A stretch of DNA of 52,698 nucleotides. It comes from Alcanivorax sp. GTDB taxonomy: Bacteria > Pseudomonadota > Gammaproteobacteria > Pseudomonadales > Alcanivoracaceae. Positions 1-52,698 of this stretch are shown here, piece after piece. The first letter of the stretch is position 1. The number at the start of each line of letters is the position of its first letter. The DNA lies in contig JAKUPL010000029.1 in NCBI GenBank assembly GCA_022449455.1, positions 1 through 52,698 of the forward strand, written 5' to 3'. The notes beneath the pieces were generated by a model, which saw nothing but the letters and a program-made list of their open reading frames with translations, had not been told where the DNA came from and did no database searches. The translations under genes and the position numbers were made by a program.

Positions 1-51
1 TACTTCCACCTCGGCGGTCTTCAGCTGTATCCGGCTGGAATCCGTCAATGA
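1..51 (+). CDS. possible 3' end of an upstream gene
   Basis: The first frame is open from the window edge and reads 16 codons (YFHLGGLQLYPAGIRQ) to a TGA at 49-51. It would be convergent with the alcohol dehydrogenase, with palindromic repeat copy A between them. That is the same placement as repeat copies B and C. The fragment is too short to identify a family, and the other frames are also open for a while, so this is only a plausible reading. Confidence 0.25.
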   Translation, partial: YFHLGGLQLYPAGIRQ

Positions 52-79
52 TTACCCACCATGATTGGGGAAGACCCCA

Positions 80-178
80 AGTTAAAAGTTAAAAGTTGAA
101 AGGAACTACGCGGGCACGGCCCTGCAATTCAGCATGGCCGTGCCCGCGCTTTTAACTTTTCACTTTCAACTTTCAACT
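80..178. repeat. dispersed heptad palindrome, copy A
   Basis: A left arm of AGTTAAA/AGTTGAA heptads (about 80-102) and a matching right arm (about 149-178) enclose a perfect 13-bp GC-rich stem, CGCGGGCACGGCC at 109-121 and its complement at 136-148. The GC stem is flanked by U-rich sequence in either direction of transcription, so it could act as a bidirectional terminator between converging genes. Related copies lie near 15.3, 41.2, 45.1 and 52.6 kb. Confidence 0.85.
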
Positions 179-182
179 GATT

Positions 183-1310
183 TTAGTCGAAAACCACCAC
201 CTGCCGGATCGCCTCGCCCTTGGCCAGTCGCTCGAAGCCGTCGTTGATGTCTTCCAGCTTCAGGCGATGGGTGAGCAGCTTGTCCACCGGCAGGCGGCCG
301 GCCTGGTAGAGGGCCACGTATTCCGGGATGTCCAGGGCCGGAACGTGGCCGCCCAGGTAGGAACCCATCAGCGAGCGTTCCTCGGCGACCAGTTGCACCG
401 GGCTCACCGCCAGGCGGGTTTTCGGGTGGGGCAGGCCGGCGGTGACCGTTTTGCCGCCCTTGCCGGTGGCGGCGAAGGCGAATTCCAGGGCCGGGCCGAC
501 GCCGGCGAATTCCGCGGCGATGTCGACGCCGCCACCGCTGATCGCTTTCACCTGCTCCACCGCGTCCTGGTCACCGGAGTTGACCACATGGGTGGCGCCC
601 AGGGATTTCGCCATGTCCAGTTTGTCCTGGGCGATGTCGGCGGCGATCACCTGACGGGCGCCGCCGGCCACCGCGCCCAGCACCGCGGACAGCCCCACGC
701 CGCCCAGGCCCACCACCAGCACCGACTGGCCGGCGCGCAGACCGGCGGTGTGCACCACCGCGCCCACGCCGGTGAGCACCGCGCAGCCGAACACGGCGGC
801 GATGTCGAACGGCAGGTCCTTGGGAATCCTGACCGCCGAGCGGCGCGAGGTGACCACATGCTCGGCGAAGCCGGACACGCCCAGGTGATGGTTCACGGTG
901 GTGTCGCCCTGATGCAGACGACGGCCGCCGCCCAGCAGTACCCCTTCATTGTTGGCCACCGCCCCCGGCGCGCACAGGGCGGCGCGGCCGTCCAGGCAAT
1001 AGGGACAGGTGCCGCAGCTGGGCACGAAGGAAAACACCACATGGTCGCCCACTTCCAGGTCGGTGACGCCGGGGCCCACTTCCATCACCTCGCCGGCGGC
1101 CTCGTGGCCCAGCGCCATCGGCAGCGGCCTGGGCCGGTTGCCGTCGATCACCGACAGGTCCGAATGGCACAGGCCGGCGGCGCGCACCCGCACCAGAATC
1201 TCGCCGTGCTCGGGAGCGTCCAGCTCCACTTCTTCGATTTTCAGCGGTTGGGAGCTGCCGTAGGGGCGCTCGGCGCCCATTTCCCGAAGTACTGCCGCGC
1301 GGGTTTTCAT
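183..1310 (-). CDS. zinc-dependent alcohol dehydrogenase (MDR family)
   Basis: This 375-residue protein is a medium-chain dehydrogenase/reductase that should oxidise an alcohol to an aldehyde or ketone with NAD(P). It shows the catalytic zinc cysteine (GLCHSD, about residue 48), the GHEAAGEV motif (about 69), the four-cysteine structural zinc loop (CGTCPYCLDGRAALC, about 99-113) and the glycine-rich nucleotide loop (VVGLGGVGLSAV, about 199). The length is typical of class I/III-like enzymes. Its ATG overlaps the stop of the upstream permease gene by 4 bases (ATGA), so the two are probably translationally coupled and cotranscribed. The substrate cannot be read from the sequence. In a hydrocarbon degrader a medium- or long-chain alcohol is a reasonable guess, and that is inference. 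Confidence 0.9.
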   Translation of the reverse strand: MKTRAAVLREMGAERPYGSSQPLKIEEVELDAPEHGEILVRVRAAGLCHSDLSVIDGNRPRPLPMALGHEAAGEVMEVGPGVTDLEVGDHVVFSFVPSCGTCPYCLDGRAALCAPGAVANNEGVLLGGGRRLHQGDTTVNHHLGVSGFAEHVVTSRRSAVRIPKDLPFDIAAVFGCAVLTGVGAVVHTAGLRAGQSVLVVGLGGVGLSAVLGAVAGGARQVIAADIAQDKLDMAKSLGATHVVNSGDQDAVEQVKAISGGGVDIAAEFAGVGPALEFAFAATGKGGKTVTAGLPHPKTRLAVSPVQLVAEERSLMGSYLGGHVPALDIPEYVALYQAGRLPVDKLLTHRLKLEDINDGFERLAKGEAIRQVVVFD

Positions 1311-2728
1311 GGGGTGTCCTCTTGGTTGTTCCGGGGAGAGTGGTCCTGGGAAGAAGTGTCCCGGGGATCAAGGTCCTTGGTAAAGGTCTGGTCGTTCTCG
1401 CCACTGAAGAAGTGGCGACCGTAGATCAGGAAGCACAGCGCCACGCCCACCGCGAACGCCCAGGTGGCGCCCTGGGTGGCCAGCACCGCCGCGGTGACGC
1501 CGGCGATGCCCAGGTCGCGCTGGCTGCGCGCTTCGAGAATACCGATGCGCACGCTCACGTAGCCCTGGATCAGCAGGGTCAGCGCCAGGGCCACGCCGAG
1601 AATCGGTTCCACCAGGCTGACGATGGGCATCAGAATCAGGCCGGTGTTGGTGCCCCAGCGGAACGAGCCGGCGCCGCCGAAGATCGAGTCCATCGCCTTG
1701 CGACCTTCCTTGAAGCGCTCCACGATCACCACGTGCATGGCCGCCCACAGCGGCCCGCACATGGCCACGTCCGGGCCGATGATGCTCATGGTGGCGTTGC
1801 GACCGCCGAAGATCATGTGCGCCCGGTCCGGGTCGTAGTCGATCTTCTCGTCGCGGCGGGCTTCGTCCGCCTCGGTAAGCAGCGCCTTGCCCTGCAGCAC
1901 GTCGCCGAACAGCACGATGTAGGCGGCCAGCATGGTGGGCACCGCCTGCAGGAACATCTGCGGCGATGGCAGGCCCAGCCCGAACACCGTGTACTCGGTC
2001 CACAGGGTGACGAAATCCGGCTTGGTGAAGCCCCATTCGATGGTGGGCCAGGGGGCCTCGGCGAACAACGGCGCGATGACGATGGCCAGGGCGATGATCG
2101 GGAAGATGCCGAGCTTGCCCAGCAGGCCCCAGAAGCGGTTGCGGTTTTTCAGCCACGCGAAGTGCCGGGAGAAGATCAGATAGAAGGCGATGCCGATGGC
2201 GATGGAAATGGTCCAGGGGAAGCTTTCGAAACGGCCGCCCACCTTGAACACCGAGATCACCGCGGCGATGCCGGCGCCCATGATGATGCCGGCCTTGATT
2301 GCCGGCGGCACCAGGCCCACCACCTTTCTCGACAGCCCGGTGGCGCCCAGCCCGATGCAGAACAGCCCCAATAACAGCTGGAAGGCGATCAGCGCGTGCA
2401 CCCGTTCCGGACCCTCCGGGAAGGTCTCGCAGTAGACGATCAGCAGCGGGATGGCCGGGGTGATCCAGCCCGGCACCACCGGGTCGCCCAACAGGTGGTG
2501 GGTCAGGTAGAGCAGGCCATTGAGCAGCACCACCGCCAGTGCCGCCTCGAAAGGCATGCCCAGCAGCTCGGTCATCAACGGAATGGCGGCGAGATCCACC
2601 GCGCACATCAGCAGCCCCTGGAAGTAATCGGGCCACTCGAAACGGTAATGCAGAAACGGCAGGCGGACCTTGAACGGACCCAGGGGCCAGTAACGGGTCT
2701 CGCCGTCCGCGCGACGGTAATCGGTCAT
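1307..2728 (-). CDS. multi-pass permease (DUF3360/NCS2-like)
   Basis: A 473-residue polytopic membrane protein with about 11-12 hydrophobic segments and a charged C-terminal tail. The middle stretch (AIKAGIIMGAGIAAVISVF) and the later glycine-rich NATMSIIGPDVAMCGPLW segment are reminiscent of the xanthine/uracil (NCS2) and SulP transporter fold. The overall sequence looks closest to the poorly characterised DUF3360 group. It is the first gene of a two-gene unit and overlaps the alcohol dehydrogenase by 4 bases. This suggests uptake of a compound, possibly an organic acid or alcohol, that the dehydrogenase then handles. The transported substrate is unknown. Confidence 0.75.
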   Translation of the reverse strand: MTDYRRADGETRYWPLGPFKVRLPFLHYRFEWPDYFQGLLMCAVDLAAIPLMTELLGMPFEAALAVVLLNGLLYLTHHLLGDPVVPGWITPAIPLLIVYCETFPEGPERVHALIAFQLLLGLFCIGLGATGLSRKVVGLVPPAIKAGIIMGAGIAAVISVFKVGGRFESFPWTISIAIGIAFYLIFSRHFAWLKNRNRFWGLLGKLGIFPIIALAIVIAPLFAEAPWPTIEWGFTKPDFVTLWTEYTVFGLGLPSPQMFLQAVPTMLAAYIVLFGDVLQGKALLTEADEARRDEKIDYDPDRAHMIFGGRNATMSIIGPDVAMCGPLWAAMHVVIVERFKEGRKAMDSIFGGAGSFRWGTNTGLILMPIVSLVEPILGVALALTLLIQGYVSVRIGILEARSQRDLGIAGVTAAVLATQGATWAFAVGVALCFLIYGRHFFSGENDQTFTKDLDPRDTSSQDHSPRNNQEDTP

Positions 2729-2749
2729 GATGATGTCCCGAGCTGAGAT

Positions 2750-2774
2750 AGTATTTTGAAATTATGGAAATACT
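2750..2774. promoter_or_regulatory. inverted repeat upstream of the permease gene
   Basis: AGTATTT at 2750-2756 and AAATACT at 2768-2774 form a perfect 7-bp inverted repeat with an AT-rich 11-base spacer, 22 bases upstream of the permease start. The short region is markedly more AT-rich than its surroundings. This fits a promoter or operator for the permease-dehydrogenase unit. No regulator gene is adjacent. Confidence 0.45.
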
Positions 2775-2809
2775 GTAGAGGTCCGCGTCACCGGGTCAAC
2801 CGTTACCGC

Positions 2810-3571
2810 TCAGGTCTGTGCCACGCCGTACAGATAGCGGGCGATCATGGCCAGGCACATCAGCACGATCAGCGGCCGGATCAGTCGCTGGCCGCCGCGC
2901 AGCACCGCGTGGGCGCCCAGCCAGGCGCCCAGCATCTGGCCCAGGATCATGGTGGCGCCCACCAGCCACAGCACCTTGCCGCCGATCACGAACAGCGTCA
3001 GCGAGGCGATGTTGCTGGCGAAATTGAACGCCTTGGCGTGGGCGGTGGCGGTGATCAGCTCGCGGCCGCGCAGCGCCACCTCCGCCAGGGAGAAAAAGGA
3101 GCCGGTGCCGGGCCCGAAGAAGCCGTCGTAGAAACCGATGGCCGGCACCACGGTGCGCTCGTAAAGCGCGGCGCCCAGACGCGGTGCCCGTTCCACCCGG
3201 CCGGCCCCCGGTGTGAGCAGGAAGTACAGGGCGATCACGGCCAGCACCACCGGCACCAGCACTTCCAGGGCGCCGGTGTCGACCACCTGCACCACCACCG
3301 TGCCCACGGCGCTGCCGGCCAGGGCCCATAGAAAGGGCCGGCGCACCGCCGCCGGCGAGAAGCGGCGCAGCCGCAGCAGCGTGAAGGTGGCCATGCCCGA
3401 GCCGAAGGTGCCCTGCAGCTTGTTGGTGGCCAGCGCTTGCACCGGCGGCAGCCCGGCCAGCAGCAGACCGGGCAGGGTCAGCAGGCCGCCGCCACCGGCC
3501 AGGGTGTCGATAAAGCCGGCCAGCAGCGCCAGGCCGCCGAGCATCAGCAGGGTGGTGAGTTCCAGTTCCAA
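2810..3571 (-). CDS. TSUP family transporter (TauE/SafE)
   Basis: A 253-residue inner-membrane protein of the TSUP (TauE/SafE, PF01925) family, associated with export of sulfite, sulfonates or other organic anions. The hallmark N-terminal GFIDTLAGGGGLLTLP segment lies within the first 30 residues. A second family repeat (GFYDGFFGPGTGSFF) sits in the middle, matching the two-half architecture. About eight hydrophobic helices are visible. I chose the TTG at 3571 because a GGGGA Shine-Dalgarno sits 6 bases upstream and homologues start here. A TTG at 3595 would add 8 residues. The gene is divergent from the lipoprotein pair, and its substrate is undetermined. Confidence 0.85.
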   Translation of the reverse strand: MELELTTLLMLGGLALLAGFIDTLAGGGGLLTLPGLLLAGLPPVQALATNKLQGTFGSGMATFTLLRLRRFSPAAVRRPFLWALAGSAVGTVVVQVVDTGALEVLVPVVLAVIALYFLLTPGAGRVERAPRLGAALYERTVVPAIGFYDGFFGPGTGSFFSLAEVALRGRELITATAHAKAFNFASNIASLTLFVIGGKVLWLVGATMILGQMLGAWLGAHAVLRGGQRLIRPLIVLMCLAMIARYLYGVAQT

Positions 3572-3686
3572 GTCCGTTCCCCGGTGGGAAGCCAAAGCCG
3601 TTAAAGAGTGTAAAGCAGTGCAGCCGCCACGGCGTCATTCGCCGTAGCATGGGGTCCTACCACCGACTGGATTCAAGGAGGATCCC

Positions 3687-4460
3687 ATGCGTTATTCCCT
3701 GGCCCTGGTGGCCACCGGCACCATGCTGCTGGCCGCCTGCCAACCCCCGGACGATGACCAGAGCAAGGACAAAGCCACCGGCGACGGCGCGCCGATCCAG
3801 GAAAGCCAGCCCGGCGGCCAGGTCGGCGGCGACGACGCCACCGGTCAGCCGCGGCCCACCGTGGACAGCGCCGGCGCCCCGTCCGCCCAGGACGAGCAGG
3901 GCGCCAAGCCGGCGGCGAAGGGCAAGACCGCCACCTACAAAAGCGACGAGTACCGCGTTGAGGTCACCTTTCCGCGCAACCTCAAGGTGGTGAACAGCCG
4001 CGCCGGGCGTATCAGCGACACCGACGCGGACCATAACGGCAGTGACCGCCAGAGCCAGGCCAGCGACGACCAAGGCAGCTGGAAGGCGTTCGCCGGCAAG
4101 GACGAGGACGGCAAGCGCTTGCTGACCCTGAAGGTGCCTGACCAGCAGGCCCGCTTCCAGCTCGGCGTGAGCCGCTCCACCCAGGGCCTGAGCCATTGCA
4201 AGGACCAGCCCACCGGGGCCTCCGGCGACACCGAAACGTCGCGCACCATCGACGATGTGCCGTTCCGTCGTTACGAGGTCACCGAAACCGGCGAGAACGG
4301 CTACCGCATGATGCAGAGCTACCGGGCTACTTACGGAGAGGCCTGTTATGCCATCGACCTGATCGCCAGCGGCGAGGGCGACGCCGGTGACGGGGAGGCG
4401 CGGAAACAGGCGTTGGAGGATCTGCAGTCGGTGATCGACGGTATCCGCTTCACCAAGTAA
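3687..4460 (+). CDS. lipoprotein of unknown function, paralogue 1
   Basis: A 257-residue exported lipoprotein. A short signal peptide ends in the lipobox LAAC (Cys about residue 19), followed by an acidic, low-complexity linker to about residue 85. A folded domain then runs from about TYKSDEYRVEVTFP to the end. A strong AAGGAGG Shine-Dalgarno precedes the ATG. The folded part aligns with the next gene through an EYxVxxxFP/YP stretch, an LGVSR motif, a lone cysteine in SHC, a second cysteine in ACYAIDLI and a terminal DGIRF. The two conserved cysteines could form a disulfide in the periplasm. No named family was recognised. Confidence 0.8.
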   Translation: MRYSLALVATGTMLLAACQPPDDDQSKDKATGDGAPIQESQPGGQVGGDDATGQPRPTVDSAGAPSAQDEQGAKPAAKGKTATYKSDEYRVEVTFPRNLKVVNSRAGRISDTDADHNGSDRQSQASDDQGSWKAFAGKDEDGKRLLTLKVPDQQARFQLGVSRSTQGLSHCKDQPTGASGDTETSRTIDDVPFRRYEVTETGENGYRMMQSYRATYGEACYAIDLIASGEGDAGDGEARKQALEDLQSVIDGIRFTK

Positions 4461-4488
4461 CGGTGACGTTTCCACAGGAGGATCGACC

Positions 4489-5142
4489 ATGCGCGGCGTT
4501 ACCGCGACCCTGATGCTGGCGGCTCTGGCCGGGCTGAGCGGCTGTGATGCACCCTCGGCGAGCGGGGGCGGCGGGCACAGCACCGCTGTGGAATCCGGCG
4601 CCCCCCAGGCCCGCTACGAAAACGTGGAATACGGCATCGCCGTGGATTACCCGAAGGACGGAGTGGCCCGGGTGGACGACCGGGAGGCCGGCAAGGGCTA
4701 TTTCAATGAAGGCGGCTGGCGGGTGGGCGTGGGCCCGGACCAGCCCGGCGCCGCCCTGCTGGTACTGCGGCTGAAAGGCTCCGACGAGATTCGCACCGGC
4801 GAACTGCGACTGGGCGTCAGCCGCGACGAACAGGTACGGGCGAGCTGTACCGAGCTGGATGCCTGGGCCCGGCCGAACAGCGTCGGCGAGGCGGAACTGG
4901 ACGGCGTCGCTTTCACCACCTTCCAGGGCGGCGACGCGGCCATGAACCACAGCCGCCAGGTGCACGCCTGGCGGGCGCTGCGCGATGGCACCTGCTTCGC
5001 CATCGATCTGGTGGTGCAGGGAAGCAACGGCCAGGTGTACGACCCGCCCCGCGAGGCGCCGTTCAGCGAAACCCGCGCTTTCAACGACCTCAACGGCCTG
5101 CTCGGCGGCATCCACTTCATGGACGCCACCGCCCTCCACTGA
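4489..5142 (+). CDS. lipoprotein of unknown function, paralogue 2
   Basis: A 217-residue lipoprotein with signal peptide and lipobox LSGC (Cys about residue 19), a glycine-rich linker, then the same domain as the preceding gene (EYGIAVDYP, LGVSR, ASC, TCFAIDLV, GGIHF). It starts 28 bases after the first gene with its own AGGAGG site, so the two are likely cotranscribed products of a tandem duplication. The linker is much shorter than in paralogue 1, suggesting a different reach from the membrane. The function is unknown. Confidence 0.8.
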   Translation: MRGVTATLMLAALAGLSGCDAPSASGGGGHSTAVESGAPQARYENVEYGIAVDYPKDGVARVDDREAGKGYFNEGGWRVGVGPDQPGAALLVLRLKGSDEIRTGELRLGVSRDEQVRASCTELDAWARPNSVGEAELDGVAFTTFQGGDAAMNHSRQVHAWRALRDGTCFAIDLVVQGSNGQVYDPPREAPFSETRAFNDLNGLLGGIHFMDATALH

Positions 5143-5152
5143 CCGGCCGCGC

Positions 5153-8100
5153 TCAGGGCGCGGCGTGTTCCTCCTTGACCCGGAACCAGGCGGCGTACAG
5201 CGCCGGCAGGAACAGCAGGGTCAGGGCGGTGGCCACGATCAGGCCGCCCATGATCGCCACCGCCATGGGCCCGAAGAAGTCGCTCCGCGACAGCGGGATC
5301 ATCGCCAGCACGGCGGTCAGGGCGGTCAGCGCGATGGGCCGGAAGCGCCGCACCGTGGACTCGATGATGGCATCCCACTGGCTGCGACCCTGGTCGATGT
5401 CCTGCTGAATCTGATCCACCAGAATCACCGAGTTGCGCATGATCATGCCGGCCAGAGCGATGGTGCCGAGCATGGCCACGAAACCGAACGGCTCGCCGAA
5501 CAGCAGCAGGAACACGGTCACCCCGATCAGCCCCAGGGGCGCGGTGAGGAACACCATGGTGGTCAGCGAGAAGCTGCGCAGCTGCAGCATCAGCAGGGTC
5601 AGCACCACCAGAATGAACAGTGGCATGCCGGCGTTCACCGACGCCTGGCCCCGGGCGGACTCTTCCACGGTGCCGCCCACCTCCAGCAGATAGCCCGGCG
5701 GCAGCTCGGCGCGGATGCCGTCGAACTGCGGCCAGATGCGGTTCACCAGCGTGGCCGGCTGCTCATCGCCGTAGATGTCCGCGCGCACCGTCACCGTGGG
5801 CAGCCGGTTGCGGTGCCAGATAATGCCTTCCTCGAAGCCGTACTCCAGGGTGGCGATCTGGTTCAGCGGCACGCTGCGGCCGGCGTCGGTCTGCACCGCC
5901 AGGTTGCCAAGCTGGCCCAGGGCGTGACGTTCGCGGCTGTCGCCGCGCACCTCCACGTCGATCAGCTCGTTGTCTTCCCGGTACTGGCTCACCACCACCC
6001 CGGACAGGGAACTCTGCAGGGCCCGGGACAGGTCGGCGCTGTTCACGCCCAGGGCCCGGGCACGGGCCTGGTCGATGTCCAGACGCACCACCTTGCTGGG
6101 CTCCTCCCAATCCAGGTGCACGTTGGTCACCTCCGGGTTCTCGCGCACCTTGGCGGCCACCAGGCGGGCGATGGCGCGCACCTCGGGGATGTGCTCGCCG
6201 GACACGCGGAACTGGATCGGGTAGCCCACCGGCGGCCCGTTCTCCAGCCGCGCGACCCGGCTGCGCAGGGTGGGGAATTCCTCGCGCAGGGTGTCGATCA
6301 GCCAGGCGCGTACTTCCTCGCGCTCCTCGATAGTGCGGGTCAGCAGCACGAACTGGGCGAAGCTGGCCGCCGGCAGTTGCTGATCCAGCGGCAGGTAGAA
6401 GCGCGGTGACCCGGCGCCCACATAGGCCACGTAGTTTTCGATCTTGTCGTGGCCGGCGATCATTTTCTCCAGTCGCCGGGCCTGCTCGTCGGTGGCCGCC
6501 AGCGAGGCGCCCTCGTGGAGCTTCAGGTCCACCATCAGCTCCAGCCGCGCCGACGGTGGGAAGAACTGCTGCGGCACCAGCCGGAACAGGGCCACCGCCG
6601 CCATGAAGATCACCACGGTGAGCACGATCACGGTCTTGCGGTAGCGCACGCACCACAGCACCAGCCGCCGGAAGCGCTGATAGAAGGGCTTCTGATAAGG
6701 GTCGTGCACCTGGCCGCTGTCGTCGCGGCGGGCCAGGTTGGGCAGCAGCTTGTCGCCCAGGTAGGGCACGAACACCACCGCCGTGATCCAGGACACCAGC
6801 AACGACAAGGTGACCACCTGGAAGATCGAGCGGGTGTACTCGCCGGTGCCGGATTCCGCCGTGGCGATGGGCAGGAAGCCGGCGGCGGTGATCAGGGTGC
6901 CGGTGAGCATCGGGAAGGCGGTGCTGGTCCAGGCGAAGCCCGCCGCCTTGATGCGGCTGAGCCCCTGTTCCATCTTGATCGCCATCATTTCCACGGCGAT
7001 GATGGCGTCGTCCACCATCAGGCCCAGGGCCAGCACCAGCGCGCCCAGGGAAATCTTGTGCAGGCCGATGTCGAAGTAGTGCATCAGCGCGAAGGTCATG
7101 GCCAGCACCAGGGGAATGGACAGCGCCACCACCAGGCCGGTACGCACGCCCAGGGAAAAGAAGCTGACCAGCAGCACGATCACCAGGGCCTCGATCAGTA
7201 CCTGTACGAACTCGCCCACGCCCTGTTCCACCGCCGCCGGCTGGTCCGACACTTTGCGCAGTTCCAGGCCGGCGGGCAGGGTCTCCTGCAACCGCTTGAA
7301 CTCCGCGTCCAGGTGCTCGCCCAGAGCCAGGATGTCGCCGCCGTCCTTCATGGACACCGCCAGGCCGATGGCGTCCTCGCCCATGAAGCGCATGCGCGGC
7401 TGAGGCGGATCGCTGAAGCCACGGTACACCTGGGCGATGTCGCCCAGGCGCAGGGTGCGGCCGTCGGCGCGGATCGGGAAGCGGCGGATTTCGTCCACCG
7501 ATTCGAACTGGCCGCTGACCCGCAGCCGCACCCGGTCGCTGGGGGTCTCGAAAAAGCCGGCCTCGGCCACCGCGTTCTGGGATTGCAGGGCCTGCTGCAC
7601 GGCGCCCATGGGAATGCCCAGCGACGCCAGCTTGGTGTTGGAAATTTCCACCCAGATCTTTTCGTCCTGCAGGCCCACCAGCTCCACCTTGCCCACGTCC
7701 TTGACGCGCTGCAGGGCCAGTTGCAACCGGTCGGCGTAATCCTTCATCACCGCGTAGTCGAAACCGGGCCCGGTGAGCGCGTAGATGTTGCCGAAGGTGG
7801 TGCCGAATTCATCGTTGAAGAACGGGCCCTGGATGTCCCGGGGCAGGGTATGGCGGATGTCGCCGACTTTCTTGCGCACCTGGTACCAGAGGTCCGGGAT
7901 ATCCCGGGAGTGCATGTCGTCGCGGGCCACGAACAGCACCTGGGACTGGCCCGGTCGCGAGAACGAGGTGATGCGGTCGTAGTCGCCGGTCTCCATCAAT
8001 TTCTTTTCGATGCGCTCGGTGACCTGCCGCGATACTTCCTTGGCGCTGGCCCCGGGCCACACCGTGTTGATCACCATTACCTTGAAGGTGAACGGCGGGT

Positions 8101-8215
8101 CCTCGCTCTGACCGAGCTGGCTGTAGGAGAGGACGCCGAGGGCGCCCAGCAGAATCATGGCGTAGAGCACCAGGGTGCGGTTGCGCAGGGCCCATTCGGA
8201 AAGGTTGAAGCGCAT
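5153..8215 (-). CDS. RND efflux pump inner-membrane transporter
   Basis: A 1020-residue AcrB/MexB-type transporter (ACR_tran) that should export small toxic molecules using the proton gradient. It has the expected duplicated layout: an N-terminal helix, a large periplasmic loop, a helix block with the TM4 proton-relay pair (GLMVDDAIIAVEMM, about residue 400), a second loop, and a second helix block (GFVAMLGTIALAGMIMRNSVILVDQI). It starts 3 bases after the stop of the adaptor gene, so the two form one operon. No outer-membrane factor gene is nearby, so the pump probably uses a TolC-type channel encoded elsewhere. The sequence type resembles the multidrug (HAE) rather than the heavy-metal (HME) group. 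Confidence 0.93.
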   Translation of the reverse strand: MRFNLSEWALRNRTLVLYAMILLGALGVLSYSQLGQSEDPPFTFKVMVINTVWPGASAKEVSRQVTERIEKKLMETGDYDRITSFSRPGQSQVLFVARDDMHSRDIPDLWYQVRKKVGDIRHTLPRDIQGPFFNDEFGTTFGNIYALTGPGFDYAVMKDYADRLQLALQRVKDVGKVELVGLQDEKIWVEISNTKLASLGIPMGAVQQALQSQNAVAEAGFFETPSDRVRLRVSGQFESVDEIRRFPIRADGRTLRLGDIAQVYRGFSDPPQPRMRFMGEDAIGLAVSMKDGGDILALGEHLDAEFKRLQETLPAGLELRKVSDQPAAVEQGVGEFVQVLIEALVIVLLVSFFSLGVRTGLVVALSIPLVLAMTFALMHYFDIGLHKISLGALVLALGLMVDDAIIAVEMMAIKMEQGLSRIKAAGFAWTSTAFPMLTGTLITAAGFLPIATAESGTGEYTRSIFQVVTLSLLVSWITAVVFVPYLGDKLLPNLARRDDSGQVHDPYQKPFYQRFRRLVLWCVRYRKTVIVLTVVIFMAAVALFRLVPQQFFPPSARLELMVDLKLHEGASLAATDEQARRLEKMIAGHDKIENYVAYVGAGSPRFYLPLDQQLPAASFAQFVLLTRTIEEREEVRAWLIDTLREEFPTLRSRVARLENGPPVGYPIQFRVSGEHIPEVRAIARLVAAKVRENPEVTNVHLDWEEPSKVVRLDIDQARARALGVNSADLSRALQSSLSGVVVSQYREDNELIDVEVRGDSRERHALGQLGNLAVQTDAGRSVPLNQIATLEYGFEEGIIWHRNRLPTVTVRADIYGDEQPATLVNRIWPQFDGIRAELPPGYLLEVGGTVEESARGQASVNAGMPLFILVVLTLLMLQLRSFSLTTMVFLTAPLGLIGVTVFLLLFGEPFGFVAMLGTIALAGMIMRNSVILVDQIQQDIDQGRSQWDAIIESTVRRFRPIALTALTAVLAMIPLSRSDFFGPMAVAIMGGLIVATALTLLFLPALYAAWFRVKEEHAAP

Positions 8216-8218
8216 GGC

Positions 8219-9328
8219 TTACTCCTCGTGCGCGCCGTTCAGGTGCACCGGCCGGTTCTGGCGGTCCACCGGTCGGACTTGCTGGCCTTCGCGCAGTACC
8301 TGGGTGCCGGCGGCCACCACCCAGGCGTCCGCCGCCAGCCCGTCCAGCACCGGAATGCGCTCGGCGTGGTAGGCGCCGGTTTTCACCGGCGTTTTGCGCA
8401 GCGTATGGCTGGCCGGGTCGACCACCCACACATAGGGGTGGCCATCGTCGGCGGTAACCGCCGCCAGCGGCAGGCTCAGGGTGTCCTCGTCGTTGGCGCC
8501 GTGCACCAGCACCCGGGCGCTCTGACCCAGCTCGGCGCCCACCGATTCGTTATCGAACGCCACCCGCGCCTCGAAGGTGCGCGACGCCGGGTCCGCCGCC
8601 GGCGCCAGTTCACGGATGTGGCCGGGGAAGGTGTCGCCGGGCCGGGACCACAGTTCCACGGTGACCTCGTCGCCCACCTGGAAACGGTCCACGTCCTGCT
8701 CGGGCAGGTCGATGCGCACTTCCCGGTCGCCGTCCACGGCCAGCACGAACACCGTTTGACCGGCGGCCACCACCTGGCCGGCCTCCGCCAGCCGCCGGGC
8801 GATGACGCCCTTCTCCGGGGCTTCCAGCACCGCGTAGCCGGCCTGGTTGCGGGCCACGTCCATCTGCGCCCGGGCCTGTTTCAACTGGGCCTCGGCGGCC
8901 TGGAAGCGGCTTTCCACATTGTCGAACTGGGAGCGGCTCACCACGCCCCGGTCGAGCAGTGGCCGGTAGCGGTCCAGCTCGCTGGCGGCCAGTTGATGGT
9001 CGGCGCGGGCGGAGGCCAGTCGGGCGCGGGCGGCGTCCAGTTCCAGGCCCACGTCCTCGGCGTTCAGTTCCGCCAGCGGCTGACCTTGCTCCACCCGGTC
9101 GCCCACGGTCACCAGGCGGCGGCTGATCTTGCCGCCGATGCGGAACGCCAATTCCGGCTCGTAGCGGGCGCGGACCTCGCCGGGAAAGATGTCCATCAGG
9201 GCGTCGGCGCCCTGGGGTTGCACCACCAGAGCCGGGCGCGGCGCCGCCTCCTGGGGTGTTTCCGGGGACGAGCAGGCGGCCAGGGAAAGCGCCAAGGGCA
9301 GCACAATCAACAGCGGATAACGGAACAT
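8219..9328 (-). CDS. RND efflux periplasmic adaptor lipoprotein
   Basis: A 369-residue membrane-fusion protein (HlyD/AcrA family) bridging the RND transporter and an outer-membrane channel. The N-terminus is a lipoprotein signal with lipobox LAAC. It is followed by a lipoyl/barrel half (RIGGKISRRLVTVGDRVEQGQPLAELN), an alpha-hairpin rich in A, R and Q, and C-terminal barrel domains. I prefer the ATG at 9328 because a GGGGG Shine-Dalgarno is correctly spaced before it. The ATG at 9340 would add MGVY and overlap that site. It is divergent from the TetR gene across a 144-base region with two palindromes, so TetR control is likely. Confidence 0.92.
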   Translation of the reverse strand: MFRYPLLIVLPLALSLAACSSPETPQEAAPRPALVVQPQGADALMDIFPGEVRARYEPELAFRIGGKISRRLVTVGDRVEQGQPLAELNAEDVGLELDAARARLASARADHQLAASELDRYRPLLDRGVVSRSQFDNVESRFQAAEAQLKQARAQMDVARNQAGYAVLEAPEKGVIARRLAEAGQVVAAGQTVFVLAVDGDREVRIDLPEQDVDRFQVGDEVTVELWSRPGDTFPGHIRELAPAADPASRTFEARVAFDNESVGAELGQSARVLVHGANDEDTLSLPLAAVTADDGHPYVWVVDPASHTLRKTPVKTGAYHAERIPVLDGLAADAWVVAAGTQVLREGQQVRPVDRQNRPVHLNGAHEE

Positions 9329-9420
9329 GTAAACCCCCATAAAAATGGCCGGGAGCCATTTTCAACGTCGCGCGAGCGACGGCCCGGCATAAAAAACGCG
9401 CGGATAGCGCATCGGCAATG

Positions 9421-9438
9421 CTATACTCGCCGGTATAG
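9421..9438. promoter_or_regulatory. operator-like palindrome 1 (efflux operon/TetR)
   Basis: CTATAC-N6-GTATAG is a perfect inverted repeat between the divergent adaptor and TetR genes. On the minus strand a TGGACC / TACTAT pair with 17-base spacing overlaps this site and the next, and could be the efflux-operon promoter. The layout fits TetR repression of the pump. Confidence 0.6.
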
Positions 9439-9453
9439 TAATTTTATTGAACT

Positions 9454-9466
9454 TACTGGTCCAGTA
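9454..9466. promoter_or_regulatory. operator-like palindrome 2 (efflux operon/TetR)
   Basis: TACTGG-T-CCAGTA is a perfect 13-base palindrome only 6 bases before the TetR start codon. A regulator bound here would block its own gene and could reach the divergent pump promoter, a common TetR arrangement. The sequence is unrelated to palindrome 1, so two different proteins or two binding modes are possible. Confidence 0.6.
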
Positions 9467-9472
9467 TTTGAT

Positions 9473-10108
9473 ATGTCCGATAACGACGCCCAGACAGGCC
9501 TGCGTGGACGGCCCAAGGATCCGGCCAAACGCCAGGCGATTCTGGATGCCGCCAAGACCCTGTTTCTCTCCCAGGGCTTTTCCGGGACCAGCATGGATGC
9601 CGTGGCCGCCGACGCGGGGGTTTCCAAGCTCACCGTCTACAGTCATTTCTCGGACAAGGTGACCCTGTTCGCCGCCGCCGTGGAAGCCAAGTGCCAGGAG
9701 TCGATGCCGTTTCCGATTTTCTCCCTGGAAGCGGACGACGAACTGCCCACGGTGCTGGCGCGCATCGGCCGGGCCTTCATGGAACTGACCAACAGCGACG
9801 AGGCCATCCAACTGGAGCGGCTGATGAACAGCCTGGCGGTTCAGGATCCGGAGATGGCGCGGCTGTTCTTCGACGCCGGCCCGGCCAAGACCCTGAACGA
9901 GATGGAGCGGTTGCTGGTCAAGGCCCGGGACCGGCGCTTGCTGATCCTCAAGGACCCGGCGGCCGCCGCCGAGCTGTTTTTCGGCATGCTGCTGAGCTGC
10001 CGGCACATGCAGGTGCTGATCGGCTGCGCCGCGCCGCCGGGCCCGGCCGAGTCCGAAGAGCATGTACGCGAAGTGGTGCGCGTGTTCCTGAAAGGCCACG
10101 CCCCCTGA
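9473..10108 (+). CDS. TetR/AcrR family regulator of the efflux operon
   Basis: A 211-residue TetR-type repressor. The N-terminal helix-turn-helix is clear (KRQAILDAAKTLFLSQGFSGTSMDAVAADAGVS split across residues about 18-50, then KLTVYSHFSDK). The C-terminal ligand-binding domain is helical and poorly conserved, as usual. The ATG at 9473 starts MSDNDAQTG. The frame stays open far upstream only because it is antisense to GC-rich genes. Its position divergent from the RND operon, with two palindromes in between, indicates ligand-relieved repression of the pump. Confidence 0.92.
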   Translation: MSDNDAQTGLRGRPKDPAKRQAILDAAKTLFLSQGFSGTSMDAVAADAGVSKLTVYSHFSDKVTLFAAAVEAKCQESMPFPIFSLEADDELPTVLARIGRAFMELTNSDEAIQLERLMNSLAVQDPEMARLFFDAGPAKTLNEMERLLVKARDRRLLILKDPAAAAELFFGMLLSCRHMQVLIGCAAPPGPAESEEHVREVVRVFLKGHAP

Positions 10109-10176
10109 ACGCCGCGCTTTTGTCCGCGGCGGGAACCGGCTAGGCTGCCGGCTGCGTCATCTCCCCGGGGCCGGCC

Positions 10177-10728
10177 ATGCTGCAGGACTTTCTCGAACAT
10201 TTCGGTTACCTCGCCTTGTTCCTCGGCACCTTCTTCGAGGGCGAGGCGGTGCTGGTGCTGGCCGGCTTTCTGGCCTTTCAAGGCTATCTGCGTCTGGAAC
10301 TGGTGGTGCTGGTGGCCTTCCTGGGGGCCTGGGCCGGCGACCAGCTCTGGTACACCCTGGGGCGCCGCTACGGGCGCGGGCTGCTGGCGCGCAAACCGCG
10401 CTGGGAGCAGCTCGGCGACAAGGCGCTGGTGCGGCTGCGGCGCCATCCGGATTTGTGGGTGCTGGGGTTCCGCTTCGTCTACGGGCTGCGCACGGTGATG
10501 CCGCTGGCGATCGGCGTGTCCGGCTATCCGCCGCGCCGTTTTCTGCTGTTCAATGGGCTGGGCGCGGCGATCTGGGCCTCGGTGCTGGGCCTCGCCGCCT
10601 TCCATTTCGGCAATCTCTTGGAAGCCATTCTCGGCGAAGTAAAACGCTACGAACTGTTGGTGTTGTCGGCGCTGCTGGTGCTGGCGGCCCTGTTCTGGCT
10701 GTGGCGCCGCTGGCGCCAGCGTCCCTAG
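10177..10728 (+). CDS. DedA family membrane protein
   Basis: A 183-residue DedA/SNARE-associated (PF09335) inner-membrane protein. The family is linked to lipid carrier flipping and membrane homeostasis. It has the expected N-terminal GYLALFLGTFFEGEAVLVLAGF segment with the acidic residue in FFEGE, a central GDQLWYTLGRRYGR motif, and FRFVYGLRTVMPLAIGVSG with the conserved arginines. The gene ends in WRRWRQRP followed by a TAG. The stop overlaps the first base of a 270-bp MITE-like element, so the original C-terminus may have been slightly longer. Confidence 0.9.
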   Translation: MLQDFLEHFGYLALFLGTFFEGEAVLVLAGFLAFQGYLRLELVVLVAFLGAWAGDQLWYTLGRRYGRGLLARKPRWEQLGDKALVRLRRHPDLWVLGFRFVYGLRTVMPLAIGVSGYPPRRFLLFNGLGAAIWASVLGLAAFHFGNLLEAILGEVKRYELLVLSALLVLAALFWLWRRWRQRP

Positions 10729-10995
10729 GGCCTGTTCACACTACTTGCATTACGCCTGTTGTGGCTAAACACCCACCCATCTAGGCACGAGGAGAGAAGT
10801 TTGGTGGTGCCAAATGAACGACGAGTAACGCGGAGGGGTGGGTTTTTAGCCACAACCCGAAGGGCTGGCGCCCTTTTGGCCTCCAGCGTCGTTGTCGGTC
10901 GCTTATTTGGAATGACCAAACCGCGCTCCCTCCGCCTGGCTGGAGACCAAAAGGACACCCAGCAGGCGTGATGCAAGTAGTGTGAACAGGCCCTA
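10726..10995. mobile_element. MITE-like element with 33-bp terminal inverted repeats
   Basis: The sequences at 10726-10758 and 10963-10995 are 33-base inverted repeats with one mismatch, beginning TAGGGCCTGTTCACACTACT. If the outer TA on each side is a target duplication, the element proper is GGGCC...GGCCC flanked by TA, as for Tc1/IS630-type transposition. Inside lies a second 18-bp inverted repeat (10761-10778 and 10836-10853, one mismatch) and further partial hairpins, so a transcript would fold into a multi-stem structure. No convincing gene lies inside. It sits between the DedA and Ada-AlkA genes. Confidence 0.75.
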
Positions 10996-11049
10996 AGTCG
11001 GGTCCGAAAACGGCGAGTGTCGGCCGCCTGCCGGGCGTATCATGCGGAT

Positions 11050-12525
11050 ATGTTCGACGACGATGTCTGCTACCGCGCCCTGAGCGCCCGGGATCCCCGC
11101 TTCGACGGCCACTTCTATGTGGCGGTCTCCACCACCGGCGTGTATTGCCGGCCGGTGTGCCCGGCGCGCCTGCCGCGCCGCGCCAACTGCGTCTTCTATC
11201 CCAGTGCCGCCGCCGCTGAAGCGCGCGGCTTCCGCCCCTGCCTGCGCTGCCGCCCGGAACTGGCGCCCGGGTTGGCCAGCGTGGACGCCCGCCAGCGGCT
11301 GGCGCGGGCCGCCGCCGCGCGCCTGGACGCCGGGCTGGCGGACCAGGACCTGGCCGGTCTGGCCGCCGCCCTGGGGGTCAGCGACCGGCATCTGCGTCGC
11401 GTGTTCCGGTTGGAATACGGGGTTACGCCGGTGGCCTATGCCCAGACCCAGCGCCTGCTGCTGGCCAAGCGGTTGCTCACCGAGACCGGTCTGCCGGTCA
11501 CCGAGGTGGCACTGGCGGCCGGGTTCGGCAGCCTGCGCCGCTTCAACGCCCTGTTCCGCCAGCGCTACCGGCTCAAGCCGTCCAGCCTGCGCCGCCCAGG
11601 CGGTGCCGGCGACACGGACAGCTTCACCCTGCGGCTGGCCTATCGCCCGCCCTACGACTGGCCGGCGCTGCGGGACTTTCTCGGCCAGCGCGCCATCGCC
11701 GGGGTGGAGAGCGTGGAGGACGGCGTCTACCGGCGCACCGTGGCGCTGCGGCGAGGGGAGCGCCGCTATCGGGGCTGGCTGACGGTGGCGCCGGTGAAGG
11801 GCCGCGACCAACTGGCGGTGACCCTGTCCGCGTCCCTGGCCGGCGCGGTGCCGGAGGTGCTGGCGCGGCTGCGGCATCTGTTCGACCTGAATTGCCAGCC
11901 CTCGGAGGTGGCCGCCGCCCTGGGGCCGTTGATGGCGGCCCATCCGGGCTTGCGGGTGCCCGGTGCCTTCGACGGGTTCGAGGCGGCGGTGCGCGCGGTG
12001 CTGGGCCAGCAGATCACGGTGCGCGCCGCCCAGACCCTGGCCGGCCGGGTGGCGGCGGCCCTGGGCGAGCCCCTGGAGACGCCGTTCGCGGCGCTCACCC
12101 ACACCTTCCCCGAGGCCGCCACGGTGGCCGCCACCGACGCCGACACCCTGGGCGGGCTGGGCATTCTGCGCAGCCGCGTGGGGGCGATCCGGGCGCTGGC
12201 CTCGGCCTGCCACGGTGGCGAGCTGGTGCTGGCGCCGGGGGCGCCCGTGGAGGAAACGCTGGCGGCGCTGAAAGCACTGCCGGGCATCGGCGACTGGACC
12301 GCGCACTATCTGGCGTTGCGCGCGCTGTCCTGGCCGGACGCCTTTCCCGCCGCCGACTACGGCGTGCTCAAGGCGCTCGGTGAACGGTCGCCGGCCCGGG
12401 CGCGGCGCCGCGCCGAAGCCTGGCGGCCCTGGCGGGCCTACGCGGTGATGGCGCTGTGGCGGAACCTGGCGACGGAGGGCGCGGTGCCTCAGTCCGCGCT
12501 GGGCTGCGGTGAGGGCGCCCGCTGA
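11050..12525 (+). CDS. Ada-AlkA fusion: methyl-sensing regulator/3-methyladenine glycosylase
   Basis: A 491-residue fusion. Residues about 1-75 are the Ada metal-binding domain that takes a methyl group from DNA phosphotriesters, with the four zinc cysteines (GVYCRPVC and RPCLRC). Residues about 80-185 are an AraC-type DNA-binding domain (LAAALGVSDRHLRRVFR). The rest is AlkA-like, with an N-terminal TBP-like part and a helix-hairpin-helix (LPGIGDWTAHYLALRAL) followed by the catalytic aspartate (AADYGVLKAL). It should sense alkylation and excise alkylated bases. The Ada methylguanine methyltransferase domain is absent. The ATG at 11050 starts the conserved part. A GTG at 11017 is also open. 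Its 3' end overlaps the convergent MFS gene by 37 bases. Confidence 0.9.
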   Translation: MFDDDVCYRALSARDPRFDGHFYVAVSTTGVYCRPVCPARLPRRANCVFYPSAAAAEARGFRPCLRCRPELAPGLASVDARQRLARAAAARLDAGLADQDLAGLAAALGVSDRHLRRVFRLEYGVTPVAYAQTQRLLLAKRLLTETGLPVTEVALAAGFGSLRRFNALFRQRYRLKPSSLRRPGGAGDTDSFTLRLAYRPPYDWPALRDFLGQRAIAGVESVEDGVYRRTVALRRGERRYRGWLTVAPVKGRDQLAVTLSASLAGAVPEVLARLRHLFDLNCQPSEVAAALGPLMAAHPGLRVPGAFDGFEAAVRAVLGQQITVRAAQTLAGRVAAALGEPLETPFAALTHTFPEAATVAATDADTLGGLGILRSRVGAIRALASACHGGELVLAPGAPVEETLAALKALPGIGDWTAHYLALRALSWPDAFPAADYGVLKALGERSPARARRRAEAWRPWRAYAVMALWRNLATEGAVPQSALGCGEGAR

Positions 12526-13703
12526 TGCCGACGACTGTAGGCGCTCAGCAGCACGCCGATCACCATGGCCACGCAGCTCAGCGCGAACACCAGCCGGAAG
12601 CCGTCGCGCCATTCGATCAGTGGCCCGGCCAGGGCCGGCCCCAGTAGCTGACCCACCGCGTAGAACAGGGTCACGAAGCTCACCGCCACCGGCGCCCGAT
12701 GCGCCGGCACCGTCTCGGTGGACGCCGCCAGCACGGTGGAGAACATGCCCGCCGCGCACAGCCCCATCAGCAGAAAATGGGCGCCGAACGCCCAGGTCAC
12801 CGGATGCAGCACCGGAATCAGGGTGGCCAGCAGCGACAGCCCCATGGACAGCATCAGGCCGTTGGCGTAGCCGAGCCGGTCGGACAGCCAGCCCCAGGCC
12901 GGCCCGGCGAACACCGACAGCATGCCCATGGCGGAGACCAGATGGCCGGCGGTGCGCGCCGGCGTATCCGCGGCCAGCGCGTAGCTGTACATAAACGTGC
13001 TTTGCACGATAAAGGTGAGCCCGAGCACGCCGTACACCAGTCCCACGATCACCACATGGGGGTTGCGGAAGATCGGCGCGTCCGGTTCGCCCAGGGCGGC
13101 GGCGGTGTCCGCGGCCAGCGGCCGGGGCGGGTTGCGCAGAAACAGGGCCACCAGCACGGTGACCAGCACGCCGCCGCCGGCGAACAGCAGCCACACCTGG
13201 CGCCAGCCGTCGCCGCCGGCCTCGGTGAGCGGTGGCGCCAGGGCGCCGATCAGCAGCATGCCGATGCCCACGCCGCTGTTGACGAAGCCGATCACCGCGC
13301 CGCGCCGGTGCGGGTAGGTGTTGGCGAGCAAGGAGATCAGCGGGGTATAGCCGAAGGCGGTGCCCATGCCGAGCAGCACCATCAAGACCAGCGCCATTCC
13401 GTAACGGGTGGTCTGGCTCAGCCCGAGAAAGCCGGCGATCACCAGCACCAGCCCCAGCAACACCGAGGTCTTGCCGCCGAACCGGGCGGCGAACACGCCT
13501 GCCACCATGACCAGCAACAGGTAGCCCAGGGCGTTGGCGGTGCTCAGATTGGCCGCCTGGCCATAGCTCAGCTGCAGGCCTTCGCGCATGGCCGGCAGCA
13601 CCAGCCCGTAACTGAGCCGGGCGAACACCAGCAGCACCACGATGCAGGCGGCGCCGGTGGACACCATCAGAAAAAACGGCGGACGACGGTCGAGGAAGCG
13701 CAT
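12489..13703 (-). CDS. MFS transporter (YbfB/YjiJ-like)
   Basis: A 404-residue major facilitator with 12 hydrophobic segments, an N-terminal half opening with FARLSYGLVLPAMREGLQLSYGQ, and the cytoplasmic-loop motif RFGGKTSVLLGL between helices 2 and 3. A second motif-A version, WGWLSDRLGYANGL, lies in the C-terminal half. The opening resembles the YbfB/YjiJ group of uncharacterised MFS proteins. It is convergent with the Ada-AlkA gene and overlaps its last 37 bases. Substrate unknown. Confidence 0.85.
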   Translation of the reverse strand: MRFLDRRPPFFLMVSTGAACIVVLLVFARLSYGLVLPAMREGLQLSYGQAANLSTANALGYLLLVMVAGVFAARFGGKTSVLLGLVLVIAGFLGLSQTTRYGMALVLMVLLGMGTAFGYTPLISLLANTYPHRRGAVIGFVNSGVGIGMLLIGALAPPLTEAGGDGWRQVWLLFAGGGVLVTVLVALFLRNPPRPLAADTAAALGEPDAPIFRNPHVVIVGLVYGVLGLTFIVQSTFMYSYALAADTPARTAGHLVSAMGMLSVFAGPAWGWLSDRLGYANGLMLSMGLSLLATLIPVLHPVTWAFGAHFLLMGLCAAGMFSTVLAASTETVPAHRAPVAVSFVTLFYAVGQLLGPALAGPLIEWRDGFRLVFALSCVAMVIGVLLSAYSRRHQRAPSPQPSAD

Positions 13704-13866
13704 GCGGACGTGCCCTGATTTTTTGTTATGAGACCCGGGAGTGTACTCCGGCCCCGGCGACGGTCATACCCACAGGTATGTGGAAAGATTCCGGATTTTC
13801 CCGCCCCGTCGGCCGGTGTCGGCTGGTATGCTGGGCGCCCCCGTTTTCGAGCCTCTGGAGAATCCC

Positions 13867-14085
13867 ATGCACAGCCCGCGCCCCGGCCGCTACCGGCATT
13901 TCAAGGGCAATGAATACCAGGTGCTGGGCACCGCCACCCATTCGGAAACCGGCGAGGCCCTGGTGGTCTACCGGCCCCTGTACGGTGACGGCGACCTGTG
14001 GGTGCGGCCGCTGGCCATGTTCCAGGAAACCGTGCTGCGCGATGGCCAGGAACGCCCGCGCTTCGCCTTTGTCGCCGACGATTGA
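13867..14085 (+). CDS. DUF1653 family protein
   Basis: A 72-residue cytoplasmic protein of the DUF1653 family, recognised by PGRYRHFKGNEYQVLGTATHSETGEALVVYRPLYG and the terminal WVRPLAMFQETV segment. The ATG at 13867 is preceded by CTGGAG at good spacing. The open frame continues upstream, but without a start of that quality. It lies 31 bases before the RlmI-like gene, with which it is probably cotranscribed. The family has no established function. Confidence 0.88.
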   Translation: MHSPRPGRYRHFKGNEYQVLGTATHSETGEALVVYRPLYGDGDLWVRPLAMFQETVLRDGQERPRFAFVADD

Positions 14086-14116
14086 TAAAATGCCCGTTTT
14101 GCGTGAGCCCACCACC

Positions 14117-15319
14117 ATGTCCGAGTCCACCCCCGTCCTGCGCCTGCGAAAGAACGAAGAGCGCCGCCTCAAAGCCGGCCACGATTGGATCTATGCCAAT
14201 GAGGTGGACACCGGCGAAACCCCGGTGAAAAGCCTGCCCGCGGGCGCCGCCGCCCGGGTCGAGGACGCCCGTGGCAAACCCCTGGGGCGGGCGCTGCTGA
14301 GCCCGAACTCGCTGATCGTCGGCCGTCTTTACAGCCGCGACTCGGAACAGGAACCCAGCCGCAGCTTCTTCAAGAAGCGCATCGAACAGGCGCTGGCGTT
14401 GCGCGAAACCCTGTTCCCGGCGCCGGGCTACCGGCTGGTGCACGGCGAGGCCGACGGCCTGCCGGGGCTGGTGGTGGACCGGTATGACGACACCCTGGTG
14501 CTGCAGGCCGGCACCGCCGGCATGGAAGCGCACCTGGAGACGGTGGTGTCGGCCCTGGACGCGGTGCTGTCGCCCACCAACATCGTGGTGCGCAACGAAG
14601 CCGGCGTCCGCGAGCTGGAAGATCTGCCGCTCTATACCCGGGCGCTGAAAGGCGACGTGCCCGAGTCGGTGACCCTGAGCGAAAACGGCGGCCGCTTCAC
14701 CGCGCCGTTGCGCGAGGGGCAGAAGACCGGCTGGTTCTTCGATCACCGCGCCGCCCGTGCGCGCATGGCGCCGCTGGCCAAGGACGCCCGGGTGCTGGAC
14801 GTGTTCGCCTACTGCGGCGGCTGGGGCGTGCAGGCGGCGCTGGCCGGCGCCCGCGAAGTGACCGGCGTGGACAGCTCCGGCCTGGCGCTGGACTACATGC
14901 ACCGCAACGCGGAGCTGAACGGCGTGGGTGACCGGCTGCGCACGCTGGAGGGCGACGCCGTGGCGGCCATGAAGGAGTTGATCGCCGACGGCGAGAAGTT
15001 TGATCTGGTGATTCTGGACCCGCCGGCGTTCATCAAACGGCGCAAGGATTTCAAAAACGGCCTGGCCGGCTACCACGCCATCAACGAACTGGCGGTGCGG
15101 CTGGTGAAACCCGGCGGTTATCTGATCTCCGCGTCCTGCTCCATGCACCTGCCCGCCGACAAGCTGCTGGACGTGATGCGCGCCTCCGCGCGGCACATCG
15201 ACCGCGCCCTGCAGATCATCGGTCAGGAAGGCCAGGGCCCGGACCATCCGGTGCAACCGGCGATGCCGGAAACGGCCTATCTGAAAAGCTGGTTCGGGCG
15301 GTTGCTGTTCCGGTTTTAA
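14117..15319 (+). CDS. rlmI: class I SAM-dependent rRNA (cytosine-C5) methyltransferase, RlmI-like
   Basis: A 400-residue RlmI/RlmO-type enzyme that methylates a cytosine in 23S rRNA (C1962 in E. coli). It has an N-terminal PUA domain (LRLRKNEERRLKAGHDWIYANEV), a RNA-binding middle region, and a Rossmann methyltransferase domain with the SAM loop (VFAYCGGWGVQAAL), the LDPPAFIK motif and a cysteine in SASCSMHL. The length matches the family (about 396). The ATG at 14117 gives the natural N-terminus. An in-frame ATG at 14090 would add 9 residues. Repeat copy B follows directly downstream. Confidence 0.85.
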   Translation: MSESTPVLRLRKNEERRLKAGHDWIYANEVDTGETPVKSLPAGAAARVEDARGKPLGRALLSPNSLIVGRLYSRDSEQEPSRSFFKKRIEQALALRETLFPAPGYRLVHGEADGLPGLVVDRYDDTLVLQAGTAGMEAHLETVVSALDAVLSPTNIVVRNEAGVRELEDLPLYTRALKGDVPESVTLSENGGRFTAPLREGQKTGWFFDHRAARARMAPLAKDARVLDVFAYCGGWGVQAALAGAREVTGVDSSGLALDYMHRNAELNGVGDRLRTLEGDAVAAMKELIADGEKFDLVILDPPAFIKRRKDFKNGLAGYHAINELAVRLVKPGGYLISASCSMHLPADKLLDVMRASARHIDRALQIIGQEGQGPDHPVQPAMPETAYLKSWFGRLLFRF

Positions 15320-15330
15320 GGCCTGACGGC

Positions 15331-15441
15331 CAGTTAAAAGTGAAAAGTTGAAAGTTAAAACGCGGGGAAGGTCGCATCAGACGCCAAGGCCGTGCCCGCG
15401 CGTCTTTTCAACTTTTAACTTTTAACTTTTAACTTTCAACT
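15331..15441. repeat. dispersed heptad palindrome, copy B
   Basis: Left arm of GTTAAAAG/GTTGAAAG units (about 15331-15360), an imperfect GC-rich core containing GGCCGTGCCCGCG, and a longer right arm of TTTAACT/TTTCAACT units to about 15441. It fills the gap between the converging rlmI-like and lysE-like genes. The arms are less perfectly paired than in copies C and D, consistent with an older copy. Confidence 0.8.
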
Positions 15442-15448
15442 AGCCCTT

Positions 15449-16054
15449 TTATACCCAGACGATGACCGCGATCACCGCCAGCACCCCCGCCGTGGCGCGC
15501 TCCACCCGATCCTGATGCCGGCGCAGGGCGGCCAGCACCGGCCCCCGCGCCAGCATCAGCGCCACCAGCGAGTACCAGCCCCCGTCGATCACCACCGCCG
15601 TGGCGGCCACTTGCACGCGGGCCACGGTGCCCATGCCGGCGTCGATGAACTGGCTGAACAGGGCCAGGAAGAACAGCGCCACCTTGGGATTCAGAAACGC
15701 GATCAGAAAGCCGTCGCGGGCCGGCCGCGCGCCGCCGCTGCGCGCCGGGCCGTGGGCCGCGGCGTTGCCGGCCTGGCGCCAGCTTTTCCAGGCCAGCCAC
15801 AGCAGGAACAGGGAGCCGGCCAGGCGGATGCCGGTTTCCAGGGACGGAAAACGGTGCAGCACCACCGCCAGCCCGGCCACGGTGGCGGCGGCGTAGACGC
15901 CGATGCCCAGGGCGTGGGCCAGGGCGGTGCGTACCCCGGCCCGGGCCGAGCCGTGCAGGGTGTGATGCAGCACCATGGCCAGGCTGGCGCCGGGTGTCAT
16001 GGCGCCCAGGGCACACACCCCGGCCAGCAGTAACCATTCCTCGATCGTCAGCAT
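15449..16054 (-). CDS. LysE/RhtB family amino-acid exporter
   Basis: A 201-residue inner-membrane protein of the LysE/RhtB (PF01810) family. It starts MLTIEEWLLLAGVCALGAMTPGASLAMV, with the family's proline-glycine motif in helix 1. The central FLIAFLNPKVALFFLALFSQF signature and the GGWYSLVA stretch are present. The start at 16054 has a GAGGGGAAG Shine-Dalgarno 1-2 bases away. Upstream in-frame starts run into the tandem repeat region. The likely role is efflux of an amino acid or homoserine-lactone-like compound. Confidence 0.88.
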   Translation of the reverse strand: MLTIEEWLLLAGVCALGAMTPGASLAMVLHHTLHGSARAGVRTALAHALGIGVYAAATVAGLAVVLHRFPSLETGIRLAGSLFLLWLAWKSWRQAGNAAAHGPARSGGARPARDGFLIAFLNPKVALFFLALFSQFIDAGMGTVARVQVAATAVVIDGGWYSLVALMLARGPVLAALRRHQDRVERATAGVLAVIAVIVWV

Positions 16055-16351
16055 CTTCCCCTCTCCCCGCGCGAAGCGGGCATTGCACGTCAGCCGTTGC
16101 CCGCCGTCAATGCTTGCCCGACGAAGCGCTTGCCCGACGAAGCGCTTACATAAAAACACCAAAAATTCCTGACCGGCTAAGCCGCTGAATCGGTTCGGGT
16201 TATAAAACCGCCGCCGAGCCCCTTCACGCCAGGGCTCACGCGGGCTTGACGACGTTCACGCCGGCCTTGACCCGACCCTCACCGGGGCGCGCGCAGCGTC
16301 GGGCGCAGGTCCTCGTGGAACGACCTCCCGATACGTACAAGGAGAACAACG
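16055..16351. other. intergenic region between lysE-like and cytochrome genes
   Basis: A 297-base divergent spacer without a supportable gene. It holds a perfect tandem duplication of a 16-base unit, GCTTGCCCGACGAAGC, at 16112-16127 and 16128-16143. The unit has self-complementary ends (GCTT/AAGC), so each can form a small hairpin. It also holds a CGGTT...AACCG inverted repeat around 16192-16210. Promoters for both flanking genes must lie here, but I cannot place them firmly. Confidence 0.6.
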
Positions 16352-18184
16352 ATGAACAGCCAGCCGCTCCGGCCAGCCCTGTCCCGCGCCGCGCCTTTAT
16401 GGTCGCCGGTGCGTCTCGCCCTGTTACTCAACGTCAACGTGGCGGCGCTCAGCGACGGCACCGCCCAGGCGCTGCTGGAGGCGCTGGATCAGGTCGGCAA
16501 CGGCACGCCGCCGGAAGACACCGCTCTGGGTAACCCGGCGGTGACGCTGCTGCTGATCAACGAAGGCGCGGTGATCGGCGTGGTGCCGTTCGACGAAAAC
16601 GGCGACCGTAAACCCCTGGGCAGTGACGCCGACTATGACGGCATGGACGCGCTGGACATCGCTGGCGGCGATAAAGTGGGGGTGACCTGCGCGCTCTGCC
16701 ACGCCAAGACCGACGGCAGCGTGGTGCCCGCCGGCACGGTGGGGCCCGGTTCCGTGGGCGCGGAAACCGACGGCGTGATCGCCGGCGGCCTGGACGTGGG
16801 GGCAATCTTCGCCGCCGCCGATAACCCGCTGGCCTATCTGCCGCTGCTGCAGTTGCAGCTCGACGCCCTGGAAGGCGCCACCATCGGCAAGGGTGACTTC
16901 ACCGGTATCGCTTCCGGCGGCACCGTGGCGGACGCCACCGCCGCCGCGCGCACCTATCTGACCGGCACCTTCATGGACGGCGAGGAAGAGAAGCGCTACT
17001 ACGGCACCACTTCCTTCGACGCCACCCCGGACGGCATCGGCAACGCCACCTACTTTCCGCCGTTCTTCCGCACCGATCTGGCGGCACCCTGGGGCCACAG
17101 CGGCGCCTTCGCCGAACTGAATGACTTCAACAATCTGGTCTACACGGTGGCGTTGGATCCCACCAGTCTGCTCACGGCGGACGGGCGCGCCTTCCTGAAC
17201 GTGCTGGCCGGCCCGGTGGGCGATGAGATCGCCGACCGCTACGAGGCGGTGTTGCGCGACACCGGCGTGATTCCCGAGGGCATGGCGGTGGCCGACGTGC
17301 TGCCCTATGTGGACGTGGCCCGGGACGATCTGGCGCCGGGCAGCGCCGCCGGTCCGGTGGGCCGCCGGGTCAGCAATGCCCGCCTGGCGGACCTGGCCGC
17401 CTACACCGACCGGCTGGCGGCACCGCCGGCGCCGGAGGGCCTGGACGCGGCGCTGATCAGCCAGGGCGAGACCCTGTTCACCACCGCCCGTGCCGACGGC
17501 GGCGCCGGTTGCGCCGGCTGCCACACCGCCAACCCGAACCAGCCGGTGAAGGAGGTGATCATCCCCATCGCCACCCTGTATCCGGGCTACGGCATGCCGC
17601 CGGTGATTCTCGACCGCTCCGGCGCCGGCCTGACGCCGATCCAGAACAGCACCGCCGGCCCGGCGCCGTCCTACGACGACTCCGTGGTGGTGCTGGACGC
17701 CAGTGTGCGGGGTGAACAGCGTGGCGAGGCCAAGCCGTTAACGACAAGGGGCCTCCGAGGAGGCCCTGTCTTTTGTGGGCGGGTGCCGCTACGGATTATG
17801 TTCGGAGAACACCCGCACGCCCTGGTCTCCGTAGAGCAGTACCTGGTAGGCGTCGCGGCGGTCGCCCATTTCCATGCCCGGGGAGCCCACCGGCATGCCC
17901 GGCACGGTGAGGCCATGGGCGTCCGGGCGTTCCTCCAGCAGCCGCTTCACGTCCTCGGCGGGCACGTGGCCTTCGATGGCGTAGCCGTCGATAAAGGCGG
18001 TGTGGCAGGAGCCCATGCCCGGTTTCAGACCGGCTTTCTCCTTGATGGATTGCAGGTTCTGGGTCTCGTGCACCTTCACTTCGAAGCCGTTGTCGCGCAT
18101 GTGCTCGGCCCAGGCCGTGCAGCAGCCGCAGCTCGGCGATTTGTACATTTCCAGAGTGCCGGCGGCGGCCAGGGTGCTGGTTAG
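16352..18184 (+). pseudogene. di-haem c-type cytochrome gene with disrupted 3' end
   Basis: Residues 1 to about 462 resemble periplasmic di-haem cytochromes of the peroxidase-like group. There are two haem-binding sites, CALCH (about residue 114) and CAGCH (about 388), and an FFRTDLAAPWGHSGAF stretch. A good AAGGAGA site precedes the ATG, and a short hydrophobic signal is visible but lacks a clear cleavage or lipobox site. After GEQRGEAKPL (about 17738) the reading frame leaves the family. It runs through a rho-independent terminator and antisense through the DUF411 gene to a stop at 18184. Related proteins are expected to continue here with a conserved C-terminal haem-ligand segment. I infer a deletion just before the terminator and treat bases after about 17741 as non-genuine coding. 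Confidence 0.65.
17749..17775 (+). terminator. rho-independent terminator
   Basis: GGGCCTCC and GGAGGCCC form an 8-bp stem (17749-17756 and 17759-17766), followed by TGTCTTTT. It lies 8 bases after a TAA that is out of frame with the cytochrome. It terminates plus-strand transcription, and so marks the original end of the cytochrome transcription unit. Confidence 0.75.
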
Positions 18185-18217
18185 AAGCAGGCCGGCGGCG
18201 ATCATCAAACGGGTCAT
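17789..18217 (-). CDS. DUF411 family metal-binding periplasmic protein
   Basis: A 142-residue exported protein. The signal peptide (MTRLMIAAGLLLTSTLAAAG) is followed by the DUF411 domain, with the CGCC cluster in YKSPSCGCCTAWAEHM, MGSCHTAFIDGYAIEGHVPAEDV, and a methionine-rich PGMPVGSPGMEMG loop. This family is usually found with copper and silver resistance genes and is thought to bind copper. An AAAGGAGA site precedes the ATG at 18217. It is the last gene of a copper operon after copA and a cupredoxin-like protein. Confidence 0.88.
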   Translation of the reverse strand: MTRLMIAAGLLLTSTLAAAGTLEMYKSPSCGCCTAWAEHMRDNGFEVKVHETQNLQSIKEKAGLKPGMGSCHTAFIDGYAIEGHVPAEDVKRLLEERPDAHGLTVPGMPVGSPGMEMGDRRDAYQVLLYGDQGVRVFSEHNP

Positions 18218-18239
18218 GAGAATCTCCTTTTTTCTCTTT

Positions 18240-18273
18240 TCTAGTGAACGATCAGATCTAGTGAACAATCAGA
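18240..18273. repeat. 17-bp tandem duplication at the cupredoxin stop
   Basis: TCTAGTGAACGATCAGA and TCTAGTGAACAATCAGA stand head to tail with one difference, duplicating the codons for the C-terminal LIVH and the stop codon. The outer copy is now non-coding spacer before the DUF411 gene. It looks like a recent slippage event. Confidence 0.8.
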
Positions 18274-18620
18274 GTGCCCTGGTACATCTGCATCTGGCAG
18301 GTGAACCGGTAGGTGCCCGGCGTTTTCGGAGTCAGGGTGACGGTGGTCTTCTCGCCCACCGGCAGGGTCCGGCTGACGTCGAGCTTGTGAAACACCACCT
18401 GTTCGGCGCAGGGGCTCGGGTCGCGCCGGTCGAAGCGCAGCGTCAGGGTCTCGCCGGCGTCGGCTTCGATCACCGAAGGCTCGTACACGCCGTCCTCCAC
18501 CACGATGTCGATGGCGCCGCCGCTGGCCCGTTTCGCCGGGCGGCCCTTGGACGACAGCCAGAACCACCACACGATCAGGGCCATCAGCGCCAGGCCGGTC
18601 ACATTGATCAACAGGCTCAT
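18258..18620 (-). CDS. membrane-anchored cupredoxin-like protein
   Basis: A 120-residue protein with one N-terminal membrane helix ([20 protein letters not shown]) and a cupredoxin-fold domain (EfeO/plastocyanin-like). The domain has a cysteine in [10 protein letters not shown], a histidine in FHKLD, and the C-terminal CQMQMYQG loop, where Cys and Met residues could bind copper. It overlaps the end of copA by 4 bases (ATGA), implying translational coupling. The likely role is as a periplasmic copper acceptor or donor for the ATPase, which is inferred from position and residues. Its last codons and stop are duplicated immediately downstream (18240-18273). Confidence 0.8.
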
Positions 18621-21151
18621 GAATGATCTCCCGTTTGGGCGCGCGGCCCGTGATGACCGCGGGGTTTGAAGAAGCGCAGCCGGTTGGCGTTGCTGACCAC
18701 GGTCACCGAACTCAGCGACATGGCGGCGCCGGCGATCACCGGGCTGAGCAGCCAGCCGGTGAACGGGTAGAGCAGGCCGGCGGCCACCGGCACGCCCAGG
18801 CTGTTGTAGATAAAGGCGCCGAACAGGTTCTGTTTGATGTTGCGCAGGGTGGCCCGGGAAATGGCCATGGCATCGGCCACACCGTGCAGGGAACCGCTCA
18901 TCAACGTGATGGAGGCGGACTCGATGGCCACGTCGGTGCCGGTGCCGATGGCGAAGCCCACGTCCGCCTGGGCCAGGGCCGGGGCGTCGTTGATGCCGTC
19001 GCCGACCATGGCCACCTTGCGACCCTGATTCTGCAGCTTCTCCACCTCGCGGGCCTTGTCCTCGGGCAACACTTCGGCCAGCACCCGGTCGACGCCGGCC
19101 TGGCGGGCGATGGCGTCGGCGGTGGCCTGGATGTCGCCGGTGATCATCACCACCTGGATGTCCCGGTCGCGCAGCCGGGCGATGGCCTCGGCGGCGTCCG
19201 CCTTGATGCGGTCGGCCACGCCGAGCACGCCGATGACGGTGTCGTCGCGGGCCAGGAACAGGGGCGTGGCGGCCTCTTCGCTAAGCTGCCGGGCGGCATC
19301 CTCCAGACCCACGGCCAGCCCTTCCTGCTCCAGCCAGCGGCGGTTGCCCAGCCGCAGCAGGGTGCCATCCAGGCGGGCGCTGACGCCCTTGCCGTTGACG
19401 GCGCGGAAGTCGCTCACCGTCGCCGTCTTCAGGCCGCGTTGCTCGGCGGCGTCCAGGATCGCCCGCGCCAGCGGGTGCTCGGAGCCGGCCTCCAGGCTGG
19501 CGGCCAGCCGTAGCACGGTGTCTTGATCCTGGCCGTCGGCGGCGGTCACCCGGGTCACCGAGGGCCGGCCCTCGGTGATGGTGCCGGTCTTGTCGAGCAC
19601 CACCGTGTCCAGCTCGGCGGCGGTTTGCAGGGCGGCGTCCTGGCGGATCAGGATGCCGGATTCCGCCGCCTTGCCCACCGCCACCATCACCGACATGGGG
19701 GTGGCCAGGCCGAGGGCGCAGGGGCAGGCGATGATCAGCACCGTCACCGAGGCCACCACCATGTAGGCGGCCACCGGCTGCGGGCCGACGTTGTACCAGA
19801 TCAGCGCGGTGGCCACGGCGATCAGCAGAATGGTGGGCACGAACACGCCGGCCACGGTATCCGCCAGCCGGCCGATCGGCGGTTTGGCGCCCTGGGCTTT
19901 CTTGACCAGGTCGATGATGCGCGCCAGGGCGGTGTCGGCGCCTACCCGGGTGGCGCGGTACACCAGGGTGCCGCTGCCGTTCAGGGTGCCGGCGGCCACC
20001 GTATCGCCCGCGCTTTTCACCACCGGCATGGGCTCGCCGGTGAGCATGGATTCGTCCACCTCGCTGTCGCCCTCCAGCACCTCGCCGTCCACGGCGATGG
20101 TTTCACCGGGGCGCACGCGCAGGCGGTCGTCCACGCGGATCTCCTCCACCGGCACGTCGTTCTCGCCGTCGTCGTCCAGGCGGCGGGCGGTCTTGGCGCC
20201 CAGGTTGAGCAGCCTTTTCACGGCGGCGCCGGTCTTGCCCCGGGCGCGCAGCTCCAGAGCCAGACCCAGATTCACCAGGCCGATGATCATCGGGCTGGCC
20301 TCGAAGTAGACGTGCCGGGCCATCTCCGGTAGCAGGTTCGGAGCGATCACCACCAGGGTGGAATAGCCCCAGGCGGCGCCGGTGCCCACCGCGATCAGAG
20401 TGTCCATGTTGGCGTTGTGGTGGCGGAACGCCTTCCAGGCGCCAACGAAGAAATGTCGGCCGGGGAAGGCCAGCATCAGAAAGGTGATCACCGACACCGC
20501 GCCCCAGCCCCACTGGCTGGCGGTGCCGGCTTGCACGGTCATGGTGCCGCCGAACCAACCCCACAGCATGATCGGCAGGCCCACCGCCAGGGCCACGCTG
20601 GTCTGGCGCACCAGCTTGCGATACAGCTGACGTTCCTGTTGCTCGCGGTCGTCCTCGGCGCGCGCCGGGTCGCGCACCGGCGCGGCGTCGTAGCCGGCGT
20701 TCTGCACCGCCCGCACCAGATCGTCCGGGCGCGCGCTGCCGCGCACCCGGGCGGTGTGGTTGGCCAGATTCATGCTTGCCTCGCGCACGCCGGGCACACC
20801 GTGCAGGGCGCCCTCAATGGTGCGCACGCAGGACGCGCAGTGGGCGCCGGTTACCGACAGCGACAGGTCCTGGTCGTCGGGGCGGTCGGCGGTCGGCGGT
20901 GAATCCGGGGGCGGCGGTGAATCCGGGGGCGGCGGTGGCGCGTCCGGTTCGTCGTCCTCGGCGGCGTAACCGGCGTCCTCCAGGGCCGCGCGCAGGGCGC
21001 CCCGGTCGGCGTTGCCGTCCACGGTGACCGATTGTTGTTGCAGATCCACGTGCACCTCGCGTACCCCGGCGACGGCGCCCAGGGCCTTCTCGATGGTCTT
21101 AACGCAGTGCTGGCAGGTGGCGCCATGGATGGCAAGGGTTTGGCTGTTCAT
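18617..21151 (-). CDS. copA: copper-translocating P-type ATPase
   Basis: An 844-residue P1B-1 ATPase that exports Cu(I) from the cytoplasm. It has two N-terminal heavy-metal-associated domains with CxxC sites (GATCQHC about residue 12, GAHCASC about 108). These are joined by an unusual proline-rich linker built from a 6-residue repeat. The membrane CPC motif ([12 protein letters not shown]), phosphorylation site (DKTGTITEG), EHPLA motif and [10 protein letters not shown] are all present. The start at 21151 is supported by GGAG and by homology at [11 protein letters not shown] MerR/CueR-type promoter lies upstream, and the operon continues into the cupredoxin-like and DUF411 genes. Confidence 0.95.
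20895..20936. repeat. 18-bp tandem repeat encoding a proline linker in copA
   Basis: A unit containing GAATCCGGGGG recurs with 18-base period (20901 and 20919) and encodes PPPPDS twice, between the two metal-binding domains. Such a repeat can change copy number by slippage without breaking the frame. Confidence 0.7.
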
Positions 21152-21184
21152 GGTGGTCTCCAATGCTAGAAGCCCGGGACTGTC

Positions 21185-21216
21185 AGTATCCAACCTCCGG
21201 GTAACCCCCAGGTCAA
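21185..21216 (-). promoter_or_regulatory. MerR/CueR-type copper promoter of copA
   Basis: On the minus strand a TTGACC -35 box (21211-21216) and a GGATAC/GATACT -10 region (21185-21191) are separated by 19-20 bases, longer than normal. The spacer holds the dyad ACCT-NN-GGGTNACCC-NN-AGGT (21193-21213). Long spacers filled by such a dyad are the signature of CueR/MerR-activated promoters. The cognate regulator is not in this window. Confidence 0.75.
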
Positions 21217-21362
21217 CAATGCGCCCTGTCGTGAAGGGCATATGACAATGAAAACTTTTATAAAAGCGCGGTGTTTTCGCGATCTGGTGACTGGCGCGGC
21301 CACCGACGCCCATGGAAGATGAGCCTCGTTCGACAGGCGCCAACTTAAGCGAGGACATGGAC

Positions 21363-21959
21363 ATGTTGAAGAAAACCCTGATCGCTTCCGCGATTGCCGC
21401 CGGCACCCTGGCCAGCCTGGGCGCCCAAGCGCAAAGCACCACCCCGGTACGGGACAATGGTTTTTCCTACACCTACGGTCAGTTCGGTTATGACCGCTGG
21501 GATTATGACAACGGCCCGGACGTGGACGTGCTGACCGGCGAGGGCGCCTTCGCCCTGGACGAGCATCTGTTTCTGCGTGGCGGCCTGAGCTTCTACGACG
21601 GCGACTACGACAGCCCGGGCAGCGACGACGTGGACGGCAACCGTGTCTACGTGGGCGCCGGTTTCCACACCCCGCTGCAGCGCGGCCTGGATCTGGTGGG
21701 TACCGCGGACGTGATCCGCGACGACAACGATTTCAACGATGAGGAATGGGGCTACGCGCTGCGCGCCGGCCTGCGTCATCAAACCACCGATATGCTGCAG
21801 CTGTCCGGTGGTGCCATCTACGAAGACATCTACGATGGCAACTTCGGCGTCTATGGCCAGGGTCTGGTGGAACTGAACCGGGCCTGGGACGTGGGCGCCC
21901 GGGTGAGCTTCACCGACGATTCCGACAACATCGGTCTGTTCGGTCGCTACAACTTCTGA
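21363..21959 (+). CDS. small outer-membrane beta-barrel protein
   Basis: A 198-residue exported protein with signal peptide [24 protein letters not shown] and alternating-residue strands rich in aromatic and acidic residues, ending in LFGRYNF. A C-terminal phenylalanine is the usual outer-membrane assembly signal. The size fits an 8-stranded barrel of the OmpA/OmpX class. I chose the ATG at 21363 because GAGGA lies 7 bases upstream. An ATG at 21357 is too close to it. The CTTTTATAAAAG palindrome about 100 bases upstream may be regulatory. A strong terminator follows. Function unknown. Confidence 0.82.
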
Positions 21960-21988
21960 CGACCGACGCGAACCCGAATCCCTCCCCC

Positions 21989-22020
21989 GCCGGCGAGGCT
22001 CAGGCCCGCCGGCTTTTTTT
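21989..22020 (+). terminator. rho-independent terminator after the outer-membrane protein gene
   Basis: GCCGGCG (from 21989) pairs with CGCCGGC (to 22013), followed by a run of seven T. It lies 30 bases after the stop codon, just before the converging LysR gene end. Confidence 0.85.
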
Positions 22021-22022
22021 GT

Positions 22023-22931
22023 TCATCGCCCCGCTTCGGCGGTCTGGAAACGGCGGGCTTCTTCCACCAGCCACTCCTGGAAGCGCGCCACGGTCTCGTT
22101 GCCGCGCTGGCTGTCCGGCACCACGAACTGATAGGCGTCGGTGCTGCGGAAGCTGTGCCGGAACGGAATCACCAGCTGCCCGCTGTCCAGCTCGCGGGTG
22201 ATCAGGAATGGCGGAATCAGCGCCACCCCCAGCTTCTGAATGGCCGCCTCGGCGAGCATGGTGAACAGCTCGTAGCGGGGCCCGGCCATGTCGCGCTCCA
22301 CCTTCAGGCCCAGGGAATCGAACCAGGCCCGCCACATATAGGGCCGGGTGGTCTGCTGCAGCAGCGGCAGGCGGGCGATGGCCTCGCCGTCCAGGGCGCC
22401 GTCGCCGGCCAGATCCGGGTGGCACACCGGCACCGGCTCCTCGTGCATCAGCGCCGTGGCGGTGGTGCCCGGCCACTGGCCGTCGCCGAAGTAGATGGCG
22501 GCGTCGAAGCGGGTGTCGGCGAACAGGAACGGGCGGGTGCGGTTGGTCAGGTTCACGGTCACGTCCGGATTTTGCTCGCGGAACGAGGCCAGCCGGGGCA
22601 ACAGCCAGCGGGTGCCGAAGGTGGGCACCAGGGCCAGTTCCAAAATGTTATTCGTGCCGTGTTTGCCCATGGCGGCCAGGGTGTCCCGTTCCAGTTCGTT
22701 GAGGCGGGCGCTGACCTGGCGACTGTAGTGCTGGCCGGCGGGGGTCAGCTGCACGCCCTGGCGGCCACGGCGAAACAGCTTCACGCCCAGGAATTCCTCC
22801 AGGCCGCCGATCTGACGGCAAATCGCGCTCTGTGTGAGGGAAAGTTCCTCGGCGGCCTTGGTGAAGCTCTGGTGGCGGGCGGCGGCCTCGAAGCCCACCA
22901 GGGCGGTGGTGCTGGGAATGTTGCGGCGCAT
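22023..22931 (-). CDS. LysR family regulator of glutarate catabolism (GcdR-like)
   Basis: A 302-residue LysR-type regulator. Its winged helix opens at STTALVGFEAAARHQSFTKAAEELSLTQSAICRQIGGLE, and its effector domain has the usual LALVPTFGTRWLLPRL start. GGAG precedes the ATG at 22931. The upstream open frame has no comparable site. It is divergent from gcdH and the CoA-transferase gene. That is the arrangement known for GcdR, the glutarate-pathway activator of pseudomonads, and the assignment rests on this context. Confidence 0.9.
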   Translation of the reverse strand: MRRNIPSTTALVGFEAAARHQSFTKAAEELSLTQSAICRQIGGLEEFLGVKLFRRGRQGVQLTPAGQHYSRQVSARLNELERDTLAAMGKHGTNNILELALVPTFGTRWLLPRLASFREQNPDVTVNLTNRTRPFLFADTRFDAAIYFGDGQWPGTTATALMHEEPVPVCHPDLAGDGALDGEAIARLPLLQQTTRPYMWRAWFDSLGLKVERDMAGPRYELFTMLAEAAIQKLGVALIPPFLITRELDSGQLVIPFRHSFRSTDAYQFVVPDSQRGNETVARFQEWLVEEARRFQTAEAGR

Positions 22932-23011
22932 GGTGTCTCCGGGGCGGGTTCTTGAAGTGAGGAAAAAGCACAATGGGGTGAATATTAATCGCTTGCGGAG
23001 AGGGATAACAG

Positions 23012-23026
23012 GTCCATAGGATGGAC
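23012..23026. promoter_or_regulatory. inverted repeat in the gcdH upstream region
   Basis: GTCCA-N5-TGGAC is a perfect inverted repeat 63 bases upstream of the gcdH start, within the 157-base divergent region. It is a candidate regulator-binding site. I could not identify a clear T-N11-A LysR box with confidence. Confidence 0.4.
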
Positions 23027-23088
23027 GCCCTTTACGGGTCCCGCCCTCGCCGCGGCGCTCTATATCAACAAATGCATAGGTGGACATC

Positions 23089-24273
23089 ATGGCGAATCAG
23101 GCTTCGTTCAACTGGGAAAGCCCCCTGCTGCTCGATCAGCAGCTCACCGAAGACGAACGCATGGTGGCGGACTCCGCCCGCCAATACTGCCAGGACAAAC
23201 TGGCGCCCCGCGTGCTGGAGGCCTTCCGCAACGAGAAGACCGACCCGGCCATCTTCCGCGAGATGGGTGAGCTGGGCCTGCTCGGCGCCACCATTCCGGA
23301 AGCCTACGGCGGCGCCGGCCTGAACTACGTGTGCTATGGCCTGATCGCCCGCGAGGTGGAGCGCGTGGATTCCGGTTACCGGTCCATGATGAGCGTGCAG
23401 TCCTCCCTGGTGATGGTGCCGATCAACGAATTCGGTTCCGAAGAGCAGAAACAGAAGTACCTGCCCAAGCTGGCCAGCGGCGAGTGGATCGGCTGTTTCG
23501 GCCTGACCGAGCCGGACCACGGCTCCGACCCGGGCAGCATGGCCACCCGCGCCAAGAAAGTGGACGGCGGCTACCGTCTGACCGGCGCCAAGATGTGGAT
23601 CACCAACAGCCCGATCGCCGACGTGTTCGTGGTCTGGGGCAAAACCGAGGACGGCAAAATCCGCGGCTTTATCCTGGAGAAAGGTTGGGAAGGTCTGTCC
23701 GCGCCGGCCATCCACGGCAAGGTCGGCCTGCGTGCCTCCATCACCGGTGAGATCGTGATGGACAACGTGTTCGTGCCGGAAGAAAACATGTTCCCGGAAG
23801 TGACCGGCCTGCGCGGTCCGTTCACCTGCCTGAACTCCGCCCGCTACGGCATCGCCTGGGGCGCCCTGGGTGCCGCCGAGGACTGCTGGTTCAAGGCTCG
23901 CCAGTACACCCTGGACCGCAAGCAGTTCGGCCGCCCGCTGGCCGCCAACCAGCTGATCCAGAAGAAGCTGGCCGACATGCAGACCGAGATCACCCTGGGC
24001 CTGCAAGGCTGCCTGCGCCTGGGCCGCATGAAGGACGAAGGCACCGCGGCGGTGGAGATCACCTCCATCATGAAGCGCAACTCCTGCGGCAAGTCCCTGG
24101 ACATCGCGCGCCTGGCCCGCGACATGATGGGCGGCAACGGCATCTCCGATGAATTCGGTGTGGCCCGCCATCTGGTGAACCTGGAAGTGGTCAACACCTA
24201 CGAAGGCACCCACGACGTGCACGCGCTGATCCTGGGCCGCGCCCAGACCGGCCTGCAAGCGTTCGCCAACTAA
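23089..24273 (+). CDS. gcdH: glutaryl-CoA dehydrogenase
   Basis: A 394-residue FAD-dependent acyl-CoA dehydrogenase that oxidises and decarboxylates glutaryl-CoA to crotonyl-CoA in lysine, tryptophan and glutarate breakdown. Recognisable parts are the [18 protein letters not shown]/substrate loop, [16 protein letters not shown], and the C-terminal [23 protein letters not shown] with the catalytic glutamate in TYEGTHD. AGGTGG precedes the ATG at 23089, and a GTG at 23080 is an unlikely alternative. The next gene, a CoA-transferase, follows after 18 bases and can supply its substrate. Confidence 0.95.
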
Positions 24274-24291
24274 GCGCTTCGGAGAAGTTTG

Positions 24292-25518
24292 ATGTCCGGA
24301 GCACTGTCCCACCTGCGCGTGCTGGATCTGTCCCGCGTTCTGGCCGGCCCCTGGGCCGGTCAGATCCTGGGCGACCTGGGCGCCCGGGTGATCAAGGTGG
24401 AACGGCCCGGTCGCGGGGACGACACCCGTGGCTGGGGCCCGCCCTACCTGAAGGATGGCGACGGCGGTGACACCGACCAGGCCGCCTATTACCTGAGCGC
24501 CAACCGCAACAAGGAATCCGTGGCCATCGACATCACCCGGCCGGAAGGCCAGGCGCTGGTGCGCAAGCTGGCGGCGGAATGCGACGTGGTGCTGGAGAAC
24601 TTCAAGGTCGGCGGACTCAAGCGCTACGGGCTGGACTACGACAGCCTGAAGGCGGTGAACCCGAAGCTGATTTACTGCTCGATCACCGGCTTCGGCCAGG
24701 ACGGCCCCTACGCCAGCCGCGCCGGCTACGATTTCATGATCCAGGCGCTGGGCGGGCTGATGAGCCTGACCGGTCGTCCGGAAGGCGAGGCCGGCGCCGG
24801 GCCGATGAAAGTGGGCGTGGCGCTCACCGACATCACCACCGGCCTGTACGCCACCATCGCGGTGCTGGCGGCCCTGACCCATCGGGATCGCACCGGCGAA
24901 GGGCAGCACCTGGACATGGCGCTGTTCGACGTGCAGGTGGCCTGCCTGGCCAACCAGGCGATGAATTTCCTGACCACCGGCGACTCACCGCGGCGCGCCG
25001 GCAACGCGCACCCGAACATCGTGCCGTACCAGGATTTTCCCACCGCCGACGGTGACCTGATCCTGACCGTGGGCAACGACGACCAGTTCGCCCGCTTCTG
25101 CCAGGTGGCCGGTCACCCGGAATGGGCCGAGGACCCGCGCTTCGCCACCAACCGGTCGCGGGTGGAGCATCGCGAGGTGCTGGTGCCGCTGTTGCGCCAG
25201 ACCACGGTGATGAAGACCACCCGGGAATGGCTCGACGCCCTGGAGGAAGTGGGCGTGCCCTGCGGGCCGGTGAACACGCTGGAACAGGTGTTCGAGGATC
25301 CCCAGGCCCGCGCCCGTGGTCTGCGCCGCGAGATGGCGCACCCGGCCGCCGGCACCGTGCCCACCGTGGCCAGCCCGCTGCGGCTGTCCGCCACGCCGGC
25401 CCAGTATCGCCGTCCGCCGCCGTTGCTCGGCGAGCACACCCGCGAGGTGCTGGGTGATTTGCTGGGCATTGATGAGGCGGGGCTGGAAACCCTGTTCGCC
25501 GAGGGCGTGGTCGCCTGA
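24292..25518 (+). CDS. class III CoA-transferase (glutarate CoA-transferase-like)
   Basis: A 408-residue family III (CaiB/BaiF) CoA-transferase. It starts LSHLRVLDLSRVLAGPWAGQILGDLGARVIKVE, with the catalytic aspartate expected in the GHLDMALFDVQ-type segment (GEGQHLDMALFDVQVACL). A GGAGAAG site precedes the ATG at 24292. Coupling to gcdH and a GcdR-like regulator points to activation of glutarate using succinyl-CoA, as in SUGCT/GcoT. A terminator follows. Confidence 0.92.
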   Translation: MSGALSHLRVLDLSRVLAGPWAGQILGDLGARVIKVERPGRGDDTRGWGPPYLKDGDGGDTDQAAYYLSANRNKESVAIDITRPEGQALVRKLAAECDVVLENFKVGGLKRYGLDYDSLKAVNPKLIYCSITGFGQDGPYASRAGYDFMIQALGGLMSLTGRPEGEAGAGPMKVGVALTDITTGLYATIAVLAALTHRDRTGEGQHLDMALFDVQVACLANQAMNFLTTGDSPRRAGNAHPNIVPYQDFPTADGDLILTVGNDDQFARFCQVAGHPEWAEDPRFATNRSRVEHREVLVPLLRQTTVMKTTREWLDALEEVGVPCGPVNTLEQVFEDPQARARGLRREMAHPAAGTVPTVASPLRLSATPAQYRRPPPLLGEHTREVLGDLLGIDEAGLETLFAEGVVA

Positions 25519-25582
25519 GGCAGAATCCGCGCGGCCTTCGATCTCGGGCCGCGCTGCGCTGACAGAGAGATCTGCCTTGACT

Positions 25583-25616
25583 GGCCGCTCCGTTCCCTCG
25601 GAGTGGCCTTTTTTTT
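25583..25616 (+). terminator. rho-independent terminator after the gcdH operon
   Basis: GGCCGCTCCG and CGGAGTGGCC form a 10-bp stem with one mismatch around a short loop, followed by eight T. It ends 12 bases before the converging TetR gene stop. Confidence 0.88.
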
Positions 25617-25627
25617 GGCGAGAATGT

Positions 25628-26314
25628 TTATCGGCGAAGATGGTCGAGCACCACCGCCTGCATGTGCGCCAGCCAGTCGTCGCCGCGCACCGGCGGCGTT
25701 ACTGTGTCGGACAGCCAGAAGCCATAGGTGTACTGGTTGGAAACGTGGAAAAACCCCATCGCCATGATCGTCATCAGCACGAAATGGGCGTCCGCGTCGT
25801 CACGGAACAGCCCTTTCTCCCGCCCCTTGCGAAGCAGCGTCTCGACGCTGTGGATCAGCGGCAGGGACACCTGGCGAATGGTCTCGGACTGCTGGATATA
25901 GCGGCCCTTGAGCAGGTTCTCCGACATCACCAGACGGATGAACTCCGGATGGTCCCGGTAGTATTCCCACATCTGGGTGATCAGCGCCTCCATGCCGCGC
26001 ACCGGATCCTCCGGCGGCACGAAATGGCGCTGGGCGTCCACCAGCCGGCGGTAGGCCTCTTCCAGGACCGCCTGGTAAAGCCGTTCCTTGTTGCCGAAAT
26101 AATAGTAGAGCATGCGGTCCACGGTGCCGGCGCCCTTGCTGATGCGATCCACCCGGGCGCCGGCGAAGCCGTGTTCGGAAAACTCCGCCAGGGCCGCGTC
26201 GAGAATCGCCGCGGTGAGCCGTTCCGGGTCACGGCGCACCTTGCCCGGCCGTCGCGACGCGGCGGATTTCACCGGGGTTTTCTTGCGAGACGGTGATTTC
26301 CGAGAGGAGGTCAC
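25628..26314 (-). CDS. TetR family regulator
   Basis: A 228-residue TetR-type protein with a lysine/arginine-rich N-terminal tail. The helix-turn-helix follows (ILDAALAEFSEHGFAGARVDRISKGAG, then MLYYYFGNKERLY). The C-terminal part resembles TetR_C regulators with an ALITQMWEYYRDHPEFIRLVMSENL segment. The GTG at 26314 is preceded by GGAG, and no ATG is suitable. It is the third gene after a HAD hydrolase and an imelysin-like lipoprotein, 14 bases downstream. Whether it regulates them or a distant target is not visible. Confidence 0.88.
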   Translation of the reverse strand: MTSSRKSPSRKKTPVKSAASRRPGKVRRDPERLTAAILDAALAEFSEHGFAGARVDRISKGAGTVDRMLYYYFGNKERLYQAVLEEAYRRLVDAQRHFVPPEDPVRGMEALITQMWEYYRDHPEFIRLVMSENLLKGRYIQQSETIRQVSLPLIHSVETLLRKGREKGLFRDDADAHFVLMTIMAMGFFHVSNQYTYGFWLSDTVTPPVRGDDWLAHMQAVVLDHLRR

Positions 26315-26328
26315 GGTCCGCTCCCGGC

Positions 26329-27402
26329 CTAGCCGCGCACCGCCGCAGTGGGCGCGATGCCGCCGGCGGCCGGGTGCAGCCAGGCGCCCAGGGGCGCCCA
26401 CTCGCCCCGTTCCCGGGCCTGTTCCAGGGCCTTCTCAAAACCCGGCCAGCGCTGTTCCAGGGCGCGGCGCAGGGCGCCGTTGTGGTCGGCGGCCAGTTGC
26501 GAGAGGGCCGCTTCCGGCTGGCTGGCGTCGATCAATTCGACGCTGCGCGGCGACAGGTACAGGCCGCCCTCCGGGTCGTCGGCGCCGCGCTGCCGGTCGA
26601 GCAGCGCCAGGCGCCGGTCCAGGGTGCTCAGGGCGCAGCGCAGGCTGTCCGGATCGCCGGCGGTGTCGCCGTCCAGGGCGTCCAGATCCGCCTCCAGTTG
26701 CTCGGCGGCCAGGCGCAGGTAGGCGCGGCGTCGGGCCGGGGCGTCCACCTGCACGGCGGCGTCTTCCTCCACGGCGCTGGCGGGGACCGCCGCTTCCTGG
26801 CGGCCGCCACGGAAGTCCGCCGCCCGGCGCGGCGCCTCGGCGACGCCGGCCACCAGCAACCGCAACGGCTGAAAGCCCAGCGCGATTTCGCCTTCGGTGG
26901 TGGCGCCCTGCTGGCGGCGCAGGTTGGCGGCGGTCAGTTCCAGGGCCGGATCGTTGACGATGCCGGAGTCCGGCCAGGCGGGCAGGGCGTCCACGTAGGC
27001 CGGGTAGAAGGGCCAGCCGTCCAGCCGTTCCAGGCGCTCCGGCACGCCGCGCTGGCATGCCACCGCCGCCAGCGACAGGTAATGGTCGTTGAAGGCGCTG
27101 TACAGGGCCGCCCAGGCGTTGCGGGCCGCCGCCAGGCTGTCCGCGTCCGGTTCCTCCAGCAGGGCCGCCAGGGCGTCCCGCCAGGCACGGCGCTGGTTGG
27201 CCAGCGCGGTGGCGCCGGCCTCGTCGTTGAGCGGCCGCAGGTCGGTGTCCGCCGGGTCGCTGGCCGGGGCGCCGTCGCGCGCCGTGTCGGCGGCGGTGCG
27301 GTCCGCTTCGGTGGCGGTGTCCGGCGCGTCGCAGGCGCTCAGCAGCAGCGCCGACAGCAGCGCCAGCAGTGCCGCCGCCGACGGTCGTCGTCGCAGGGTC
27401 AT
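26329..27402 (-). CDS. imelysin-like lipoprotein (peptidase M75 family)
   Basis: A 357-residue lipoprotein (signal and lipobox LSAC, Cys about residue 24) with an alanine/aspartate-rich linker. Its domain resembles the imelysin/ICMP fold: GWPFYPAYVDALPAWPDSGIVNDPAL, then EIALGFQPLRLLVAG, where imelysins have a GxHxxE-type motif. Here the sequence is GFQPLR, so the metal-binding histidine and glutamate of classical members are missing. It overlaps the HAD gene by 4 bases (ATGA). Imelysins are usually linked to iron uptake. No iron genes adjoin it here. Confidence 0.75.
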   Translation of the reverse strand: MTLRRRPSAAALLALLSALLLSACDAPDTATEADRTAADTARDGAPASDPADTDLRPLNDEAGATALANQRRAWRDALAALLEEPDADSLAAARNAWAALYSAFNDHYLSLAAVACQRGVPERLERLDGWPFYPAYVDALPAWPDSGIVNDPALELTAANLRRQQGATTEGEIALGFQPLRLLVAGVAEAPRRAADFRGGRQEAAVPASAVEEDAAVQVDAPARRRAYLRLAAEQLEADLDALDGDTAGDPDSLRCALSTLDRRLALLDRQRGADDPEGGLYLSPRSVELIDASQPEAALSQLAADHNGALRRALEQRWPGFEKALEQARERGEWAPLGAWLHPAAGGIAPTAAVRG

Positions 27403-28079
27403 GACGGGGCTCCCACGGTGGTCTCGCGCAGGGACAGGATCGGCCAGCCGCGCTCCCGGGCCGTCCGCGCCAGGGTATCGTCCGGGTCCACCGCCACCGG
27501 GTGGTCCACCTTGCCGAGCAGCGGCAGGTCGTTGTGGGAGTCGCTGTAGAACCAGCTGCCGTCCAGGCTCTCGCCGTGCCTGGCCAGCCAGTCGTTGAGC
27601 CGCGCCACCTTGCCGTCCCGGTAGCTCGGCACGCCGGCCACCCGGCCGGTGTAGCCGCCCCGCTCGTCCCGCTCGGCGGTGGTGGCGATCAGATGGGGCA
27701 CGCCCAGCCGTTCGGCGATCGGCGCGGTGATGAAGTCGTTGGTGGCGGTGATGATCATCAGGGTGTCGCCGCGCCGGCGATGCTTGTCCACCAGTTGTTC
27801 CGCCGCGGGCAGCCACAGGGCGTCGATCACCTGCGCCATGAAGTCACGGCGCAGGGCGTGCAGTTGATCCAGGTCGCGGCCCTTCAGCACCGACAGAACG
27901 AACTCCTGATACGCGAAGATGTCCAGAGTGCCATCCAGGTAATCCTGGTAGAAGCGGTCGTTGGCGGCTTTGTAGCCGGCGCCGTCCACCTCGCCGCGGG
28001 CGACCAGGAACTCCCCCCACTGATGGTCGGAGTCGCCGGCGATCAGCGTGTTGTCCAGGTCGAAGATGGCCAGAGTCAT
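27399..28079 (-). CDS. HAD-IB family phosphatase (SerB/HisB-like)
   Basis: A 226-residue HAD hydrolase. Motif I is FDLDNTLIAGDSDHQW near the N-terminus. Motif II is the threonine in IITATND, and motif III/IV is in YSDSHNDLPLL. The pattern matches the subfamily IB enzymes annotated as phosphoserine or histidinol-phosphate phosphatases, and the true substrate is uncertain. A GGGAG site precedes the ATG at 28079. It leads a three-gene unit with the imelysin-like lipoprotein and TetR genes and is divergent from rppH. Confidence 0.88.
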   Translation of the reverse strand: MTLAIFDLDNTLIAGDSDHQWGEFLVARGEVDGAGYKAANDRFYQDYLDGTLDIFAYQEFVLSVLKGRDLDQLHALRRDFMAQVIDALWLPAAEQLVDKHRRRGDTLMIITATNDFITAPIAERLGVPHLIATTAERDERGGYTGRVAGVPSYRDGKVARLNDWLARHGESLDGSWFYSDSHNDLPLLGKVDHPVAVDPDDTLARTARERGWPILSLRETTVGAPS

Positions 28080-28169
28080 GCAGGCTCCCGGGGCGTGCCC
28101 GTCATCAGTGTAAGAAGGTGCGATAAGTCTGCGGCAGCTTAACAAAAGCGGGTCCGTGAAGGCAGTCGA

Positions 28170-28199
28170 TTGATCGTCGCCGGGCCGACAAGGTTTAAT
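28170..28199 (+). promoter_or_regulatory. putative sigma-70 promoter of rppH-ptsP
   Basis: TTGATC (28170-28175) and TTTAAT (28194-28199) with 18-base spacing lie 51 bases before the rppH start, in the divergent region with the HAD gene. Confidence 0.45.
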
Positions 28200-28250
28200 G
28201 GGAATATTGCGCGCCTGTACGGCTGGGTTCCGCGCCATCGGATTGAGGCA

Positions 28251-28754
28251 ATGACAGGCATCATCGACGACAAAGGATACCGGCTCAATGTCGGCATTGT
28301 GATCGCCGCCCCGGATGGGCGGGTTTTCTGGGGCCGCCGCGTGGGCAACCGCGACGCCTGGCAGTTTCCCCAGGGCGGCATGATGCCCGGCGAGAGCCCC
28401 GAGGACACCCTGTTCCGGGAACTGGAGGAGGAAACCGGCCTGCGTGGCGAGCACGTCAGCGTGCTGGCGACCACCGACGGCTGGCTCACCTATCGCCTGC
28501 CGCGCCGCTTTTTGCGCCCGCCGCGCAACCGGCCGGTGTGCATCGGCCAGCGCCAGAAATGGTTTCTGCTGCGGCTCAACGCCGAGGAGGGGGCCATCGA
28601 TCTGGCCCGTTCGCCGGTGCCGGAGTTTCAGGACTGGCGCTGGGTGAACTACTGGTACCCGATCCGCAAGGTGGTGCATTTCAAGCGGGGCGTGTACGCC
28701 CGCGCCCTGCGCGAGCTGGCGCCGGCCCTGCGCGGCGACGCGCGCCCGCGCTGA
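28251..28754 (+). CDS. rppH: RNA pyrophosphohydrolase
   Basis: A 167-residue Nudix enzyme that removes pyrophosphate from the 5' end of mRNAs and so triggers decay. The Nudix box GGMMPGESPEDTLFRELEEETGL is intact, and the family features VLFWGRR-type start (RVFWGRRVGNRDAWQFPQGG), QKWFLLRL and WRWVNYWYPIRKVVHFKRGVY are all present. It lies just upstream of ptsP, a pairing widely conserved in gammaproteobacteria. The upstream part of the longer open frame has no start or Shine-Dalgarno as good as TGAGG at 28251. Confidence 0.95.
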   Translation: MTGIIDDKGYRLNVGIVIAAPDGRVFWGRRVGNRDAWQFPQGGMMPGESPEDTLFRELEEETGLRGEHVSVLATTDGWLTYRLPRRFLRPPRNRPVCIGQRQKWFLLRLNAEEGAIDLARSPVPEFQDWRWVNYWYPIRKVVHFKRGVYARALRELAPALRGDARPR

Positions 28755-28800
28755 GCGCCGCGCGAACAGCGCGTCCCACACCAATCTGAGAGGAACGCCC

Positions 28801-31068
28801 ATGCTCGATACCCTGCGCCGCATCGTGCAGGAAGTGAACAACGCGCCGGACATCCGATCCGCTCTCGATCTGATGGCCCAGCGCGTGCGCGACGCCATGG
28901 GCACCGAGGTGTGTTCCATCTATCTGCGGGACAACAACGAAGAACGCTACATGCTGATGGCCTCCGAGGGCCTCAAGCGCGAGGCGGTGGGGCGGGTCAG
29001 CCTGGGGACTTCCGAGGGCCTGGTGGGTCAGGTCGGCCAGCGCGAGGAGCCGATCAACCTGGAGGACGCCTTCTCCCACCCCAAATTCCATTATCTGGCG
29101 GAGACCGGCGAGGACCCGTTCCATGCCTTCCTGGGCGTGCCGGTGATGCACCACGGCGAGGTGCTTGGCGTGCTGGTGGTGCAGCAGCGCGACGCCCGCC
29201 GCTTCGACCAGAGCGAGGAAGCCTTCCTGGTCACCATTTCCGCCCAGTTGTCGGCGGTGATCGCCCACGCCCACGCCTCCGGGGTGCTGTTCGACCAGCT
29301 GGATACCAAGGACCTGCCCAGCATCCACGATGGCCAGCCCGGCTCCACCGGCGCCGCCATCGGCATCGGCGTGCTGCTGTTTCCGGAAACCGACCTGTCG
29401 GCGGTGCCGGACCGGGACGCCACCGACATCAGTGGCGAGATCGCCCTGCTCGACGAAGCCCTGGTGCGGGTGCGCCAGGAAATCCGTGATCTGGCCGAGC
29501 GCGCCAAGAAGACCCTGGGCCCGGAAGAGCAGGCGCTGTTCGACGTGTACCTGCGCATGCTCGACCGCCAGGCGCTGCCCGCCGAGGTGGTGGCGCGCAT
29601 CCGCGAGGGCCAGTGGGCCCAGGGCGCGCTGCGCATGGTGGTGGACGCCCACGTGCACAATTTCGAGATGATGGACGACCCCTATCTGCGCGAACGGGCC
29701 GCCGATGTGCGCGACCTGGGGCGCCGGGTGCTGGGGCAGCTACAGAGCCGCAACCGGCGGCGCATTGAGTTTCCGAAAGCCTGCATCCTGATGGGCGAGG
29801 ACATTTCCGCGCCGATGTTGATGGAGATGCCGGAAGAGAACATCGCCGGCATCGTCACCACCCGCGGCTCGCGCAACTCGCACATGGCGATCGTGGCACG
29901 GGCCATGGGCATCCCCACGGTGGTGGGCGCGCAGAATCTGCCGCTCAAGAAGCTGGACGGCAAGGAACTGATCGTCGACGGCTTCCGGGGACGGGTGATC
30001 GCCAACGCCTCGGCGGAGCTGAAGGCCCAGTTCGAGGACATCATCGCCGAGGAAAAACACCTGCTGGCGGGACTGGAAAAGCTCCGTGACGAGCCCGCCG
30101 AGACCGAGGACGGACAGCGCATCACGCTGCAGGTGAACACCGGCCTGATGACCGACATCGTGCGTTCCATCGAGCGCGGCGCCGAGGGTGTCGGCCTGTA
30201 CCGCACGGAAATCCCGTTCATGGTGCGCGACCGCTTCCCCTCCGAGGAGGAGCAGCGCCTGATCTACCGGGAGCAGCTGTCCGCCTTCGCTCCCCACGGG
30301 GTCACCATGCGCACCCTGGACGTGGGCGGCGACAAACCGCTCAGCTATTTCCCCATCGAGGAGGACAACCCCTTCCTCGGTTGGCGCGGCATCCGCCTGA
30401 CCCTGGACCACCCGGAAATTTTCATCGTCCAGGTGCGCGCCATGCTCAAGGCCGCCGAAGGCCTCAACAACCTGCGCATCATGCTGCCCATGGTCACCAG
30501 CGTGATCGAGGCGGAGGAAGCCCAGCACCTGATTCACCGGGCCTGGCTGGAGGTGCGCGAAGAAGGCGTGGACGTGGAGATGCCGCCGGTGGGGGTGATG
30601 ATCGAGGTGCCCGCCTCGGTGTACCAGGCCCGCGCCCTGGCCCAGCGGGTGGAGTTCCTGTCGGTGGGCACCAACGACCTGACCCAGTACATGCTGGCGG
30701 TGGACCGTAACAACCGGCAAGTCTCGGAGCTCTACAATTCCTGCCACCCGGCGGTGCTGCACGCCCTGCTGCACGTGGTGGAGCAGGCCCACGAAGAGGG
30801 CAAGCCGGTGTCGGTGTGCGGCGAAATGGCCGGCGACCCGAGCACCGCCCTGATCCTGATGGCGATGGGCTTTGATTCGCTGTCCATGAACGCCTCCAAC
30901 CTGCTGCGGGTGAAGGCGGCGGTGCGCCAGGTCAACATGACCTTCCTGCGCCGCCTGCTCAACGAGGTGCTGGCCATGGACAACGGCGAGGTGATCGCCT
31001 CCTACCTGGATCTGCAGCTGACCAAGGTGGGGCTCGGCGACCTGGTGCGCCACCGCAAGACCGCCTGA
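28801..31068 (+). CDS. ptsP: phosphoenolpyruvate-protein phosphotransferase PtsP (EI-Ntr)
   Basis: A 755-residue enzyme I of the nitrogen PTS. Residues about 1-165 are a GAF domain, followed by the PEP-utiliser domains. The phospho-accepting histidine lies in TTRGSRNSHMAIVARAMGIP, and the PEP-binding barrel shows GLYRTEIPFM, SVGTNDLTQYMLAVDRNN and VCGEMAGDP. It passes phosphate from PEP to NPr and on to EIIA-Ntr, linking nitrogen and potassium status to regulation. AGAGGAA precedes the ATG. Confidence 0.96.
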   Translation: MLDTLRRIVQEVNNAPDIRSALDLMAQRVRDAMGTEVCSIYLRDNNEERYMLMASEGLKREAVGRVSLGTSEGLVGQVGQREEPINLEDAFSHPKFHYLAETGEDPFHAFLGVPVMHHGEVLGVLVVQQRDARRFDQSEEAFLVTISAQLSAVIAHAHASGVLFDQLDTKDLPSIHDGQPGSTGAAIGIGVLLFPETDLSAVPDRDATDISGEIALLDEALVRVRQEIRDLAERAKKTLGPEEQALFDVYLRMLDRQALPAEVVARIREGQWAQGALRMVVDAHVHNFEMMDDPYLRERAADVRDLGRRVLGQLQSRNRRRIEFPKACILMGEDISAPMLMEMPEENIAGIVTTRGSRNSHMAIVARAMGIPTVVGAQNLPLKKLDGKELIVDGFRGRVIANASAELKAQFEDIIAEEKHLLAGLEKLRDEPAETEDGQRITLQVNTGLMTDIVRSIERGAEGVGLYRTEIPFMVRDRFPSEEEQRLIYREQLSAFAPHGVTMRTLDVGGDKPLSYFPIEEDNPFLGWRGIRLTLDHPEIFIVQVRAMLKAAEGLNNLRIMLPMVTSVIEAEEAQHLIHRAWLEVREEGVDVEMPPVGVMIEVPASVYQARALAQRVEFLSVGTNDLTQYMLAVDRNNRQVSELYNSCHPAVLHALLHVVEQAHEEGKPVSVCGEMAGDPSTALILMAMGFDSLSMNASNLLRVKAAVRQVNMTFLRRLLNEVLAMDNGEVIASYLDLQLTKVGLGDLVRHRKTA

Positions 31069-31086
31069 GCGCGGCGGGCGCCGCGC

Positions 31087-31836
31087 CTAGGCGGCGCTGT
31101 AACGGGGCGGGCCGTCCGGTTCGCCGTCCGGCCGCCAGCTCTGCTCCGCCATCGCCGGTTCGCCCCGGGCCGGCACCGTCACCGCCGAGCTGGCGCGGGT
31201 GCCGTAGCGCTCCGATTGAATGAACACCGGCGCCACCAGGCGCTCCAGCTCGGTGCTCACGCCGGTGTCCGGCAGGGTGTCGTCGGTGGGTTGATGGCGG
31301 TCGTTGACCACCGCCAGCAGCGCGTCCAGGTCGCCGCCGGCGGCCAGCGCCGTGGCCAGCCGGGCCTTGCCCCTTTCCACCTTGGGCCAGGGGTCGTCCA
31401 GCAGGCCGTTGGACAGGCCGTGCAGGCCCGGCGCCACCGGCTGCGGCGGCGCGCCCCGGTTGCCCAGGTACCACAGCGACTGGTGGTCGCCCACCAGCAG
31501 ATTGAAGCCGGCGTAGTGGGTCTGCTCGGCGCGCAACGCGCGGCAGAACGCCTCCGGGCCCTGGTCGCCTTGCAGAAACGCCTGGGGCAGCAGACCCCGG
31601 GAGCGTTCGCCGGCGCCGCGCTCGGTGAGCGGCTCGCGGAAATTGGTGATCACCGCGAACCGCCCGTCCCGGTGAATGCCCAGCCAGGTGCCGCCGGCGG
31701 TCAGGTCCAGGCCGTGGAAGACCGGGCCGCGCCAGCGCGCCGGCTCCGCCGGACGGGCGTGAAATTCATCGCGATTGGCGGCCACCGTCAGCGGCCGGGC
31801 GGTGTCGGGGCGCCAATCGAACAGCACGATGCACAT
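31087..31836 (-). CDS. NRDE (TANGO2-like) family protein
   Basis: A 249-residue protein of the NRDE/TANGO2 family. It begins MCIVLFDWRPDTARPLTVAANRDEFHARP with the name-giving NRDE motif and the conserved cysteine after Met, then GGTWLGIHRDGRFAVITNFREP. The Cys2 position recalls N-terminal nucleophile hydrolases. Eukaryotic TANGO2 has been tied to haem and lipid handling, but the bacterial role is unsettled. It is convergent with ptsP and divergent from the next TSUP gene. Confidence 0.9.
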   Translation of the reverse strand: MCIVLFDWRPDTARPLTVAANRDEFHARPAEPARWRGPVFHGLDLTAGGTWLGIHRDGRFAVITNFREPLTERGAGERSRGLLPQAFLQGDQGPEAFCRALRAEQTHYAGFNLLVGDHQSLWYLGNRGAPPQPVAPGLHGLSNGLLDDPWPKVERGKARLATALAAGGDLDALLAVVNDRHQPTDDTLPDTGVSTELERLVAPVFIQSERYGTRASSAVTVPARGEPAMAEQSWRPDGEPDGPPRYSAA

Positions 31837-31905
31837 AGGTTTCCCATGGGGGACAGCAACAAGTCAGCCTGCTAGCATAACCGCCATTTCCGGCAGGGGA
31901 CATCC

Positions 31906-32703
31906 ATGACGCTTGTGCTGATTTGCGCCCTGATCGGGGTGGTCGCCGGCCTGATGGGCGGCACCCTGGGGCTCGGCGGCGGCGTGGTGATCGTGCCGCC
32001 GCTGATCTACCTGTTCCACGGCATGGGCGTGGACGACGCGGTGGTGGCGCAGATGGCCGTGGGCACCTCCCTGGCCACCATCATCGTCACCTCCGGCAGC
32101 TCGGTGCACGCGCACCACCGCGCCGGCTACGTGCTGTGGCCGGTGGCCGGCCGGCTGACGGTGGGCATCGTGGCGGGGGCGCTGCTTGGCGCGGTGATCG
32201 CCGACCGCTTGTCCGGCGTGGCGCTGACCCGGCTGTTCGGGTTCTTCGCCATCGCCATTGCCCTGCAGATGCTGATCCGGCGTCCGGGGCGCGCGGTGGA
32301 AGACGCGCCCCGGCGGTTGCCGGGCAGCGCCGGCCTGGCCGGCGCCGGTGGCGTGATCGGCGGCATTTCCAGTCTGTTCGGCATCGGTGGCGGCTCGCTG
32401 ACGGTGCCGTTTTTGTCCTGGTGCCGCCTGCCGATGCAGAATGCGGTGGCGATTTCCGCCGCCTGTGGGCTGCCCATCGCCCTGGCCGGCAGCCTGGGTT
32501 TCGTGGTCACCGGCTGGGGGCGCCCGGAATTGCCGGCCTGGACCCTGGGCTATGTGTATCTGCCCGCCGCCCTGGCCATCGTGATCACCAGCTATCCCAT
32601 GGCCAAGGTGGGGGCGCGCCTCAGCCATCGGGTGCCGTCGGCGATTCTGCGACGGATTTTCGCGATCTTCCTGATCGGCATCGGTCTGGAACTGATTCTG
32701 TGA
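31906..32703 (+). CDS. TSUP family transporter (TauE/SafE)
   Basis: A 265-residue membrane protein of the same superfamily as the gene at 2.8-3.6 kb, but not closely similar. The N-terminal GVVAGLMGGTLGLGGGVVIVPPLI and the second-half ISSLFGIGGGSLTVPFL repeats are diagnostic. About eight membrane segments are visible. It sits directly upstream of lgt, a placement also seen in pseudomonads. It probably exports a sulfur-containing or organic anion. Confidence 0.9.
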   Translation: MTLVLICALIGVVAGLMGGTLGLGGGVVIVPPLIYLFHGMGVDDAVVAQMAVGTSLATIIVTSGSSVHAHHRAGYVLWPVAGRLTVGIVAGALLGAVIADRLSGVALTRLFGFFAIAIALQMLIRRPGRAVEDAPRRLPGSAGLAGAGGVIGGISSLFGIGGGSLTVPFLSWCRLPMQNAVAISAACGLPIALAGSLGFVVTGWGRPELPAWTLGYVYLPAALAIVITSYPMAKVGARLSHRVPSAILRRIFAIFLIGIGLELIL

Positions 32704-32744
32704 GCGGCCAGCTTCCCGGGCGGCCGCGCTGACGGAGTATTGGC

Positions 32745-33548
32745 ATGGAGTTTCCCCGTATCGACCCGGTGGCCATCGGCATCGGGCCTTTGCAGATTCA
32801 CTGGTACGGCCTCATGTACCTGATCGGCTTCGTCGGCGGCTGGCTGCTGCTGCGCTGGCGCGCGTCGCGTCCGAACAGCGGCTGGACCAAGGATCAGGTC
32901 AGCGATCTGGTCTTTTATGTGGCCCTGGGGGTGATCCTCGGCGGTCGCGTCGGCTATGTGCTGTTCTACAACTTCGGCAAGTTTCTCGACGACCCGCTGT
33001 GGCTGTTCGAGATCTGGACCGGCGGCATGAGTTTCCACGGCGGTGCCCTGGGCGTGCTGCTGGCGTTCTGGCTGCTGGCGCGTAAATTCGGCAAGCGCTA
33101 TTTTTCGGTGGCCGATTACGCGGTGCCGGTGGTACCCATTGGCCTGGGCGCCGGCCGGCTCGGCAACTTCATCAACGGCGAACTGTGGGGCCACCCGGCG
33201 GACGTGCCCTGGGCGATGATCTTCCCCGGCGACCCCATGGGCGTGCCGCGTCACCCGTCCCAGCTCTATGAATTCCTGCTCGAAGGCGTGGTGCTGTTTC
33301 TGGTGCTGTGGTTCTACTCCGCCCGACCGCGTCCGGCCGGCGCGGTCACCGGCCTGTTCGGTCTCGGCTACGGCCTGGGCCGCACCTTCGTGGAATTTTT
33401 CCGCGAGCCGGACGCGCACATCGGCTACCTGACCGGCGGCTGGCTGACCATGGGCATGCTGCTCAGCATCCCGATGATCATCCTCGGCGCCGCCATGATG
33501 TTCTGGGCCTACCGGCACGATGGCCGCCCGGCCCCGGCGAGGAAGTAA
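32745..33548 (+). CDS. lgt: prolipoprotein diacylglyceryl transferase
   Basis: A 267-residue inner-membrane enzyme that adds diacylglycerol to the lipobox cysteine of prolipoproteins, such as the several encoded in this window. Key segments are [25 protein letters not shown], the signature [15 protein letters not shown] with its essential arginine, and [12 protein letters not shown]. Seven membrane helices fit the family. It is followed by thyA after 4 bases, in the common lgt-thyA-folA order. Confidence 0.96.
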
Positions 33549-33552
33549 CGCC

Positions 33553-34386
33553 ATGAATCAATATCTGGATCTGTTGCGCCTGGCGCGCACCGAAGGCATT
33601 CGCAAGGAAGACCGCACCGGCACCGGCACCCGCTCGCTGTTCGGTCATCAGATGCGCTTCAATCTGGCCCACGGTTTCCCGCTGGTGACCACCAAGAAGG
33701 TGCACCTGAAATCCATCATCCACGAGCTACTGTGGTTTTTGTCCGGCGACACCAACATCGGCTACCTGAAGGACAACGGCGTCAGCATCTGGGATGAGTG
33801 GGCCACCGAGGACGGCGACCTGGGGCCGGTGTACGGCGAGCAGTGGCGCTGCTGGCCCACCGCCGACGGCGCGGTGATCGACCAGATCGACGAAGTGCTG
33901 GCGGAAATCCGTCGTAACCCGGATTCCCGCCGGCTGGTGGTCAGCGCCTGGAACCCGGCGGTGCTGCCGGACCCGCGCCTCTCGCCCCGGGACAACGCCG
34001 CCCGTGGTCGTCAGGCGCTGCCGCCCTGCCATTGCCTGTTCCAGTTCTATGTGGCCGACGGCAAGCTGAGCTGCCAGCTGTACCAGCGCAGCGGCGACAT
34101 CTTTCTGGGGGTGCCCTTCAACATTGCTTCCTATGCGCTGCTGACACTGATGATGGCCCAGGTCTGCGATCTCAAACCCGGCGACTTCGTGCACACCCTG
34201 GGCGACGCCCACCTGTACAGCAATCATCTGGAGCAGGCCGACCAGCAGCTGGCGCGCCAGCCCCGACCGCTGCCGGTGATGAAGCTGAACCCGGAGGTGA
34301 AGGACCTGTACGCGTTCCGCTACCAGGATTTCACCCTGGAAGGCTACGACCCGCACCCGCACATCAAGGCGCCGGTGGCGATCTGA
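33553..34386 (+). CDS. thyA: thymidylate synthase
   Basis: A 277-residue ThyA that methylates dUMP to dTMP with methylene-tetrahydrofolate. The nucleophile cysteine is in [12 protein letters not shown]. The [19 protein letters not shown] substrate-binding segment and the C-terminal [13 protein letters not shown] are present. The length is slightly above the usual 264 because of a short insertion before the active site ([14 protein letters not shown]). A GAGGAAG site overlapping the end of lgt precedes the ATG at 33553. Confidence 0.96.
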
Positions 34387-34411
34387 GCGCGCGCCGCCCC
34401 GAGGAGATGCC

Positions 34412-34921
34412 ATGAGTATTCGTCTGGCGATGATGGCCGCCAAGGCCAGCAACGATGTCATCGGCCGCGACAACAAGCTGCCCTGGTACCTGCCCAACGA
34501 CCTGAAATATTTCAAACAGGCGACTCTGGGCAAACCGATCATCATGGGGCGCAACACCTGGGAGTCGCTGAAGCGGCCCCTGCCCGGGCGCACCAACATC
34601 GTGATCACCCGCCAGCGGCAATACCCCGCCGAGGGCGCCAAGGTGGTGGCCACCCTGGAGCAGGCCCTGGAGCTGGCCGAACACGTGGCGTTGATCGACG
34701 GGCAGGACGAAGTGGTGGTGATCGGTGGCGCGCAGATTTACGCCCTGGCGCTGCCCCGGGCCGACCGTCTCTACCTGACCGAGGTGCACGCGGAGGTGCC
34801 GGGGGACACTTACTTCCCGGCGGTGGACGCGGCGCAATGGCGGGAAATCGGCCGGGAGGATTTCCAGGCCGAGGGACCGAACCCCTACGATTATTCGTTC
34901 GTGGTCTACGAGCGCGCCTGA
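34412..34921 (+). CDS. folA: dihydrofolate reductase
   Basis: A 169-residue DHFR that regenerates tetrahydrofolate used up by ThyA. It shows MMAAKASNDVIGRDNKLPWYLPNDLKYFK with the catalytic acidic residue, PIIMGRNTWESL, and VIGGAQIYALALP. GAGGAG precedes the ATG. It lies 25 bases after thyA, so the two are cotranscribed. Confidence 0.96.
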   Translation: MSIRLAMMAAKASNDVIGRDNKLPWYLPNDLKYFKQATLGKPIIMGRNTWESLKRPLPGRTNIVITRQRQYPAEGAKVVATLEQALELAEHVALIDGQDEVVVIGGAQIYALALPRADRLYLTEVHAEVPGDTYFPAVDAAQWREIGREDFQAEGPNPYDYSFVVYERA

Positions 34922-34958
34922 TACGGCGCGCCGGGAGGGCGGCGACGACCGTGCCCGG

Positions 34959-35318
34959 CTAGGAAAGCCCCTTGCTGTCGCGCACGTCCTCCGCGATCTT
35001 CATCAGCAATCGCCGGCGCGACGGCGTCAGCGCCGAAACGATGCTGATCAGCTCGCGGGTTTCCTTGTCGAAGGCGGCGGCCGGGTCGCGAAGATGGGGC
35101 GTCTTGGTGCGCCCTTCCAGTTCCTCGAACAGCTCCGTAAGCGACATTTCCAGCGCCGCGCACAGCCGCCCGAGCCGCTGCACGGACACGTCCTGCCGGT
35201 TGCGCTCGATGCGCGACAGGTTACCCGCGTCCGTGCCGGCCCGGTACGCCACCTCTTCGAGGGTTTCTTCACGGCGTTGGCGCCGTTCCTTGAGTATGCC
35301 ACCAATATCCATGCCCAT
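34959..35318 (-). CDS. XRE family regulator 1
   Basis: A 119-residue DNA-binding protein with a Cro/C1-type helix-turn-helix (EEVAYRAGTDAGNLSRIERNRQDVSVQRL) near the N-terminus. The helical C-terminal part includes LISIVSALTPSRRRLLMKIAEDV. It is paralogous to XRE regulator 2 just upstream (shared IGG-LLRERR and GNLSRIERN). I chose the ATG at 35318. A TTG at 35348 is also open, and an ATG at 35312 gives a start matching the paralogue. Two copies of a TTGNAATGGNGCAA motif lie in its upstream spacer, which suggests autoregulation. Confidence 0.85.
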   Translation of the reverse strand: MGMDIGGILKERRQRREETLEEVAYRAGTDAGNLSRIERNRQDVSVQRLGRLCAALEMSLTELFEELEGRTKTPHLRDPAAAFDKETRELISIVSALTPSRRRLLMKIAEDVRDSKGLS

Positions 35319-35356
35319 AAGTTTCTGTAGCCGCTCTGGCGCACTCAATGTGTTAC

Positions 35357-35370
35357 TTGCAATGGTGCAA
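35357..35370. promoter_or_regulatory. operator-like site 1 of the XRE locus
   Basis: TTGCAATGGTGCAA carries the perfect inverted repeat TTGCA-N4-TGCAA and lies 39 bases upstream of XRE regulator 1. It matches a second site at 35412 in 12 of 14 positions. Confidence 0.55.
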
Positions 35371-35409
35371 AAGATATTTTTAGCTTATGGGCAAAATCGG
35401 GCTATTTGA

Positions 35410-35427
35410 CCTTGAAATGGCGCAAGG
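35410..35427. promoter_or_regulatory. operator-like site 2 of the XRE locus
   Basis: TTGAAATGGCGCAA (35412-35425) lies within an 18-base CCTTG-N8-CAAGG inverted repeat between the two XRE genes. The half site GCAATGG also appears twice in the promoter region of the divergent methyltransferase gene (35883-35889 on the minus strand, 35921-35927 on the plus strand). Confidence 0.5.
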
Positions 35428-35433
35428 CCAGGG

Positions 35434-35781
35434 TCAGTCGAACGGCTCCTCGTCCGGGGTCAGCCGGGCGGTGAACGACAGCCGCAGGCGTTCTCCGGCG
35501 GCGCGCCGGTCGCCCCGCGGTTCAGCGGAGTAGCCGCCGGGGGTGTCGTTCACGCGCCGGCCGCGACGGGCGGTCAGGCAGCGCACGAAATCCTCGGCGG
35601 GCCAGCCCAGGGCGTCGCACAGGGCCAGCATGCGCGGCACGCTGAGCTGCTGTTCGTTGCGTTCGATGCGGGACAGGTTGCCCGGGTCGGTGTGGGCGCG
35701 GCAGGCCACCTGTTTGAGGGTCAGTCCCAGGCGGGCCCGGCGTTCGCGCAGCAGGCCGCCGATATTCAGATCCTTCGTCAT
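35434..35781 (-). CDS. XRE family regulator 2
   Basis: A 115-residue regulator with a Cro/C1-type helix-turn-helix (LTLKQVACRAHTDPGNLSRIERNEQQLSVPRML). Its C-terminal tail is short, arginine-rich and probably disordered (RRGRRVNDTPGGYSAEPRGDRRAAGERL). It is paralogous to XRE regulator 1 in the DNA-binding half only. It is divergent from the DNA methyltransferase gene, a layout reminiscent of controller proteins of restriction-modification systems. Its ATG at 35781 is preceded by AAGGGAAGG. Confidence 0.85.
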   Translation of the reverse strand: MTKDLNIGGLLRERRARLGLTLKQVACRAHTDPGNLSRIERNEQQLSVPRMLALCDALGWPAEDFVRCLTARRGRRVNDTPGGYSAEPRGDRRAAGERLRLSFTARLTPDEEPFD

Positions 35782-35867
35782 GGTTATTTCCTTCCCTTAG
35801 TGGTGTTGTCAGGGCGAAGCCGGACACGCGGTCTTCGCTCTGGGTCTTTGTAGCGCGCTCCCTGCAA

Positions 35868-35912
35868 AATAGCAAGAATCAGCCATTGCTATTGTACCAA
35901 ACCATATGGTTT
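35868..35912. promoter_or_regulatory. operator region between XRE 2 and the methyltransferase gene
   Basis: Two dyads sit side by side. AATAGCAA-N10-TTGCTATT lies at 35868-35893, and the perfect 14-base palindrome AAACCATATGGTTT lies at 35899-35912. The region is strikingly AT-rich against its surroundings. One in-frame ATG of the methyltransferase frame (35906) lies inside the second palindrome, which argues against it being the true start. Confidence 0.6.
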
Positions 35913-35947
35913 CATTTTTTGCAATGGAAAGGGAAGTCAAAAAAGAC

Positions 35948-37579
35948 ATGAATCAACGGGCGATTTTCAGCGCATCGGACGACGGTGAGGACGGGCGGGA
36001 ACCCTACGGGTTCAGCTGGCCGGGCAAGGGGCGGGCGGCGGCCCGGGCCGCCACGCCGGCGGCGGGCAGCCTGAGCCCGCACCCGGACGCGTCGGTGGAT
36101 TTCGAAGGCGCCGCCCACGCGGTGATCGAGGGCGATAATCTGGCGGTGCTCGGCCATTTGCGGAAAAGCTATTCCGGCCGGGTGAAGATGATCTACATCG
36201 ATCCGCCCTACAACACCGGCCGCGCTTTCCTGTACCCGGACAACTTCCGCGACACGCCCGCGGACCACCGCCGCCGGGCCGGCGAGGGGGCGGAGCCGGA
36301 GGGCCGCTACCATGCCCGCTGGCTGAACATGATGTACCCGCGCCTGCTGCTGGCCCGGGAACTGTTGCGTGACGACGGCGTGCTGTTCGTCAGCATCGAC
36401 GACCATGAAGTCCACGCCTTGCGGCTGATGCTCGACGAGATTTTCGGCTCGCGAAACTTCTTCGCCATGTTCCCCTGGCAATCGCGCACCTCCCGGCAGA
36501 ACGACACCGATCTGTGCGTGCAGCACGAGTACGTGATCGGCTACGCCCGCCGGCGCCGCGTCGGGCTCCGCCGGCTGAGCGCGGACAACCAGGCAAAGTG
36601 GCGCGCCGCCCCGGGCTTCGCCGCCTACCCGGCGCGCATCGACACCGGCCGCTACCGGAACCCGGACAACGACCCCCGCGGGCCCTGGAAACTGGACCCG
36701 TTCGACGCCCCCAATGTGCGGCCCCGGCTCACCTACACGATCCGCAATCCGGACACCGGCCAGGCGTTCCGGCCGCCGCCGGGCCGCTGCTGGCGCACCG
36801 GGCCGGAGCGCTTCGAAGCGTTGCTGGCGGACCGCCGCATCCTGTTCGGCCGCCGTGGCCGGGCGCGGCCTCAACTGAAAGTGTTCCTGAACGAAAAGCG
36901 CGCCTTCGGCGAGGTGGCCACCAGCTGGCTGGACGGTACCGGCCACGGCACCGCCAGCGACGGCACCCGGGAACTGCAGGCGCTGTTCGATGGCGAGAGT
37001 CCGTTCCTGTACCCCAAGCCCACCAAGCTGCTGCGCTTTCTGCTGCGCCTGGCCACCGGCCCGGAGGATCTGGTGCTGGATTTCTTCGCCGGCAGCGGCA
37101 GCACCGGTCAGGCGGTGCTGGCGGAGAACCGCGACGACGGTGGCCGGCGCCGCTGCCTGCTGGTGCAGTTGGCGGAGCCCACCGGTGACCCGCGCTGGCC
37201 GACCCTGGCGGACCTGACCGCGGAGCGGTTGCGGCGGGCCGCCATGATCCTGGGCGGCAACGAGGGGTTCCGGTTCTGGCGGCACACGGATTCGCCGCCG
37301 GAGGCCACCGACCCCTGGAGCTGGCTGGCGCCGTTGGGGTTGCCGCTGGATGCGCGCCTGGAACCGGTCACCGTGAACGGCGGGCTGGCACACCGGGTGC
37401 GTCATGGGAAGGAGAGCTGGCTGTTGTACGCCGGGACCGAGCTGGACGAGGCGCTGCTGAGCGCGTTAGCGAGCGCCGGCGCGGATGTGGTGGTGCTGCA
37501 CCGTGCCCTGTTTGCCGGTCAGCGGACCGGCCCTCCGTGGCGGGTGGCGGGCGCGCCGGAGCTGAAAATCGTGGGGTGA
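35948..37579 (+). CDS. type III Mod-like DNA methyltransferase, orphan
   Basis: A 543-residue beta-class DNA amino-methyltransferase like the Mod subunit of type III restriction systems. The N-terminal PYGFSWPGK and VIEGDNLAVLGHLRKSY segments lead to motif IV IDPPYNTG (about residue 95). A variable region that should carry the target-recognition domain follows, then motif I (LDFFAGSGSTGQAVL, about residue 380). It should methylate adenine N6 or cytosine N4 at an unknown site. No Res helicase-nuclease gene is adjacent. I chose the ATG at 35948, with GGGAAG upstream. ATGs at 35924 and 35906 lack Shine-Dalgarno sites. Confidence 0.85.
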   Translation: MNQRAIFSASDDGEDGREPYGFSWPGKGRAAARAATPAAGSLSPHPDASVDFEGAAHAVIEGDNLAVLGHLRKSYSGRVKMIYIDPPYNTGRAFLYPDNFRDTPADHRRRAGEGAEPEGRYHARWLNMMYPRLLLARELLRDDGVLFVSIDDHEVHALRLMLDEIFGSRNFFAMFPWQSRTSRQNDTDLCVQHEYVIGYARRRRVGLRRLSADNQAKWRAAPGFAAYPARIDTGRYRNPDNDPRGPWKLDPFDAPNVRPRLTYTIRNPDTGQAFRPPPGRCWRTGPERFEALLADRRILFGRRGRARPQLKVFLNEKRAFGEVATSWLDGTGHGTASDGTRELQALFDGESPFLYPKPTKLLRFLLRLATGPEDLVLDFFAGSGSTGQAVLAENRDDGGRRRCLLVQLAEPTGDPRWPTLADLTAERLRRAAMILGGNEGFRFWRHTDSPPEATDPWSWLAPLGLPLDARLEPVTVNGGLAHRVRHGKESWLLYAGTELDEALLSALASAGADVVVLHRALFAGQRTGPPWRVAGAPELKIVG

Positions 37580-37619
37580 TCCGGGTTTGCGTGGGTCGCG
37601 GCTTCCGCCGCGATTCCGG

Positions 37620-38303
37620 TCAGCCGCGCCCGGCCTCCGGCTCCGCCAGCACCCAGAAGCGGAAGGCGACCACGTTCACCAGGGTGGCGAGCAGGCCGCT
37701 GATCAGGCCGGTCAGGATCAGGCTGCCGGCGTTTTCGCCGAGCAGCGACATGACCAGGCTGTTGGCCACCAGCGACAGCACCAGCACCAGCAGGAACGAC
37801 AGCAGCAAGGTCGCCAGCAGCGGCCACTGGCTGGCCGAGGAACGCAGGAAGCCGTTCTGCAGGGCGTTGATCGGCCCGTCGCCGCGCAGCATCAGCTGGA
37901 AGGGCGCGAAACACAGCCGGGCGTACAGCCACAGGGCCGGGAAGATCAGCAGGAACCAGCCCAGCGACACCGCCAGGGCCAGCATGAAGTAGGTGGCGAG
38001 CAGGAACGGATAGCGGGCCAGGGCGGGCAGGGTGCAGGCCAGCAGGCCCCGGGCGCGGCCCTGCTGAATATGGGCCATCTGCACGATCAGCGCGCCCTCC
38101 GCCAGCGGCCGCAGCAGCATCAGCGTGGTCATGCTGATCGCGTTGAAGCCGATCAGGGTGCCGTCGTCGCCGGTGACCAGCACCGGCCCGATCACCAGTT
38201 GCAGCACCTCACCGAACAGGGTGAACGGGGCGCTGATCAGGAACAGCGCCGCCAGATGTCGGCGCCAGAAGAACAAGGCTTCCTTGAGACGTTGCAGAAT
38301 CAT
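37620..38303 (-). CDS. YciC-like integral membrane protein
   Basis: A 227-residue protein with about six hydrophobic helices, opening MILQRLKEALFFWRRHLAALFLISAPFTLFGEVL. It resembles the UPF0259/YciC family of inner-membrane proteins of unknown role. It is convergent with the methyltransferase gene and the last of three minus-strand genes of unknown function. Confidence 0.75.
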   Translation of the reverse strand: MILQRLKEALFFWRRHLAALFLISAPFTLFGEVLQLVIGPVLVTGDDGTLIGFNAISMTTLMLLRPLAEGALIVQMAHIQQGRARGLLACTLPALARYPFLLATYFMLALAVSLGWFLLIFPALWLYARLCFAPFQLMLRGDGPINALQNGFLRSSASQWPLLATLLLSFLLVLVLSLVANSLVMSLLGENAGSLILTGLISGLLATLVNVVAFRFWVLAEPEAGRG

Positions 38304-38339
38304 GCCGGGTTACCCTCCGCGAACCGGCGACACCATACG

Positions 38340-39119
38340 TCAGCCGTCGGAACTTGACCAGCGCTCCGGGGCCGCGCCAACCCGCCCGAGGCCCGGCAGG
38401 CGCAGGGCGGGCGGCCAGGGATCCACGCCGTAACCCAGCCCCAGCACATTGATTTCCAGGCCCTCCACCGGCGCCACGATGACGCCGAACAGGCCGAGTA
38501 TCGACAGCTGGACGCCACCGCCGCTGGGGGCGTGGCCGGCCGGGCGGTTCAGTGGGCGGTAATCCTTGCCGATGGCGGTGGGCGGCAGGTCCAGGGCCAG
38601 AGCCGGCACCTGGCGGCCGATGTGCGCCAGAAAGGTATTGCTGTTGGGGCCGGGGAAGCTGCGGTAGCGATCACGGAAGGGGTAATCCTCGATGGCCGCC
38701 TCGATGGCATCGATCATGGCGCCGGTGTCGCCGCCCTGATGCGACACCAGCAGGCGTGGCTCGGCGCCGTACCAGAAGCCGTCCGCCACGGTGTAGTCGC
38801 GGCGCACCACGCCATCGCCGCCACCGCGCCAGCGCACCACGTCATAGCGGGTGAAGGCGGTGTCGCCGGCCCGCTTGAGAATGATCCAGGGATGGGTGGC
38901 GAAATAACCGCGCCAGCCGTAGGTCCGCGCGGTGTAGACCTGCACGATGGCGGTGTCGGCGAGCTCGCGCGGGTCCGGCGCCAGATCCGCCGACGCCCGG
39001 GACGCCGCCGACCAGGGAGAATCGGGCGGGGTGTAGGTCAGCCAGGACACGCCCAGCGGCGCGGCCAGTATCAACAGCAGCAGGGTCAGGCGCAGCAGCC
39101 AGCGCCCCGGCGCCCTCAC
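38340..39119 (-). CDS. DUF3750 family protein
   Basis: A 259-residue protein with an N-terminal signal or anchor helix (LLRLTLLLLILAAPLGVSWL) and a periplasmic domain. The domain contains ARTYGWRGYFATHPWIILKRAG, a WYGAEPRLL stretch and FPGPNSNTFLAHIGRQVP, characteristic of DUF3750. The FPGPNSNTF segment is histidine/serine-poor, but the family sometimes looks hydrolase-like. No function is established. It is followed by the YciC-like gene after 36 bases. Confidence 0.82.
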   Translation of the reverse strand: MRAPGRWLLRLTLLLLILAAPLGVSWLTYTPPDSPWSAASRASADLAPDPRELADTAIVQVYTARTYGWRGYFATHPWIILKRAGDTAFTRYDVVRWRGGGDGVVRRDYTVADGFWYGAEPRLLVSHQGGDTGAMIDAIEAAIEDYPFRDRYRSFPGPNSNTFLAHIGRQVPALALDLPPTAIGKDYRPLNRPAGHAPSGGGVQLSILGLFGVIVAPVEGLEINVLGLGYGVDPWPPALRLPGLGRVGAAPERWSSSDG

Positions 39120-39133
39120 CGGCGGCTACTCCG

Positions 39134-39652
39134 TTACCACCAGTATTTGCCCCAGTTCTGCGGGTTGGCCCAGAAACGCGGGTTGTTCCAGTTGCGGCGG
39201 AAGTTGTAGTCGTCCAGGTCGTAGCTGTAGATGTCCAGCTCACGGCCTTCCTGGGCGAAGTGGCCCTCTTCCCGGCAGCCCAGGGCGAGAAAGCCGTTGT
39301 GCGGCCAGCGCAGCTTCTCCGGGGCCAGGTGCGGCTGGTACACCGCCACCAGGGAGTCGGTGTGCAGATTGCGCAGCAGCCCGATCAGCGATTCGCCGTC
39401 GCGCTGGCTCATGTATTCCAGCTGGTCGGCGATCACCGCCAGATCCACCCGGCGCACCTGCTCCAGAGCCTGGAACGGGTTCTGCTCCTGAATGTGGATC
39501 AGCTCGCAGTCGTGATCCTGGCACCAATGGTCGGCCACCGGCACCGGATTGAGGCTGATGGTGAGCAGGCTCTTCGGCTGATGGCTGTCGAGGATGGCCG
39601 CCAGTTTTTCCTGCGGCGTTTCAATGGCTTTTGAAGCGATGGCTGTAGTCAT
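39134..39652 (-). CDS. DUF6231 family protein
   Basis: A 172-residue cytoplasmic protein with a methyltransferase-like look in the middle (VRRVDLAVIADQLEYM, LLRNLHTDSLVAVYQP) but no complete SAM-binding motif. It has a highly aromatic C-terminus rich in N, W and Y (NFRRNWNNPRFWANPQNWGKYWW). It resembles the DUF6231 family of Pseudomonas and Alcanivorax. It heads the three-gene minus-strand group. Confidence 0.72.
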   Translation of the reverse strand: MTTAIASKAIETPQEKLAAILDSHQPKSLLTISLNPVPVADHWCQDHDCELIHIQEQNPFQALEQVRRVDLAVIADQLEYMSQRDGESLIGLLRNLHTDSLVAVYQPHLAPEKLRWPHNGFLALGCREEGHFAQEGRELDIYSYDLDDYNFRRNWNNPRFWANPQNWGKYWW

Positions 39653-39745
39653 GGTTTTGAGTCTAGGCGGTTCCCGGCGGCACGGCCAGGGCCCGGCGGG
39701 GGCGGTGGCTGTTAAAAATTGTTTGCCGCGTCACGGTCACCGGCG

Positions 39746-39787
39746 TTGACGGACCCGGGGCAACTAATGATAATGATTCTCAAATAC
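39746..39787 (+). promoter_or_regulatory. Fur-controlled promoter of hemP
   Basis: TTGACG (39746-39751) and GATAAT (39769-39774) with 17-base spacing form a good sigma-70 promoter. A Fur box (39769-39787), GATAATGATTCTCAAATAC, matches the 19-base consensus at 13 positions and overlaps the -10 box. Iron-bound Fur would block transcription directly. Confidence 0.8.
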
Positions 39788-39848
39788 ATTTGTGGCCCTC
39801 CGGTCAAAGCCCGTACATTCAAGGCTTATACGTTCAAGGAGAAACGTT

Positions 39849-40064
39849 ATGTCCCAAGGTACCCTGACCCACCCGCACAAGGTATCCACCGCCCGCCGTG
39901 TCGCCGCCGGCGCCCCGCGCGCCCGTCGCATCGCCATCGAGGCGGACAGCAGCGTGGCCAGCCGCGCCCTGCTCAACCAGGACGGCAAGCTGTGGATCGA
40001 ACACGGGGGCGAGCGCTATCTGCTGCGTCGCACCGCCAATGACCGCCTGATCCTGACCAAGTAA
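39849..40064 (+). CDS. hemP: hemin uptake protein HemP
   Basis: A 71-residue protein whose C-terminal half matches HemP: LLNQDGKLWIEHGGERYLLRRTANDRLILTK spans residues about 41-71. HemP proteins are small haem-responsive activators or accessory factors for haem uptake. The N-terminal half is basic and variable. CAAGGAG precedes the ATG, and a Fur-type promoter lies upstream. The HemS-like gene follows after 99 bases. Confidence 0.9.
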   Translation: MSQGTLTHPHKVSTARRVAAGAPRARRIAIEADSSVASRALLNQDGKLWIEHGGERYLLRRTANDRLILTK

Positions 40065-40163
40065 GCAGGAACAGGCACTTCCGTTCTCCCTGACCGTGGA
40101 ACGCCAGCCCGGCCCCGTGCCTCCGCCAGCTGCCCACACCCGGATTTCGCAAGGAGGCTCACC

Positions 40164-41162
40164 GTGACCCTGACCGCGACGGTGGCGACCCTGGCGCCAG
40201 GCCCCCGGGCGTCCACCACCTTTCATCATTGCCGCGCCGCCCTCGGTGATCGGGTGCTGCGGCTGCAGGACGAACCCCTGGCCATTCTCAAGGGCCTGTA
40301 CCGGCTCGGCGCGCTGGTGGTCACCACCTTCGCCGATGGCGGCCGGGTGTCCCAGTCCATGCGCTACCCGACCCTGGAAGACGGCGACGACGGCCTGGAG
40401 GCCCGGGGCCAGCAAAGCCGGCTGCGCCACCAACTGAACCTGCCGTTGTGGCGCTCGGTGATGGCGGTGCTGGCGCCGGTGGCGGATCTGCCGCCGCGCA
40501 GCTTGCTGTTCTTCGACCGCTTTGGCGAGCCGGTGCAGCAAATGGCGGTGGCTCCGGAAACCGGCGGCCTGGCCTTCGAGGAACTGGTGTGCGCCATGCT
40601 GCACCCGGACCAGCGCCAGCTTGGCGCGCCGCCGCCCCGGCTGCTGGCCGGCCCGACGGCGGTGCCCTCGGTGGCGGAGCTGGAACGGCAATGGTCCCAC
40701 GGTGACGACGACGGTTTCCGCACCCTGCTGGCGGGCATCGGCGACCGCCGCCAGGTGCTCTACCAGGCGGTGCGGGACAAATTCGCCTGCCCGGTGCGGG
40801 CGGAAACGGTGCCCTCGTTGCTGGCCCTGGCCAGCCGCCGGGACGCCGCCTACACGGTGTGCACCGGCAACAGCGGCGTCAGTTTGTGCCTGACCGCGCC
40901 CTGGTCGGCGCCGCGCTGGCAGAAAGGCCAATGCCATCTGGCCCATCAGGGCACTCTGGTGTCATTGGATATGGGGCGGGTGGCCAGTGTTTGGCGCCTG
41001 CGCCGGCCGGGCGCGGGGCGGGTGGTCACCGCCCTGGAAGGGCTGGACGCCCAGGGTCGCTGGCTGTGGACCCTGTCCGGCGCGGACGACGAGGACATCT
41101 GGTTGAGCCTGCTGGCGGACAGTTTGATTCCGGACGGCGCGCCGGGCCGGCGCATGGCTTAG
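40164..41162 (+). CDS. HemS/HmuS-like haem-handling protein
   Basis: A 332-residue protein resembling the HemS/ChuS/HmuS haem-degrading or haem-trafficking family in its C-terminal half. YTVCTGNSGVSLCLTAPW, LDMGRVASVWRLRRPGAGRVVTALEGLDAQGRWLW parallels the family's WVVRKP...VTSLE..DA.G segment. The N-terminal half is a diverged duplicate-like region. It follows hemP under the same Fur-type control. No TonB-dependent receptor or haem ABC transporter is present here. AAGGAGG precedes a GTG start at 40164. Confidence 0.75.
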   Translation: MTLTATVATLAPGPRASTTFHHCRAALGDRVLRLQDEPLAILKGLYRLGALVVTTFADGGRVSQSMRYPTLEDGDDGLEARGQQSRLRHQLNLPLWRSVMAVLAPVADLPPRSLLFFDRFGEPVQQMAVAPETGGLAFEELVCAMLHPDQRQLGAPPPRLLAGPTAVPSVAELERQWSHGDDDGFRTLLAGIGDRRQVLYQAVRDKFACPVRAETVPSLLALASRRDAAYTVCTGNSGVSLCLTAPWSAPRWQKGQCHLAHQGTLVSLDMGRVASVWRLRRPGAGRVVTALEGLDAQGRWLWTLSGADDEDIWLSLLADSLIPDGAPGRRMA

Positions 41163-41176
41163 GCGGATGTAGGCAA

Positions 41177-41340
41177 GCCAGTTGAAAGTTAAAAGTTAAA
41201 AGGGCCGGGCTGAGGGGCCGTGCCATGACCTCCGGCCGGTCAGGGACTTGAATGTTGCGGCTCTTCCCCGCGGGCAGGGCTTTCGAGTCCGCAAAGGGCC
41301 AGCCCGCGTTTCAACTTTTAACTTTTAACTTTCAACTGGC
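41177..41340. repeat. dispersed heptad palindrome, copy C
   Basis: The arms are perfect 26-base inverted repeats (41177-41202 and 41315-41340) made of AGTTGAA/AGTTAAA units. The 112-base interior is GC-rich, includes a GGGGCCGTGCC piece of the family core, and has partial hairpins. It lies between the converging hemS-like and yqcC genes. Confidence 0.9.
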
Positions 41341-41385
41341 CCATCGATCGGCACGGCCCCACCGCCACTCAGCCCTGGCTTGCAG

Positions 41386-41706
41386 CTAAAAATGCGCGTC
41401 GAAGTCGCGGATCAGGGCGACCAGCCGATCCGTGTCCTCGGGCACGTCGCGCAGGGTTTCCTCGGCCAGCGGCGCCACGTCGCATTGGGCGGGCAGCGGG
41501 TGGTCCTCGGCCAGGATCGCCCGAAAGCGGGCGATGAACACCCACTGCAGCCACTGAGTGAATTTCATGGTGTCGGCGAAGAACGGCGTGGCACTCTGAA
41601 ACGCCGCCGGCTCCGGCGGCAGGGTGTCCCAAAGGCGCAGCCCTTCCATTTCCGCCTGCATGTCGTTGAGCAGGCCGGCCAGGGCCTGGCGTTGGTCGTT
41701 GGTCAT
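41386..41706 (-). CDS. yqcC: YqcC family protein (DUF446)
   Basis: A 106-residue helical protein of the YqcC/DUF446 family: LLNDMQAEMEGLRLWDTLPPEPAAFQS, then PFFADTMKFTQWLQWVFIARF. Some homologues accompany tRNA pseudouridine synthase TruC, but here it ends the dapF-xerC operon. Its ATG overlaps the stop of the HAD gene by one base (TGATG), implying coupling. Confidence 0.88.
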   Translation of the reverse strand: MTNDQRQALAGLLNDMQAEMEGLRLWDTLPPEPAAFQSATPFFADTMKFTQWLQWVFIARFRAILAEDHPLPAQCDVAPLAEETLRDVPEDTDRLVALIRDFDAHF

Positions 41707-42413
41707 CAGTTGTCCAATAGCGGCAGCAGGTCCGGCAGTTCCCGCAGATGGTGAATGTGATGGTCGGGGCGATCCAGGTCGTCGGGCCAGTCCAGATCGA
41801 TCAGGTTGGCCCACACCGCCTGGAACCCGTGGCGCCGGGCGGCGTCCACGTCTTCCACCGGATGATCGCCCACATGCAGGGCCTGGCCCGGCTCCACCCC
41901 GGCACTGCGCAGCGCCGCCCGGAACATGTCCGGCTCCGGCTTGCGCCGGCCGATGCTCTCCGCGGAATGATGAAAGCGGAACAGATCGGCGATGCCGATC
42001 CGTTTCAGGTCCGAGTTTCCGTTACTGAGGGCGCCCAGCGTGTAGCTGTCGGCGAGTGTCTCCAGCACCTCCAGGGCGCCGGGAAAGAAACTCACCCGGT
42101 TGCGCGCCTCGTGGAACACCAGAAAGGCGTCGGCGGCGATGTGGCGCGCCTCCTTATCCTCGAACCCGGCGGCCATGAAGGCCTCGGCCATGGCGTCGCG
42201 GCGCAGGCGGGTAAGGTTGTTCAGATAATCCGGATGCTCGCGCACCAGCCGGTCGCGCACCGTGCGGATGCGCTCCGGGGTGAGCGCCCGGGCGGCGTCC
42301 GGATGGTGGTCGGCGATCCAGTCGCTGGTGGTGCGTTCGGCCTGGCGTATCACCTCGTCCACCGGCCACAGGGTGTTGTCCAGGTCGAAGGTGATGAGTT
42401 TGAGTCCGGTCAT
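41706..42413 (-). CDS. yigB: HAD-IA family hydrolase (YigB-like)
   Basis: A 235-residue HAD phosphatase with motif I ITFDLDNTLWPVDEV, motif II in LGALSNGNSD, the lysine in GRRKPEPDMF and motif IV HVGDHPVEDVDAARR. By position after dapF, DUF484 and xerC it matches YigB, which dephosphorylates FMN in the riboflavin pathway. The gene lies 87 bases after xerC. Confidence 0.9.
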   Translation of the reverse strand: MTGLKLITFDLDNTLWPVDEVIRQAERTTSDWIADHHPDAARALTPERIRTVRDRLVREHPDYLNNLTRLRRDAMAEAFMAAGFEDKEARHIAADAFLVFHEARNRVSFFPGALEVLETLADSYTLGALSNGNSDLKRIGIADLFRFHHSAESIGRRKPEPDMFRAALRSAGVEPGQALHVGDHPVEDVDAARRHGFQAVWANLIDLDWPDDLDRPDHHIHHLRELPDLLPLLDN

Positions 42414-42500
42414 GGTGAGAGATGATAAGCGGCGCGGCGGCGCGGATAAACGGTGGATTGGTGAAATCGTGAGGCGGTGTCGGCGTTCCGTGGCGCCGGC

Positions 42501-43418
42501 TCAGTCCGCCGCGTCGTCACCGCCGCCGCGCCGGCGCTGGGCGCGGGGGTGGGCGCCGTCGTAGATCTTCGCCAAATGCTGGAAATCCAGATGGGTGTAC
42601 ACCTGGGTGGTGGCCAGGTTGGCGTGGCCGAGCAGTTCCTGGACCGCGCGCAGGTCGCCGGAGGACTCCAGCACATGGGTGGCGAACGAATGGCGCAACT
42701 TGTGCGGGTGCAGGTGATCGTCCAGACCCCGGGCCAGCGCCGCCCGGCGCAGCCGCTGCTGCACCGCCGACGGGGACAGCCGCCGCCCACGCTGACTGAC
42801 GAACAGGGCGCGCTGGTCAGGATCGTGGACCAGGCTGGCGCGGGCCTGGAGCCAGGCGCGCAGCGCCTTGAGCGCCGGTTTGCCCACCGGCAGCACACGG
42901 GTTTTGTTGCCCTTGCCGGTGACCACCAGCTCGGCGGAGCCGGCGGACACGCTGTCCAGGTCCAGGCTGAGCAGTTCCGCCAGCCGCAGCCCGCAGCCGT
43001 ACAGCAACTCCAGCATGGCCTGGTCGCGGCGCGCCAGGGGACCGTCGCCGTCCGGGTGGTCGAGCAGATGGCGGGCCTGATCCGCGTCCAGGGCCTTGGG
43101 CAGCCGTTTGCCGCTTTTCGGCGCGCGCACGTCCAGGGCCGGGTTGTCCCGGGCCAGCCCTTCGCGAATCAGATAGCCATAGAAAGTGCGCAGCGAGGAC
43201 AACAGGCGTTGCAGGCTGCGCCCGCCCAGGCCGCGCCGGTGCAGGGTGGCCACCAGGGCACGCACGTCATGGGCGGTGACCGCCGGCCAGTCCGGGCTCA
43301 GCACCTCGGCGGCGCGGCGCAGGTCGCGGCGGTAGTGATCGACGGTGTGCGGCGACAGCCGCCGCTCGCTGGCCAGATGGCGGGCGAAGGCGTCGATGGC
43401 GGCCAGCCGGTCGCTCAT
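42501..43418 (-). CDS. xerC: site-specific tyrosine recombinase XerC
   Basis: A 305-residue tyrosine recombinase that resolves chromosome dimers with XerD at dif. The catalytic arginine is in LLYGCGLRLAELLSLDL, and the HxxR and tyrosine boxes are in LHPHKLRHSFATHVLESSGD and LGHANLATTQVYTHLDF. Length and operon position (dapF-DUF484-xerC) are typical. It is 7 bases downstream of the DUF484 gene. Confidence 0.95.
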   Translation of the reverse strand: MSDRLAAIDAFARHLASERRLSPHTVDHYRRDLRRAAEVLSPDWPAVTAHDVRALVATLHRRGLGGRSLQRLLSSLRTFYGYLIREGLARDNPALDVRAPKSGKRLPKALDADQARHLLDHPDGDGPLARRDQAMLELLYGCGLRLAELLSLDLDSVSAGSAELVVTGKGNKTRVLPVGKPALKALRAWLQARASLVHDPDQRALFVSQRGRRLSPSAVQQRLRRAALARGLDDHLHPHKLRHSFATHVLESSGDLRAVQELLGHANLATTQVYTHLDFQHLAKIYDGAHPRAQRRRGGGDDAAD

Positions 43419-43425
43419 GGCGGGC

Positions 43426-44154
43426 TCAGGCGCGCTGCGCGTGGCGGTTGGCCGCCGGGCCGCTCACCTCCACCAGCCGGCGGCTGAGCACCTGGCCGAT
43501 ATGGCTGATGAACAGGGTGCCCATGGAACTGCGGAAGTGCATGGCGTCGCCGCTGCCGATGGCCAGCACGCCGAGCCGACCGTTGTGCTCCAGCGGCACC
43601 ACGGCGGCGGATTTGACCGCCTCGGCGCGGTCCTGGAACAGCGCCGCCAGTTCCTCCTGGCGCAGCACGCCGCACACCGCCTTGCCGGTGCGCAGCAGCG
43701 GCCCCAGGGCGGCGGGCAGGTCCTCCGGGTCGACGAAGCGCACCTGCTTGCGCACCTCGCCGAGCAGCTTGGCTTCCCGGTCGTGCAGCAGCAGCGACAC
43801 GGTGTCGCAGCGGAATTCCTGTTCCAGGCCCTGCAGCAACTGGCGCAGCAGCTTGTCGGTGTTGCGCGCCTCCAACAGCGCCAGGGTCAGGCGGCGGGTG
43901 TGTTCGAACAGCAGGTCGTTTTCCCGGGCCACGTCGATCAGGCCGTTGAGCCGCTCGCGCAGCTCCTGGTTACGGTCGCGCAGGATCGAGGCCTGGCGCT
44001 CCAGCAGCGACACCGCCGGGCCGCGCGGGTCCGGCAGACGCATCAGCTCGAGCAGCTCGGGGCGGTCCTGGAAAAATTCGGGATGGCGGCGCAGAAAGGC
44101 GGCCACCTGATCGGCGCCGGGCAGGGTGGCGCCGGGCTGAGTGTCGTCGGTCAT
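43426..44154 (-). CDS. DUF484 family GAF-like protein (YigA)
   Basis: A 242-residue cytoplasmic protein. An N-terminal helical part ([39 protein letters not shown]) leads into a GAF-like domain ([19 protein letters not shown]). The family is defined by its invariable place between dapF and xerC, and its function is unknown. Its ATG overlaps the dapF stop by 4 bases. Confidence 0.92.
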
Positions 44155-45005
44155 TGGCGGGGCTCCACGTCGATCTCGCCATCATAGACACGGCTGGCCG
44201 GGCCTGTCATCAGGATGCCCCCCTGGCCGTCGTAGCGGACCTGCAGGGTGCCGCCGGGCAGGTGCACGGTGACCGCCTCATCGAGCAGGCCACGGCGCTG
44301 GCCGCACACCACCGCCGCGCAGGCGCCGGAGCCGCAGGCCAGGGTTTCGCCGGCGCCGCGCTCGAACACCCGCAGGCGGATCTGGTCGCGACCAACGATC
44401 TGCATGAAGCCGGCGTTGACCCGCTCCGGGAACCGCTCGTGGCGCTCCAGCAGCGGGCCCAGGGTTTCCACCGGCGCGCTGTCCACGTTTTCCACCAGCA
44501 TCACCAGATGGGGGTTGCCCAGGCCCACGGCGGACACTTCGTAGGCGTTCTGGCCGGCCACCAGAATATAGGTGTCGGCCTCGGCGTCGGCCTGGAACGG
44601 CACCGCCGCCGGCGCCCAGCGCGGCGCGCCCATGTCCACGGTCACCAGACCGTCGTCGGTGACCCGCAGGGTCATCAGCCCCTCGGCGGTTTCCACCCGG
44701 ATTTCGTGTTTGTCGGTGTGCCCCTGGTCGCGCACGAAGCGGGCGAAACAGCGCGCGCCGTTGCCGCACTGGCCCACCTCGGAACCGTCGCTGTTGAAAA
44801 TCCGATAGCGGAAATCCACGCCCTCGTGCCGGGCCGGCTGCACCACCAGCAACTGATCGAAACCGACGCCGAAATGGCGGTCGCCGAGCCGGCGCAGCTC
44901 CGCCTCCGGCAACGGCGGCCCGTCCTCGGGCAAGGCCTGGGTCAGCCCGTCCACGACCATGAAGTCGTTGCCGAGGCCGTGCATTTTGGTGAAACGGAGG
45001 CGCAT
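44151..45005 (-). CDS. dapF: diaminopimelate epimerase
   Basis: A 284-residue enzyme interconverting LL- and meso-diaminopimelate for lysine and peptidoglycan synthesis. Both active-site cysteines are visible in the mirrored halves ([13 protein letters not shown] and [12 protein letters not shown]). The start [20 protein letters not shown] at 45005 is conserved. The frame is open further upstream only through the repeat element. In many gammaproteobacteria lysA lies directly upstream. Here lysA is 3.3 kb away. Confidence 0.96.
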
Positions 45006-45315
45006 GGGGGATCCGGGGGCAGTTTGTTGAGACGCTTCATTGTACGGGGGGGTTGGGCGTGGGAACAGGGGCGGGTGGATCAGTTGAAAGTTCAAAGTTA
45101 AAAGTTGAAACGCGCTTGAGGCACGCTGGGGCGGCGCGGCCGTGCCCGCGTTCAGGGGTAACCCGCGCTCTGACCGGCCACCTGGCCGCGGAAAGGGCGG
45201 GCGGCGCCTCGCCCTTTCAACTTTTAACTTTGAACTTTCAACTGCCCGGAAAAGCCTATCGCGGCGGAAGCCGCTCCTACCTACAATGGTCGGCCCCAAC
45301 GTCGCGGAACCGCCC
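45006..45315. other. divergent intergenic region between dapF and rlmJ
   Basis: A 310-base gap with no supportable gene. Most of it is occupied by heptad palindrome copy D (45081-45244). The remainder should hold the divergent promoters of dapF and rlmJ, but no convincing -35/-10 pair stands out. Confidence 0.7.
45081..45244. repeat. dispersed heptad palindrome, copy D
   Basis: The arms are perfect 30-base inverted repeats (45081-45110 and 45215-45244) of AGTTGAA/AGTTCAA/AGTTAAA heptads. The interior includes the core GGCCGTGCCCGCG. Unlike copies A to C it sits between divergent genes, so a simple terminator role does not explain it. Confidence 0.92.
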
Positions 45316-46146
45316 ATGCTTTCCTACCGCCACTCCTACCACGCCGGCAACTTCGCCGATGTCCTCAAGCATCTGGTGCAGGTGGCGGTGCTCGATCATC
45401 TGCGCCTCAAGGACAAACCGTTCCTGGTGCACGACACCCACGGCGGCGCCGGGCTGTTCGCGGTGGACGACGCGCACATGCAGAAAACCGGGGAATACCG
45501 GGACGGCATCGGCCGGCTGTGGGAACGCCGTTTCGAGGCGTCGCTGATCAACCGCTACCTGAACGTGGTGGCCGGCTTCAGCCGCCCCGGGGCGCTCAGC
45601 CACTACCCGGGCTCGCCGGCGATCAGCGCCGCCCTGCTGCGCGACCAGGACCGCCTGCAGATCACCGAGCTGCACAGCACCGACTTCGAATTACTGGAAG
45701 CCCGCTTCGGCGGCGACCGCCGCATCCGCCTGGCGAAGCAGGACGCCCTGGCCGGCATCAAGGCGCTGCTGCCACCGGTGCACAAACGGGGGCTGGTGCT
45801 GATCGACCCGTCCTACGAACTGGGCGGCGACGAGGCGGCCACCCTGGAGGCGGTGGAAGAAGGGCTGCGGCGCTTCAACACCGGCTGCTTCGCGGTCTGG
45901 TACCCGGTACTGGAACGACGCCGCGCGGACCGCTTCGCCCAGCGCCTGATGGCGCTGGCGCCCAAGCACCTGCGCGCCGAACTGTGCGTGCTTCGCGACG
46001 GCGGCGCCCGTGGCATGACCGGCTCGGGCATGGTGGTGCTGAACCCGCCCTGGACCCTGGGCGAACAACTGCAAGCGGCCCTCCCCATCCTCCACCGCAC
46101 CCTGGATCAGGGCGGCGGCACCCAACGACTCATCCTCTCCCCGTAA
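45316..46146 (+). CDS. rlmJ: 23S rRNA (adenine(2030)-N6)-methyltransferase
   Basis: A 276-residue RlmJ. The family N-terminus [29 protein letters not shown] is diagnostic, as are THGGAGLF, the catalytic motif [11 protein letters not shown] (DPPY in E. coli) and [16 protein letters not shown]. It methylates A2030 of 23S rRNA. It is monocistronic and divergent from dapF. Confidence 0.94.
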
Positions 46147-46216
46147 CAGCGCCGCGGAATGCTACCTCGGAGCGTCTCGGTGTGGCCCCCCTTCCGGGAC
46201 CCTTGAGAACAGGACG

Positions 46217-47434
46217 TTACACCTCCCCGGCGTTATCCAACTCCACCGCCTCATGCATCCGTTCCAACAGATCCGGGAACGCCGCCAGCACCCGGTTCCA
46301 GCTGGGAATGAACGGCTTGTCCCGGGGATGCTCCAGAAACGCCTTGCCCGCCTCCATCAGATTGTCCGCGAACAACTCCACCGCCTGCTCCTCGCTGTGA
46401 CGATCCAGCTTCAAACCGTTCATCAGCGCATCGTTGTAATAGGCCTCGATCAGATCCAGAGCGATGCGGTAGTAGGTAGCCTTGATGGTGCGGAAATCCT
46501 CCACGTTGATCTGCACACCCAGGGTGGCGAGCTTGCGATAGAGCGCCTTGGCGATGTCCAGGCTCATGCGGTTGAGGCCGCCGCCGGCGTCGTCCTCGGA
46601 CATGGGCTGATGCTTGTGGTCGTAGGCATCGGCGATGTCCACCTGGCACAGCCGCTTGGTGGAATAATTGCGGTGCACCTCGGACAGCACGCCGATCTCC
46701 AGCCCCCAATCGCTGGGAATGCGAATGCTCTCCAGCACGTCGGTGCGCATGGAAAATTCCCCGGACAGCGGATAGCGGTAGCTGTCCAGATATTCCAGAT
46801 AGGGCAGGTTGCCGTAGATTTTTTTCAGGGCGCGCAGCAGCGGCGTCACCATCAGGCGCGCCACCCGGCCGTTGAGCTTGCCGTCGGCGATGCGCGGGTA
46901 ATAGCCCTTGCAGAATTCGTAATTGAACTGGGGGTTGGCCACCGGATAAATCAGCCGCGCCAGCAGGCCCCGGTCGTAGGTGACGATGTCGCAGTCGTGC
47001 AGGGCCACCGCCTCGGTGCGGGTGGTCTGCACGTAGCCGGCGCAGTACCACACATTGCGGCCCTTGCCGGGCTCGTCCGGGGCCAGGTCCTCGCCGCGCA
47101 GCTCCGCGTCCAGGGCCTGCAGGCGCGGGCCGTCGTTCCACAGAATGCGATGGTGCTGCGGCAGCCGCGAAAAGAACTCCCGGGCGCGCAGAAACTGGTC
47201 CCGGTCGGCCCGGTCCAGGCCGATGACGATCTCGCTCAGGTACGGCACCCGCGCCAGCTCGTCGACGATGTGGCTCAGCGCCGGGCCCTCCAGCTCGGAA
47301 TACAGCGACGGCAGAATCAGCCCCATGGGACGCCGTTTGGCGAAGCGGGTCAGCTCCTGTTCCAGGTCTTCCACGGAACGCTGCTGCAGATTGTGGAAGT
47401 TGGTGATCAGACCGTTCTGGTAGAAATCACTCAT
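46217..47434 (-). CDS. gpgS: glucosyl-3-phosphoglycerate synthase-like glycosyltransferase
   Basis: A 405-residue GT-A glycosyltransferase resembling GpgS (GT81), which joins a nucleotide-activated glucose to 3-phosphoglycerate. Visible segments are LILPSLYSELEGPALSHIVDELARVPYLSEIVIGLDRA, the metal-binding region ALHDCDIVTYDRG, and YPLSGEFSMRTDVLESIRIPSDWGLEIGVL. The adjacent MPGP-type phosphatase overlaps its start by 8 bases. Together they would make glucosylglycerate, a compatible solute used in salt or nitrogen stress. Mannosyl transfer is the alternative. Confidence 0.85.
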   Translation of the reverse strand: MSDFYQNGLITNFHNLQQRSVEDLEQELTRFAKRRPMGLILPSLYSELEGPALSHIVDELARVPYLSEIVIGLDRADRDQFLRAREFFSRLPQHHRILWNDGPRLQALDAELRGEDLAPDEPGKGRNVWYCAGYVQTTRTEAVALHDCDIVTYDRGLLARLIYPVANPQFNYEFCKGYYPRIADGKLNGRVARLMVTPLLRALKKIYGNLPYLEYLDSYRYPLSGEFSMRTDVLESIRIPSDWGLEIGVLSEVHRNYSTKRLCQVDIADAYDHKHQPMSEDDAGGGLNRMSLDIAKALYRKLATLGVQINVEDFRTIKATYYRIALDLIEAYYNDALMNGLKLDRHSEEQAVELFADNLMEAGKAFLEHPRDKPFIPSWNRVLAAFPDLLERMHEAVELDNAGEV

Positions 47435-48275
47435 GGCCGTTCTCCTTGTCGGGCCGGTCCTTCAAAAGCCAGTGCTCCAGACCTTCCACCCAACCGTGGG
47501 GCCCGGGTTGGTCGGTGCGATACAGCGCATCCTGGCGGGGCGCCACCGGCAAGTCGTGGGCGCCGCGAATCAGTACCGCCCGCTCCACCGCCTCCAGCAG
47601 GGGCAGGTCGTTGGGGCCGTCGCCCAGCCCCAGGGTGCGGGCGTCGCGGCCGTGCAGCTCCCGGTAACGGGCCACCAGCCAGCGCACCGCCCGGCCCTTG
47701 TCCACCCGGCCCATGACGTGCCGGAAGCGGCCGCCCCGGGTGACGGTAAGGCCGTCCCGTTCCAGAACCTTGCAAAAGCGTTGCCAAGCCGGCTCGTCGC
47801 CGTCCCACAGCAGCGGCTGGCTGCCCTCCCGTTGCCGGGCCAGGGCGGCGTCCGCCGGGGGCAGACCGGTGAGCGCGGCGGCTTGCGCATCGCTGAGTTC
47901 GGAGAACAGCCGCACCGGCGCGCGCTGTTCGGCGGCCAGGGCGTGCAGGCGCGCGGCCAGGGCGTCGGCGGGCTCGCCGGGGGTGAACAAGGTCAGGCCG
48001 TCCCCGTCGGGGGGCGGGTCGCCGGGACGGCGCCACTCGGCGGGCAGGCCGATCACGGCGCCGTTTTCGGTGACGAAGGGCGTGTGTTGCAGATGCAGCT
48101 GACGGCGCAGCACCGCCAGCTCGGCGCGGGTCTTGCTGGTCACCGGGATCACCGCGTCGCCGCGCGCCGCCAACCGGCGCAACCAGGGCGCCGCCGGCGA
48201 CCAGTCGTAGTCATGGTGATCGAGCAGGGAACCGTCCAGGTCGGTGAAGACCAGCAGGCGGGGTGCCCGTTCCAT
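47427..48275 (-). CDS. mannosyl/glucosyl-3-phosphoglycerate phosphatase (HAD, MPGP type)
   Basis: A 282-residue HAD-IIB phosphatase with motif I FTDLDGSLLDHHDYDW, the MPGP hallmark VTSKTRAEL, FVTENGAVIGLP and motif IV LGLGDGPNDLPLLEAV. It removes phosphate from the product of the neighbouring synthase to release the neutral osmolyte. The ATG at 48275 gives the conserved N-terminus, and its 3' end overlaps gpgS by 8 bases. lysA lies 20 bases upstream, in the same direction. Confidence 0.88.
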   Translation of the reverse strand: MERAPRLLVFTDLDGSLLDHHDYDWSPAAPWLRRLAARGDAVIPVTSKTRAELAVLRRQLHLQHTPFVTENGAVIGLPAEWRRPGDPPPDGDGLTLFTPGEPADALAARLHALAAEQRAPVRLFSELSDAQAAALTGLPPADAALARQREGSQPLLWDGDEPAWQRFCKVLERDGLTVTRGGRFRHVMGRVDKGRAVRWLVARYRELHGRDARTLGLGDGPNDLPLLEAVERAVLIRGAHDLPVAPRQDALYRTDQPGPHGWVEGLEHWLLKDRPDKENGHE

Positions 48276-48295
48276 GGCGCCGCCCGCTCCCCCGG

Positions 48296-49543
48296 TCAGG
48301 GAAGCAGGGTCTCCAGCCGCAGCTGATCTTCCAGGGTTTCCCGGGCGCGCACCAGGAACGCCTGGTCGCCGTCCACCATCACTTCGGCGGGGCGGTTGCG
48401 GCTGTTGTAGTTGCTGGCCATGGCGAAGCCGTAGGCGCCGGCGGAGCGCACCGCCAGCAGGTCGCCGGGCTCCAGGGCCAGGGCCCGGTCCTTGCCCAGG
48501 AAGTCGCCGGTTTCGCACACCGGGCCGACGATGTCCCAGTCGCGGCAGTCCGCCTCATGGGGCGTGACCGGCACGATGTCCTGCCAGGCCGCGTACAGGC
48601 TGGGCCGGATCAGGTCGTTCATGGCCCCATCCACGATAGCGAAGTTGCGGTGCTCGGTGGGCTTGAGAAACAGCACCTGGGTCAGAAACAGCCCGGCGTT
48701 GGCGGCGATGGAACGGCCCGGCTCGATGTGCACCGGCAGCTCGCCGGGAATGTGCTTGAGCAGGGCGGCCACGTAATCGGACGGCGGCGGCGGGGTTTCG
48801 TCCCGGTAGGTGACGCCCAGGCCGCCGCCCAGATCCAGATGATGAATCTCGATGCCCAGATTCTGCAGCTCGCCGAGCAGCTTCAGCACCCGCTCCAGGG
48901 CGTCCTCGAACGGGTCCAGCCGGGTCAGCTGGCTGCCGATGTGGCAGTCGATGCCGCGCACCGCGATGTGCGGCAGTTCGGCGGCGCGCTGGTACAGGGC
49001 CGGCGCCTTCTGGATGTCCACGCCGAACTTGTTTTCCTTGAGGCCGGTGGAAATGTACGGGTGGGTCTGGGCGTCCACGTCCGGGTTCACCCGGATCGAG
49101 ATCGGCGCCACCGCGTCCAGCTCACCGGCCACCAGATTGAGCAGTTCCAGCTCGGCGGCGGACTCCACGTTGAAGCAATGGATGCCGGCCTTCAGGGCGG
49201 CGGCCATTTCCTCGGCGGTCTTGCCGACCCCGGAGAACACGATTTTGTCCGGGTCGCCACCGGCGCGCAGCACCCGCTCCAGCTCGCCGCCGGAGACGAT
49301 GTCGAAGCCGGCGCCGCAGCGGGCCAGCACGTTCAGTACCGCCAGGTTACTGTTGGCCTTCACCGCGTAGCAGATGCGGTGCGAGTGTTCGCCGAAGGCG
49401 TCGTCGAAGGCGGTGTAGTGGCTTTCCAGGGCGTCCCGGGAATACACGTACAGCGGCGTGCCGAAGCGCTCCGCCAGTTGCGCCACCGGCACTTCCTCGG
49501 CGTAGAGGGTGCCGTCGCGGTAGGAAAAGGGGGCCATGGTCAT
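48296..49543 (-). CDS. lysA: diaminopimelate decarboxylase
   Basis: A 415-residue fold-type III PLP enzyme making L-lysine from meso-diaminopimelate. The PLP lysine is in ICYAVKANSNLAVL, with HIGSQLTRLDPF, GGGLGVTY and the C-terminal VCETGDFLGKDR bearing the active-site cysteine. The start overlaps the lptM stop (ATGA), the usual lptM-lysA arrangement. dapF, normally next, is separated here by the osmolyte genes and rlmJ. Confidence 0.96.
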   Translation of the reverse strand: MTMAPFSYRDGTLYAEEVPVAQLAERFGTPLYVYSRDALESHYTAFDDAFGEHSHRICYAVKANSNLAVLNVLARCGAGFDIVSGGELERVLRAGGDPDKIVFSGVGKTAEEMAAALKAGIHCFNVESAAELELLNLVAGELDAVAPISIRVNPDVDAQTHPYISTGLKENKFGVDIQKAPALYQRAAELPHIAVRGIDCHIGSQLTRLDPFEDALERVLKLLGELQNLGIEIHHLDLGGGLGVTYRDETPPPPSDYVAALLKHIPGELPVHIEPGRSIAANAGLFLTQVLFLKPTEHRNFAIVDGAMNDLIRPSLYAAWQDIVPVTPHEADCRDWDIVGPVCETGDFLGKDRALALEPGDLLAVRSAGAYGFAMASNYNSRNRPAEVMVDGDQAFLVRARETLEDQLRLETLLP

Positions 49544-49716
49544 TGCGGCTCGTCCTGGTTGTCGTCGTCGTCCTCGTCCTGTTCGGACGTGGCCGGCAAG
49601 GGGGTGGTCTGCGCGGGCGGCGCGGCCTGCGCCGGCTCCCGGGGCGCCATATACAGCGGGCCCTTCTGGCCGCAGCCGGCGAGCAGCATCATCGCCAGCA
49701 GGCAAAGTACACGCAT
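49540..49716 (-). CDS. lptM: LptM-like small lipoprotein (YifL family)
   Basis: A 58-residue lipoprotein. The signal peptide ends in LAGC (Cys about residue 15), followed by the family signature GQKGPLY, a proline/alanine linker and a very acidic tail (SEQDEDDDDNQDEPQ). LptM helps mature the LptDE lipopolysaccharide translocon at the outer membrane. AGGAG precedes the ATG at 49716. A TATACT -10 box lies at 49744-49749 on the minus strand. It is coupled to lysA by an ATGA overlap. Confidence 0.92.
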   Translation of the reverse strand: MRVLCLLAMMLLAGCGQKGPLYMAPREPAQAAPPAQTTPLPATSEQDEDDDDNQDEPQ

Positions 49717-49797
49717 GGAACACTCCTGCGAAAAAGTCCGGGCAGTATAGCGGTTTCGGAATGACGAAACGACGCGCGGCCAGCGATTCCTCGCACT

Positions 49798-51075
49798 TCA
49801 GGCGGTGATCAGAATGGCCCGGAAATCGTTCACATTGGTGCCGGTGGGCCCGGTGATCAGGCTGTCGCCGAGTGCCTGGAACAAGGAATGGGCGTCGTTG
49901 CCGTCCAGGGTGGCGCGGGCGTCCAGGCCCAGGGTGGCGGCGCGGGTCAGGCTGTCCGGCGACCACAGCGCGCCGGCGATGTCGGCGCCGCCGTCCACGC
50001 CGTCGGTGTCCGCGAACAGGGCGTGCACGCCGGTCATCGGTCCCAGGGCCAGGCCAAAGCCGAGCAGGCCCTCCACGTTGCGGCCACCGACGCCGTCGCC
50101 GCGCACCGTCACGGTGGTCTCGCCGCCGCTCAGCAGCACGCAGGGCGGCGCCAGTGGCTGGCCGTGGCGGCGCACCTGGGCGGCGATGCCGGCCAGCACC
50201 CGGCCCAGCTCCCGCGCTTCGCCTTCCAGGCCGTCCCCCAGAATCAGTGGCGTGACACCGGCGGCGCGGGCCACCTGGGCGGCCGCTTCCAGGGCGGTCT
50301 GGCCGCTGGCGACCAGGCGCGCCTCATGGTCGTCGGGCAGGGCGAGGGCGGCCTCGTCGCGGTGTTTTTCCAGGTGAGCGATGACCCGGGGCGGCGCGTC
50401 GATGGCGTACCGCCGCAGGATCGCCAGGGCGTCGGCGGCGGTGGTGGGGTCGGCCACGGTGGGACCGGAAGCGATGTCGTGGTGGGCGTCACCGGGCACA
50501 TCGGACAACAACAGCGAGCGCACCGGTGCCGGCGCGCAGGCGGCGGCCAGCCGCCCGCCCTTGATCGCCGACAGCTGCCGGCGCACGGTGTTGATCTCAC
50601 CAATGGTGGCGCCGCTGCGCAGCAGCGCCCGGCCCAGGGCCTGTTTGTCGTCCAGGGTCAGCCCGGCGGCGGGCAGCGGCAGCAGCGATGAACCGCCGCC
50701 GGAGATCAGCGCGATTACCCGGTCCTCGGCGGTCAGGCGTTCGGCCAGGGCCAGCATGCGCCGGGCGGCCCGTTCCCCGGCGGCGTCCGGCACCGGATGG
50801 GCCGCTTCCAGCACCTCGATACGCCGGGTCGGCAGCGCCTGGCCGTGGCGGGTGACCACCAGGCCTTCCAGGGTGTCCAGAGCGTGCGGGCCGTACCGTT
50901 CCAGCCACTCGGCTTCCAGCACCGAGGCCATGCGCGCCGCCGCCTTGCCGGCCCCCAACACCACCGTGCGCCCGGGCCCGGGCGCCGGCAGGTGCGGCGG
51001 CAGGCACTGCTCCGGCAACGCCGCCCGGACGGCGGCGTGGAACAGGGATTCGAGAAACGGGCGTGGCGGGATCAT
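49798..51075 (-). CDS. glycerate 2-kinase type (DUF4147/MOFRL) protein
   Basis: A 425-residue protein of the glycerate-kinase II/hydroxypyruvate-reductase-like family. The N-terminal DUF4147 domain has VVLGAGKAAARMA, ISGGGSSLLPLP and INTVRRQLSAIKGGRLA. The C-terminal MOFRL domain has LSGGETTVTVRG and FADTDGVDGGADIAGAL. It should phosphorylate D-glycerate to 2-phosphoglycerate. It lies 7 bases after argH and 81 bases before lptM. Its nearness to the glucosylglycerate genes suggests it could recycle glycerate, which is inference. Confidence 0.9.
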   Translation of the reverse strand: MIPPRPFLESLFHAAVRAALPEQCLPPHLPAPGPGRTVVLGAGKAAARMASVLEAEWLERYGPHALDTLEGLVVTRHGQALPTRRIEVLEAAHPVPDAAGERAARRMLALAERLTAEDRVIALISGGGSSLLPLPAAGLTLDDKQALGRALLRSGATIGEINTVRRQLSAIKGGRLAAACAPAPVRSLLLSDVPGDAHHDIASGPTVADPTTAADALAILRRYAIDAPPRVIAHLEKHRDEAALALPDDHEARLVASGQTALEAAAQVARAAGVTPLILGDGLEGEARELGRVLAGIAAQVRRHGQPLAPPCVLLSGGETTVTVRGDGVGGRNVEGLLGFGLALGPMTGVHALFADTDGVDGGADIAGALWSPDSLTRAATLGLDARATLDGNDAHSLFQALGDSLITGPTGTNVNDFRAILITA

Positions 51076-51082
51076 GGCGGTG

Positions 51083-52474
51083 TCAGCCGCCGATCGCTTC
51101 CCGGCCCCGGGCGACGGCGGCGCGGACCTGCTCGGGGGCGGTGCCGCCGATGTGGTTGCGGGCGCTCACCGAGCCTTCCAGGGTCAGCACCTCGAACACG
51201 TCCTCGTCGATCTGGTCGCTGAACTGGCGCAGCTCGGACAGGGACATCTCGCTCAGGTCCTTCTTCTGGTCCACGCCATGGGCCACCGCCTTGCCGACGA
51301 TCTCGTGGGAGTCGCGGAAGGCGATGCCCTTGCGCACCAGGTAGTCGGCCAGATCGGTGGCGGTGGCGAAGCCGCGGCGGGCCGCTTCGCGCATCACTTC
51401 GCGGTTCGGTTCCAGGGCCGGGATCATGTCGGCGAAGGCGCGCAGGCAGCCGGCCAGCGTGTCCACCGCGTCATAGAGCGGTTCCTTGTCTTCCTGGTTG
51501 TCCTTGTTGTAGGCCAGCGGCTGGCTTTTCATCAGGGTCAGCAGGGCGATCAGGTGGCCGTTGACGCGGCCGGTCTTGCCACGCACCAGCTCCGGCACGT
51601 CCGGGTTCTTTTTCTGCGGCATGATCGAGCTGCCGGTGCAGAAGCGGTCCGGCAGGTCGATAAAGTTGAACTGGGCGCTGGTCCACAGCACCAGCTCCTC
51701 GCTGATGCGTGACAGATGGGTCACGCACAGCGCCGTCAGGGCGCAGAACTCGATGGCGAAGTCCCGGTCGCTGACCGCGTCCAGGGAATTCTCGCAGACG
51801 CCGTCGAAACCGAGCAGCTCGCAGGTGCGTTCGCGCAGGATCGGGTAGGTGGTGCCGGCCAGGGCGGCGGCGCCCAGGGGCATGCGGTTGACCCGCTTGC
51901 GGCAATCGCGCAGGCGCTCGCGGTCGCGTTTGAGCATTTCGAACCAGGCCAGCAGATGGTGGCCGAAGGTCACCGGCTGGGCGGTCTGCAGGTGGGTGAA
52001 GCCGGGCATGATGGTGGCCGCCTCGCGCTCCGCCAGGTCCAGCAGACCGGTCATCAGGCGGGTCATTTCCCCGTCGATCAGCGCGATCTCGTCGCGCAGC
52101 CACAGGCGGATGTCGGTGGCCACCTGGTCGTTGCGGGAGCGGCCGGTGTGCAGCTTCTTGCCGGTGATGCCGATCTTGTCGGTGAGCCGCGCCTCGATGT
52201 TCATGTGCACGTCTTCCAGGGCCACGGACCACTGGAACTGGCCGGCCTCGATCTCGGCGCGGATCTCGTCCAGCCCCTGGATGATGGCGTCGCGCTCATC
52301 GTCGGTGAGCACGCCGGCCTCGGCGAGCATGGTGGCGTGGGCCTGGGAACCCTGGATATCCTGCCGGTACATGCGGCGGTCGAAGCCGACGCTGGCGGTG
52401 AATTCCTGCACGAAGGCATCGGTGGACTCGCTGAAGCGGCCGCCCCAGAGTTGGTTTTGCTGCTGGTCACTCAT
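51083..52474 (-). CDS. argH: argininosuccinate lyase
   Basis: A 463-residue ArgH that splits argininosuccinate into arginine and fumarate, the last step of arginine synthesis. It starts [17 protein letters not shown] and shows [37 protein letters not shown] and the fumarase-superfamily signature [19 protein letters not shown] -10 element lies at 52514-52519 on the minus strand. The upstream region is taken up by a half palindrome and an insertion sequence end, so hemC, often divergent from argH, is not seen. Confidence 0.96.
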
Positions 52475-52558
52475 GTCGTTGCTCGCGTCCGGCGCTGAAT
52501 TGACGGGGCGCGCAGTATAGCACCGCCGGACGGTGGTATCGTAGGCAAACCCAGGAGC

Positions 52559-52622
52559 GAGTGAAAAGTTGAAAGTTAAAAGCGCGGGCACGGCCGTACC
52601 GGCGTCGAGGCCCGCCGCCGCG
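52559..52622. repeat. dispersed heptad palindrome, half copy E
   Basis: Only the left arm (GTGAAAAG, GTTGAAAG, GTTAAAAG units, 52559-52582) and the start of the core (GCGCGGGCACGGCCGT) are present before the insertion sequence begins at about 52623. The right arm is either beyond the insertion or lost. Confidence 0.75.
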
Positions 52623-52698
52623 TGGACTGGCCCCACTTAAGTAGACACGGGTTGTAAAGTCGCCGCATAGGCGTTGGGGGTGAGTCCGCCCAGCGTCA
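52623..52698 (-). mobile_element. 3' end of an IS3-family insertion sequence
   Basis: From about 52623 a terminal repeat-like sequence, TGGACTGGCCCCACTTAAGT, leads into the end of a transposase frame on the minus strand. The visible part is the right end of an IS3-family element running out of the window. Confidence 0.8.
52637..52698 (-). CDS. IS3-family transposase OrfB, C-terminal fragment
   Basis: Nineteen codons to a TAA read TLGGLTPNAYAATLQPVST. LGGLTP is the typical near-terminal motif of IS3-family OrfB (rve domain) transposases. The gene starts beyond the window, so completeness cannot be judged. Confidence 0.82.
   Translation of the reverse strand, partial: TLGGLTPNAYAATLQPVST

Follow-up and report, generated by a model that had tools for sequence, protein, structure and literature searches.

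Intergenic palindromes with AGTTRAA heptad arms in Alcanivorax share ends with a PF05635 gene-bearing copy and probably belong to a family of small mobile elements

Introduction

In Coxiella burnetii, the intervening sequence (IVS) of the 23S rRNA is described as a 428-nt element with one S23-type gene and a 28-bp stem formed by the terminal inverted repeats (PMC4990558). Such intervening sequences are sporadically distributed and, according to the same account, have been regarded as mobile elements or as what transposition left behind; the earlier suggestion that they are mobile, with the gene needed for mobility, is credited in PMC4990558 to Ralph and McClelland (1993). The elements described below resemble the Coxiella IVS, as portrayed in that account, in having one S23-type gene within the element, terminal inverted repeats and a sporadic distribution. 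Unlike the intervening sequences as described there, they are located between protein genes, have heptad-array arms of many kinds and include, in the genome studied here, abundant gene-less copies. No rRNA was recovered at the gathering score from 20 loci with a gene of the S23-type family PF05635 (14 from a sample of Pseudomonadota and six others), nor from the contig with which this study begins.

Intergenic heptamer arrays have been described in several other bacteria. In two Xanthomonas genomes, GGGAATC heptamers, mostly in four units, form 70 and 75 inverted pairs, which prefer co-oriented gene pairs and are under-represented between diverging genes; they were ascribed to G-quadruplexes, and the passages of that report used here link them to no gene (PMC4692102). 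The palindromes studied here are likewise intergenic inverted heptamer pairs, mostly of four units, but AGTTRAA has no G-tract, and hence offers no G-quadruplex unit, and still favors three to four units. In Geobacter metallireducens, many tandem repeats of 7–8 nt are found, two classes of which are paired on opposite strands at variable distance, and these were read as sites for a global regulator or for IHF/HU (PMC2700814). They are similar to the repeats studied here in being present in many copies and in opposite-strand pairs, and differ from AGTTRAA in their units (GTTGCTYN, TCTCCGTS and MTYCTGA). The TAACTGA heptamers of the Beggiatoaceae also form numerous intergenic arrays with a patchy distribution across phyla, but, as reported, 169 sets are direct repeats and one is indirect, and most are located just 5' of start codons (PMC4679880).

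Here, we have analyzed a contig of Alcanivorax sp. that contains palindromes with arms of AGTTRAA heptads; the whole stretch of 52,698 nucleotides is referred to as the window. Searches of the open-licence literature gave no match to the AGTTRAA arms as letter strings and, among the matches listed, no publication that links PF05635 with heptad arrays.

Results

Five palindromes in the window

Five copies of an AGTTRAA-armed palindrome, A to E, were identified in the window, none of which contains a gene; their coordinates are given without strand. Copy A (80–178) has arms of three (80–100) and four heptads (151–178) around a core (101–150) with a GC-rich inner stem at 109–148, and is located at the contig start, where only the right-hand neighbor is visible. 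Copy B (15332–15441) has arms of four (15332–15359) and five heptads (15407–15441) around a core at 15360–15406, and is flanked by converging frames that end at 15319 and 15449. Copy C (41177–41340) has perfect arms of 26 bp (41177–41202 and 41315–41340) and a core (41201–41309) with an end of type Y to the left and of type X to the right, as defined below. Copy D (45081–45244), the focal palindrome, has perfect arms of 30 bp (45081–45110 and 45215–45244), a core at 45110–45215 and diverging flanking genes with starts near 45006 and 45318, which, judged by eye, we take to be dapF-like and rlmJ-like, respectively. Copy E (52560–52622) consists of a left arm (52560–52580) and half a core, and is interrupted at position 52623 by an insertion-sequence end (TGGACTGGCCCCA..., 52623–52698) that continues past the contig end; the adjoining gene is presumably argH, as named in the sequence-only reading.

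With up to two mismatches, the 14-mer AGTTRAAAGTTRAA matched the window 25 times, as compared to 0.08 matches expected from shuffles, and all matches were within the five copies. The core motif GGCCGTGCCCGCG had five exact matches, in copies A (twice), B, D and E, while copy C has it only in a form with two mismatches, a level at which matches are close to chance (21 observed, 19.9 expected). No Rfam matches were obtained in the window at the gathering score, and RNA folding was strong in the three copies that were folded (z-scores of -11.2, -7.6 and -9.0 for A, C and D).

The sequence-only reading had listed five intergenic palindromes with a recurring core, perfect arms of 26 and 30 bases in copies C and D, three copies between converging genes and copy D between diverging ones. 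The arms of C and D and the position of D agree with this description. Five copies are indeed present, although E is one-armed, and the core recurs in exact form in all copies except C. Converging neighbors are confirmed for B, whereas A is known from one side only.

Elsewhere in the window, a 66-bp stretch (46153–46218) matches many places in related genomes. On the 3' side of copy C, a frame that appears HAD-like by eye overlaps a second frame (41386–41814 and 41706–42413), and since 41397–41649 is conserved in relatives, either the gene or the sequence may contain a frameshift.

Arms and cores across the genome

The genome to which the window belongs (G000; 4.22 Mb in 70 contigs) contains 225 matches to the 14-mer and 99 matches to a 21-mer pattern of three heptads, which confirms the recurrence of the (AGTTRAA)n arms that was expected from the window. 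The backwards patterns matched 11 times and once, respectively, but provide a poor control because tandem AGTTGAA mirrors itself. At 61 sites in the window and 45 fetched regions, a script called 48 inward-facing pairs, no outward-facing pair and 14 single arms, two of which mark the ends of a single long copy; the regions were picked for having heptad matches, so that weak-armed copies elsewhere escape this count. Most arms have three to four heptads, with exactly four in 30 of the 48 left arms and 32 of the 48 right arms.

The core is asymmetric. In 30 of the 48 pairs, it has an X end (ACGCG or AGCGCG) on one side and a Y end (AGG..) on the other, while eight pairs are X-X, three are Y-Y and seven are unclear. 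X ends open a conserved block of approximately 41 bp, ACGCGGG..GGCCGTGCCCGCG, which corresponds to the core motif noted in the sequence-only reading and is located at 45110–45150 on the plus strand in copy D (ACGCG...GTGCCCGCG). Many of the longer cores gain a hairpin similar to CGGCCGAAGGCCGCGGG, and some contain a second type of heptad, CAAGCTR, as judged by eye.

The arms of one element do not covary. Among the 48 copies with two arms, paired heptads had the same base at their A/G position in 70 of 141 cases if counted from the outside and in 65 of 143 cases from the inside, as compared to mean agreements of 0.565 and 0.568 for shuffled right arms, and from the inside 1999 of 2000 shuffles agreed as well as or better than the real arm pairs. 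The exactness of the pairing had been taken to indicate gene conversion or selection on a cruciform, an argument that fails in the absence of covariation, and arms as perfect as those of C and D are not typical of the 48 pairs. Any two arrays built from the same unit are close to complementary, and pairing of the arms therefore requires no compensating changes. In an alignment of 27 copies of the X block, the would-be pairing columns hardly vary, and covariation cannot be assessed from them for this reason.

Few copies were located between diverging genes, 3 of 46 with a crude gene caller and four if copy D, which it miscalled, is included, as compared to 11 of the 42 adjacent gene pairs in the window. 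For copies between converging genes, the median distance to the stop codon was 7.5 bp. The genes between neighboring palindromes on contig C4 were ordinary by eye.

Insertion-sequence ends of two types, located at 52623–52698 in the window and at ends of the contigs C4 (start), C20, C22, C35, C37, C47, C56 and C57, adjoin heptad arms in eight of eight cases seen among 49 contig ends, and OrfA of one of the two types matches HTH_Tnp_1. Since seven of these ends surfaced through their arms, a preference of the insertion sequences for the arms is suggestive only. Two heptad copies are identically spaced in contig C12 and in C4:82538–83496, which suggests that C12 repeats part of C4, either by assembly or by duplication.

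Comparison of orthologous sites in related genomes

AGTTRAA triplets were dense in G000–G003 (51 to 127 matches), sparse in G011 (eight matches) and G012 (two matches), and absent from G004–G010, all of the same genus. Few were found in one sister genus and none in the other genera of the family or in 21 genomes from other families of the order.

At site D, which was compared in G000–G004 and G009–G012, the element is present in G000, G003 and G011, while no heptad arms were found in G002, G004, G009 and G012; G010 has another palindrome, and G001 has CAGGATW heptads around an X-like core. At site C, only G000 has the element. REP pairs are located there in G003 and G012, and in G002 a contig break is flanked by REP sequences; G011 has another palindrome, and G001 has heptads of the GCTTG type. 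Site B carries the element in G000, G001 and G002 and REP pairs in G003 and G011; the element is absent from this site in G004, G009, G010 and G012. Eight sites on contig C4, with flank identities of 80–100%, were filled, missing, present as a remnant or replaced by REP pairs in the relatives compared; the site at C4:82538, for example, is filled in G003. At several sites, such as C4:31386, the spacer is replaced rather than cleanly interrupted, and inspection by eye of sites B, C and D, the eight C4 sites and the PF05635 site described below revealed no target-site duplication, although the flanks at these sites diverge. An intergenic site may have a REP pair of the GATCGCGACTGAAGTCGCTCCTAC type in one species and a heptad palindrome in a related one (41177–41340 and 15332–15441 in the window; loci L322, L324 and L325).

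We infer from these comparisons that the palindromes are mobile, and recent mobility, one of the options named in the sequence-only reading, fits both the presence or absence of copies at orthologous sites and the difference of one whole heptad in the right arm at site B (five in G000 and four in G002). If the palindromes were instead selected regulatory sites or bidirectional terminators, comparable to the paired tandem repeats of Geobacter metallireducens, their strong predicted folding (z from -7.6 to -11.2 in the three copies folded), their scarcity between diverging genes and their short distance to stop codons between converging genes would be expected. Such sites should be retained, yet those at C4:31386, C4:48775 and C4:35245 are not conserved in G002 despite flanks that are 95–100% identical, and relatives have REP pairs, other palindromes or nothing in the same place, which makes selected sites an improbable explanation.

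REP/BIME sequences have no heptad arms, use a different recognition sequence and depend on a Y1 transposase. The palindromes are like them in being intergenic and in occupying the same sites in related species, and the alternation with REP pairs as well as the presence of Y1_Tnp genes in all 12 genomes of the genus searched could mean that the palindromes are themselves sequences of the REP/BIME type, mobilized by a Y1 tyrosine (RAYT) transposase. We consider this very improbable, as the anatomy of the palindromes is unlike that of the REP pairs in these genomes. RAYT was rejected as the mobilizer since the number of Y1_Tnp genes, two to five per genome, does not track the heptad load and none of the 15 Y1_Tnp loci inspected, of 19 in G000–G003, G011 and G012, has an array within approximately 1.5 kb.

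A long copy with a PF05635 gene

One long copy in G000 (C23:286695–287154; 460 bp) has (AGTTRAA)4 arms and a 404-bp core with a gene. The product of 114 amino acids matches PF05635, 23S_rRNA_IVP (E = 1.5e-32), as well as TIGR02436, four helix bundle protein, and the sole sequence relative in the PDB at an E-value of 0.001 is 2gsc, the XCC0516 protein of Xanthomonas campestris, whose one entry contains five chains. This connection to PF05635 is absent from the sequence-only reading.

The right inner end of the long copy, AGGGCGGCTTCGTGGCCGGT, is identical at 20 of 20 positions to that of the gene-less copy at C70:14276. Using a threshold of at least 8 of the first 12 bases, 19 of the 96 ends of gene-less copies in G000 match the PF05635 element of the same genome, as compared to none of the 96 for PF05635 elements of three other genomes; the other 77 have no close match to the ends of the PF05635 element. 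Elsewhere, inner ends matched the resident element at two of two ends in Terriglobus albidus (one copy), at 2 of 10 ends in Chitinophagaceae 26-R-25 and at none of four ends in Bacteroides, two of which are from another Bacteroides genome, and none of the gene-less ends in these three taxa matched PF05635 elements of other genomes. In Chitinophagaceae 26-R-25, gene-less and gene-bearing copies both have A(A/G)TTGAA arms followed by AATG, as judged by eye. These shared inner ends support a common descent of gene-less and gene-bearing copies within one genome. The gene-less copies are short and have arms and inner ends in common with the long copy, as would be expected of MITEs if the long copy is their autonomous partner.

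We also compared the site of the long copy in related genomes. The orthologous PF05635 gene has AGTTRAA arms in G000 and G003, GCAAGCT arms in G004 and G010, GCAAGCY arms in G001 and CAGGATW arms in G011. The proteins encoded at this site are 59–99% identical to each other, and 33–44% identical to four proteins of another subfamily. The site is empty in G002, G009 and G012, with spacers of 40, 37 and 85 bp, respectively; G005, G006 and G008, in which the two flanks are mutually inverted, were left out of the comparison. The differences between the arms reflect either an exchange around an old insertion or repeated hits on the same site.

PF05635 genes and heptad arrays in other genomes

Inverted pairs of AGTTRAA arms were found in at least 111 stretches of named genomes, and the records include, among the matches listed, Bacteroidota, Planctomycetes, Acidobacteria, Verrucomicrobia, candidate phyla, Clostridia and Alloalcanivorax. 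The 23 genomes searched for PF05635 comprised 12 from the genus and 11 with inverted AGTTRAA pairs; 22 of them, all but G012 of the genus, had a match, as compared to none of the 14 controls. The heptads around these genes are of many kinds, including AGTTRAA, AATTGAA, GCAAGCT, CAGGATW, TTGACAG and TAGTTGC.

PF05635 genes are associated with heptad arrays. In a strict test, which demands an array of period 7 on both sides with units that agree to one base after inversion, 29 of 66 PF05635 genes passed. Since the genomes in this set were partly chosen for their heptads, we repeated the test on a sample of 397 Pseudomonadota picked without regard to heptads, 62 of which have PF05635, and 18 of the 28 best-scoring loci examined passed. 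As controls, only 1 of 228 windows shifted by 0.7–1 kb and 1 of 110 neighboring reading frames passed. At other periods, the numbers for the 66 and 28 loci were seven and one (period 8), one and none (period 10), and four and two (period 14), while no locus in either set passed at periods 5, 6, 9, 11 or 12. The failures at period 7 (37 of 66 and 10 of 28) include arrays of period 8, 10 or 14 as well as weak arms. With a looser score for inverted alignment, 54 of 66 and 19 of 28 loci were above the 99th percentile of the controls, and 29 and 10 above their maximum. A cross-pairing control was unusable, as some flanks have repeats in common (maximum 222.5), and shifted windows took its place.

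Co-occurrence of PF05635 and AGTTRAA triplets in the sample of Pseudomonadota is uninformative, since only 3 of the 397 genomes contain triplets, two of them with PF05635. The genome G247 has one triplet match and no match to PF05635, and in the genus, G004–G008 and G010 have PF05635 without triplets. In G001 (127 matches) and G002 (51 matches), which are rich in AGTTRAA arrays, the three PF05635 elements found have other or unclear arms.

Among 12 PF05635 genes fetched from plasmids, eight passed the strict test, although the arrays of one of them (L438) look directly repeated by eye. Those that passed include genes flanked by cas6 and cas4 in Anabaena, by ribonucleotide reductase genes in Nostoc edaphicum and by Fe-S assembly genes in Riemerella. 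No phage records matched PF05635. On the cyanobacterial plasmids L437, L438 and L447, four-helix-bundle genes are located between cas6 and cas4 or between cas10 and a cmr3-family gene, with inverted heptads in L437, weak arms in L447 and the directly repeated arrays in L438, and these genes may be insertions.

The controls also bear on the idea that the heptads are simple repeats that grow by slippage, with inverted pairs created by template switching at hairpins and PF05635 genes that are incidental. Among long simple repeats, heptamers are reported to be the most frequent in the majority of genomes studied, and slippage has been proposed as the cause (Mrazek, 2007, as cited in PMC4679880). 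The additional heptad in the arm at site B of G000 and the lack of covariation between arms are consistent with such growth, but it leaves unexplained the shared inner ends, the two-ended core with X and Y on opposite sides in 30 of 48 pairs, the absence of elements at orthologous sites and the location of PF05635 genes between matching arrays, as compared to only 1 of 110 neighbors. Growth by slippage is therefore an unlikely account of the family.

Discussion

The palindromes probably belong, as members without a gene, to a family of small mobile elements, and a PF05635 protein may copy them in trans by means of the heptad arrays. They would be MITE-like, non-autonomous members of a family without a recognized transposase, to which the 23S rRNA intervening sequences would belong and perhaps also the Xanthomonas heptamer pairs. 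A full member would consist of an array of about four heptads, a short end, the PF05635 gene, another short end and the matching inverted array, and a gene-less member would have GC-rich hairpin blocks in place of the gene.

Rings of the PF05635-type fold may bind nucleic acid. We hypothesize that the protein takes part in the movement by recognizing the heptad arrays in trans and bringing copies into intergenic DNA, often near stop codons. A more speculative suggestion, which draws on the five chains in the 2gsc entry, is that each protomer of the ring reads one heptad. In the transcript, near-complementary arrays of one unit could form an RNA stem without letter-by-letter covariation, and RNase III could excise this stem, in the way described for the intervening sequences of 23S rRNA (PMC4990558). 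Excision of this kind would make insertion between co-transcribed genes tolerable.

Some observations count against this reading. No target duplication was seen, spacers were often replaced, the strict test failed for 10 of 28 and 37 of 66 genes, and the AGTTRAA load does not correspond to the arm type of the resident PF05635 elements in G001 and G002. Moreover, we know of no enzyme activity or catalytic domain in PF05635, which would agree with a scheme in which an unrelated enzyme of the host or of an element uses the inverted repeats to move the palindromes and the PF05635 protein is only cargo or a chaperone. The related protein Avd of diversity-generating retroelements (DGR) is described as acting with a reverse transcriptase (PMC10053308). 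Between the arms we saw no candidate enzyme, reverse transcriptases not being among the families surveyed, and we give little credence to this scheme.

Returning to elements moved by the PF05635 protein, a wider claim may be put forward tentatively, with the balance slightly against it: PF05635 proteins could define a large mobile class in several phyla, without a known transposase, in which interchangeable inverted arrays of about four 7-nt units are read by the protein, and which includes the 23S rRNA intervening sequences, the Xanthomonas pairs and the palindromes studied here. On this reading, the different arms around an orthologous gene or core, at the PF05635 site and at site D, would be swaps, as if the element's own machinery wrote the arrays.

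Such a class would join strands that have so far been separate, namely genes annotated as "four helix bundle protein" or "S23 ribosomal protein", the intervening sequences of 23S rRNA, and intergenic heptamer arrays, which have been ascribed to slippage, G-quadruplexes or regulators. If this is true, a PF05635 gene is the sign of a mobile element whose ends are of a new kind, and the four-helix-bundle genes located within cas, nrd or suf clusters may be insertions rather than parts of these systems.
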